From NCBI GenBank assembly GCA_019454405.1, contig JACFOH010000008.1, forward strand, positions 6,896 to 49,005: a stretch of 42,110 nt of DNA. The letters run 5' to 3'. Source of the DNA: Promineifilum sp. (GTDB lineage Bacteria > Chloroflexota > Anaerolineae > Promineifilales > Promineifilaceae). Shown piece after piece: positions 1 through 42,110 of the stretch. Under the pieces are notes generated by a model. The model made no database searches. It saw nothing but the letters and a program-made list of their open reading frames with translations, and was not told the DNA's origin. The position numbers and the translations under genes are program-made. Every line of letters starts with the position of its first letter. The stretch's first letter is position 1.

Positions 1-2
1 CT

Positions 3-2180
3 CACGCTGTCGTGGCCATGGCCAGCCTGCCCTGGCTGCTCGCCGTGCTGGGGAACTGGCAGGCCGTTCGCGCCGAGGCCAACGCGGGAACGTTCATGAC
101 CGACCCCGTGCCGCTGCCGTTTCTTTTTTCACAGGTGTGGGCGTTTCATCTGACGGGTCTCGCTGGATCACTGGCCAGCGAGTTCGTGCGGGTGGGAGCC
201 GGGCTGGCGGCGCTGCTGACCCTCGTCCTGATGGGGCTTCACCTCTTGCGACCGCAAGATCAGAAGCGCAGCCATGCTGTTCGTCTATTAACCGCGCATT
301 GGATCGTGCCCCTTATCCCGGCTTTGCTGGTCTGGAGTGTGCGCTCCTTCTCGCACCCACGTTACATCGTCATGTTCGCCGCGATGTTGATCCCGCTTGT
401 GACCTTCCTCATCTATGCCCCTCGCAGTTGGGCGGCGAGATTCATGGGCGTTGCCCTGGCCGTTTGCGTCGTGTCGCTGAGCTTCTGGGGTCTCGGTCGG
501 TATTTCTTCAGCGCGGAGTCAACCAAGCCTGATATCCGTGGTGTGGCGTCTTATCTGGAATCGGAGGCCGGGCCGGGTGACGTTATATTCGTCCCCGATA
601 CCGACTGGTCGCTGCCGTTCGAATATAGCGGAGAGGCCGCCGTCGTTATGCCTCATCTATCGGAGTCGCCTCATGCTCCGGGATCCGTTCTTGCGCGTGT
701 CCTGGATTGCACCGGCGACGAGGTTTGCGCTGAAAGTGGCCGCGTCTATGTGGTCGAATACCCACGCGGCACGAGAGATTGGCAGAGCCGATTGCCGTTT
801 GAACTGGAACGTCGCGGGTATTGGTCGAACCTAGTCCCGTTTGATGGCGTGAATCTGCGCGAATACCGCCTGACCGAGCGAGCCGGCCCGTTGCCGGTTT
901 GTGGTTCTTCCGAGTTGGTGTTCCCCGTGGTCCGATTCGACACCCTGCAGCTCGAGTCTGTTTGGGTTGAGCAAGATGCGGCTTCGGATACAGCCGTCGC
1001 GGTCGCTTTGTGTTGGCGTACTGCTGGCCCAACTTCGGCCCCCCTGACCGCGAGCCTGGTGTTGCGCGATCCGGTCACGGGCGAACGAATCGCGCAGGGG
1101 GATGTCTCGATGCTCAACGACGCAGGGGCGACGACCGATCGATGGTTGCCCGGAGAGACAGTGATTACTTATCATTTGCTGCCACTCCCACCCGGCACGC
1201 CTCCGGTTGATATGGCCCTTGCGCTAACTGTTTATCGGGCCGATGATGCTACTATGGCGTCACTTGAGGGTTTCGATGAATCAAACAACCCCAGTGGCCG
1301 GTTGATCTCCCTGGGCGCCGTTAGCCTGACTTCTCCTGTCGGACTGAGCCCGACTCCGTACGAAGTAGCCCAGCCCCCGTTATGGGATGTCCCAATTGAG
1401 TTCAGCGACGGCGTACAACTGGCTGGTGCGCGGTTTAGCCCTGGCCCGTACCGCCCTGGACAGACAGTTCGGGTTGGGTTGACGTGGCGCGCGACAGCCG
1501 AGTCTATGCCCGATCTTCCCCTCTCGTTGCGACTTGAGCAAAGCGGCGTGATCCTGGCTGAAAACGATGATCCGCCCGTGAATGGACGTTATCCGACTGA
1601 CCGCTGGTTACGAGGGGAAACGGTGTTTGAGTATCGCGATATCCGCGTGCCTCCGGGCGTTGAAGGTCCCGTCCAGCTATGGGTTAGCGCGGGTGGCGAG
1701 CGAACTGAACTGTTGGGTGAGGTGACGGTCTCCGGCGCTACGGTTCTTTTTGACCGGCCTTCGCCTCGGGCTTCTGCTGATGTCCAGTTTGAGCATGGGA
1801 TCGCCCTGATCGGTTACGACCTGCCATCGGAAGCTCTTGCTTGGGATCACGTCGTATCGATCACGCTTTATTGGGAATCAAGCTCAGGCGAGATCCCGAC
1901 CGGCTATACCGTATTCGTGCATTTGCTGGGCGAGGATGGCACGCTGCTTGCCCAGCACGATTCGCCTCCAGCTAACGGCACGCGGCCGACGGATGAATGG
2001 TTGCCGGGTGAATTTATCATCGACCCACATGAACTGGTTTGGCGAGAATCCGGCTACAGCGGGATCGCTCGGATAGCCGTCGGTCTCTATGATCCTTCCA
2101 CCGGCCGCCGGTTGACGACGGCCGATGGGTTTGATCATTTCGAGCTGCCGTTGATATTGCAGGTTAGGGCCGCGCCCTAG
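3..2180 (+). CDS. GT-C-like membrane protein with three C-terminal beta modules (5' partial)
   Basis: The reading frame is open to the left edge, so the N-terminus is missing; the GTG at 12 and ATG at 18 are probably internal codons. The first ~165 visible residues contain about four membrane helices and an SHPRY motif like those near the last helices of GT39/ArnT-type lipid-linked sugar transferases. A soluble stretch (~170-300) follows. Three related beta-rich modules then lie at about 305-440, 460-575 and 590-717, each with a T-D-x-W-L-x-G-E signature (near 375, 529 and 660). The last module also has VFVHLL and AQHDSPP. The same module type ends the protein at 16726-19065. The catalytic part lies outside the window, so transferase activity is inferred. 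The stop is one base from the convergent gene's stop. Confidence 0.8.
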   Translation, partial: HAVVAMASLPWLLAVLGNWQAVRAEANAGTFMTDPVPLPFLFSQVWAFHLTGLAGSLASEFVRVGAGLAALLTLVLMGLHLLRPQDQKRSHAVRLLTAHWIVPLIPALLVWSVRSFSHPRYIVMFAAMLIPLVTFLIYAPRSWAARFMGVALAVCVVSLSFWGLGRYFFSAESTKPDIRGVASYLESEAGPGDVIFVPDTDWSLPFEYSGEAAVVMPHLSESPHAPGSVLARVLDCTGDEVCAESGRVYVVEYPRGTRDWQSRLPFELERRGYWSNLVPFDGVNLREYRLTERAGPLPVCGSSELVFPVVRFDTLQLESVWVEQDAASDTAVAVALCWRTAGPTSAPLTASLVLRDPVTGERIAQGDVSMLNDAGATTDRWLPGETVITYHLLPLPPGTPPVDMALALTVYRADDATMASLEGFDESNNPSGRLISLGAVSLTSPVGLSPTPYEVAQPPLWDVPIEFSDGVQLAGARFSPGPYRPGQTVRVGLTWRATAESMPDLPLSLRLEQSGVILAENDDPPVNGRYPTDRWLRGETVFEYRDIRVPPGVEGPVQLWVSAGGERTELLGEVTVSGATVLFDRPSPRASADVQFEHGIALIGYDLPSEALAWDHVVSITLYWESSSGEIPTGYTVFVHLLGEDGTLLAQHDSPPANGTRPTDEWLPGEFIIDPHELVWRESGYSGIARIAVGLYDPSTGRRLTTADGFDHFELPLILQVRAAP

Positions 2181-2181
2181 A

Positions 2182-3201
2182 TTATTTGTCGGGCTTGGCT
2201 GTGTCTGTTTCCCCGGTTTTCTCGCCGCTCTGTTTGCGAGAGCCTAGAGCCAGGATAATGCCGCCGCTAATCAGTACGAGGCCAGCCAGCGGCAAGAGCA
2301 GATTCATCGTGCGCGCGGGCGAGGCGACACGAGATACATCTGAATTTCGCGAGCTGACGCCTGGGCCGGCGGGCCCATTTCCTATCCCGGTGACCGGCGC
2401 GCTGTCCTCGATTTCAGCCGAAACGATGCCCGGTGCCGGCGTTGTCTTCGGTTCGCTCTGGATATCACCGTTGCTGTCTTCACCTCCCGTGACATTTCCA
2501 CCAGCAACCGGCGATGCTTCAACCGCCGCGACAATTGTAGCCGTTGGGGATGGGGTTGGCGTAGGCGTCGGTACGCAGGTCAGGAGGGGGGGCGGTGTCG
2601 GATTCCAGGTCGCGCCGGGAGTAGGCGTATTCCCGTTGATCTCTGGTGCGGCAACTTGAGGAACCAAGGCGGTATTGCCGAACTCATTTACTTCAGCATC
2701 GGCCACCCAGCCCACGGTCTCATGGTTATACTGGATTTGCCACCATTGAGCGTAGAGCGCACGACCAATGATCGGCCGCATGTCTTCGGCTCCCAGTTCG
2801 ACGATTTCGTCGTAGTCGTAGCCTGGCCCAGCGTAGACGATCGTCGCCTTAATTGCCTTGACATAAGGAGTTTCGTCACATATTCCTGTGATAGCTGGCA
2901 CGCTTTGACTACTGCTCGTCGCCGATGCAGACATGGTTACGGTTGGTAGAATCTCCGGGCTTGACCCAGAGCCTGGCGGAGGTGGCTCGGTTGGTTGGAC
3001 ATCGGGCTCCGTCGTAGGCGGATTGCCGGGGTTGGGGGTGGGTTCCGATGTTGGCGGTTTGCCGGGATCAGGTCGATTCGGGTCGGGAGTTGGCGTGCGG
3101 GTAGGGATTGTTGGGTCTTGTGCCCACACGGCTGGAACGCTGGCGAGCACGAGCGCGATCATCAGCCCCAGCAAGATCGTTATCTTGTTGTGTTTACTCA
3201 T
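2182..3201 (-). CDS. Secreted SH3-like domain protein with Pro/Thr linkers and C-terminal membrane anchor
   Basis: Residues ~1-27 form a signal peptide ending near VWAQ. A Pro/Thr/Asp-rich stretch follows, then a ~75-residue region from GICDETPYV through WWQIQ to TVGWV that looks like a bacterial SH3 (SH3b) domain. A second Thr/Pro linker leads to one hydrophobic helix (LLLPLAGLVLISGG) and a basic tail, so the SH3 part should be outside the cell. I chose the second Met at 3201 because a GGAGG (3214-3210) lies 8 nt before it; an ATG at 3216 is also in frame, but it overlaps that Shine-Dalgarno sequence. The gene starts 40 bp after the DUF4012 gene and is probably the last of that operon. SH3b domains often bind peptidoglycan; binding here is inference. 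Confidence 0.75.
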   Translation of the reverse strand: MSKHNKITILLGLMIALVLASVPAVWAQDPTIPTRTPTPDPNRPDPGKPPTSEPTPNPGNPPTTEPDVQPTEPPPPGSGSSPEILPTVTMSASATSSSQSVPAITGICDETPYVKAIKATIVYAGPGYDYDEIVELGAEDMRPIIGRALYAQWWQIQYNHETVGWVADAEVNEFGNTALVPQVAAPEINGNTPTPGATWNPTPPPLLTCVPTPTPTPSPTATIVAAVEASPVAGGNVTGGEDSNGDIQSEPKTTPAPGIVSAEIEDSAPVTGIGNGPAGPGVSSRNSDVSRVASPARTMNLLLPLAGLVLISGGIILALGSRKQSGEKTGETDTAKPDK

Positions 3202-3209
3202 CTTCTTGT

Positions 3210-3214
3210 CCTCC
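3210..3214 (-). promoter_or_regulatory. Shine-Dalgarno GGAGG deciding the start at 3201
   Basis: GGAGG on the minus strand sits 8 nt before the ATG at 3201 and overlaps the alternative in-frame ATG at 3216. The downstream start is therefore favoured. Confidence 0.7.
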
Positions 3215-3240
3215 ATACCAATCGAACCCCGTCGTTATCG

Positions 3241-5295
3241 TCAGCGATAGCGAATATCTATAGTCGTGTTCGTGCTTATATCCAGATTGAACGTGAGGCT
3301 TTCGCCCGAAACTTGCACAGGCGACGGATTTGCCTCCAGGAAAGACGCCCCCTTGGGCAGGGATACCATTAGCCGTAACGGCTCCTGTTTAGTTCCCGGT
3401 TGCTTGTAGATATTTAGCCGGTAGATCGAGTCGCGGCCGTCAGGTTCGATGATCCCGGCCGGCAGCTCATACTGAAAGTAAGTTGTCACTGATTCGCCCC
3501 GACGCAGCAAAAAGAAGTTGGCGAAGGTTGTGAGCCACGGAAGATCGTCGATTTTTTGTCCGTCGCTGTCCCAAGTTTCACCGCTGAACAGCGTATCGCC
3601 TGGTACGATATGACGACTTGAATCAAGAAGGTTGCTACCCAAGGGCGTGTAGATCCGGAGGAAATTCCAGTAGCATTGGTCGGCCAGACTCAGATAGTCG
3701 TCCGCTCGTTCGAACTCCTCTTCCACGCCCTGATAGCAAAGTTCATCCCCAGGTGGGCCGGTGTGACGGTAGTTGATCGTCAGCGTGGCTGTTGGGCGTT
3801 CGCCGAGAATGACGTCATATGAAAAGGAACGTTCAACCAGGATGTTAACTTTGTTGTAGCCCATATTGGAGTCGATGGCCATCCAGAAATCACCCGGCGG
3901 AGATTGCGGCAAGTGTCCATCCCATCCGAGTTCGGCCAAGGTGGCTGCGGTACCGGGATCGCGCACATAGACCGACAGATGTCGATCTTTAGATGCTTGG
4001 GTCATGTTGCTCGCTAGTTTCACCAGGTTGATAGAGCCGGGTTCCATCTCCATCTTGACCAGAATGGCTGCTGCGAAGCCGCCGAGGAAGGCCTTGCGAT
4101 TCTTTACCCATTCGCCAACTTCTTGCCCCTCCTGGATATCTCGCGCTTGCCGTAGCGCCTGCAGTAGATTATCGGATGTTATTACCTGGTCTGTACCAGG
4201 GACTGATATCGGGCCAGTGGCGTCAACAAGAGTACGCAGGAATTCTTGATCGATCGCTATGACGCCATCGGGGAGCGGTGCGTCCTGACCGTAAGCATAG
4301 AGTTGCATTACTTTTTGGGCCGAGACGGGGAAGTCCGGCCAATAATTGGCGTCGCGGAACAGAAACAGCTCCAGGCCCATAAAATCATAGAACGGTTGGG
4401 GCGGAAATCCGTACGGCTTCTCGCGCCAGTTGTCTATTTGATTTGCGTCGCCGAAGTTCAGATCGCGTATCTGCCCGTCCATAATCGTGAGCAGACCCGC
4501 GCCGGTCAGAAACCCGCCCGTGGCTCGCAATTCGTCCTCGTTCTGGGCCATGATGAGATAACGTCGCGGCCCGTCTTGCCCCAATAAATAGGGTAAGTGC
4601 GGAGCCAGTGCCAATCCGCTCTCGGCCGCCGGCATCCATTTGTCTGAAGCCATCAGGAGTTGTCGAACACGCCACGGCAGTGTATCTCTTTCGACGGCGG
4701 CATCTAGCCCCGCTGCCGCAGCTGAATAGCGCTGGATCGCGTTATCGGCCGCTTCAAGCTCCGGAGCCGCGTCTGATAAAACAGGGAGCAGTTCACCCAG
4801 TCGCATCGGACTGAAATCGTCGCGCTGCATGATCGCTAGCGCCGGTTTCAGACTGCTGATGGCCGTTGCGCCCGCTTCTGATCCTGCGTCGGCCATATCC
4901 AGTAAATAAGGTGAGGCGACGAGTGTTGGTCCTAGTTTTGGAACCCAGCCAAGATAAGGAGCGAACGGCCGGATAATGCCCAGTTCATCGCGCAAGACGA
5001 CGATATTAGCTCGCGCATTAAGTACCAGAGTTTCGGCCGCATCGGGATCAAGCTGCGTGAGGCCACCGGCCATCAAGGCGCGTGCCTCACGCTCGACCGC
5101 CATCAGAGATCGAGCGGCCTGGTAAACACGCCAGCCCTTCAAGCCCACCCAAAGGAGCAGGATGAGCAGGCCAAGCAGCAGCAAAAGCCGAGCTATTCGG
5201 CCGGTCGGGACACCAGACTTTGGCCGCTCGGGTTCCCGTTCGGACGCTTTATCCGGGTCAGGCGTTTGTCGTGAATAGTAATTTCCTGAAGTCAA
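3241..5295 (-). CDS. DUF4012 domain-containing membrane-anchored protein
   Basis: 684 residues. The cytoplasmic N-terminus is charged, a single membrane helix spans ~36-52, and the rest should be extracytoplasmic. The region ~240-370 carries the DUF4012 hallmark: QNEDELRATGGF followed by a GAGLLTIMDGQI strand. DUF4012 proteins have no firmly established activity; many genomes place them beside exopolysaccharide genes, as here. The start is a TTG whose codon overlaps the TGA of the DUF2723 gene (TTGA, 5295-5292), and the next in-frame Met is about 65 residues further in, past the membrane helix. The coupling suggests translation together with its neighbour. Identity as DUF4012 is secure; a role in surface-glycan assembly or ligation is inferred from neighbours. 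Confidence 0.85.
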   Translation of the reverse strand: MTSGNYYSRQTPDPDKASEREPERPKSGVPTGRIARLLLLLGLLILLLWVGLKGWRVYQAARSLMAVEREARALMAGGLTQLDPDAAETLVLNARANIVVLRDELGIIRPFAPYLGWVPKLGPTLVASPYLLDMADAGSEAGATAISSLKPALAIMQRDDFSPMRLGELLPVLSDAAPELEAADNAIQRYSAAAAGLDAAVERDTLPWRVRQLLMASDKWMPAAESGLALAPHLPYLLGQDGPRRYLIMAQNEDELRATGGFLTGAGLLTIMDGQIRDLNFGDANQIDNWREKPYGFPPQPFYDFMGLELFLFRDANYWPDFPVSAQKVMQLYAYGQDAPLPDGVIAIDQEFLRTLVDATGPISVPGTDQVITSDNLLQALRQARDIQEGQEVGEWVKNRKAFLGGFAAAILVKMEMEPGSINLVKLASNMTQASKDRHLSVYVRDPGTAATLAELGWDGHLPQSPPGDFWMAIDSNMGYNKVNILVERSFSYDVILGERPTATLTINYRHTGPPGDELCYQGVEEEFERADDYLSLADQCYWNFLRIYTPLGSNLLDSSRHIVPGDTLFSGETWDSDGQKIDDLPWLTTFANFFLLRRGESVTTYFQYELPAGIIEPDGRDSIYRLNIYKQPGTKQEPLRLMVSLPKGASFLEANPSPVQVSGESLTFNLDISTNTTIDIRYR

Positions 5296-6779
5296 TCTGT
5301 TCTCTCAGCGCATAATAAATAGGGCGCGCCGCCTTCTCTCTCTGGGCCGATGCCGGTGATCGATGTAGGCGCCTCCGGCGATGAAACAAGGCTGACCAGA
5401 CAGAACGGCCGTTTATGCTCATTGTCATGGTGTAACGCAGGTAGATCGTCTTGTCGCGGTATCGACAGGTCGGGATATTGCTCCGCTAAACGAGCCCGAT
5501 ACCAGTCGAAGGCGAACAGATTGGCATCTACCAGGCGCAAATCAGGTCGAACGCCTTCCACCTGTTGGAAATACAAGAGTGTAAAGATAGTACGATCGCC
5601 CGGTGTAAGCAAGAGCGCGTTCGCCGGAGCTGTTTGCAGGACAGCATCTGCAAGGTTGCGCGCTGAGTATTGCCCGCGTAGATCGCGTGCGCCGAAGGTT
5701 AAAATCACCAGAATAAGCGGAAGCAGCAAGGCAGCCATGCCCAATCGTTGCAATAAGGGGGCGATAAGTAGAGCCAGGACGAGGAATACCGGCAGGAGTA
5801 ACACAGCTGCGTCCGGCGTGTCATACGACAGAGCAAATAGCATATACAGGAGCGAGGTTCCCACCAGCAAATAGGGTATTGGCCGAGAATTGATTGCCGG
5901 AAGGCGCGCCTCGGCTGGTTGATCTGTTGTCGGTGGCAGGCTTGCTTTCCAGACGACCAAGGACACCACTGGTCCCAGTATCATTGCCTGCAACAGGCTG
6001 AGCCATCGCTCAACGCTGATGGTCGGTTGAATATTAGCCGCGTAGAGTTGTCCACTGACGAGCCACCACCACCCGGCCAGATGAGTCGGTTGGCCCCAGA
6101 TGACGGGGCTTTCGCTTAGCCCCAGCCACGGCAGGAGCAATAAGGGCGATAATCCTAGGGCCAGTCCGATGCCTGCTCGCCGCCATTGGCGATAGCCGTC
6201 AAGGAGAAAAACAGGGAGCCATAGCGCCGACGTCAGATGTGTTGTGATGGCCAGACCGAGCCAGAACCCGCTGGAAACATTGGCTCCATGCCGGCTCCAG
6301 ACAAGCAAAAAAGCCGCGAGCATGAATAGATTGAGGTTGTACACCTCGGCCACTACCGCCTGGCTCCACACCAAGGGGGCGAAACCGAAGAGGAGCGCGG
6401 CGCTCACGGCCGCTTCCAGCCGTATTCGGGGGCGCAATGTGCCGATAATCAAGACGGTCAGCCCTACGGCCGCCGCCGCGCAGACGGCCGAGAACAGATT
6501 ATAACGGAAAGCTACACTCCCCAATGGAAGTAGACTGAACAGCTTCCCCAGCAAAATATAGGTCGGGTATCCAGGTGGGTGGGAGACGCCTAGCGTCGCT
6601 GAGGCGGTGATAAGCTCGGCGCCATCATAAGCGCCATTCGCCCAGCTCAAGTCGGGCGCCAGTGTGAAGACGTAGATGCCCAGCGCTATCAGAGCAGATG
6701 CTAATGCCGGCCGGCGAAATCGAGCCAGATCGACAGATTCTGTTCCCGGGTAAGAGGCGCAGGCGGGTGTAGCCGTCAT
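5292..6779 (-). CDS. DUF2723 / GT-C-type multi-pass membrane protein
   Basis: 495 residues with about 10 hydrophobic helices. The first loop (~43-80) contains the DUF2723 signature: DLSWANGAYDGAELITA followed by GVSHPPGYPTY. It resembles the acidic first-loop motif of GT-C enzymes that take sugars from polyprenyl-phosphate donors; vertebrate TMEM260, an O-mannosyltransferase, belongs to this family. The C-terminal third (TPGDRTIF, FQQVEGVRPDLRLV) is a small soluble domain typical of the family. It starts 8 nt after the fusion transferase stop and overlaps the DUF4012 start by 4 nt. Glycosyl transfer to a protein or glycan outside the membrane is probable. Acceptor and sugar are unknown. Confidence 0.82.
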   Translation of the reverse strand: MTATPACASYPGTESVDLARFRRPALASALIALGIYVFTLAPDLSWANGAYDGAELITASATLGVSHPPGYPTYILLGKLFSLLPLGSVAFRYNLFSAVCAAAAVGLTVLIIGTLRPRIRLEAAVSAALLFGFAPLVWSQAVVAEVYNLNLFMLAAFLLVWSRHGANVSSGFWLGLAITTHLTSALWLPVFLLDGYRQWRRAGIGLALGLSPLLLLPWLGLSESPVIWGQPTHLAGWWWLVSGQLYAANIQPTISVERWLSLLQAMILGPVVSLVVWKASLPPTTDQPAEARLPAINSRPIPYLLVGTSLLYMLFALSYDTPDAAVLLLPVFLVLALLIAPLLQRLGMAALLLPLILVILTFGARDLRGQYSARNLADAVLQTAPANALLLTPGDRTIFTLLYFQQVEGVRPDLRLVDANLFAFDWYRARLAEQYPDLSIPRQDDLPALHHDNEHKRPFCLVSLVSSPEAPTSITGIGPEREGGAPYLLCAERTD

Positions 6780-6787
6780 AATACTGA

Positions 6788-8413
6788 CTACCTGGCGCCC
6801 TTCCCGCGCAAGACGACCGGAATTGTGCGCGCCAATATCGCCAAATCGCGACCGAGGGAATAATGCTCGATATAGTCCAGATCCAGATCGACCCGCTCAT
6901 CCAATGACAGGTCTGCCCGGGCGTTGATCTGCATCGGCCCTGTGATGCCTGGCTTGACGGCCAGCCGTTGCCGATGCCTGTCAGAATAGTAAGCCACTAC
7001 GCGCGGCTCTTCCGGCCGCGGTCCCACGAGACTCATGTCTCCTTTAAGAACGTTCCAAAATTGCGGAAACTCGTCCAGGCTCCAGCGACGCAGAAAACGA
7101 CCGACGGTGGTGAGGCGTGGATCATTGTCCAGTTTGAGTACCGGCTCAGTCAAACCGAGGGATGTCACCAGTTCGGACCACTGTTCGGCCGCGCCAACTT
7201 GCATCGTCCGGAATTTAATCATGATGAACGGCCGGCCTTGTTCGCCAATGCGCTCCTGCCTGAACAATACCGGGCCTTTGGAATCCAGTTTAATCGCCAG
7301 GGCGACGAGAGGCCATATAATCAACGTGAATACTATGCCGATTATTGCTCCGGCCAGATCGATTCCCCTCTTGAGAATAAATTGATGTTTCGTAGCGGCG
7401 GGTTCGCTGCCGATGTCGCGGCGCGGGCGTAGGGTACCGATCAGATAGCCGGCGCTCAGGGCGGTCGCCCGCCCGAACAGTAGTAACGGCGAGACGGCCG
7501 CCACCGCACGGTCTTTGTTCCAGGCTTTCCTCACGAACGGGACCGTTGTTAACAGAAATATCAGCGACAGGAACAGGATAGACGTCCCGACCAGTTCGAG
7601 ATTATGCGCCCAGCGTTTTGCGCCTAGCGCCGCGACAAGCAATGGCCCCGCTATCAGCGTGATAGCAATAGCCATGACCAGAAGCATCTGAACTTTCATG
7701 ACCTGTGGCGTGTGAGAATCCCCGACCACCTTGCCGGGAAAACGCCGCACGACCTGGGCTTTCCAATAGCCGATAGTGGCTTTCTTACGAAGATAGGCCG
7801 CCGGCGTGGCGCTGTGAAGATGGTCAACGACGGCCGCTTCCTGGAAGACCATGCGATAACCGCGATTGGCTAGCCGGAACGACAGCTCCTGATCTTCGAG
7901 ATAGTCGAATCGCTCATCGAAGCCATTATGAGCCAGTAATATATCGCGACGATAGGCGGCCGAATAGGTATCGATGAAATCGATGGATTCCTGTGTGCGC
8001 AGAAGATCATACTTGTCTTCGTATTCCAATTGGACGAAACGGGCGATGAGCGAGCGCTGGCGGGTTGCATAAGCCCCTTTACAGGCTGCGACCTCCGGAT
8101 CATCAAAAGGAGCGCAGATCTGCTGGAGCCAGTCCGGATGTGGGACGCAGTCGGCGTCCGTGCAGCAGACAAGCTTGCCCGAGGCGGCGTGAATACCGGC
8201 GTTTCTGGCTGCCGCCGGTCGGCCGCGTGGCGTTGAGAGTACTGTCGCGCCGGCCTCCCTAGCCCGTGCGGCCGTCTCATCCGTTGATCCGTCATCGACG
8301 ACGATGATTTCATAGGGGCGGTCGAACGACTGCTCACGCAAGGCGACCACGCAGGCGCCGATCGTAGTTTCGGCATTATAGGCGGGAACGATGACAGATA
8401 CTTCTGCCGTCAT
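6788..8413 (-). CDS. Fusion of family-2 glycosyltransferase and polyprenyl-phosphate sugar-1-phosphate transferase
   Basis: 541 residues from the chosen start. Residues ~5-230 are a GT2 domain (SVIVPAYNAE, VVDDGSTDE, TDAD as the metal-binding motif near 85-88, LEDQELSFR later). Three or so membrane helices follow (~242-326). Residues ~348-541 are a WcaJ/RfbP-type bacterial sugar transferase: KRGIDLAGA, FRQERIGEQG, MIKFRTM, DNDPRLTTVGRF, SLDEFPQFWNV, LVGPRPE and KPGITGP. The C-terminal domain should load a sugar-1-phosphate onto undecaprenyl phosphate; the N-terminal domain could add a following sugar. The ATG at 8413 overlaps the upstream stop as ATGA. An in-frame start at 8470 would overlap the previous gene by 61 nt and is less likely. 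No frameshift separates the two halves. Confidence 0.88.
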   Translation of the reverse strand: MTAEVSVIVPAYNAETTIGACVVALREQSFDRPYEIIVVDDGSTDETAARAREAGATVLSTPRGRPAAARNAGIHAASGKLVCCTDADCVPHPDWLQQICAPFDDPEVAACKGAYATRQRSLIARFVQLEYEDKYDLLRTQESIDFIDTYSAAYRRDILLAHNGFDERFDYLEDQELSFRLANRGYRMVFQEAAVVDHLHSATPAAYLRKKATIGYWKAQVVRRFPGKVVGDSHTPQVMKVQMLLVMAIAITLIAGPLLVAALGAKRWAHNLELVGTSILFLSLIFLLTTVPFVRKAWNKDRAVAAVSPLLLFGRATALSAGYLIGTLRPRRDIGSEPAATKHQFILKRGIDLAGAIIGIVFTLIIWPLVALAIKLDSKGPVLFRQERIGEQGRPFIMIKFRTMQVGAAEQWSELVTSLGLTEPVLKLDNDPRLTTVGRFLRRWSLDEFPQFWNVLKGDMSLVGPRPEEPRVVAYYSDRHRQRLAVKPGITGPMQINARADLSLDERVDLDLDYIEHYSLGRDLAILARTIPVVLRGKGAR

Positions 8414-9447
8414 GGAGACGAAGAGCCGCTGATTGGCACGTCCAGCGGCAAGACGCTTCGCCATCGCCATTTGCTTCGTGAGGCGGCGATGATCCCCAGG
8501 GCGATCTGGGGCGCGACGACGACCAGATATAACAGAATCGCATAACCGGCGACGGCAGCCTCATCGGTCAGACCGGATTGCCACAGCATGAACGCCGCGG
8601 CTCCGTTGAAGACGCCGATCTTGGCGGGAGTGCTCGGTGGTGCGATGGCGAGGCTGACGACGATGTGAATCAGCGCTGCATCCAGGACGGTGAGGGGTAG
8701 GTCGAGCGCCGGGAAGAGGACGTAAGGCAGCGCCACCGCTAGAATGGCGATCATCAAGGAGAGCATCAGTAACAGGAGGATCAGGCGCCGATTGCGCAAC
8801 GCAGCCAGCCCTTCCAGTCCTGCCACCGCCAGCTTCAACAGCCAGATTTGCAGGCGTTGAGGGAGCGGGCTGATGGCTTTGCGCCAGAGCCGGATAACCA
8901 GGTCCGTTTGATAAGCCAACAAATAGAGCACAACCAATAGAGCCAGGGGCAGGATGATTACCAGCGCGCCCGGTCGCTGAATATAGTCAGGCAGGAAGGC
9001 GAATGGCAGGACAAAGATGATGGTCAATCCGAAGAATACCAGGTCCAGGGTCTTTTCCACTACCAGCGTACCCAGGGTGCGGCCGCCGCTTGTGCCGTTC
9101 TCCTGATTCAGCGCGTAGATGCGCGCTACTTCGCCCAGTCGTAGAAAAGGAACGACCAGATTTACATATTGACCAAGCGACAAGGCCCAAAAAGCCGAGG
9201 TGAAGCGAATAGGCGGATGCTCGGCAGGATACATGAGTTGCCAGCGCCATGCTTTCAGGACGATTGTTAACGCCATGATCGCCACAGCCAGAGCGGTATA
9301 TCCTGCTGACGCTTTTAGAAGCTCGGCGCCGATGGCCGCCAAACTAATACGGCTTGAGAGGTACCACACCCTGGCCACGATAAGGAGCGTCGTCAGGCCG
9401 AGGTTTAGCCATGGCCAATAGTGCCGCCACGATTTACCAGTCACCAT
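8410..9447 (-). CDS. Flippase-like / LPG-synthase-TM (UPF0104, AglD-type) membrane protein
   Basis: 345 residues, with about eight membrane helices and the family features LKAWRWQLM, FWALSLGQYVNLVVP-RLGEVARI and VVEKTLDLVFFGL. This is the lysylphosphatidylglycerol-synthase transmembrane family, also called flippase-like; members are found with surface-glycan genes and some are suspected lipid transporters. The ATG at 9447 is preceded at 7 nt by GGAGGG (9460-9455), so it is preferred over a TTG at 9492. It is the first gene of the cluster, and its stop overlaps the GT2-PHPT start by 4 nt. Lipid-linked intermediate translocation is an inference from family and position. Confidence 0.85.
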   Translation of the reverse strand: MVTGKSWRHYWPWLNLGLTTLLIVARVWYLSSRISLAAIGAELLKASAGYTALAVAIMALTIVLKAWRWQLMYPAEHPPIRFTSAFWALSLGQYVNLVVPFLRLGEVARIYALNQENGTSGGRTLGTLVVEKTLDLVFFGLTIIFVLPFAFLPDYIQRPGALVIILPLALLVVLYLLAYQTDLVIRLWRKAISPLPQRLQIWLLKLAVAGLEGLAALRNRRLILLLLMLSLMIAILAVALPYVLFPALDLPLTVLDAALIHIVVSLAIAPPSTPAKIGVFNGAAAFMLWQSGLTDEAAVAGYAILLYLVVVAPQIALGIIAASRSKWRWRSVLPLDVPISGSSSP

Positions 9448-9454
9448 ACGGCGA

Positions 9455-9460
9455 CCCTCC
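9455..9460 (-). promoter_or_regulatory. Strong Shine-Dalgarno deciding the start at 9447
   Basis: GGAGGG lies 7 nt before the ATG at 9447. The upstream in-frame TTG at 9492 has no comparable site. Confidence 0.75.
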
Positions 9461-9511
9461 GTGGCTTCACGATGACTTGTTCGCTCGCTCAAATTCCACC
9501 CCGATTAGCCT

Positions 9512-9517
9512 ATTATA
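9512..9517 (-). promoter_or_regulatory. Candidate -10 element for the envelope cluster
   Basis: A perfect TATAAT on the minus strand lies about 65 bp before the start at 9447, in an 80-bp gap. No convincing -35 hexamer was seen at 16-18 bp, so activity is uncertain. Confidence 0.4.
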
Positions 9518-9571
9518 AAACGGTTGGCGAGAGATTGTACCTTGCGGTTACCGGTGGTTCAATTCAGGCTG

Positions 9572-9988
9572 TCACGTCTCATTGCGTCGGGTGAAAAGGA
9601 TAGCGGCCCCGATTGTACATGCCAAGAAGACCAACAGAGTTATGAAGAAGCTAAGCCACAGGAAGAGGAGGCCGTGATCTCCGGTCAGTTGCGTATCCGG
9701 TATACCTGCGCCCGAGTTCTGTCTATCCATCTGCTCCGTAGCTTGCGAGCCGACGACCGGAAGAGGCGCTATCGCGTCGTGGCCCGCCTCAGTCGGTGGA
9801 TAAGGGAAGGTGTCGGGTTGTGCAATTGGTGGTTCCTCGATCTGCGGCGCCTCGACGGGAGGCGGATACCCCACCTGTTCCAGCCCCAAGCCTGATACCG
9901 GCCCTGACATAACCAAGCCGATCATTAACGCTAATAATCCAGCGATTACCCTGAAGTGTATTATAGTTCGTTGCACTTGGATACTCAC
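9572..9988 (-). CDS. Small secreted protein with Pro-rich region and C-terminal membrane helix
   Basis: 138 residues; I do not recognise a family. A hydrophobic N-terminal segment (VIAGLLALMIGLVMSG) looks like a signal peptide or anchor. It is followed by a Pro/Glu-rich extracytoplasmic stretch (PPPVEAPQIEEPP) and a second hydrophobic helix near residues 108-132, ending in a short basic tail. The GTG start overlaps the TGA of the 100-residue upstream gene as GTGA (9988-9985), which supports translational coupling. The next gene downstream (9447) has its own promoter candidate. It may be a structural membrane protein working with its partner; no function can be assigned. Confidence 0.55.
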   Translation of the reverse strand: MSIQVQRTIIHFRVIAGLLALMIGLVMSGPVSGLGLEQVGYPPPVEAPQIEEPPIAQPDTFPYPPTEAGHDAIAPLPVVGSQATEQMDRQNSGAGIPDTQLTGDHGLLFLWLSFFITLLVFLACTIGAAILFTRRNET

Positions 9989-10287
9989 TCTCCGCGCCGC
10001 TGCCGTCTATTGTCTCGAGATATGGCGACCAGCGCGAGAAGACATATCAGGATGAGCGCTCCGGCCGGGATCGTTTGCCAGGGGTTGCCGGCCGTGATTA
10101 CCAGACCGACGCCTACCAGCAAAAGACCGCTCATGAGGACCGTCTGAAAGCGCGGTTCGCTCATGACTTGCCGGAGGGGGCGGTCGAGCTGCCTCGCCAT
10201 CCAGTGATAATAGCTAAGTCCAGCCAGCATGAGCGCCAACCCGGCGACCCAGAAACTGCTGCCAACCACTGATAGCCAATTAATCAT
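9985..10287 (-). CDS. Small membrane protein, about three helices
   Basis: 100 residues, with hydrophobic helices near 7-26, 49-66 and 72-88 and a basic C-terminus (RDNRRQRRGE). No family is recognised. It is the first gene of a two-gene unit, overlapping the next by 4 nt. An extended -10 (TGTTATAAT) lies only 11 nt before its ATG, so the transcript would have a very short leader, and no clear Shine-Dalgarno sequence is present. It is divergent from radA across a 133-bp gap. Confidence 0.6.
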   Translation of the reverse strand: MINWLSVVGSSFWVAGLALMLAGLSYYHWMARQLDRPLRQVMSEPRFQTVLMSGLLLVGVGLVITAGNPWQTIPAGALILICLLALVAISRDNRRQRRGE

Positions 10288-10298
10288 AATATCCGAGC

Positions 10299-10307
10299 AT
10301 TATAACA
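10299..10307 (-). promoter_or_regulatory. Extended -10 promoter for the small membrane protein pair
   Basis: TGTTATAAT on the minus strand combines a perfect -10 with a TGn extension. The expected transcription start is about 5 nt before the ATG at 10287, giving a near-leaderless mRNA. A TTGGAC lies 14 bp upstream, which is too close to be a good -35. Confidence 0.55.
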
Positions 10308-10408
10308 TCTGTGCCGAAGTCCAACCGAACAGTTCACGTTAATATCAGCTTGCAGCTGTTCATGGTTAATCGGACCCGGCTAAGCCTCTTTTACGCCGTT
10401 TTTGTGGG

Positions 10409-10414
10409 TATACT
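10409..10414 (+). promoter_or_regulatory. -10 element giving a probably leaderless radA mRNA
   Basis: TATACT ends 6 nt before the radA ATG, so transcription would begin at or next to the start codon. No Shine-Dalgarno sequence exists between them. A clear -35 is not visible. Confidence 0.5.
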
Positions 10415-10420
10415 TGAAAC

Positions 10421-11797
10421 ATGGCTAAACGACAAACGCAATATGTATGTCAGAATTGTGGCCGCACGACTCCGGCCTACATGGGTCGATGCCCTCGTTG
10501 CGGAGAGTTCGATACGATGGTTGAGCAGTTGATCGAGTCAGAGTCAACCGCTCGTGGGCGCAAATCGGCCGGTCCGGTTACGTCGCGCCCGGTTCGCCTG
10601 CGTGAGGTGGAGACCGATAGTCTGGATCGGCTGAGCTTGCCCGTCCAGGAATTTTCCCGCGTCCTTGGCGGAGGGTTTGTGCCCGGCTCCCTCATCCTTG
10701 TCGGTGGCGATCCCGGCATTGGCAAATCCACATTGTTGCTGGAGATCGCCGGCCTGACGGCCAATCTTCATGGGCCTGTGCTCTATGTCTCGGGGGAAGA
10801 AAGCGCCCGACAGATTAAGATGCGCGCTGAGCGCTTGCGCATCGAAGCCGAGGATCTCTTTCTGGTGACTGAAACCAGTCTGCACGCCATCCTTGATCAT
10901 ATCACGGCCGTTCGCCCCGTGATGACCATCGTTGATAGCATCCAGACGACCTACGACGAGAATCTTACTTCATCGGCCGGCAGCGTCAGTCAGGTGCGGG
11001 AATCGGCGTCCCGCCTGCAGGAAGTAGCCAAGCAATCAGGCGTGGTCATCGTTCTGGTTGGCCACGTGACCAAGGAGGGCGCCATCGCTGGGCCACGCGT
11101 GTTGGAGCACATCGTCGACACGGTGCTCTACCTGGAAGGCGACCCGTTTCATCGTTATCGCCTGTTGCGTAGTGTGAAGAATCGCTTTGGCGCTACCAGC
11201 GAGGTGGGTGTTTTTGAGATGGTCGAACAGGGCATGGTCGAGGTTCCTAATCCATCGGAGGCCTTCCTGGCTGAACGTCAGGCTAATGCGCCCGGATCGG
11301 CAATCGCCGTTACGCTGGAGGGCACGCGGCCGTTGCTCGTCGAGGTGCAAGCCTTAGCCAGCGGGACGACCTTCGCCAACCCACGCCGCACACCAAACGG
11401 AATTGATATCAATCGCCTGCTCTTGCTGACCGCTGTGCTCACGCGACGCGTCCATATCCCGTTGCACGATAAGGATGTGTTTGTCAACGTCATCGGCGGC
11501 TTGCAAATATCCGAGCCGGCGGCCGATTTGGCGGTTGCTTTGGCGATCGCCGGCAGTGTTAAGGATCGGCCTGTCCATGCTGATATGGCCTTCTTTGGAG
11601 AGGTTGGGCTGAGCGGGGAGTTGCGAGCGGTCAGCCAACTGGAGCCTCGGCTGAAGGAGGCCGCCAAACTGGGTTTCAAGCGATGTATCGTCCCCCGGAC
11701 ACGCCAATTAAGCGCGACCGCCATCCCGAAAGGGCTTGAAGTGATCGGTTGCCGCAGTCTGCTGGAGGCCGTCGATCTGGCGTTGATCCGCTCTTGA
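10421..11797 (+). CDS. radA: DNA repair protein RadA (Sms)
   Basis: 458 residues, the normal length for RadA. The N-terminal zinc finger has Cys10, Cys13, Cys24 and Cys27. The RecA-like ATPase core has Walker A GGDPGIGKST at ~95-104, a Walker B-type VDSIQTTY, and the RadA-specific KNRFG motif near residue 250. The C-terminal Lon-protease-like domain includes DVFVNVIGG and GEVGLSGELR, and appears to lack the Lon Ser-Lys catalytic pair, as is usual for RadA. RadA is a DnaB-like branch-migration helicase that helps RecA extend D-loops during recombinational repair. The start lacks a Shine-Dalgarno sequence but has a -10 element 6 nt upstream. The stop codon lies within the -35 region of the rpsF promoter. 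Confidence 0.97.
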   Translation: MAKRQTQYVCQNCGRTTPAYMGRCPRCGEFDTMVEQLIESESTARGRKSAGPVTSRPVRLREVETDSLDRLSLPVQEFSRVLGGGFVPGSLILVGGDPGIGKSTLLLEIAGLTANLHGPVLYVSGEESARQIKMRAERLRIEAEDLFLVTETSLHAILDHITAVRPVMTIVDSIQTTYDENLTSSAGSVSQVRESASRLQEVAKQSGVVIVLVGHVTKEGAIAGPRVLEHIVDTVLYLEGDPFHRYRLLRSVKNRFGATSEVGVFEMVEQGMVEVPNPSEAFLAERQANAPGSAIAVTLEGTRPLLVEVQALASGTTFANPRRTPNGIDINRLLLLTAVLTRRVHIPLHDKDVFVNVIGGLQISEPAADLAVALAIAGSVKDRPVHADMAFFGEVGLSGELRAVSQLEPRLKEAAKLGFKRCIVPRTRQLSATAIPKGLEVIGCRSLLEAVDLALIRS

Positions 11798-11821
11798 AAT
11801 TTTCTGACAACCCGCTATAAT
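11794..11821 (+). promoter_or_regulatory. Sigma-70-type promoter of the rpsF operon
   Basis: TTGAAA (11794-11799), a 16-bp spacer and a perfect TATAAT (11816-11821). It overlaps the radA stop codon and is the best promoter match in the window. Confidence 0.75.
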
Positions 11822-11873
11822 CGCGAATTCGTTGCACGGTAATGGCAATGCACGGCCATCCCACCGGCTTCCG

Positions 11874-11894
11874 CTCCCGGCAAGTGACCGGGGG
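11874..11894 (+). promoter_or_regulatory. Stem-loop in rpsF leader, possible S6:S18 regulatory site
   Basis: A 7-bp stem (one G-U pair) with loop CAAGTGA lies in the ~110-nt leader between the promoter and rpsF. In several bacterial phyla the S6:S18 complex is known to repress its operon through an rpsF leader structure rich in CCG. The location and the CCGG content fit that, but homology of the structure is not shown. Confidence 0.4.
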
Positions 11895-11937
11895 CAATGC
11901 TCGCTAGAGTAAATTCCAAGGAAAGGAGATTTGCAAC

Positions 11938-12231
11938 GTGCGTGATTACGAAGTAACTGTTGTTATCCAGCCATTGCTGGAAGAAGCTGAGCGTAACGAG
12001 TTGATCGAGCGCCTCAACAATCTGCTGGTACCCGCCCCTCGGGAAGAGGGCGACCTGGTCGCCAATCATTGGGGGGTCCGACAACTAGCTTACCCCATCA
12101 AGAAATTCCAGGAAGGCTACTACGTCCTCTATGAGGCGAAGCTGAACCCGACTCGTATCAAGGATATCGAGCGCAGCCTGCAGTATAACGAGGATGTTCT
12201 TCGTTACCTGGTTGTGCGCAAAGATGACTAG
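11938..12231 (+). CDS. rpsF: 30S ribosomal protein S6
   Basis: 97 residues, close to the usual 95-105. It has the S6 landmarks RDYEVTVVIQP at the N-terminus, a VANHWGVRQLAYPI strand, EGYYVLYEA, and the final VLRYLVVRKDD. S6 binds the central domain of 16S rRNA as a dimer with S18, which is encoded 375 nt downstream. The start is GTG, chosen because AAAGGAGA lies about 8 nt upstream and the protein then begins exactly at the conserved residues. It is the first gene of the operon, preceded by a strong promoter and a structured leader. Confidence 0.96.
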   Translation: MRDYEVTVVIQPLLEEAERNELIERLNNLLVPAPREEGDLVANHWGVRQLAYPIKKFQEGYYVLYEAKLNPTRIKDIERSLQYNEDVLRYLVVRKDD

Positions 12232-12240
12232 TTCCTAGGC

Positions 12241-12246
12241 GAGGGG
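12241..12246 (+). promoter_or_regulatory. Shine-Dalgarno deciding the ssb start
   Basis: GAGGGG is 7 nt before the ATG at 12254. An in-frame GTG at 12248 would be only 1 nt from it and cannot be used with this site. Confidence 0.65.
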
Positions 12247-12253
12247 TGTGGCG

Positions 12254-12592
12254 ATGGCACCAGGCCGCAGCTTGAATAAAGTCATGGTCATCGGCTGGCT
12301 GGAGGGCGAACCCGAGGTGCGCCAAACGCCCAGCGGCCGTGCGGTGGCTTCTTTCAGCGTTGCCACATCACGCAGTTGGACCTCGACTGAAGGCGAGAAA
12401 CACGAGGAGAAAGAGTGGTTCAACGTCGTCGCCTGGGGCTCCCTGGCGGAGATGTGCAGGGACCGCCTCATTCAAGGTCAACAGATCTATATCGAAGGGC
12501 GATTGCAGACCCGTAGTTGGGAAGACAACCTGGGTCGCAAGCACTTTCGCACTGAAGTCGTCGCCCAGGATTTGATAGTGCTCTCAGAATAA
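12254..12592 (+). CDS. ssb: Single-stranded DNA-binding protein
   Basis: 112 residues consisting almost only of the OB fold: [59 protein letters not shown] and the final [12 protein letters not shown]. The flexible tail and acidic DDDxPF-type tip that most bacterial SSBs use to recruit partner proteins are absent; the protein ends right after the last strand. A second full-length SSB may exist elsewhere, or partner recruitment may differ. It lies between rpsF and rpsR, the common bacterial order. The ATG at 12254 is chosen from Shine-Dalgarno spacing. Confidence 0.93.
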
Positions 12593-12605
12593 AGAGGATA
12601 AACAG

Positions 12606-12845
12606 ATGCAAGCTACAAACCGTCCGAATCGGCGTTTTCGCCCCACCAAGCGTGTATGCCAGTTCTGCGTAGACAAGATTGAAATCGATTACAAGCAAGT
12701 GGATGTGCTGTCTCGTTATGTCAACGAATTCGGTCGTATGCGGCCGCGCCGTCAGACTGGAACTTGCGCCAAGCACCAGCGCGCGCTGGCCCGCGAGATC
12801 AAGCGCGCTCGCCACATCGCTTTGCTGCCATTCGTTTCCGATTAA
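12606..12845 (+). CDS. rpsR: 30S ribosomal protein S18
   Basis: 79 residues. It contains the S18 core: [26 protein letters not shown], and [23 protein letters not shown]. The C-x2-C pair near residues 18-21 plus the later Cys could form the zinc-binding C+ form of S18 found in some lineages; metal binding is inferred. It partners S6 on the platform of the small subunit. It is 13 nt after ssb with a GAGG upstream, so it belongs to the rpsF operon. The usual following gene rplI is not here; a parvulin-like gene follows instead. Confidence 0.97.
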
Positions 12846-12874
12846 TTCATTGTTGCTGAAGATCGTAAACCGAT

Positions 12875-14254
12875 ATGGCTAAGAAAACCCAGAAGACTGG
12901 CGAAACCGAAGACCAGCGGCAATCGCGCAAGGACATCCTGATTGCGCGAAAGCAAGAGCGCCAACTCCGCAATATTCGCATCGCGGTTGCGGTGATTGTC
13001 GGGTTCATTGCCCTGGTTATCGGTGTCGCACTGGTCAACGAATTGTTCATCACTCCTAATCGTGCAGTCGCTACGGTGGGAGATCATACGATCACGCTAC
13101 GTGAGTGGCAGGATCGCGTCAAATTCGAGCGGGCCCAACGCATTATCTTCCTGGAGAATCAGCTGGAGGCTTTCAACGGCGACGTCGGATTCGTTCAGCA
13201 ATTCGGCGGCAGTGTCATCAATGAGCTGTACGATCCCCAGACAATGGGACAGAATGTCATTAATGACATGGCTAATGGGGTGGTGATTTGCCAGGCAGCT
13301 GAAGAGCGGGGCATTGTGGTCACTGATGCCGATGTCCAGGCGCGGATAGGCGAAAACTATTCCTTTTATGGCGAAGGCGTCTCACCGACTCAGATACCTA
13401 GCCCAACGGCGACCCTTCAGCCAACCCCATCTCTGACGCCCATCAGCACGGGGGTCACTACGGATACTACCCAGATCGAGGTGACTTTACCGGCGCCGAC
13501 TGCCGGCCCCACCTCGACACCGGCTCCGACGGCGACCCCTGTATCCGAAGAGGAATTTCTGAGTCAATACAGCGAATTGGTTGACCAACTTAAAGCCCTG
13601 GGTGTGAGCGAATCCATTTACCGTGATGTCGTTCGCGCACAGCTATGTCGTGATAAATTGATCGATGCGCTAACCGAAGAGTTGCCCATCTCACGTACAA
13701 CTGAAAAGGCCAGCGTTTTCCTGATCACGGCTACGAACGAGGAGTCCGCTAACGAAGTACAGGCGATGGTGAAGTCTGATGGTTTCCTGACTGCCTGGAA
13801 TACGATCGTGAGCCGGCCGATTGACCCCGATGCTACTGATGCGCCTGCTACCGACGCCTATGAATTGCAGTGGCGCACGCGGGAAAACCTGTCATCCAGT
13901 GTGAGTCCGGAAGTTGCTTCGGCCGCCTTCGATCTTGACCTCAATACGCCGAGTGACATCATCCCCGCTATCGGCGCAGACGGCAAGACGACCTACTACA
14001 TTATTATGGTCAACGGCCGCGAACAGCGCGATATGACGGAGACTGAGCTCCAGACGGCGCAAGCGAATGCCTTGTCCAAGTTTGTCGATGAGCAATTAGC
14101 CGGCAATCTGAAGATCAACGATGTCTGGCGCTCCCGAGTGCCAACGCTGCCGGCGCTGGATCCTAAATTCCTGGCCGCGCCCACAGCGACACCGGTTGTT
14201 ACCGCGGCTCCGGCGCTGCCTACCACGGAGTCAGAATCCGGCGACGGGGAATAA
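12875..14254 (+). CDS. Membrane-anchored SurA/PrsA-like parvulin-type foldase
   Basis: 459 residues. The cytoplasmic N-terminus is charged, with one membrane helix at ~33-53. A SurA-N-like helical region follows (~60-165, from VATVGDHTITLREWQDRV to ITDADV-type VVTDADVQARIGE). A Thr/Pro linker (~168-224) then interrupts the chaperone region, which resumes at SEEEFLSQYSEL. Residues ~275-388 resemble a parvulin rotamase (ASVFLITATNEE, AFDLDLNTPSDI, YYIIMVNGRE), but the histidines usual in the active site are not obvious, so it may act mainly as a chaperone. The tail is again Pro/Thr-rich. It starts 29 nt after rpsR and ends 29 nt before a strong terminator, so it is the last operon gene. It should act outside the membrane. 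Confidence 0.75.
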   Translation: MAKKTQKTGETEDQRQSRKDILIARKQERQLRNIRIAVAVIVGFIALVIGVALVNELFITPNRAVATVGDHTITLREWQDRVKFERAQRIIFLENQLEAFNGDVGFVQQFGGSVINELYDPQTMGQNVINDMANGVVICQAAEERGIVVTDADVQARIGENYSFYGEGVSPTQIPSPTATLQPTPSLTPISTGVTTDTTQIEVTLPAPTAGPTSTPAPTATPVSEEEFLSQYSELVDQLKALGVSESIYRDVVRAQLCRDKLIDALTEELPISRTTEKASVFLITATNEESANEVQAMVKSDGFLTAWNTIVSRPIDPDATDAPATDAYELQWRTRENLSSSVSPEVASAAFDLDLNTPSDIIPAIGADGKTTYYIIMVNGREQRDMTETELQTAQANALSKFVDEQLAGNLKINDVWRSRVPTLPALDPKFLAAPTATPVVTAAPALPTTESESGDGE

Positions 14255-14283
14255 CCTTCCATCGTTGCTGAGCATGATTAACG

Positions 14284-14321
14284 GGCCGGGCGGAGTGTCA
14301 CTCTGTCCGGCCTTGTCTTTT
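14284..14321 (+). terminator. Rho-independent terminator of the rpsF operon
   Basis: A 12-bp stem (14284-14295 with 14301-14312, two G-U pairs) and 5-nt loop are followed by TTGTCTTTT. It lies 29 nt after the foldase stop. Confidence 0.8.
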
Positions 14322-14455
14322 ATGATCCTGGACATGCAGGTTGGTGAGAGACAGGAAGGCGGGTGTCTTCGTGCCGGTTTGGTGGCATTCGCTAACCGGT
14401 GTCCACATGTGAAAGCGTAATCAGATTCGGTTGATTTCGCGTCATAAAATGGCTG

Positions 14456-14464
14456 TGCTATACT
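14456..14464 (+). promoter_or_regulatory. Extended -10 promoter for sucC
   Basis: TGCTATACT is a TGn-extended -10. No good -35 is found at 16-18 bp; a TTGATT lies 22 bp upstream. The predicted leader is about 135 nt. Confidence 0.5.
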
Positions 14465-14494
14465 TTTATCGCTCGTTAAATGCGTTATCCCATA

Positions 14495-14521
14495 GGCGAA
14501 CGATGGTTCGCCTTTCCTTTT
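14495..14521 (+). terminator. Terminator-like hairpin inside the sucC leader
   Basis: A perfect 7-bp stem, GGCGAAC/GTTCGCC, with GATG loop is followed by TTTCCTTTT. It lies between the promoter at 14456 and the sucC start, so it could act as an attenuator. A complete alternative antiterminator was not identified. Confidence 0.5.
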
Positions 14522-14604
14522 GCCCGGAGTCGAGGCTTCAATCATGATTTTCTCCTTGGCCGCGGACAAAACCGTTTATTCCAATGAACTAGAAGGAGTG
14601 CGCT

Positions 14605-15765
14605 GTGAACCTACATGAGTTTCAGGCCAAGCGACTATTTGCGGAGCACGGTATACCGATCCCGCGAGGGGAGGTCGCTTATACACCGGAGGAGGCCCGG
14701 GAGGTTACCCGAATTTTGGGCGGCAAAGCAGTTGTCAAGGCGCAAGTCTTGACTGGCGGCCGCGGCAAGGCTGGTGGCGTCAAGGTCGCTCAAAGCCCGG
14801 ATGAAGCCCAGGCTAATGCCGAGGCCATCCTGGGGATGCAGATCAAAGGCCTTACGGTTAATAAGGTGCTGGTCGACGAACTGGCTCCCGGCATTCGGCA
14901 GGAGCTATATCTGTCGGCGCTGATTGACCGCGGGCAGCGCCAGCCGATGATCATGGCTTCGGCCGCGGGCGGCATGGACATCGAGGAGGTTGCTGACAAG
15001 ACGCCGGAGAAGATCCATATCGTTCATATCGACCCGACACTGGGCGTGCGTAGCTATCAGACAAACTATCTGGCCAAGAATATGGGTTTGCCGCGTGAGC
15101 TGTGGGGCGATTTTAACAAGATCGTCAGCGGCCTGTATGATTGCTTCAAGAGTAATGACGCGTCGCTCACGGAGATCAATCCGTTGATCATTACCGGCGA
15201 GGGTAAGCTCATGGCGCTCGACGGCAAGATGTCGATCGACGATAACGCGCTCTCCCGTCACCCACGATTGGCCGAGATGCGCGATCTTGAAGAGGAACCC
15301 CCCGCCGAGGCAGAGGCTCGCCAGGCCGGTCTGACCTTTATCCAGCTGGACGGTAACATCGGCTGCATGGTCAACGGGGCGGGTCTGGCGATGGCGACCA
15401 TGGATATCATCAAACTCTATGGCGGTTCCCCGGCTAATTTCCTGGATATCGGCGGTGGCGCGCGTGCCGATCAGGTGGCGACTGCGCTTCGCCTCATCTT
15501 GTCGGATCCCAAAGTCGAAGCCGTATTGTTCAATATCTTTGGCGGTATCACCCGTGGGGACGAGGTCGCCCGAGGGATTCTGGCCGCGCTGGAGCAGATC
15601 GATACCCCCGTTCCGATGGTTGTCCGCCTGGCTGGAACGAACGCCAAGGAAGGCCTGGAGCTACTGGCCGAGGCGGATATGATGACTGCCGCGACCTTGT
15701 CGGAGGCGGCACAAAAAGCAGTGGCCGCGGCCAAAGCGGCTCGCGAGAGTGGGAGGGCGTCATGA
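14605..15765 (+). CDS. sucC: Succinate-CoA ligase [ADP-forming] beta subunit
   Basis: 386 residues, full length. The N-terminal ATP-grasp domain begins [12 protein letters not shown] and shows [18 protein letters not shown] and the metal-binding region EINPLI...[12 protein letters not shown]. The C-terminal CoA-ligase domain has [42 protein letters not shown] and VRLAGTN. It makes ATP (or GTP) from succinyl-CoA in the TCA cycle as a complex with SucD. The GTG start has AAGGAG 6 nt upstream. Its stop overlaps the sucD start as ATGA, giving coupled synthesis of the two subunits. Confidence 0.97.
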
Positions 15766-16634
15766 GTATTCTCGTTGACAAGAACACGCGATTGCTGGTG
15801 CAAGGCATCACCGGTCGCGAAGGCACATTCCATACCAATCAGATGATCGCCTTCGGCACGAATGTAGTCGGCGGCGTGGTGCCCGGCAAGGGCGGACAGC
15901 AATTTGACGGTGAAAAAGGCTCCGTGCCTATCTTCGATTCCGTACGCGAGGCGGCCGAAGCCACCGGGGCCAATGCGTCGATCATTTTTGTTCCGGCCAA
16001 GTTCGCTCCGGACGCGATGTATGAGGCGGCTGATGCGGGGCTGCCGCTGGTCATTTGCCTGACCGAGCACATCCCTGTGCTGGATATGATCGCCGTGCGC
16101 TCCTACCTGGATCGATACAACACCAAACTCATCGGGCCAAACTGCCCCGGCCTCATCACCCCCGGCGAAGCCAAGCTGGGGATTATCCCCGGCAACATCG
16201 TCATGCCCGGTACCGTCGGCGTTGTCTCGCGCAGCGGCACGCTGACCTATGAGGTTGTTTACGCTCTGACACAGCGCGGCATTGGTCAATCTACCTGCGT
16301 CGGTATCGGCGGCGATCCGATTAAGGGCATGGACTTCATCGATGTTCTGGAGTTGTTTGAGGCGGATCCGAACACCTCGGAGGTCATCATGATCGGTGAG
16401 ATTGGCGGTAATGCTGAGGAGCAGGCGGCCGCCTATATCAAACAAAATATGACCAAGCGTGTCACATCGTTCATCGCGGGGCGTACGGCTCCTCCCGGAC
16501 GTCGTATGGGGCATGCGGGGGCTATTGTTGAGGGCAAGAGCGGCACGGCCGAAGGCAAGATCGCTGCTCTCGAGGCTGCCGGCGTACAGGTGGCTAACAA
16601 CCCCGACCAGATCGTCGAGATGATCGCTCGCTAA
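15762..16634 (+). CDS. sucD: Succinate-CoA ligase alpha subunit
   Basis: 290 residues, the family length. The CoA-binding Rossmann domain starts [21 protein letters not shown], with [10 protein letters not shown]. The ligase domain has [34 protein letters not shown] and [10 protein letters not shown]. The phosphorylated histidine is His251 in RRMGHAGAI. The gene overlaps sucC by 4 nt and is followed by a long hairpin. Together with SucC it carries out the substrate-level phosphorylation step of the TCA cycle. Confidence 0.97.
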
Positions 16635-16651
16635 CTCTTCGACCTAATGAT

Positions 16652-16709
16652 CCACAGATTTCGCGGCCGTGCGGATTCACTGATATTCCCACGGTCGTGA
16701 AATCTGTGG
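16652..16709 (+). terminator. Long stem-loop after sucD
   Basis: A 20-bp stem with two G-U pairs (16652-16671 with 16690-16709) and an 18-nt loop, followed by a weak pyrimidine-rich CTTCTCTAT. It is probably the sucCD terminator, although the T-tract is poor. It sits 17 nt before the next gene's GTG. Confidence 0.6.
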
Positions 16710-16725
16710 CTTCTCTATATCCCCC

Positions 16726-19065
16726 GTGATCAACCGAATCCGGCGCGGGTTCGACCCCGGCTTCCTCATTGTTTTACTCATCTGTGTGTTGGCCGTGTGG
16801 CCGCTCATTAGCCGTGCCAGCCTGCCCGAGGGAACCGATGCCGAGCTTCATATTTTCCGGCTTCATGAGCTGAGCTATCTCATCCGTGGCGGCGAATTTT
16901 ACCCGCGGTGGGCGCCGGATTTTTATCACGGTTACGGCTATCCTATTTTCAATTACTACGCGCCTCTCATCTATTACCTGGCGCTTCCATTTGAACTTTT
17001 GCCGTCCGTCGATGCTACTCTGGCCAGCAAGATCGTGTTGGTGATCGGCATGATCTTAGCCGGGGTGGGGCTTTATGGTTTCGTGCGCGACAACTGGGGG
17101 CGTCGTGCCGGATATGTCGCCGCGGCTCTTTATGTCTACTCGCCTTATATCCAGTATATCGATCCTTATATTCGCGGCGCGCTGCCTGAGGCGTTCAGCT
17201 TTGGCGTATTTCCGTTGGCCTTGTGGACACTCGACCGTCTACGGCATCGTCGATCGGCCGTTTCGTGGGTCGCGTCGGTCCTGGCTGTCGCGGCCGTCAT
17301 CCTGAGCCATAATCTCATGGGGTTATTCTTCTTCGGATTTTTGGCCTCGTGGGTTGTCTGGCATGCCGGTTTGGCGTGGTGGCAGGGAAGGCAAACAAAT
17401 GGTCAGGGAGATTGGCCAGCGGTTGGCCGAATGGCGGCCGCAATGCTCCTCGGCCTGGGGTTGGCTGCGTTCTTCTGGCTGCCGGTCTTCATGGAGCGAA
17501 ACGCTGTTACTCTCAATACGCTCATCGGTCAAGGCGGACACTATGATTTTCGCACTCATTTCCTGAGCTTGCGCGATTTGCTGGCTTTCTCACAACGGCC
17601 GGATTGGGGGGCGACGCAATCGCCGTTCCGCTTTAACCTGGGCGTAGTTCAAGGGTTGCTCGGTCTGCTGGGGGTAGCGGCCTTGCTCCTTGGTCGCGCG
17701 CGCGAACGCGCCCAGCTTCTTTTCTTCACTTTAGCCCTTGTTGTCGTTACCTTTTTGATGCTTCCCATCTCTGAACCTGTTTGGGATGCCATCCCCTTCC
17801 TGCCGTTCTTCCAGTTTCCCTGGCGTTTATTGGGCGCGGCCGCGGCTTTATTGGCCATATTGGGCGCGGCGGGCGTTGAAATGGCGGTCGGTTGGGTCGG
17901 GACACGCAGCCATCGCGGCTCGGCGTCGTCGTGGCTCTACGCCGCGGCTACGGCATTGCCCATGATTCTGGCTTTGCCTCTCAGTCAGCCGGCGGCGTGG
18001 GAGCCATTCGGTGAAGTGAATACGTTGCGCATGTCGTTGATCGAGAATAGTGGCCGCTGGCTCGGCACGACATCGACGGCTGATTACGTGCCGGCCACGG
18101 TTATCATGTTGCCCGATCGGCGCAACTCGGTCGTTGCCCCGATCCAGCAGGGCCTGCCGCCCGATCGTGTCAACTATGATGCGATGCCTGATGGCGCGGC
18201 TGTCCTGACCGAGGTCGTCCGGCCTCTTCTGACACGCTATCATGTCACCGCACCCAAACAGTTCCGTCTCCGTTTGTTTTTGTTCGACTTCCCCGGCTGG
18301 CAAGTTACGGTTGACGGTCAGCCGGCCGAGACGGAAATCGCCGAGCCGGAGGGGTTTATCGTTGTGTTGGTTCCCCAAGGAGAGCATGTAGTCGAGGTTA
18401 AATTCGGCTCTACGCCGGCCCGAACAATGAGCTGGCTCGTCTCTTTGTTCTCATTAGGCATTGCCCTGGCTGGAGCGTGGCGTATCAAACGCACCCCCGA
18501 TCAAACGGTACCTCGGCCGGGTAACGAATCGGACTCTATTCGTGCCGACGGGCCCATCATCGTTGTTGTGGGTGGAATTGTTTTGCTCGCTATCCTCCTG
18601 GAACCGTTGGGCTTTTTTCACTACCATTCCGAGGGGCGGGAACTGGATATACCCGCTATCTCTACCCACGTCAATTTCGGCGATCAGATTATTCTCTTGG
18701 GATACAATGCGTCGGCCGCCAGCCTCAGACCGGGAGCTACACTTGATCTGACTCTTTACTGGCAGGCACAACGCTCGCTTGATATCGATTATCAGGTATT
18801 CGTCCATATTCTGGATGCTAACGGTGTGTTGGTGGCTCAATCAGACAAAATTAACCCCGGTGAATTCCCGACTCATCGCTGGCCATTGAATAAATATGTG
18901 CCCGATATCCATCATATCACACTGCCGGCCAGCTTACCGTCGGGAGAATATACTGTAGCGACTGGAATGTGGGTTCAGAGCGAAGGTTGGCGCTTACCCG
19001 TGTTCGATAGCTCCGGCCAAACCATCGGCGATCGCGCCGATCTCTTCACCCTGAGGGTCAAATAA
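16726..19065 (+). CDS. PTPS-related (PF10131-like) GT-C-type membrane protein with C-terminal beta module
   Basis: 779 residues. A signal-anchor helix (~11-30) is followed by a first extracellular loop with LPEGTDAELHIFRLHEL, then YPRWAPDF and the GYPIFNYYAPLIYY motif typical of the '6-pyruvoyl-tetrahydropterin synthase related' membrane family. About ten helices follow. A soluble domain (~430-560) with FPGWQVTVDG is like the C-termini of YfhO-type proteins. After one more helix pair comes a beta module (~640-775: LLGYNASAA, VFVHILDANG, PTHRWPLNKYVPD) that matches the modules of the gene at 3-2180. The name of the family is historical; glycosyl transfer to surface polymers is probable but unproven. 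The GTG start lacks a clear Shine-Dalgarno sequence. It is one base from rsmD. Confidence 0.8.
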   Translation: MINRIRRGFDPGFLIVLLICVLAVWPLISRASLPEGTDAELHIFRLHELSYLIRGGEFYPRWAPDFYHGYGYPIFNYYAPLIYYLALPFELLPSVDATLASKIVLVIGMILAGVGLYGFVRDNWGRRAGYVAAALYVYSPYIQYIDPYIRGALPEAFSFGVFPLALWTLDRLRHRRSAVSWVASVLAVAAVILSHNLMGLFFFGFLASWVVWHAGLAWWQGRQTNGQGDWPAVGRMAAAMLLGLGLAAFFWLPVFMERNAVTLNTLIGQGGHYDFRTHFLSLRDLLAFSQRPDWGATQSPFRFNLGVVQGLLGLLGVAALLLGRARERAQLLFFTLALVVVTFLMLPISEPVWDAIPFLPFFQFPWRLLGAAAALLAILGAAGVEMAVGWVGTRSHRGSASSWLYAAATALPMILALPLSQPAAWEPFGEVNTLRMSLIENSGRWLGTTSTADYVPATVIMLPDRRNSVVAPIQQGLPPDRVNYDAMPDGAAVLTEVVRPLLTRYHVTAPKQFRLRLFLFDFPGWQVTVDGQPAETEIAEPEGFIVVLVPQGEHVVEVKFGSTPARTMSWLVSLFSLGIALAGAWRIKRTPDQTVPRPGNESDSIRADGPIIVVVGGIVLLAILLEPLGFFHYHSEGRELDIPAISTHVNFGDQIILLGYNASAASLRPGATLDLTLYWQAQRSLDIDYQVFVHILDANGVLVAQSDKINPGEFPTHRWPLNKYVPDIHHITLPASLPSGEYTVATGMWVQSEGWRLPVFDSSGQTIGDRADLFTLRVK

Positions 19066-19066
19066 G

Positions 19067-19654
19067 ATGCCCGCGCGCGTGATCAGTGGCAAAGCCAAGG
19101 GGCGTCGCCTCAAGCTTGTCCCAGGCGATACCACGCGGCCGATCATGGATCGCGTGAAGGAAAGCTTGTTTAATATTCTTGGAGATATCCAGGGCACGCG
19201 CTGGCTGGATCTGTATGCGGGTACGGGGCAGGTGGGCATTGAAGCTCTTAGCCGGGGCGCGGCTGCTGTTGTGTTTATCGATAAAGCGCGAGCCGCTATC
19301 CAGACCATCCGCGATAATTTGAATCATACGCAATTGATGGATGGGGCGACCGTTCTTCAGACGGACGCCCTCACCTACCTTCGCGATTCTGGCGCATCCC
19401 CCTTTGACGTCGTCTATATCGCGCCGCCCCAATATCTGGAGATGTGGATTGAGGCGCTCAAAGCTATCGATCTCGCCGCCGGGCGCATATTGACGAGTAG
19501 CGGGTTGGCTATTGTCCAGATCGACCCGCGCGAATTTAAGGAGTTGGCCTTACAGAACCTGGCGCTCGTTGACAAGCGCCGGTACGGCAACACCTTGCTT
19601 TGTTTCTATCAGCGAGAAGTTGAAGAAGAAAATTCTCTCATGTATCCAGAATAA
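19067..19654 (+). CDS. rsmD: RsmD-family 16S rRNA (guanine-966-N2) methyltransferase with variant motif IV
   Basis: 195 residues. It shows the family start RVISGKAKGRRLKLV, TRPIMDRVKESLFNIL, and the SAM-binding motif I LDLYAGTGQVGIEALSRGA, followed by FIDKARAA. RsmD methylates a guanine near the P site of 16S rRNA. Motif IV, normally D/N-P-P-F/Y, reads APPQY here (Ala119-Tyr123), so the catalytic Asp/Asn position carries Ala. All other regions are intact, so this is not obvious decay. The start follows the previous stop by one base, and the last 17 nt overlap the convergent gene. The family call is firm; the activity is less certain because of the motif change. Confidence 0.85.
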   Translation: MPARVISGKAKGRRLKLVPGDTTRPIMDRVKESLFNILGDIQGTRWLDLYAGTGQVGIEALSRGAAAVVFIDKARAAIQTIRDNLNHTQLMDGATVLQTDALTYLRDSGASPFDVVYIAPPQYLEMWIEALKAIDLAAGRILTSSGLAIVQIDPREFKELALQNLALVDKRRYGNTLLCFYQREVEEENSLMYPE

Positions 19655-20420
19655 TCTGGATAGTGCACACCCCTAGCTCGCCCCCGTTCGCGTCCAGCGC
19701 TCGCAATCGCACCCGATATGGGCCTCGCATCCATTGACTGAGGTCGGCCTCTCCCAAATCTCCGTCCATAACCGGTTGATTCATCGGTTCGGGACTGATC
19801 GGCGCCCACGTGCCCGTCGTTTGTGGCCCATTCAATTCGATCACATATTGGTGCAGTTCGCCCGTATTGGCTGTCCCGCGAAATGTGGCGCGTCGAAAGA
19901 CCACCGAACCGTTTAGCGGTTCGCTAATCATCAATTCGGGAATACATTCGGCAAATGGGGTTGGGGTCCCGACGACCGGTTCGCTTTCCTCGACCTCTTG
20001 CGTGTCTGTGATAACTTCCGCTGGGCCTGATCCGGGAAATGTCGCCGTGGGAGCCAGCGCCGGAACCTCGACCAGCTCTCCCCCGCCGGCAGTAACTGTG
20101 CCCAATGGCGTCGGCGGGGCCAAGGGAGTGGTCAAGATACTGGGCGCCGGCGCCGCGGGATGGAGGAGTTCATCCGGCAGGGTGGGAGCAATGTATCTGT
20201 TGACATAGAACACCACAACGATGACGGTGGCGAAAAAGATGATGAAGCTCAGAGCGTAATTGCGCGCGTTAGTTGCTGTTTCCCGCTCCAGATTGAACAT
20301 CGCCTGGCGCAAGGCGCGGACTGCACGAACCAATTCGAACAGATACCAGAAAAGCGCCATGGTACTAACGATGTAGATCCAGACATCGTTGCGAATCAGG
20401 AACAGATAAATACGATCCAT
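19638..20420 (-). CDS. Two-helix membrane protein with extracytoplasmic Ig-like domain
   Basis: 260 residues; no named family is recognised. Helices lie near 14-33 and 54-75, with a charged loop between (ALRQAMFNLERETATNARN). A Pro/Thr-rich spacer (~80-155) leads to a C-terminal domain (~158-260) with CIPELMISEPLNGSVV, FRGTANTGELHQYVIELNG and GPYRVRLRALDANGGELGVC. Its two Cys could pair, and the pattern resembles Ig-like or Gmad2-type beta sandwiches on secreted proteins. The gene overlaps rsmD's end by 17 nt tail to tail. Its promoter contains a perfect inverted repeat, suggesting its own regulation. Confidence 0.7.
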   Translation of the reverse strand: MDRIYLFLIRNDVWIYIVSTMALFWYLFELVRAVRALRQAMFNLERETATNARNYALSFIIFFATVIVVVFYVNRYIAPTLPDELLHPAAPAPSILTTPLAPPTPLGTVTAGGGELVEVPALAPTATFPGSGPAEVITDTQEVEESEPVVGTPTPFAECIPELMISEPLNGSVVFRRATFRGTANTGELHQYVIELNGPQTTGTWAPISPEPMNQPVMDGDLGEADLSQWMRGPYRVRLRALDANGGELGVCTIQIILDT

Positions 20421-20454
20421 TGAGCGGTATGGGTCAACAATGCCCTGGCGTCAT

Positions 20455-20477
20455 CTATTCTGTTCGAGCCAGAATAG
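20455..20477. promoter_or_regulatory. Perfect 8-bp inverted repeat overlapping a promoter
   Basis: CTATTCTG and CAGAATAG are separated by 7 nt. The repeat covers the end of the -10 and the expected start of transcription of the minus-strand gene at 20420. This is the position of an operator, or of a 5' mRNA stem-loop. Confidence 0.45.
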
Positions 20478-20505
20478 TCATACCTTAGCAAGATGCTTTA
20501 TGCAA
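20477..20505 (-). promoter_or_regulatory. Candidate promoter for the gene at 19638-20420
   Basis: TTGCAT (20505-20500), a 17-bp spacer and TATGAC (20482-20477) on the minus strand, in the gap after the phosphorylase gene. Confidence 0.5.
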
Positions 20506-20513
20506 AGTGCGAT

Positions 20514-21368
20514 TTAGCTTGCCTCGTGCAAACGGCTGATAACACCGCTGACGACGGCGATGAGTCGTGGGACGGCGCGTTGCCCCATCTCCAGCACTTC
20601 TTCATGGCCGAGTATCAGGCCGGGAGGTGGATCGGGCAAGGCCATATTGGCGATGGACGAGATACCTAATACACGCAGGCCGGCATGGCGAGCGACCACA
20701 ACTTCCGAAGCTGTTGACATTCCTACGGCGTCGCCTCCGGCGAATTGCAGGAATCTCAATTCAGCCGGCGTTTCAAAGCTCGGCCCGGCTACGTAGGCGT
20801 AGACTCCTTCGCGTAGCTCAAATCCCTCATCGGCCGCGACGCGGTGCGCCAGCGTCCGCAATCCGACATCGTAGGGCGTGGTCATATCGGGGAAACGCGG
20901 GCCAAACGTTTCATCATTCGGTCCGCGCAATGGGTTATTGCCGGCCATGCCAGGAAAATTCAGATGATCACGTATGAGCATCAATTCGCCCGGTTGATAA
21001 GAAGGATTCAGCCCGCCTGAGGCGTTTGTGACAATCAAGGTATCTATCCCCAGCGTGGCCATGACCCTGACCGGCATGGTGACCCGGTCCATCGAATATC
21101 CTTCATAGAAGTGTGTGCGCCCCTGGAGGACGAGAACTGTTTGGCCTCCCATCGTACCGATGACGAGGCGCCCGACATGCCCCGGCACGGTTGAGACCGG
21201 CCAATGGGGGATTTCGCTCGTGGGAATGATATCCGGCGTATCGATGGCGTCGGCCAGCGAATTAAGACCTGAACCCAGAATCAGGCCAATGGTCGGCTGA
21301 TGGTTTGTCTTGCTGCGAATATAATCTGCCGCGGCGGTGATCTCGGTTAGTGGAACGAATTGGCTCAT
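20514..21368 (-). CDS. punA: Purine-nucleoside phosphorylase, trimeric type
   Basis: 284 residues. It has LGSGLNSLAD, the phosphate-binding VPGHVGR, GRTHFYEGYSM (~83-93) with the conserved His, VTNASGGLNP, GPSFETPAE and VGMSTASEVVVARHAG. These are the motifs of the low-molecular-mass trimeric PNPs acting on guanosine and inosine. SSIANMAL carries the Asn expected for 6-oxopurine recognition. The enzyme splits purine nucleosides with phosphate for salvage in the cytoplasm. It is 61 nt downstream of the recombinase gene and may share its transcript. GAGAAAAG is a weak ribosome site. Confidence 0.94.
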   Translation of the reverse strand: MSQFVPLTEITAAADYIRSKTNHQPTIGLILGSGLNSLADAIDTPDIIPTSEIPHWPVSTVPGHVGRLVIGTMGGQTVLVLQGRTHFYEGYSMDRVTMPVRVMATLGIDTLIVTNASGGLNPSYQPGELMLIRDHLNFPGMAGNNPLRGPNDETFGPRFPDMTTPYDVGLRTLAHRVAADEGFELREGVYAYVAGPSFETPAELRFLQFAGGDAVGMSTASEVVVARHAGLRVLGISSIANMALPDPPPGLILGHEEVLEMGQRAVPRLIAVVSGVISRLHEAS

Positions 21369-21429
21369 ATTCTTTTCTCATAACGGTTGGCTTTGGCCAA
21401 CTATCGGTATCTCAGGCGTTGATCGCCGG

Positions 21430-22311
21430 TCAATTGGTTTCCTCTTCCACAGAATCCATTTGGGTATAGATTTGGGTAGTAGAGATGTTGGCGTGCCCCA
21501 GCAAGTGCTGGATATCCTCCAGATTAGCTCCCTTGCTCAGATGATGGACGGCGAAACTGTGTCTTAATGTATGAGGTGTCACCTCAGAGTTTAACCCTGC
21601 TTCCTGCGCATAGCCTTTGATAATCAACCATAGACCTTGCCGCGTTAATTTTTCTCCCCGATGATTCAGGAAGAGAGCTTGCTCTAATTTATTCTTGACT
21701 AATTGCGGCCGGCCATCGGATAGATACCGCGCCAGGAGAGCTTTCGTGTCGTCTTCCAAGGGTATCTCGCGGCTTTCACCCTGGCGCGTCGGCGATGATA
21801 GAACTGAGCGTTGCAGATCGACGTCTTCGACCTGAATCGATACGACTTCTGTCACCCGCATGCCGGTTTCGTAAAGGATATTCAACAGGGTTCTATCGCG
21901 CAGTAGCTTGGGGGAATCTCCACCGGTGGGTGCTGCCAACAATCGGTCTACCTCTTCGGGGCTGAGTGTCTGGGGCAGGCGCTTTTTGACTTTCGGTGAA
22001 TCAATGTCCAGGGTGGGGTTGACTTTGACGGTCCCTTGCGAGAGCAGATAGTTGTAGAATGATTTGATGGCGGCGACCTTTCGAGCGATCGTGGATGAAG
22101 CATATGGCTGGCTCTTATGCTTCATGTAAGCCAAGTAGGCTTCGATATCACCTTCTGTGACGGCCGCCCATTTCGTCAGTGAAGAACCGGAATGGCCTTC
22201 AACGAACCCCAGGAATTGGCTCAGATCGTTCCGGTAAGCGGCGATGGTGTTGTCGGAATACCGGTATTCCTTCTCCAGATAAGACAAGAAGGCCAATAGT
22301 TGCTCTTCCAT
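21430..22311 (-). CDS. Tyrosine recombinase, XerC/XerD type
   Basis: 293 residues, the Xer length. The N-terminal SAM-like DNA-binding domain spans ~1-95 (FLSYLEKEYRYSDNTIAAYR). In the catalytic domain, Arg152 is in TGMRVTEV, His247 and Arg250 in TPHTLRHSF, His273 in LLGHANISTTQIY, and the nucleophile is Tyr282. The beta-hairpin that usually carries the catalytic Lys (GKGxKER) reads TRQGESR, so Arg176 appears to take that place. No phage or integron genes are adjacent, so chromosome-dimer resolution at dif is the likely role. XerC or XerD cannot be told apart here. GGAG lies 10 nt before the ATG. Confidence 0.9.
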   Translation of the reverse strand: MEEQLLAFLSYLEKEYRYSDNTIAAYRNDLSQFLGFVEGHSGSSLTKWAAVTEGDIEAYLAYMKHKSQPYASSTIARKVAAIKSFYNYLLSQGTVKVNPTLDIDSPKVKKRLPQTLSPEEVDRLLAAPTGGDSPKLLRDRTLLNILYETGMRVTEVVSIQVEDVDLQRSVLSSPTRQGESREIPLEDDTKALLARYLSDGRPQLVKNKLEQALFLNHRGEKLTRQGLWLIIKGYAQEAGLNSEVTPHTLRHSFAVHHLSKGANLEDIQHLLGHANISTTQIYTQMDSVEEETN

Positions 22312-22433
22312 GGCGTTCTACTCCCTATACGTAGCCAAATTCGTCAGTTTATGTGGTCGAACACGAGGGAGCCAGGCCGTGGCGGGCAGCCAATTACAAT
22401 ATATCTCCTCTCAATTCATCCGCCGCTTCTTCA

Positions 22434-22481
22434 CTATGAAATCAGGGCAGTATCGATGATGCCCAGCGCAGGATTTCATAG
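22434..22481. repeat. Nested inverted repeat (10-bp outer, 5-bp inner stem)
   Basis: CTATGAAATC (22434-22443) pairs perfectly with GATTTCATAG (22472-22481). Inside, GGGCA (22445-22449) pairs with TGCCC (22460-22464) around a loop containing ATCGAT. It lies about 18 nt into the predicted leader of the recombinase transcript. Confidence 0.55.
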
Positions 22482-22505
22482 ATTATGTCATGCAGCTTGA
22501 AAACA

Positions 22506-22514
22506 TTATAACAC
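22506..22514 (-). promoter_or_regulatory. Extended -10 promoter, probably for the recombinase gene
   Basis: TGTTATAAT on the minus strand is the same 9-mer as the promoter at 10299-10307. The predicted leader to the ATG at 22311 is about 190 nt. Confidence 0.45.
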
Positions 22515-22641
22515 TACTTTTCATAATATCAAATGCTTGTTTGCACATTTTCAGATAATATTTGAGATGGCTTGGGCCGGTCTGCCCCAAGCGGAGCAGA
22601 TTAACACTATACTTTTAATCCGACTTTCAAGCCGAGAATTG

Positions 22642-22648
22642 AAAGGAG
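22642..22648 (+). promoter_or_regulatory. Shine-Dalgarno deciding the start at 22654
   Basis: AAAGGAG is 5 nt before the ATG at 22654. An in-frame ATG at 22537 would add 39 residues of unrelated composition and has no such site. Confidence 0.75.
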
Positions 22649-22653
22649 ATTCT

Positions 22654-23985
22654 ATGACTTCCAAACGCCCTACACGCACGATCATTGCCGGGGCCGCCGG
22701 CCGCGATTTCCATGATTTCAACACCGTCTTCCGTAATGACGATTCCTATCAGGTGATCGCCTTCACCGCCACGCAGATCCCGAACATTGAGGGCCGTCTT
22801 TATCCTCCCGCGTTGTCTGGACCTCTCTACCCCAAAGGTATTCCGATTTTTCCCGAAAGTGACCTGGAAAACTTGATTCGCAAGCATGAAGTTGATGAGG
22901 TCGTATTTTCCTATTCTGACGTATCGCATGAGTATGTTATGCACCTGGCGTCGCGTGTTCTGGCGGCTGGAGCCGGCTTCCGGTTCCTCAGCCCGCGCCA
23001 GACGATGTTGAAATCAACCAAGCCGGTCGTCTCGGTGTGTGCCGTACGTACCGGCAGTGGCAAGAGCCAGACATCGCGTAAGGTTCTCGATATCTTGCAC
23101 CATCTAGGCTATCGCAACGTTGTAGCGGTTCGGCACCCCATGCCTTACGGAGATCTAGCGGCCCAAGCTGTCCAGCGGTTCGCCACACGCGAGGATATGG
23201 ACCGAGCCCAGTGCACTATCGAAGAGCGCGAAGAGTACGAGCCTTATGTGGAGCGCGGCGCAGTGATCTTTGCCGGAGTCGATTATGAAGCGATTCTGCG
23301 CAAAGCGGAAGAAGAGGCTGACATTATTATCTGGGATGGAGGCAACAACGACTTGCCGTTCTATAAGTCGGACTATCATATTGTTGTGGTCGATCCACAT
23401 CGACCCGGCCATGAACTCCGCTACCATCCTGGAGAGGCTAATTTGCGCATGGCTGACGCCGTAGTCATTAACAAGATCGACACAGCCAGCGCCGAGGGTG
23501 TGAATACGGTTCTGTCTAATGTGCGCCAGGCAAACCCGTCAGCTGTTATTGTTCGTGCGGCATCGCCGCTCTTCGTTGACGATCCTGCAGCTATTCGTGG
23601 CAAACGCGTGCTGGTTGTTGAGGATGGCCCCACGCTGACGCACGGGGAAATGGCTTATGGGGCCGGGGTGGTTGCTGCTCAGCAGTTTGGCGCGGCCGAG
23701 ATCGTCGATCCGCATCCTTATGCCGTGCGCACCATTGCCGACACCTACCGCAAATATCCGTCTACTGGCGCGGTGTTGCCGGCCATGGGCTACAGCCGTG
23801 AGCAAATCGCCGATCTCGAAGAGACGATCAACGTCACGCCCGCTGACCTGGTCATCATCGCTACCCCGATCGACCTCGGCCTTCTGGTCGATATCGACCG
23901 GCCCAGCCAACGCGTGCGCTATGAGTTACAGGAGATCGGTCGCCCGACGCTGGATGATCTCTTAAAGGATCGCTTTATACCCTAG
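22654..23985 (+). CDS. Cyclic 2,3-diphosphoglycerate synthase-like GTPase
   Basis: 443 residues, close to the ~460 of the methanogen enzyme. The N-terminal Rossmann-like part has TIIAGAAGRDFHDFN, a family hallmark, and ends near residue 120. The P-loop domain has AVRTGSGKSQT (~130-140), DIIIWDGGNNDLPF, VVDPHRPGHE and VINKIDTAS, like a G4 motif. The family includes archaeal CpgS, which uses ATP to cyclise 2,3-diphosphoglycerate, but bacterial members have no proven reaction. No 2-phosphoglycerate kinase gene is near, so the product is uncertain. It overlaps rnhB tail to tail by 4 nt. Confidence 0.75.
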   Translation: MTSKRPTRTIIAGAAGRDFHDFNTVFRNDDSYQVIAFTATQIPNIEGRLYPPALSGPLYPKGIPIFPESDLENLIRKHEVDEVVFSYSDVSHEYVMHLASRVLAAGAGFRFLSPRQTMLKSTKPVVSVCAVRTGSGKSQTSRKVLDILHHLGYRNVVAVRHPMPYGDLAAQAVQRFATREDMDRAQCTIEEREEYEPYVERGAVIFAGVDYEAILRKAEEEADIIIWDGGNNDLPFYKSDYHIVVVDPHRPGHELRYHPGEANLRMADAVVINKIDTASAEGVNTVLSNVRQANPSAVIVRAASPLFVDDPAAIRGKRVLVVEDGPTLTHGEMAYGAGVVAAQQFGAAEIVDPHPYAVRTIADTYRKYPSTGAVLPAMGYSREQIADLEETINVTPADLVIIATPIDLGLLVDIDRPSQRVRYELQEIGRPTLDDLLKDRFIP

Positions 23986-24647
23986 ATTAGTTTTTGTCGC
24001 AGCGGCGCGAAGCTGCGCCGGTGCTCAGGACATGGACCGATACGGCCGAGTACCATCCGGTGCTCGGCCGTACCATATCCTTTGTGACGGTCGAAGCCAT
24101 AGTCCGGATAGCGCTCGCTCAGATCAGTCATATATCGATCCCGACTCACTTTGGCCAGGATTGAGGCGGCGGCGATGCTGAGGCTCTGTTGGTCACCACG
24201 CACAACAGGACGTTGAGGTAAATTCGTGGCCGCTAATCGTAACGGGCCATCGACCAACACGGCCTCTGCTGCTGGCTCCAGTTGCGAGATGGCTTGGGCT
24301 ATGGCCTGGCGTGTTGCGGAGATGATCCCGTGCTGGTCGATCCACTCGGCCGAGGCTTGCCCGATACCGTACGCGGGGACGCAACTGGTGATGAGGTCAA
24401 ACAACTGATCGCGCGCGGCCGCGGTCAGTAGCTTCGAATCCCGAACCCCATGTAACCGTTCGACATAATTGTCGCTGGATGTGGATGGCATGGCCCTCAG
24501 AGGAATGATGACGGCGGCGGCGTAGACTGGCCCGGCCAGCGCGCCGCGCCCCGCTTCGTCAACGCCGGCCACCCACACGACTCCGTATTTGGCGGCCATC
24601 AGTCGCTCCAGCGATAGATCGGGGGTTGTGGGGCCGGAGATGGCCAT
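23982..24647 (-). CDS. rnhB: Ribonuclease HII
   Basis: 221 residues. The active-site acids are visible: Asp30 and Glu31 in GVDEAGRGALAGPV, Asp133 in VLVDGPLR, and Asp170 in ASILAKVSRD. RDSKLL and YGFDRHKGYGT are further family motifs. The enzyme removes single ribonucleotides and RNA primers from DNA. It starts 3 nt after a glycosyltransferase gene, so it is probably co-transcribed as the last gene of the rfbD run, an unusual partner set. The last 4 nt overlap the convergent GTPase gene. Confidence 0.96.
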   Translation of the reverse strand: MAISGPTTPDLSLERLMAAKYGVVWVAGVDEAGRGALAGPVYAAAVIIPLRAMPSTSSDNYVERLHGVRDSKLLTAAARDQLFDLITSCVPAYGIGQASAEWIDQHGIISATRQAIAQAISQLEPAAEAVLVDGPLRLAATNLPQRPVVRGDQQSLSIAAASILAKVSRDRYMTDLSERYPDYGFDRHKGYGTAEHRMVLGRIGPCPEHRRSFAPLRQKLI

Positions 24648-24650
24648 CGT

Positions 24651-25430
24651 TTAATGGGTTTTGGTGGCGACGGGATCAGGCTGGCGCCGACTGTCGTAAC
24701 GGCCGGTGAAGCCGTTATAGCGGATACGCAAGACTTCGCGGATCATATTGATGGTGTCGCGCACAGGGCTGACGCGACTGTTTTCACCGTAGTACCAGTC
24801 GATGGGGACTTCGATGATATGGTAGCCTTGTCGCAGGGCGATGAAGAGTAATTCGACGTCGAACGCCCAACCATCGATCGTTTGGCAAGGCAGAATACTC
24901 CAGGCGACCTCACGCCTGAAGCATTTGAACCCGCATTGGGTATCCTCAAATCCGGGGATGGCCAGTAGCTTCACATAGAAATTAAAAACACGGCCCATAA
25001 AGTGGCGATAGTGAGGTTCGTTATAGCGCACGGCCCCGGCGACTTCACGACTGCCGATGGCCACATCGTAGTCGCCCAATTGCAGCGGTAGAAACTTGGC
25101 GATTTCATCGATGGGCATGGAAAAATCGGCGTCGGCCATGAACAGGTATTCCCCTGTGGCGGCCAGCATGCCGGTTCGCACAGCGGCGCCTTTGCCTTGG
25201 GTCATCTCATCAAGCACACGCAGGTATGGCCGCGAGGCGGCAAATTCCAGGGCGACTTCCCGCGTGTTGTCACGGCTGTTGTTATTGACAATGATGATCT
25301 CGAAGGGGTAGTTTTGCGCTTCCAGGTATGTGAAAACTTGCGGGAGCGTTTTGGGTAGTCGCTCCCCTTCATTGTAGGCGGGGATGATCAAGCTCAGGAG
25401 GGGTTGTCGTGCGCTCATTCTGCACTTCAT
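24651..25430 (-). CDS. Family-2 glycosyltransferase, dolichyl-phosphate glucosyltransferase (ALG5)-like
   Basis: 259 residues. GT2 motifs include LSLIIPAYNEGERLP, EIIIVNNNSRDNT, the acceptor-side QGKGAAVRTGM, and the metal motif ADAD in LFMADADFSMP. DTQCGFKCFRRE is the ALG5/DPM-type signature, and no C-terminal membrane helices follow. Such enzymes transfer glucose or another sugar from a nucleotide to a polyprenyl phosphate, producing the donor that GT-C enzymes use outside the membrane. GT-C-like proteins are encoded at 5292-6779 and 16726-19065. The start at 25430 lacks a clear ribosome site; Met5 (25418) is possible. Confidence 0.88.
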   Translation of the reverse strand: MKCRMSARQPLLSLIIPAYNEGERLPKTLPQVFTYLEAQNYPFEIIIVNNNSRDNTREVALEFAASRPYLRVLDEMTQGKGAAVRTGMLAATGEYLFMADADFSMPIDEIAKFLPLQLGDYDVAIGSREVAGAVRYNEPHYRHFMGRVFNFYVKLLAIPGFEDTQCGFKCFRREVAWSILPCQTIDGWAFDVELLFIALRQGYHIIEVPIDWYYGENSRVSPVRDTINMIREVLRIRYNGFTGRYDSRRQPDPVATKTH

Positions 25431-25481
25431 CAGGCCGGACCGAAGGCGATCCGCCCGTATGGAATTCAGAGTTTATCTGCC

Positions 25482-26453
25482 CTATGGGACCTCGTCAACC
25501 CGCGTCAGCCGGGATTCGATGGTCCGGTCATCTACTTGACGAGTAGCTTGTATGCGTTTTCGCGCCGGCAACATGCGGAAAAAACCGAACAGGCCGGCTA
25601 ATTGTCCGCGTAGTTTGGCGCGTGCCGCGGCGCCTCGCCAAGCCCTTAGCGCGTCACGGGTGATGCGCCACTGTGCGCGCAGGATATCTGCGGCATGGGT
25701 GCGCAATAGAGACGTGGGGTAGTTTTTCCAAATAATGTAGAGAAAGTTACGGCCATCATAGTAACTACTGGTTGTCCCCCCTGCATCTGATGCTTTCAGT
25801 TTATGGTAAACGATTGCGTCAGGTACGTAGAGCACCTCCCAGCCGGCCAGTTGAGCACGCCACGCCAGATCGACGTCTTCGCATGAAAAAAAGAATGCAT
25901 CATCCAGGAACCCGATCTCTTGTAGCATGGCTCGCCGGTAGGCGGCTGCCCCGCCACAGGCGCTGAACACGGGTTCCTGATGGTTATATTGCCCTTCATC
26001 TCGCTGCCAGATGCCACGATTGCCGGGGATGCCGTCGACCCGATAATAATCGCCGGCCGTATGGAAGCGATCGCGTTGATCGAACAACATCATTTTAGAG
26101 GCCACGATGCCGACTTGTGGGTGTCGGTCGAATGCGTCGATGATGGCCCCCAGCCACCCGGGATCGGCCTCGGTGTCGTTATTCAGCAGACAGACAAATT
26201 CCCCTCGGCTCATGTCATAACCGGCGTTGCATGCGCCGGTGAAGCCGCGATTTTCGCTCAATTCGATCAGCCGCACTTCGGGGAATGCTTTTCGTACGTA
26301 CTCCTGGGATCCGTCCGTCGAGCCATTATCAACCAGGATGACTTCGTGATCGGTGAACGTCTGCCGTCGTAGAGCGTTCAGGCAAACCTCGAGATGTTGC
26401 ACGCCATTCCAGTGGGGGATGATGACGGATGCGCGAGGGTGGGTTTGGCTCAC
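25482..26453 (-). CDS. Family-2 glycosyltransferase, rhamnosyltransferase-like
   Basis: 323 residues. ASVIIPHWNGVQHLEVCL, ILVDNGSTDGSQE, LSENRGFTGACNAG and the metal site LLNNDTE (DxD replaced by NDT) are typical of rhamnosyltransferase-like GT2 enzymes. FFSCEDVDLAWRA supplies the catalytic ED. The C-terminus (~235-300) has basic amphipathic stretches suiting membrane attachment. It starts with GTG overlapping the rfbD stop (GTGA, 26453-26450). Adjacency to the dTDP-rhamnose reductase gene supports rhamnose as donor sugar, but this is inference. Confidence 0.85.
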   Translation of the reverse strand: MSQTHPRASVIIPHWNGVQHLEVCLNALRRQTFTDHEVILVDNGSTDGSQEYVRKAFPEVRLIELSENRGFTGACNAGYDMSRGEFVCLLNNDTEADPGWLGAIIDAFDRHPQVGIVASKMMLFDQRDRFHTAGDYYRVDGIPGNRGIWQRDEGQYNHQEPVFSACGGAAAYRRAMLQEIGFLDDAFFFSCEDVDLAWRAQLAGWEVLYVPDAIVYHKLKASDAGGTTSSYYDGRNFLYIIWKNYPTSLLRTHAADILRAQWRITRDALRAWRGAAARAKLRGQLAGLFGFFRMLPARKRIQATRQVDDRTIESRLTRVDEVP

Positions 26454-27292
26454 GCCTCGACCCCGTCTTGAAAGAGATCGGCCAGAGCTTCTTGCCAGGA
26501 GCGCAGAGTGATGCCGATGGCCGCTCCGTTTCGATTATGTAAGGCGCAGAACGGAGGCGGCCAGGATAAGCGTGTGAATTCGCTGCCCAGAATCGGCGTA
26601 TTGATAACATGCTCCATTCCTGCCAGTCGCAGGATTTCATTGGCGAATGCCCAGCGCGAGCAAGCCCCGCTGTTGACGAAGTGGTATATCCCGTAATGTT
26701 CGGTCGCGATCAGGCGGCCAATCGCCTCAGCCAGATCGGCCGCGTTGGTCGGGTTGCCTACCTCATCTGTCACGACGCGGATGGCCCCTTTTTCACGGGC
26801 TGCGCGCAAGATCGCGTGGATAAAGTTCCTGCCGCCTGCCGAGTAGAGCCAGGCTGTGCGGACGATATAATAACGGTTCAACAACGTCTGAACGGCTACT
26901 TCGGCGGCGGCTTTCGACCGCCCGTATGGATTGTGGGGCGATAGGGTCATCCATTCTTCATAGCCGGCGGGATCATCCCCGGAGAATACTTCATTGGTGC
27001 TGATGTGGATCATCGGGGCATCGGCTTTCTGGCAGGCCAGGGCGATATTCTGTGTGCCCAGGGTATTCACCCGATGGGCCAACTCTGGATCGCGAGCACA
27101 GCCGTCTACGTTGGTATAGGCCGCACAATGGATGACGAGTTCGGGCCGGGCTTCTTCAAACAAGGCAAAGACATTCCTGCGCTCGACGATATCGAATTCG
27201 GGCAGATCGGTTGGTATCAGATGGTGTTCGGTCAGGGTGGATTGCAGGGCCATACCCAGCTGACCCTTGGCGCCGGTTATCAGAATACGCAT
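26450..27292 (-). CDS. rfbD: dTDP-4-dehydrorhamnose reductase
   Basis: 280 residues. It is a short-chain reductase with the NADPH-binding ILITGAKGQLG at the N-terminus, CAAYTNVDGCARDP, and the catalytic Tyr123-x3-Lys127 pair in NPYGRSKAA. RTAWLYSAGGRNF and VTDEVGNPTNAADLA are RmlD signatures. The usual STDYVF reads STNEVF. RmlD performs the last step of dTDP-L-rhamnose synthesis. The other genes of that pathway (rfbA, rfbB, rfbC) are not in the window. It leads a four-gene run with two glycosyltransferases and rnhB. Confidence 0.9.
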   Translation of the reverse strand: MRILITGAKGQLGMALQSTLTEHHLIPTDLPEFDIVERRNVFALFEEARPELVIHCAAYTNVDGCARDPELAHRVNTLGTQNIALACQKADAPMIHISTNEVFSGDDPAGYEEWMTLSPHNPYGRSKAAAEVAVQTLLNRYYIVRTAWLYSAGGRNFIHAILRAAREKGAIRVVTDEVGNPTNAADLAEAIGRLIATEHYGIYHFVNSGACSRWAFANEILRLAGMEHVINTPILGSEFTRLSWPPPFCALHNRNGAAIGITLRSWQEALADLFQDGVEA

Positions 27293-27375
27293 GGAACCAA
27301 TTTTGGTTTGCTATGCTCGCCTTGTCAATGAACTGATGGTGTTCTGCCGGTTGTCCGTTGGCATAGCGTCGATCG

Positions 27376-27404
27376 CTTGACAAGCTGTCGCTTCCCCTCA
27401 ATAC
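27376..27404 (+). promoter_or_regulatory. Promoter of trmD
   Basis: A consensus TTGACA (27376-27381), a 17-bp spacer and AATACT (27399-27404). The leader to the ATG at 27436 would be about 25 nt. Confidence 0.6.
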
Positions 27405-27435
27405 TTATCGCCACGCAAATATCACCGGGCGTATC

Positions 27436-28182
27436 ATGCGAATTGACGTACTAACCCTCTTCCCCAATATGTTCTCCGCCTACCTTGGTGAGAGTATCCT
27501 GCAGCGAGCGCAGTCAGCCGGGCTGGTCTCCCTTCAAATCCATAACATTCGCGGCTATGCGGAAGGCAGACATCGTGTGACCGATGAACCGCCGTACGGC
27601 GGCGGCGGGGGGATGATTCTAAAGCCTGAACCGATATTCAAGGCAATTGAGAATATTGCGGCTGAGGATCAACAGGTAAAGCCCAAAGTGATCCTGATGG
27701 CGCCCCAAGGCCGTCTATTATCCCACGCAGTAGCAGTGGAGTTGGCGGCCGAACCCTGGCTGCTTTTTCTCTGTGGTCGCTATGAGGGGATCGACGAACG
27801 GGTTCGCCAACATATTGTCGATGACGAGATTTCCATCGGCGATTATGTCCTGACTGGCGGGGAGCTGGCGGCATTGGTGACTATCGACGCCCTGGCACGT
27901 CATATTCCCGGCGTGTTAGGCGACGAATATGCCGCCGAGCGCGATAGCTATTCCACCGGCCTGTTGGAAGGCCCACACTATACCCGGCCGGAAATATTTC
28001 GCGGTTGGCAGGTCCCGGAAGCCTTACGCTCGGGGCACGCTGCCCGTATCGCGCGCTGGAGGCGTGAGGAATCCCTGCGCTTAACCTGGGAGCGCCGCCC
28101 CGACCTTCTGCTGACGGCCGAATTGGACGAGGCCGATAAAATATTTCTAATGGAACTGGCCCAGGAAACGATGGTCAAGTAG
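27436..28182 (+). CDS. trmD: tRNA (guanine-37-N1)-methyltransferase
   Basis: 248 residues. The SPOUT trefoil-knot enzyme is recognisable from [57 protein letters not shown] and [18 protein letters not shown]. TrmD methylates G37 next to the anticodon and prevents +1 frameshifts. The usual rpsP-rimM-trmD-rplS setting is absent; here it leads a unit with a thioesterase and a membrane protein. No Shine-Dalgarno sequence is visible, but a good promoter lies just upstream. Confidence 0.97.
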
Positions 28183-28185
28183 TTA

Positions 28186-28686
28186 ATGGATAATCGAACG
28201 ATGGAAGGAAGAACCGTTCGCCAGTCGAGAGTGACCCTGACCCAGATCATGGGCCTCACCGATGCAAATGTGCTCCGTAATGTTCACGGTGGCGTCATTA
28301 TGAAACTATGTGATGAGGCCGGTGGCACCGCCGCGATGAGGCATGCCCGCCAGCCAGTCGTCACCGTAGCCGTTGATTCGATGGGTTTCCACTCCCCGGT
28401 CCATATAGGCAACCTTCTCACCGTGCAGGCGGAAGTCACCTGGGTCGGCCATACGTCTCTGGAGACCCGCATTATTGTCACGGCGGAGAATCTCATGACC
28501 GGCCAGGTGACTCACACGAACACCGCCTATTACGTCTATGTGGCTCTGGATGAGACAGGTAGTCCGACGGCCGTCCCGCCCATCATCTGTGAAACGGACG
28601 AAGAGCGCGCCCTCTTCGACGAGGCCGCCATACGGCAGGAGCAACGACTTTCTCGTCGCCGTCACGAACGGCCGATTAATTTGTAG
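28186..28686 (+). CDS. Hotdog-fold acyl-CoA thioesterase
   Basis: 166 residues. The hotdog motif NVHGGVIMKLCDEAGGTAA supplies the likely catalytic Asp, followed by VAVDSMGFHSPVHIG and VQAEVTWVGHTSLE. This matches the YciA/ACOT family of acyl-CoA thioesterases, which usually act as hexamers on medium or long acyl-CoAs. The C-terminus (EERALFDEAAIRQEQRL) is a charged helix common in this group. It starts 3 nt after trmD, so they are probably co-transcribed. The physiological substrate cannot be told. Confidence 0.9.
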   Translation: MDNRTMEGRTVRQSRVTLTQIMGLTDANVLRNVHGGVIMKLCDEAGGTAAMRHARQPVVTVAVDSMGFHSPVHIGNLLTVQAEVTWVGHTSLETRIIVTAENLMTGQVTHTNTAYYVYVALDETGSPTAVPPIICETDEERALFDEAAIRQEQRLSRRRHERPINL

Positions 28687-28690
28687 CACG

Positions 28691-29350
28691 ATGAATGCAC
28701 TCTCGTCTCGGGTTCGCGATACGTCGTTAATCCTGCTGTTTCTCGGTCTAACAGCCATCTTCGTCGGCTATTTTCAGATATGGCTGCCCGGCCCTGCCGC
28801 CGGGTTGCAGATTATCGGGATAGAGATGGGGGAGTGGATTAAGTTTCTGGGCGTTGGGCCGCGTCGCGATTTGTTCTACTTGCCGCCCATCGTTGCCGGC
28901 CTGGTGATCTCCTTGCTGGCATCGACCTGGCCGAACGATCGATGGCAAACGTGGGTGGCGCGTGGGGTAGCTGTCGCTGTGGCTTTGCTGTCGTTCCCGG
29001 CTGTCGCGGCTATACAGCTCGAGCCGCCCAGTGAGTGGCTATTGCGACTTGGGCTAATCGGTTTCGTTGTTGTCGTGACAGCCCTGGGGGCGCTGCTGCC
29101 CAAACGTGCGGTTGCGTCCCCGTGGCCCTGGTTGCTCATGACCATTGTAGCCTTGCTTGGCGCGATCTTGTCCACGATCCAGTTCTTCGCTATCCGGCCG
29201 ATTGTGGAGGAGATCCTGCGCCGGTCTATAGGGATAGGATTAGGGGTATGGCTCAACGTGACAGGTTCGCTGGTGGTGGCGATCGTCGCATTGGTTATTT
29301 TCTTCGCTTCAAGGCGTGGGCAACAAAAAAGGCAGCCGACCGATAGGTGA
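28691..29350 (+). CDS. Multi-pass membrane protein of unknown function
   Basis: 219 residues, with about six hydrophobic helices, a small periplasmic loop, and a basic C-terminus (SRRGQQKRQPTDR). No family is recognised. The ATG at 28691 is chosen because the upstream part of the frame (from 28538) lies inside the thioesterase gene and has biased shadow composition. It follows the thioesterase by 4 nt. Its last codons overlap the stem of the acpP terminator on the other strand. Confidence 0.7.
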   Translation: MNALSSRVRDTSLILLFLGLTAIFVGYFQIWLPGPAAGLQIIGIEMGEWIKFLGVGPRRDLFYLPPIVAGLVISLLASTWPNDRWQTWVARGVAVAVALLSFPAVAAIQLEPPSEWLLRLGLIGFVVVVTALGALLPKRAVASPWPWLLMTIVALLGAILSTIQFFAIRPIVEEILRRSIGIGLGVWLNVTGSLVVAIVALVIFFASRRGQQKRQPTDR

Positions 29351-29356
29351 CTGCCT
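29325..29356 (-). terminator. Rho-independent terminator of acpP
   Basis: Read on the minus strand: AGGCAG, a small inner stem ACC/GGT, CTGCCT, then TTTTTT. It starts about 40 nt after the acpP stop and is largely inside the convergent gene's 3' coding end. Confidence 0.65.
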
Positions 29357-29396
29357 CCTGATGAACCTGTTTGACCGTAATTGCCAGTCAGAGAGG

Positions 29397-29636
29397 TTAT
29401 GACCGCATGCTGCTGTTGATGTAATTGACTGCTTCGCCGACGGTCGTGATCTTCTGGGCTTCTTCGTCTGAAATCTCGCCCTCGAACTCTTCTTCAAAAG
29501 CCATAATTAACTCTACCAGGTCAAGCGAATCCGCTTCCAGATCATCGCGGAAGCTTTTATCCAGAGTCACCTGGTCTTCATCCACACCCAATAGATCGAC
29601 GATGATCGCGCGAACTCTTTCCTCAGTGTCATTCAT
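29397..29636 (-). CDS. acpP: Acyl carrier protein
   Basis: 79 residues, the normal size. The phosphopantetheine attachment site is Ser37 in [37 protein letters not shown] completes the typical ACP helix pattern. It carries growing acyl chains in fatty-acid synthesis. AAGGAGAG (29651-29644) lies 9 nt before the ATG at 29636, which is preferred over a TTG at 29660 that would include the ribosome site itself. No fab genes are adjacent; the convergent neighbour unit contains a thioesterase. Confidence 0.96.
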
Positions 29637-29869
29637 TGACTGCCTCTCCTTCAAGGACAATTTCTAAAATAGTGCGCCACATTCCGCGGCCGCCGCTACA
29701 ATTTAGTAAGTGATATTAAAATTCGAATACTCGGTTCGATCAGATGATGGCTACGCATCTTTGCGGATGCCAAGATGGGATTTTATGGCTTCCATTCAGA
29801 ATGTCAAGCATCAACCCCTTGCCCGGATTGCCTAATAACTTGATGTATAAAACCCATATCCATGCCGAT

Positions 29870-29913
29870 GGTTGCGCACTCTCATGTGATAATCGATGGT
29901 GAGGTGCGCAACC
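29870..29913. repeat. Perfect 10-bp inverted repeat in intergenic DNA
   Basis: GGTTGCGCAC and GTGCGCAACC are separated by 24 nt, and the stem can extend by four pairs past a 1-nt bulge. It could be a small-RNA hairpin or a protein-binding site. Confidence 0.45.
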
Positions 29914-29987
29914 AGGCTTTCTGATTCCGCGTACAGATGATTAGTTGTGTCCGCGTTGATGAACCTTACTCTGCTTTATAAACTGGG

Positions 29988-30016
29988 TTGAATCAGTGAG
30001 GTGTTTGCGGCACAAT
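29988..30016 (+). promoter_or_regulatory. Candidate promoter of the PspC gene
   Basis: TTGAAT (29988-29993), a 17-bp spacer and CACAAT (30011-30016); the leader would be about 23 nt, with AGGAGA 5 nt before the ATG. Confidence 0.5.
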
Positions 30017-30045
30017 AAAGACGATTAGTCGATTAGGAGATAACC

Positions 30046-30240
30046 ATGGAAGAAAAGCGTTTGACTCGTGTGGAAGAAGGGCGAATGATCGCTGGAGTTT
30101 GTACGGGATTGGGGCGATATTTTGGTGTGGATCCGACGATTATTCGGATTCTCTTCCTCCTTTTGTTTCTGTTTGCTGGGGGCGGTGTACTACTCTACCT
30201 GATCCTCTGGGCCATCATGCCCCTCGATAAGGCCGGCTAA
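30046..30240 (+). CDS. PspC-domain small membrane protein
   Basis: 64 residues forming a single PspC domain: RLTRVEEGRMIAGVCTGLGRYFGVDPTIIRILF, written here in pieces as RMIAGVCTGLGRYF and DPTIIRILF, then one membrane helix (FLLLFLFAGGGVLLYLILWAI) and MPLD. PspC proteins sense or respond to membrane stress, or act as toxin-like membrane factors in some species. It is alone between a promoter and a terminator. AGGAGA is 5 nt before the start. The role in this organism is unknown. Confidence 0.92.
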   Translation: MEEKRLTRVEEGRMIAGVCTGLGRYFGVDPTIIRILFLLLFLFAGGGVLLYLILWAIMPLDKAG

Positions 30241-30261
30241 TTACGCGATAACTTGATGGCA

Positions 30262-30290
30262 TTGCGGGGGCGCCCGAATATATCTATACT
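30262..30290 (+). promoter_or_regulatory. Candidate promoter upstream of the cyclase gene
   Basis: TTGCGG (30262-30267), a 17-bp spacer and TATACT (30285-30290). Transcription would start only a few bases before the hairpin at 30301. Confidence 0.5.
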
Positions 30291-30300
30291 ATTCAGGGGT

Positions 30301-30338
30301 GGGACGGTAGCGTCATAGGCGTTACCGTCCCGTTTTAT
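30301..30338 (+). terminator. Terminator between PspC and cyclase genes
   Basis: A 12-bp stem (30301-30312 with 30320-30331, one G-U pair), loop TCATAGG, then GTTTTAT. It ends the PspC transcript, or attenuates transcripts from the promoter at 30262. Confidence 0.7.
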
Positions 30339-30349
30339 CTAAATACGAT

Positions 30350-33300
30350 ATGATCGAGTCGCTCCTTGCTCTGATCCCGGAAGACAGGCGTATCGCCCTG
30401 GCGAATGGCCTGGAACTCCCCGACCGAACGAATGGTTCAGTTCTGTTCGCTGATATATCCGGTTTCACGCCTCTAACCGCGACCCTGGCCCTGGAGTTGG
30501 GTGTCTATCGCGGTGCCGAAGAAGTCCTTAATCAGATAAACCCCGTCTACGAAGCTATCATCGCCGAGCTTCATCGCTATGGCGGGAGCGTTCTGGGGTT
30601 TGCCGGCGATTCCATCACCTGCTGGCTCGATGGCGATCGAGGAGAGCGTGGCGTCGCCTGCGCTCTAGCCATGCAGGAGGCTATGCGGCCTTTTTCCACC
30701 GTGCAAACGCCGGCCGGCACCTCGATTTCCCTGGCTATTAAAGTTGCTGTCGCTGCAGGGCCGGCGCGTCGCTTCGTTGTTGGCGATCCTGATATCCAAC
30801 TCATCGACGTGTTGGCCGGACGGACGCTCGATCACGTGGCTGCTGCCGAGAAGTTGGCGGAGAAAGGCGAAGTGATCGCCAGCGAAGAGATCATTGGCGC
30901 CATCGACGGTGGCGCGCTCAGCGATGATTACGAAGTTGTGGAATGGCGCACGGCCCCTGCCGGAGAGCGCTATGCTGTCGTTGGCAGTCTCAGACGTTTA
31001 TCGGAACCCACTCGTCAAATAGATGTATTCACCGGAACATTATCAAGCGAACAAGCCCGCGCCTGGACGTTGCCGCCTGTGTACAACCGTCTATTAAGCG
31101 GCAGTAAATTCCTGGCTGAGCTTCGTCCCTCGATCGCGCTTTTCCTGAAATTCTCCGGCATTGATTACGATCATGATGACGATGCGCAGCAGCAGCTTGA
31201 TCGATTTGTTCGTTGGATGCAAGCCATCGCTCAGGCTCAGGGTGGTTTCCTCATCCAGTTGACGATAGGCGACAAAGGTAGCTACGCTTATTTCAGCTTT
31301 GGCGCGCCGGTAGCTCATGATGATGACAGTCTCCGTGCCGTTGCCGCAGCCATTGATCTTTTGAGAACGCCGCCCGAATTGAGCTATATCTCTGGCATCC
31401 AAATCGGCATCAGTCGGGGGCGGGTGTGGGCCGGGGAGTGTGGCGCCCGTAGCCGTCATACCTACGGCGTGATGGGGAATGAGGTCAATATGGCGGCGCG
31501 GCTCATGAGTCACGCTCAGCCGGGCCAGATCCTTGTTCGGCGTCGTGTGGCGGACGAGACGCGGCAGGTATTTCAATTCCGACAGTTGGGCTTGATTGCC
31601 GTCAAGGGTGGCGCCGAGCCTATCCCCGTTGCTGAATTGCTCGGCCGTCAATCTGCGCAAGAGAGCCACGGTTCATTATTTGAGATGCCACTAGCCGGCC
31701 GCACAAACGAACTGGAGCAATTGGGGCGGATGCTGGATGGCGTGTTGACTGGTCGGGGTCGCCTGGTTACGTTGCAGGGGCCGACGGGAATCGGTAAGAG
31801 CCATCTTATCTCTGTATTCCGGCAATACGCCGGCGCTAATGGCTTTCAGACAGTGACGGGGTCGAGCCAGAGGATCTTCCAATCCACGACTTACTACCCC
31901 TGGCAGCAGATTATTCGCCAGATTTTTGGTTTGAACGAGCGAGTGGCTGGTGCAGAGGGAGAGATAGATGCGGCTGACCAGATCGCCACTCTTGAATCAA
32001 TATTGACCCAGATGAATCAGGATTGGCAAATACGACTCCCATTGCTTGGCGATCTGCTTGGCCTGCCTATCCCCGATAATCCCACAACGGCCGCTTTTGA
32101 CCCGAAGCAAAGACAGGAATCCTTATTTGCTTTTGTAGTCGAGATCCTTCGAGCTTGGTCGCATTCCCAACCTTTGTTGCTGGTCTTCGAGAACGCACAT
32201 TGGCTGGATGAGCCATCGCATAACTTGCTCGAGGTATTGGCCAAGGCCACGAGCGATGTCGCTATTATGGTCGTCGCTGTTACACGACCTCTTGTGGAGG
32301 ATGATCCACAGCTTCCCCTCCTGACGACCTTCGGCCGCCTTGAGAACCATCAACAGATCCGGCTTGGTGAACTCGATTCGGTGGGGATCCAGCGCTTGTT
32401 GGAGGACTTATTGGGCGGCCCTGTCTCCTTACTGGCGAGACTCTTGATCGAGGCAAAAGCCCAGGGCAACCCTTTCTTTGCTCGTGAACTCGTTGATACT
32501 TTGCGCGAATCCGGCCAATTGTTGTCGGAGGACGGAACATGGGTGCTTTCCAGCGAGATGATCGATACGATGCGCCGGGCTAATATCCCGGTGCAGGATG
32601 AAGAAACCTGGGATCCGGCCAAATCGGCTGATCTGTCATCCATCAATCTGGGTATCCCTGATTCAGTTCACGGGGTGATCCTCGCCAGGATCGATCGTCT
32701 GCCTGAGTCACATAAGCCCACGCTCAAGGTTGCCAGCGTCATTGGATACAGCTTTGATCTGGGACTAGTATCGCGGGTCCATCCGCTGAAGCCATCGGGG
32801 CGGCTCCTCCGCGCCCAGGTCAACGACCTGGAGACCCGCGATTTTATCGCGCAGGATTGGCAGGGACACGATGGTGGAGAGCCGGCCACTTTCGTCTTTC
32901 GACAGCAAGCGATACAGGAAGTTTCCTACGAGACCTTGTTGTTTACCCAACGCCGCGAGCTCCATGGCAATCTCGCCCGGTTACTTGAGGAACTGACTCC
33001 TGAAGCTGTTGGCCAGATCGCTTACCATGCGTTTTTAGGTGAAGATTGGGAACGCGCGCTTCGCTATCACCTGATAGCCGGGAACCAAAACAAACAACTC
33101 TTCGCCAACCTGCAGAGCATCGACCATTTTCGCAAGGCTTTGGCGAGCGCTGAACAGTTCCCGGCCGAAGAAACCCTTGGCCGGCGCCAGGAAATCCACG
33201 CCAATTTGGGAGAATTGCTTGTGAACAGCGGCCAGAACGATGCCGGACAAGAACACTTGCTGACGGCTTTCGCTCTCGCCGGGCAAACAGGGGACTCCGA

Positions 33301-34411
33301 GGCACAAGCTTCCGCTTGCCGATGGATGGCCAAAGCTTATGAGATGCGTGGGCAATACGAACCGGCGTTGGAATGGATCGATAAGGGGCTGACTATCCTG
33401 GGGGATCGTCTTACACCGTCGGCTATCGAGTTGCGGCTTATCTCCGGCCTTATCTTCTCTCGCCTCGGGGATAATAAGCGCTCGGAACAGCAAGGCTTGG
33501 CCAGCCTTCAGGCGGCCGAGGGGTTGGGGCAACCAAGGATCGTCGCTCGCGCCCATAATCTCCTGGGAGTTCTCGATCGCAATCGCGGGTTGGCCAATGA
33601 CGCTGTGGCCCATTTCGAGCAGGCGATCGCGCTGTATGAAGGACTGGAGGATCTCCACGGACGAGCAATAACCCAGAATCTAATCGCCAACGCCTATTTC
33701 GATATGGGACAATGGACGGAGGCGGATCGTTATTATCGCCAGGCCGGGTATATCTTTAGGCAATTGGGTATTGTTTACGACACTATCTTTGTCGATAATA
33801 ACCTGGGGGGCATCGCACTCAACCAGGGTCGTTTCGATGATGCTTTACAGTTTTTGGGCCGCGCTCTTAAGGCTCTGGAGCAGATAGGTGGGTCTCTGTG
33901 GGTTATGGGCGCGCTGCACTTGAACCTGGGAGCAGTGAATATTCGTGGAGGCGAGATTGCCCTTGCCTTTGAACACCTGCGTAAAAGTCAGGAATTATTC
34001 AATCGCGCCAAGACCCGCGATCTACTGCCGGAAATGCACCGACGTTTTGCGGAGGCTTATCTGGCTCAAAGCGAATTTAGTCACGCTCGTGAAGAAATTG
34101 CTCAATCACTTGCCATCGCTGAAGAACTGGACGTCATTGGCGAGCAAGGTTTGACCCTGCATGTAATGGGCGTGATCGCCGCGGCTAAAGGCCTGCCCGC
34201 CGAAGCCGAGCAGGATTTCGAAAAGGCGATCCGACTCCTAAGCGATGTAGGGGATAACTATGGTCTGGCCTGTGCCCAGCTATCGCTGGCCGAGTTATCC
34301 GGGTATGAGCGAGAGGACAGCCGCCGGCAGAAACTCCTGGGAGAATGTTTGCCGATCTTTGAGCGACTTGGCGCTCAGGTTGAACTAGAGCGCGCCCGAG
34401 GCTTGTTGTAA
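30350..34411 (+). CDS. Soluble-adenylyl-cyclase-like protein: two cyclase domains, NTPase, TPRs
   Basis: 1353 residues. Cyclase domain 1 (~29-190) has the metal-binding Asp35 (FADISGF) and Asp87 (GDS). Where Asn and Arg are expected it has Asp161 and Ala165. Domain 2 (~260-395) has Lys267 in place of the first Asp (LKFSG) but keeps Asn380 and Arg384 in GVMGNEVNMAARL. The two thus look like complementary halves of one active site. A STAND/AAA-type NTPase follows: Walker A GPTGIGKS at 477-484, Walker B-like LLLVFENAHW. The last ~400 residues are TPR repeats. This is the order of animal sAC (ADCY10) and of many bacterial cyclase-regulator proteins. Cytoplasmic cAMP or cGMP production is inferred. 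No Shine-Dalgarno sequence is seen before the ATG. Confidence 0.88.
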   Translation: MIESLLALIPEDRRIALANGLELPDRTNGSVLFADISGFTPLTATLALELGVYRGAEEVLNQINPVYEAIIAELHRYGGSVLGFAGDSITCWLDGDRGERGVACALAMQEAMRPFSTVQTPAGTSISLAIKVAVAAGPARRFVVGDPDIQLIDVLAGRTLDHVAAAEKLAEKGEVIASEEIIGAIDGGALSDDYEVVEWRTAPAGERYAVVGSLRRLSEPTRQIDVFTGTLSSEQARAWTLPPVYNRLLSGSKFLAELRPSIALFLKFSGIDYDHDDDAQQQLDRFVRWMQAIAQAQGGFLIQLTIGDKGSYAYFSFGAPVAHDDDSLRAVAAAIDLLRTPPELSYISGIQIGISRGRVWAGECGARSRHTYGVMGNEVNMAARLMSHAQPGQILVRRRVADETRQVFQFRQLGLIAVKGGAEPIPVAELLGRQSAQESHGSLFEMPLAGRTNELEQLGRMLDGVLTGRGRLVTLQGPTGIGKSHLISVFRQYAGANGFQTVTGSSQRIFQSTTYYPWQQIIRQIFGLNERVAGAEGEIDAADQIATLESILTQMNQDWQIRLPLLGDLLGLPIPDNPTTAAFDPKQRQESLFAFVVEILRAWSHSQPLLLVFENAHWLDEPSHNLLEVLAKATSDVAIMVVAVTRPLVEDDPQLPLLTTFGRLENHQQIRLGELDSVGIQRLLEDLLGGPVSLLARLLIEAKAQGNPFFARELVDTLRESGQLLSEDGTWVLSSEMIDTMRRANIPVQDEETWDPAKSADLSSINLGIPDSVHGVILARIDRLPESHKPTLKVASVIGYSFDLGLVSRVHPLKPSGRLLRAQVNDLETRDFIAQDWQGHDGGEPATFVFRQQAIQEVSYETLLFTQRRELHGNLARLLEELTPEAVGQIAYHAFLGEDWERALRYHLIAGNQNKQLFANLQSIDHFRKALASAEQFPAEETLGRRQEIHANLGELLVNSGQNDAGQEHLLTAFALAGQTGDSEAQASACRWMAKAYEMRGQYEPALEWIDKGLTILGDRLTPSAIELRLISGLIFSRLGDNKRSEQQGLASLQAAEGLGQPRIVARAHNLLGVLDRNRGLANDAVAHFEQAIALYEGLEDLHGRAITQNLIANAYFDMGQWTEADRYYRQAGYIFRQLGIVYDTIFVDNNLGGIALNQGRFDDALQFLGRALKALEQIGGSLWVMGALHLNLGAVNIRGGEIALAFEHLRKSQELFNRAKTRDLLPEMHRRFAEAYLAQSEFSHAREEIAQSLAIAEELDVIGEQGLTLHVMGVIAAAKGLPAEAEQDFEKAIRLLSDVGDNYGLACAQLSLAELSGYEREDSRRQKLLGECLPIFERLGAQVELERARGLL

Positions 34412-34424
34412 ATCATGGCTGTAC

Positions 34425-34468
34425 GCAAGAGGGCAAGATGACGCTCAAACGTCATCTTGCCCTCTTGC
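34425..34468 (+). terminator. Strong terminator between convergent genes
   Basis: A perfect 19-bp stem (34425-34443 with 34450-34468) and loop CTCAAA, followed by TTGTTATTT on the plus strand. It ends the cyclase transcript. On the minus strand no T-tract follows, so termination of the opposing gene is less sure. Confidence 0.8.
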
Positions 34469-34511
34469 TTGTTATTTCCGGTGGCTGAAAAGCGCCCCTG
34501 ACGGGCAATGG

Positions 34512-37500
34512 TTATCGACGACTTCCCATGATGGCCGGTATTCTGACGGCCGACGTGGATTCCAGCGAGTTGAACTGATAACCATCATCGATGGCTGCCA
34601 TGCTCGTATCCAGACCGACCCCGACCTGGGCGATGTAGTTGCAGGACTTGCCATTCTCATCTGTCGTTGCAAATGCAATAGTATAGACTCGGCCGTTACC
34701 GGATTCGTCTCGCTCAGATCGCAACATGACTTGAGCGCTATCGTGGATTTCGGCATCAGGATATAGACCTACTGGCTCGTCTTGCCATACGCCCAGAAGC
34801 GTTACGTGGTCCGAGATGCCTGGCCCGGTGAAGTTCACTGCATGCATCAATCCGTCGACAGGCGACAGTGTTGACAGAGTCGCATTGATTTCGCGGCATA
34901 CGTTGTTCTCGTTCCCGTCGCTGACATACGTCCCCGCCAGGCGACCGGTGGTATCATCGTCGATGAAATAACCCTGGATGAGTAGATCATCTGCGGAACG
35001 CCCACCTTGCCTTGATGGCTCTGACCCTGAGCGACCCTGGGTGAGTTCTGTCATGACGACATCATCAAACTCATAAATGGTCCCGTTCTGGCCATAGGGC
35101 GACAACCAGAACCTGAGTCGTGTGTCGTTTGTTGCCGCGCCGAAATTACCGGTCGTGAAGTCCACGATAAATACCTTCCAATCTTTGGTCAGATCCAAGG
35201 TCGCCCCGTTCAGCCCCAGGTTGGTATAAGGCGCCGAATGGCGATGGAGGAACAATTGCATATCCTCCCCGTTGCTTGCGCGCGCCGCCAGACGAAGCCG
35301 GTAGGATGTATTGGGTTTCACGGTGAAACCGGTCTGGAATAATTGGACGTTCGTACCCCGCTGCGTGACCGTGATTTTTGCATTGTGGGTACATTCATAC
35401 GGTTGACCAGTCACGACGTTGAATGAACCTGGCTTGTCGGAGAAGAACGACCAGAAGCTTTTGCTTGCTTCGAATCCCGGGTTTTTGATCAGATTCCCAC
35501 TGATCGGGTCGCCACATTCGCCTGGGCCGGGAGTGGGAGGTGGTTCAGGGCCCGGATCGGGGTTGCCACCTCCTCCGGCCGGTTGTAGGACTACGCGGTC
35601 GATATAATACACTGTACCGGCTGCGTCATAAGGTGCGAACCAGAAGCGCAATCTGCCGTCCGTCAGGTTGGCGGCGTTCGGCGTCGTGAACGATATCGTG
35701 TAGGTCTTCCAGCTCGTGGTCAAGTCTACGATATGATTGGCGATGCCATAATTGGTGTGGGGCGCGCCGTGCTTGTGCAGGAATATACTCATATCCCGGC
35801 CGTTATTTGAGTAGGCGGCGAAGGACAATTCGTAATTTGTATTAGGCTGTAGTGTTAACCCGGTCTGATACAACTGGACATTGCTACCTGGCGCATTGAT
35901 GATCATCTTCGCTGACGTCGCGCCCGCATAGGGATTCGTCGATTCAAGGCTGTAATTGCCTTGCCCGTCTGTGAAGAACTTCCACGGCGCGGCGCTGTTC
36001 TGGAAGCAGAAGTTAGCGATGATATTGCCCGGAACCGGGCTGCAATCGTCGCTGCCGCTATCAACGGTTGCGGCGATGGTGAAGTAGTTGCCATGATTCA
36101 TCAGCGCCGATACATTGCCGGCGTTATCAACTGCCTGTACAAAGTATTCATACTGGCCGGCTTTGTTTATATTGACTGTCTTGGAGGCCTCCAGTGTGTT
36201 CTGATTGTAATCCAGATCCACCCGTGACCAGGTATGGCTGTCAACGTGCCGGTAGAGGACGACGACGCGCATAATCCCGGTTGCGGCTGCGTCCTCCGGT
36301 AAATTGGCGCCAGGATCCGGGTCTTCAACCAGCGCATTGAAGGTAATTTTACCGCTCGAGTTAGACGCGGCCGAAACAGCCCAGATCGAAGGTGACAGGA
36401 AATCGAGAGAATTTCCCAACTCACCACTACGGGCGCTATAGACGAGCAACTGCAGATCGCTATAGAGCCGCATCGTGCCTACGGTGCTGGGGCTATCAGC
36501 TGTCGATGTCGCATGGAATTGCCCTGGGACGACGACCAGTTGCTGCCTGAACAGAGAGGCCCCTTTGCTGATGTCCGTCATCCGATTCACGCTGGCGGGC
36601 ATTGTCAAATACCATTGAGGTACATCGTAGCGAAGTTCTTCCTCGCCGTTGGCCTGGTCTGTTGTGGTATCTTCGAAGTTGATGCCTAGAATGGCCGGAT
36701 CGAAGTTCTGTTCATCCGTGAATGTGCCGCCCAACATCAAGACGCCGCGAGCGGTATGGGTATCTGAACTTAGATTTAGAGTCGTTCGCGGCAGGATCGG
36801 CCGGCTACCCGTGCGATGGAGATCGGTTTCATTCTCGATCTGGTAATAGTGACCCCGGTTGGGCACGGATACCGATTCGTAACTGAACGTCAGGTTGAAT
36901 GGCGTTTGCGTCAGCCCCGGCACGGCCGTGGAGGCCCTTGTACTGCTATTGAGCATGGCCTGATCGGCCGGCGCCATCCTGTTTCCTGGAGCTGTCAATG
37001 AGACGCTATTGCCTTGTGGAGGTACATGGGTTTGTGCCGGCAGTACGACTGACTGCATAGGTAGGCCATAAAGTACCATCTCGCCAATGATTTTCTCGTC
37101 GTAAACGCTGAACGATCCGGCCGCGATACTGTTATAGTATCGCTTCTTGGCCTCCATCAGAGAGTGCCCGACCGTGGAATTTTGACTCTGTGGACCGCCA
37201 GGTTTGTAGCCCAGTTCCTCGACGAAATTAAGCATTAGCGATTCGGAGTAGGCCAATAGATCCGCGTCGCCATAGCCAAAGCCGGTATTGCCGATGAATG
37301 TCGCGCCGTTGCGTGCGAACATCTGCGCCCAGTCGGAGCCGAGGAACGGCGTTCCCAGGTTGAAATAGTTGTCGCTGACGTTCAAGCCCGATTGGCAACC
37401 AACCGAGAAGACCAGCGCGCCGGCCAGGTTGTAACTGCCTCCGCTTAGTTCATCGGCGAAGACCAGATTGTTGGCTTCGTTCCGGGATCCATTGGGAAAG

Positions 37501-40500
37501 AATAATTTATGGTCGAAGTGGGAGTTCAGTGAAATCAGATCGTATCGCTGATTATTGAGCAATAGATTGCGAAAGTCATCGCCGCGCCATTGGTCGTTGA
37601 TTAGGGTCGTCTGGTTCTGAATGCCGCGCGCACTAAGTTCAGTTGAGATCGCGTCCGCTTGATCGATGAGGAAATCATACCCCGTTATCAGGGCCGATGA
37701 AGGCTCAATGGTTTCGTTGCCGTTCAGATACACGTCGATCAGGTTCATGATCTCCGTTGGCGTTTCCACCAATCGGCCGATGCTATATTGTGGCAGATAT
37801 ACTTCGCGGCCAAAGGCGCTAAGAGGTAGCGGCGCCGCGTAGTAATCGTCGATCAGAAAATAGCGATTGTCATAAGCGGCCGCGATCGCTGGATCCAATG
37901 GAACGTTGTCGTCGGCCAGATAATCAAGATATCGACGCTGGTTGGCCACCAGGGTGTTATCGATAATGCGTCGATGGGGCAACATCTCGTCATTGCCGAT
38001 CAGGACGATGTTCTCCAGGTTAGGGTAGGCCATGATCTGATCGTACAGGAATGCCTTGATCGTCCTCGCTACCAGATTGGCGGTTTGCGGGTTCTGGAAT
38101 TCGTCCGGGGTGTTCTCGTCCCAAAGCCGGTAAGCGCTTCGTAAGGCGAAGTTGCCGCCTGTGGTTTGGACCTCGTCCAGATTGATCACCAGTCCGCCTA
38201 CTGACGGATCCGCTGCCAGGTCAGACAATTTATCCGCCAGAGCATCAGCTTCGTTGGAAGATAGGTCGTACTTTTCTGTAAAACGAGCTTTGTTATAGAG
38301 GACCAAAGTTCGGACACCTGGATTGGTCGCAGGCGTTACGAAATCCGTCTCAGGAGATGTTGTATTGATCGGTACCGGAGTGTCCGGCGGATCCACCGTG
38401 ACAGTCAGGGTGAAGGGCTGGCTGACGGCCGTGGGATCGGCCGCCACTACCGCTACGTAATAAGGCCCTGCCAGTTCATGTACATCGTAGATGATCTGCT
38501 CGTTGCCGTTATCCGGATCGTTAGCGGGTCCCTCTTTGACTGATATGCCGACCATCGTCCCGTCTACGTTGTCGCGGGCGATATTGCTGATCTGGGCGAT
38601 GTTGCTCAGTTGCGCGATATTGGATATTTGGGCGATGTTACTGAGCTGGGCGATGTTGCTGATTTGCGCCAGATCGATGATCTCTCCGATGTTGGATAAC
38701 TGAGCGATATTAGACAACTGGGCGATGTCGCTGAGCTGGGCGATGTCGGATAATTGAGCGATGTCGCTGAGCTGGGCGATGTCAGATAGTTGGGCCAAGT
38801 CTCGTAGCTGGCCTGTTTCCTCGTTGATAGCCGGCGCGAAAAGATAGAGGTCGTAATCAAAATTGCTTTGTAGCGCCATGGTGATGATTGAGCCCGGCGC
38901 TCCCACAACAAACCGGTAGAAATTGGGATCGGTCGGGTTATCGGCCGCGTCGACGATTGGGATGTCCAGAGGTACGGGATCGGCCTCATCGCGACCGGCA
39001 TTGGTCTCGGGCCTTTCGTACGCACCGCTGTCGCAATCCGCCTCATTCGGTCGCGCTGCGCCTCGTTGGTCAGTGGATGGGCAATGACCGGCGACGCCCG
39101 TGGAGATTGCCGGGCTATCTTTACCGATGGCCATCGTTCGGGTAGGACCACCGTTTTCAGCCAGAGGCTGGAGTAATGGATCGCCTGTGGTTCCAGGGCA
39201 GCCGCCGCCCTCAAAATTGATGTTACCTGCTTCTGAATCGGCGCCACCGCTACAGTTCGACTCCACCCCGGCCCCATCCATAATGCTGTTGTAAACATTG
39301 AGGGTGGAGGACACTCCCCGATACCAGGAATCGCCTTGTATTTGGGCAATGTTATCGGCAAATGTGACGTTTACGATATCCATCGTCCCCGAGAGAGCGG
39401 CGAGGGCTCCGCCATCCTGACCCTGGTTGTTATAGAACGTACTGTTAATGACGCCAAAGTATGTGGCGTTGCTGGCGATTGCTCCCCCGGTGCCGCTTTC
39501 GTTTCCTTCGAAAGTGCTGCCTCCAACAGTAACGATCCCGCCCGGTGTTGGGTCCCATTCGTTGCCGGTATAGATCGCGCCACCGGCCGCCGCCGCCCCC
39601 TCCTCTGTTTGCCACCCGGTAGCTGTGTTGGTTGTGAACGTGCTGTCGTTTATGTTTAGTGATCCGTCCGTGTCGTTGTCAACGCAGATAGCGCCGCCGC
39701 CCCATGAAGCGTCGTTGTTTATAAATACGCTTCGGTCAATAGATATGCTGGAGTGGCTTGCCCTGCTGCTGTAGCCCTGACCGCCGAAGATAGCCCCGCC
39801 ACACTCATTCCAACTGTTAAATGAGTCAACACCGTCAGACGATTGATTGCCCGCAAATGTGCTATTCAATACATTCAGAACGCCTCGTATGTTGGCGATA
39901 CCGCCCCCCCAACCCCACGCGACGTTATTTTGAATGACGCTGTCTCGAAGTGTCAGCGTTGCGGCATGGTTGCGGATCCCTCCTCCGGAATCGTTGGTTA
40001 TCCCGCCCTGGATGATGACACCGTTGATCTCGACCTCCAGGTGTGAGGGATCATCTCCTTCATAGCCCATTGGGTAGATATCGATGATGCGACCATCGTA
40101 TCCAATATTCCCCTCGATAATCGGCGCTGTATTCGCTTCAGGATGCCTCTCGATAATCACACTCTTATGGATATCCAGATCGCCTGACTCGTTGGAGTCA
40201 TCCATGTCTCCCATGTAGTCGGTTGCGAGCGCATACGACCCCGCTGGTAGGAAGATCTTATAGACGAAATCAGGATCACTTTCTTCATTGGATTTGGTGA
40301 TCGCGCCGCGCAGGCTGCAATCGTTTGGGGCATCCGAACAAACCTGGGCTTCCGGCTCATTGGTGTCGTCGAAGCGATCTACCACGATGACCATATCCGA
40401 TTCAAGCCCCTTTACGGGATGCCTACCGGATAGCAGCGCTACGGTTAATAATAAGCCCAGGATCAGGATTGGGCGCCAGGTGATGGGGTTAGGTGACATG

Positions 40501-40520
40501 GATGGACGGGGGCGAAGCAT
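34512..40520 (-). CDS. Giant secreted modular protein with C25 (gingipain-like) peptidase domain
   Basis: 2002 residues. A signal peptide (~10-40) is followed by a CSLREC-type segment (CSLRGAI), a parallel beta-helix region (~150-430), a choice-of-anchor-Q-like STDQRGAARP...CDSGAYE, and a PPC-like beta domain (~530-565). Next come 12 tandem hexapeptides (~575-646). The C25 peptidase-like domain (~735-1165) has a probable dyad of His1001 (LNSHFDH) and Cys1042 (SVGCQSG). Ig-like regions follow, then two similar carbohydrate-binding-like modules (~1500-1655 and ~1675-1825) joined by a Pro/Gly linker, and a C-terminal beta domain. No C-terminal anchor is evident, so it is probably released or held by its glycan-binding modules. 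The ATG at 40520 has GGAGA 6 nt upstream; one at 40526 is too close to it. Confidence 0.85.
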   Translation of the reverse strand: MLRPRPSMSPNPITWRPILILGLLLTVALLSGRHPVKGLESDMVIVVDRFDDTNEPEAQVCSDAPNDCSLRGAITKSNEESDPDFVYKIFLPAGSYALATDYMGDMDDSNESGDLDIHKSVIIERHPEANTAPIIEGNIGYDGRIIDIYPMGYEGDDPSHLEVEINGVIIQGGITNDSGGGIRNHAATLTLRDSVIQNNVAWGWGGGIANIRGVLNVLNSTFAGNQSSDGVDSFNSWNECGGAIFGGQGYSSRASHSSISIDRSVFINNDASWGGGAICVDNDTDGSLNINDSTFTTNTATGWQTEEGAAAAGGAIYTGNEWDPTPGGIVTVGGSTFEGNESGTGGAIASNATYFGVINSTFYNNQGQDGGALAALSGTMDIVNVTFADNIAQIQGDSWYRGVSSTLNVYNSIMDGAGVESNCSGGADSEAGNINFEGGGCPGTTGDPLLQPLAENGGPTRTMAIGKDSPAISTGVAGHCPSTDQRGAARPNEADCDSGAYERPETNAGRDEADPVPLDIPIVDAADNPTDPNFYRFVVGAPGSIITMALQSNFDYDLYLFAPAINEETGQLRDLAQLSDIAQLSDIAQLSDIAQLSDIAQLSNIAQLSNIGEIIDLAQISNIAQLSNIAQISNIAQLSNIAQISNIARDNVDGTMVGISVKEGPANDPDNGNEQIIYDVHELAGPYYVAVVAADPTAVSQPFTLTVTVDPPDTPVPINTTSPETDFVTPATNPGVRTLVLYNKARFTEKYDLSSNEADALADKLSDLAADPSVGGLVINLDEVQTTGGNFALRSAYRLWDENTPDEFQNPQTANLVARTIKAFLYDQIMAYPNLENIVLIGNDEMLPHRRIIDNTLVANQRRYLDYLADDNVPLDPAIAAAYDNRYFLIDDYYAAPLPLSAFGREVYLPQYSIGRLVETPTEIMNLIDVYLNGNETIEPSSALITGYDFLIDQADAISTELSARGIQNQTTLINDQWRGDDFRNLLLNNQRYDLISLNSHFDHKLFFPNGSRNEANNLVFADELSGGSYNLAGALVFSVGCQSGLNVSDNYFNLGTPFLGSDWAQMFARNGATFIGNTGFGYGDADLLAYSESLMLNFVEELGYKPGGPQSQNSTVGHSLMEAKKRYYNSIAAGSFSVYDEKIIGEMVLYGLPMQSVVLPAQTHVPPQGNSVSLTAPGNRMAPADQAMLNSSTRASTAVPGLTQTPFNLTFSYESVSVPNRGHYYQIENETDLHRTGSRPILPRTTLNLSSDTHTARGVLMLGGTFTDEQNFDPAILGINFEDTTTDQANGEEELRYDVPQWYLTMPASVNRMTDISKGASLFRQQLVVVPGQFHATSTADSPSTVGTMRLYSDLQLLVYSARSGELGNSLDFLSPSIWAVSAASNSSGKITFNALVEDPDPGANLPEDAAATGIMRVVVLYRHVDSHTWSRVDLDYNQNTLEASKTVNINKAGQYEYFVQAVDNAGNVSALMNHGNYFTIAATVDSGSDDCSPVPGNIIANFCFQNSAAPWKFFTDGQGNYSLESTNPYAGATSAKMIINAPGSNVQLYQTGLTLQPNTNYELSFAAYSNNGRDMSIFLHKHGAPHTNYGIANHIVDLTTSWKTYTISFTTPNAANLTDGRLRFWFAPYDAAGTVYYIDRVVLQPAGGGGNPDPGPEPPPTPGPGECGDPISGNLIKNPGFEASKSFWSFFSDKPGSFNVVTGQPYECTHNAKITVTQRGTNVQLFQTGFTVKPNTSYRLRLAARASNGEDMQLFLHRHSAPYTNLGLNGATLDLTKDWKVFIVDFTTGNFGAATNDTRLRFWLSPYGQNGTIYEFDDVVMTELTQGRSGSEPSRQGGRSADDLLIQGYFIDDDTTGRLAGTYVSDGNENNVCREINATLSTLSPVDGLMHAVNFTGPGISDHVTLLGVWQDEPVGLYPDAEIHDSAQVMLRSERDESGNGRVYTIAFATTDENGKSCNYIAQVGVGLDTSMAAIDDGYQFNSLESTSAVRIPAIMGSRR
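38583..38798 (-). repeat. Twelve 18-bp tandem repeats encoding a hexapeptide solenoid
   Basis: 216 bp inside the C25 protein gene encode 12 consecutive units of the type I-A-Q-L-S-D/N, with one divergent unit (IGEIID). Each unit fits the left-handed beta-helix hexapeptide rule [LIV]-[GAED]-x-x-[STAV]-x, except the fifth position of the divergent unit. Codons vary between units, so it is an old or selected repeat and not a fresh slippage product. Confidence 0.85.
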
Positions 40521-41088
40521 GTTCATTCTCCATTATCGATCGTCTGTTGATCGCTATTATTTGCGCAGATGCGTCGATTGGGCGCTGCTTGCGCAGGCGC
40601 CAGTAGACGATTGTCGTGGCTGGCTGTATATGACACAAAGTGCATTCCAGACTGTTGGTTTTAGCGAATCGACGGGGTGCGTTTAATGCCTGCTGCCACC
40701 CGTTGATGAAGCCGAGATTGCGATTAGAAATTCTACGTCTCTTTTTCTTGATAGAAAAATATTATGCAGGGGATTTTCACCGGTTTGTTATCTCGAACTC
40801 ATGAGCATAAGCTGTTTCGCTTATGAAAGCAGATAGGAGATCTATTTGTATCGTGCGGTGCTGGACAAATTGCCTCCTGTTGTTTGAGCCGTAGCACTCG
40901 GATCTTGTTTCGCCTCACTTCAGGACGATCATTGCCCACTTCGATGAAAAATGAGTAACATATCAGTTGAGACTCAACGGTCATACCACTAGAAACGAAT
41001 CACGAGCGGCTAGCTCAACGCGCCAGACATGATCCAGCATAATGGGGCGCTCATTTGTTTGTCGTCAATATGATAAGGAGAACGGCCT
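40521..41088. other. 568-bp divergent intergenic region
   Basis: No convincing gene. It contains the Shine-Dalgarno sequence GGAGA of the C25 gene (40531-40527), a minus-strand leader hairpin (40581-40601) with GCAA loop, a hairpin CATAAGC/GCTTATG (40806-40825) without T-tract, an AT-rich stretch near 40735-40765, and AAGGAG (41075-41080) for the E1 gene. Short reading frames here have no supported ribosome site or family. Confidence 0.5.
40581..40601 (-). promoter_or_regulatory. Leader hairpin with GCAA tetraloop before the C25 gene
   Basis: On the minus strand, GGCGC, a bulged C, TGC, loop GCAA, then GCA and GCGCC form an 8-bp stem about 60-80 nt before the start at 40520. Confidence 0.35.
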
Positions 41089-42110
41089 GTGACTAAATCC
41101 AACACTTTCCCATACGACTGGCATGAGGTGGCCCGGCTGGCGCTCATCTCACGCAAGATGGATGAGCTGGAAGAAAGCGAATTGACGCCACAGGGACATG
41201 TCACCTATCAGTTCTCGGCTCGTGGCCATGAGATCGGCCAATTGCTAATCGCCCAGATGCTTACCAGACCGTTTGATGCCGCCTCCGTCTACTATCGCTC
41301 GCGGCCGTTCATGCTTGGCAGTGGATTGACGGCCGAGGAAGCGCTGGCCTCCGACATGGCCCGTGTGGGCAGCCTAACCGAAGGCCGGGATGTCGGGGTG
41401 ACATTCAATATGCCCCGCCGCAACCGGGCGGTGGTTTTCCCGATGTCCGGAGATGTCGCTTCGCAGTATACCCCTGCGGCTGGTTGGGCACAGGCTATTC
41501 GCTATCGTCATGAGCAATTGAAGGAAGACAAGGCTGCCGGTTGCATCGCCGTCGCCTTTGGAGGAGATGGTTCCGTGGCCGGTAACGGCTTTTGGTCGGC
41601 CCTGACGATGGCTACGACGTTGAAGTTGCCGCTGCTGTTCTTTATCGAAGACAACACCTATGCTATTTCGGTGAGAAGCACGCTTCAGACGCCCGGTGGC
41701 AACATCGCTGCCAACCTGGCCTCGTTCAAGAATCTGAAGATTTGGGATGGAGATGGTAGCGACCCGGCCGAGGCGGCCGAGCTGGTTAGTTCGGCTGTGT
41801 CGCACGTCCGCTCGTGGGAGGGTCCAGCGCTGTTGCGTCTCACTGTGCCGCGCCTCTCTGGCCATTCCAGCACTGACAACCAGGCGTATAAGTCTGATGA
41901 AGAGCGCGCGGACGAGTCGGCTCGCGATCCCATTCCCGCACTACGTGATTTCCTGGTGCCATCCCAGATGAGCGAGACCGAATGGGCCGCGCTGGAGGAA
42001 GTTGCTACGGCTGAGGTGGTTGCGGCACGCGACGCCGCAATGGCCCAACCACAACCCGATCCCCATACCGTGACCAGCCGGATATTCTCCACAGGATCGC
42101 CTATCCCCAT
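41089..42110 (+). CDS. Thiamine-diphosphate-dependent dehydrogenase E1 component (3' partial)
   Basis: The frame runs from a GTG at 41089 to the window edge without a stop (340 codons). AAGGAG lies 8 nt upstream. The visible protein is an E1 alpha-type chain: ALISRKMDELEE, FSARGHEIGQ, RSRPFML, the thiamine-diphosphate motif GGDGSVAGN...EDNTYAIS, and a phosphorylation-loop-like TVPRLSGHSSTDN. The family decarboxylates pyruvate or branched-chain 2-oxo acids and passes the acyl group to an E2 lipoyl protein. FNMPRRNRAVVFP is closer to branched-chain than to pyruvate enzymes in my judgement. Alpha chains are usually 330-400 residues, so the gene may end soon or continue as an alpha-beta fusion. 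Confidence 0.88.
   Translation, partial: MTKSNTFPYDWHEVARLALISRKMDELEESELTPQGHVTYQFSARGHEIGQLLIAQMLTRPFDAASVYYRSRPFMLGSGLTAEEALASDMARVGSLTEGRDVGVTFNMPRRNRAVVFPMSGDVASQYTPAAGWAQAIRYRHEQLKEDKAAGCIAVAFGGDGSVAGNGFWSALTMATTLKLPLLFFIEDNTYAISVRSTLQTPGGNIAANLASFKNLKIWDGDGSDPAEAAELVSSAVSHVRSWEGPALLRLTVPRLSGHSSTDNQAYKSDEERADESARDPIPALRDFLVPSQMSETEWAALEEVATAEVVAARDAAMAQPQPDPHTVTSRIFSTGSPIP

Follow-up and report, generated by a model that had tools for sequence, protein, structure and literature searches.

Bacterial cyclases resembling the soluble adenylyl cyclase (sAC, ADCY10) of animals have been known since 2004, as far as can be gathered from a paper citing the original description (Kobayashi 2004, cited in PMC11006738), and the motifs of the Plasmodium enzyme PfACbeta were described in 2012 as being spread over two sAC-like domains (PMC3383692). 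For human sAC, a C-terminal autoinhibitory motif has been located beside a putative NTPase, with a STAND paper cited (PMC6023465). Mammalian sAC has been described as challenging to express (PMC12867704). Here we analyse a gene of related layout in Promineifilum sp., located in a window (i.e., the whole stretch of DNA that was analysed) of 42,110 nucleotides. The open reading frame starts with ATG and encodes 1353 amino acids; its parts and the upstream elements are listed in Table 1. We consider it probable that the protein is a soluble, split-site (sAC-type) class III nucleotide cyclase that serves a STAND ATPase as its output domain, its activity being predicted from conserved residues and structural models.

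Table 1. Positions in the window of the cyclase-STAND gene, its domains and the elements preceding it.
Feature	Coordinates	Strand	Basis
Whole gene: C1-C2 cyclase, STAND NTPase, TPR superhelix	30350..34411	+	ORF, translation, orthologues, purifying selection
C1 cyclase domain, about residues 25-215	30422..30994	+	Human sAC alignment, conservation, fold
C2 cyclase domain, about residues 250-435	31097..31654	+	Pfam Guanylate_cyc, human sAC alignment, conservation
STAND/AAA_16 NTPase, about residues 448-740	31691..32569	+	Pfam AAA_16, motifs in 60 relatives, fold
Helical/winged-helix linker of the STAND module, about residues 741-930	32570..33139	+	Predicted structure; MalT 8bob and Apaf-1 3sfz matches
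TPR superhelix, about residues 931-1353, likely sensor	33140..34408	+	Pfam TPR, MalT domain III 1hz4 match
Promoter-like CTATACT (30284-30290), then strong hairpin/palindrome (30300-30332)	30284..30332	+	8/8 genus orthologues

The assembly around the window measures 2.2 Mb in 118 contigs, with an estimated completeness of 71%. An orthologue is present in all eight genomes of the genus and pN/pS amounts to 0.14-0.24 in both cyclase domains, i.e., strong purifying selection, so that the protein is far beyond what chance would produce. The nearest relatives carry names such as Promineifilum sp., Ardenticatenia bacterium and Anaerolineae bacterium (Chloroflexota), and 48 of 59 related genomes contain a family match at E 1e-30 or better. 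Together with the earlier descriptions, this indicates that the architecture is known and common; the finding is more ordinary than the first-pass annotation of this DNA supposed, in so far as the 2004 report is represented by the papers citing it. The best NCBIfam match, TIGR03903 (TOMM kinase/cyclase fusion), stays below its cut-off of 705.75 with a score of 174.5, so the protein is not a member of that family. Two sets of relatives were used for the residue counts. The first (n = 82) came from a whole-protein search without choosing on motifs. The second (n = 80, from named genomes) was collected by means of the patterns LFADISGF and F[AS]GD..TCW, which partly build in its score of 80/80 for D35 and D87, and these positions were judged on the set of 82 only.

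Pfam Guanylate_cyc recognizes only the second cyclase domain (317-420); the first was detected by comparison with human sAC, which aligns collinearly with residues 25-180 and 243-432. In a single-sequence search of solved structures human sAC ranks first (E 1.8e-26), and a profile of 80 sequences matches it at E 7e-50 in a single, continuous and collinear stretch. The functional residues of human sAC used for mapping were those given in PMC12867704 and PMC12250328, and the aligned blocks around the mapped positions are free of gaps. C1 carries the metal-binding Asp35 and Asp87 (D47 and D99 in human sAC) and Lys131, which contacts pyrophosphate and aligns with the human K144, while the catalytic Asn and Arg are replaced by D161 and A165 (human D173 and L177). 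Conversely, C2 retains Asn380 and Arg384 (human N412 and R416) and has Lys267 in place of the first metal-binding Asp. The loss in C2 is limited to that residue: D308, at the place of the second metal-binding Asp in the GDKG loop (307-310), is kept in 76 of the 82 relatives and in human sAC, where the loop reads FDKG. All the residues named by the first-pass annotation (D35, D87, D161, A165, K267, N380 and R384) were thus found at the places it gave. D35, D87 and N380 are invariant among the 82 relatives and R384 occurs in 80; the full complementary pattern of a C1 Asp pair and a C2 Asn/Arg pair occurs in 76 and Lys131 in 74, and the vacated positions 161, 165 and 267 are variable. In single-domain AAA_16/TPR relatives with readable motifs, both halves of the site lie in the one domain, and since that domain holds a complete site these proteins are presumably homodimeric. 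L180, at first assigned to this group, was rejected because its sequence begins where a contig ends and represents a truncated C2.

The predicted structure of residues 1-440 (pLDDT 92.8, pTM 0.92) points the same way. Human sAC accounts for each of the first 24 Foldseek matches (E 1.3e-31 to 1.3e-27), and membrane adenylyl cyclases follow only after these entries. VIA-align gives Z 39.4 against human sAC over 418 residues with an rmsd of 2.8 Å, compared to Z 35.4 for AC9, 32.4 for AC5 and 21-24 for single-domain cyclases. Because the alignment spans both domains, the C1-C2 arrangement is itself part of the match with human sAC, and the superposition on sAC that had been proposed as a check reveals a C1-C2 interface. 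According to the alignment and the model, both metal-binding Asp come from C1 and the Asn/Arg pair from C2, the two domains meeting at one C1-C2 interface. Conservation and predicted fold thereby bear out the earlier proposal of two complementary half-sites forming one composite site per chain, and the sAC-type layout it had recognized (two cyclase domains, an NTPase and TPRs) is likewise supported.

The pocket for the base is where the protein departs from its closest match. The base-contacting K334 and T405 of human sAC correspond to Q303 and G373, and this exchange could mean another substrate, low activity or non-catalytic binding. The pair Q303/G373 is found in 29 of the 40 relatives with at least 40% identity in the cyclase unit, and in the set of 80 Q occurs in 71 and G in 70; in contrast, 35 of 42 distant paralogues combine R or K at 303 with T at 373, where human sAC has K and T. 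Being frequent both in the close relatives and in the second set, Q/G places the protein in a subfamily with a conserved pocket that is not that of sAC. Most simply, the candidate substrate is ATP, even though the base-contacting pair of sAC is replaced. It is also conceivable that C1-C2 senses a nucleotide for the STAND module, or regulates this module, by binding the nucleotide without cyclising it, as the base-recognition pair is replaced in this subfamily and a class III cyclase-like ATP-binding protein with two cyclase folds does exist in Pseudomonas (6yii, VIA-align Z 24.4). We regard this as unlikely: all residues for the chemistry are kept (the metal-binding Asp pair, K131 in 74/82, Asn and Arg), a fixed Asn/Arg pair beside drifting vacated positions is not expected of a pure binding domain, and the active human sAC is a much closer match than 6yii.

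The conservation of Q/G in the subfamily, as opposed to R/K plus T in the distant paralogues, would also suit a different product, cGMP or a cyclic pyrimidine. The usual base pair of guanylyl cyclases is Glu/Cys. Q/G differs from that pair, and the models of Pycsar cyclases match only weakly and in the generic C2 region. Such a product, which would be a variant of, and overlap with, the predicted split-site cyclase rather than replace it, is possible but doubtful. Pycsar itself, raised by PADLOC matches, was rejected: the PycC models cover no more than a portion of C2, with E values of 6.7e-9 or weaker, and no effector gene adjoins among the scanned neighbours, which comprise household genes together with genes for a PspC and a surface protein. 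Extended to the whole subfamily, a tentative and somewhat speculative reading is that the Q303/G373 proteins form a separate branch in which a rebuilt pocket on the sAC chassis yields a product other than cAMP, or has a relaxed choice of base, under control of a ligand switch of the STAND type; this branch would span Chloroflexota and several other phyla. No description of a subfamily with a Q/G pocket that lacks the bicarbonate residues and base pair of sAC was found in the open-access literature. What appears to be new here is this changed pocket on an otherwise known architecture.

The first-pass annotation had also considered that the enzyme might be sensitive to bicarbonate, and on this point the residues speak against it. 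The bicarbonate-binding K95 and R176 of human sAC correspond to Gly83 and Ala164, and an Arg at the R176 column is absent from all 82 and all 80 bacterial relatives. The Thr equivalent to human T405, which is thought to predict bicarbonate regulation (PMC3383692), is Gly373 here, in a gap-free block, and with neither this Thr nor the Lys95 and Arg176 pair the protein falls outside the class IIIb, bicarbonate-regulated subgroup. In two relatives (L051 and L072), Lys is retained in the columns of K95 and K334, as is Thr in that of T405. One or both bicarbonate residues are missing from many non-mammalian sACs as well, and the enzymes of sea urchin and salmon, which each lack one, were reported in 2026 to respond to pH and to neither bicarbonate nor calcium (PMC12867704). 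Bicarbonate regulation through a site of the human type is, as far as these residues indicate, unlikely. That the protein is nevertheless a bicarbonate-gated, sAC-like sensor might be considered since it shares phylum and layout with the bicarbonate-stimulated cyclase of Chloroflexus, as that enzyme is characterized in a citing paper (Kobayashi 2004, cited in PMC11006738); given the replaced K95, R176 and T405 and the unresponsive animal enzymes, we deem this very improbable.

Behind the predicted split-site cyclase, Pfam detects AAA_16 at 448-639 and many TPRs from about residue 950. The Walker A motif had been noted as intact, and it reads GPTGIGKS at residues 477-484 (31778-31801). It is accompanied by an hhGRxxE-type motif at 448-455 (LAGRTNELE), the Walker B residues E614 and D620, R646 and GNPF at 706-709; among 60 relatives G450, R451, GxxGxGK and W618/D620 are invariant. 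The features by which STAND proteins are recognized (hhGRExE-type motif, Walker A/B, GxP motif and a fold running from NBD to winged helix) are therefore all present. The best Foldseek match of residues 440-1353, which were predicted with pLDDT 91.3 and pTM 0.85, is 6mfv, a STAND protein with a TPR sensor (E 4.7e-12). In VIA-align, the NTPase part superposes on MalT 8bob (369 residues, Z 22.9) and on Apaf-1 3sfz (379 residues, Z 21.2), and the TPR part on MalT domain III 1hz4 (360 residues, Z 31.3). As modelled, this region is a MalT/Apaf-1-like STAND ATPase that ends in a MalT-like TPR superhelix. It follows the cyclase domains, as is evident from Pfam, motifs and fold, and is thus positioned to gate them, as had been suggested earlier. 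We infer such gating from the class of fold together with the autoinhibitory motif that human sAC has near its putative NTPase (PMC6023465). In this view the TPR arm would bind a ligand or a protein partner, upon which the STAND module may exchange and turn over ATP and so relieve autoinhibition or drive oligomerisation, and the cyclase would then make a 3',5'-cyclic nucleotide. This product could be read by cyclic-nucleotide-binding proteins of the same genome, in which five genes encode cNMP-binding domains and two further genes encode cyclases; cyclic nucleotide signalling is therefore probably present. For the cyclase-STAND protein itself, neither a ligand nor a functional connection to any cAMP receptor was found.

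In all eight orthologues of the genus the hairpin/palindrome preceding the gene ends shortly 5' of the start codon, with folding z-scores of -2.2 to -5.4, and its combination with CTATACT occurs only once in the genome. No match to an Rfam family passes the threshold; those to mir-31 reflect only the long perfect hairpin behind the gene and were dismissed. The preceding gene encodes a PspC-domain protein in seven of the eight genus genomes. In the eighth (L011) the PspC pattern was not found; by eye, its upstream stretch resembles a diverged PspC. The other genera checked did not show this linkage, and the neighbouring genes offer no obvious partner except the PspC gene.

In a tree built from the individual cyclase domains, human C1 falls inside the bacterial C1 clade (support 100/100) and human C2 inside the C2 clade of bacterial two-domain proteins (100/96; 93/92 in a rebuilt tree), apart from the single-domain cyclases. 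The split site therefore looks inherited rather than convergent. The placements of the two human halves agree, which fits one ancient C1-C2 fusion. The closest bacterial rows to both human domains are L051, L072 and L083 and not the clade of the Promineifilum protein, although the exact neighbours are uncertain because the human branches are long. The first tree joined human C1 with C1 of L065, which carries a risk of long-branch attraction; after rebuilding without L065 the nesting was unchanged and the support for the immediate neighbours weaker (83/95 for C1). All bacterial rows come from relatives within the class of the Promineifilum protein, and the tree's scope is this nesting and not the bacterial donor of the animal gene. 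The nested trees suggest that the distribution of the active site over two domains is older than animal sAC.

The role of the NTPase and C-terminal region of mammalian sAC is poorly understood, and bacterial chains in which the parts follow one another in the same order provide a tractable system for studying the gating of a cyclase by a STAND module. The loss of the bicarbonate residues, combined with the swapped pocket, makes both the determinants of base choice in C1-C2 sites and the regulation of sAC-type enzymes without a bicarbonate site directly testable.

Among the known systems, animal sAC (ADCY10) is the best fold match, and it shares with the Promineifilum protein the tandem C1-C2 half-sites, the DKG loop of C2, an Asp at the first vacated position of C1 and a putative STAND-type NTPase after the cyclase domains. 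The two differ in that K95, R176, K334 and T405 of the human enzyme are Gly83, Ala164, Gln303 and Gly373, and identity over the cyclase unit is 22-24%. The enzyme that Kobayashi, Buck and Levin (2004) described from Chloroflexus belongs to the same phylum; according to the title of that work and the papers citing it (PMC11006738, PMC3085406), it has a conserved sAC-like domain structure, and it is reported to be stimulated by bicarbonate. Plasmodium ACbeta likewise has two sAC-like domains, but it retains the Thr thought to be predictive of bicarbonate regulation. The single-domain cyclase-AAA_16-TPR proteins of the same bacteria consist of the same three parts, with one cyclase domain that holds the complete site. 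MalT, Apaf-1 and 6mfv share the STAND motifs, the fold from NBD to winged helix and the MalT-like TPR superhelix; whereas their effector is a DNA-binding or CARD domain, that of the Promineifilum protein would be a two-domain nucleotide cyclase.

The intergenic element directly ahead of the cyclase gene, in which the CTATACT box is followed after ~10 nt by a hairpin or palindrome of 15 pairs, was present in all eight orthologues of the genus, with stems that have diverged among them (z −2.2 to −5.4), and the motif pair occurs only once in the source genome. It may represent either a leader hairpin or an operator. The order PspC gene then cyclase is kept in seven of the eight genus genomes and was not seen among the other genera checked.

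Features flanking the cyclase gene
Feature	Window position	Strand	Remarks
PspC-domain small membrane protein gene	30046-30240	+	adjoins cyclase 5' side, co-oriented
CTATACT box and hairpin/palindrome	30284-30332		ends shortly 5' of cyclase start codon
Perfect hairpin, 19 pairs, T-rich tail	34425-34468		between convergent cyclase and surface-protein genes
Surface-protein-like ORF, 2004 aa	34512-40526	-	

The downstream hairpin is probably a bidirectional terminator; it was also the source of Rfam mir-31 matches, which were rejected as spurious. The surface-protein-like ORF encodes carbohydrate-binding domains (CBM_4_9) and a series of short AQLSDIAQLSNI-type repeats. A possible receptor encoded in the same genome is L171 (G000:C92), in which two cyclic-nucleotide-binding domains are fused to an ABC-transporter ATPase.

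For both cyclase halves, the branches nearest to human sAC were those of the bacterial two-domain cyclases L051, L072, and L083, and L051 and L072 retain Lys at the columns of K95 (bicarbonate) and K334 and Thr at that of T405 (the latter two base-contacting; human sAC numbering).
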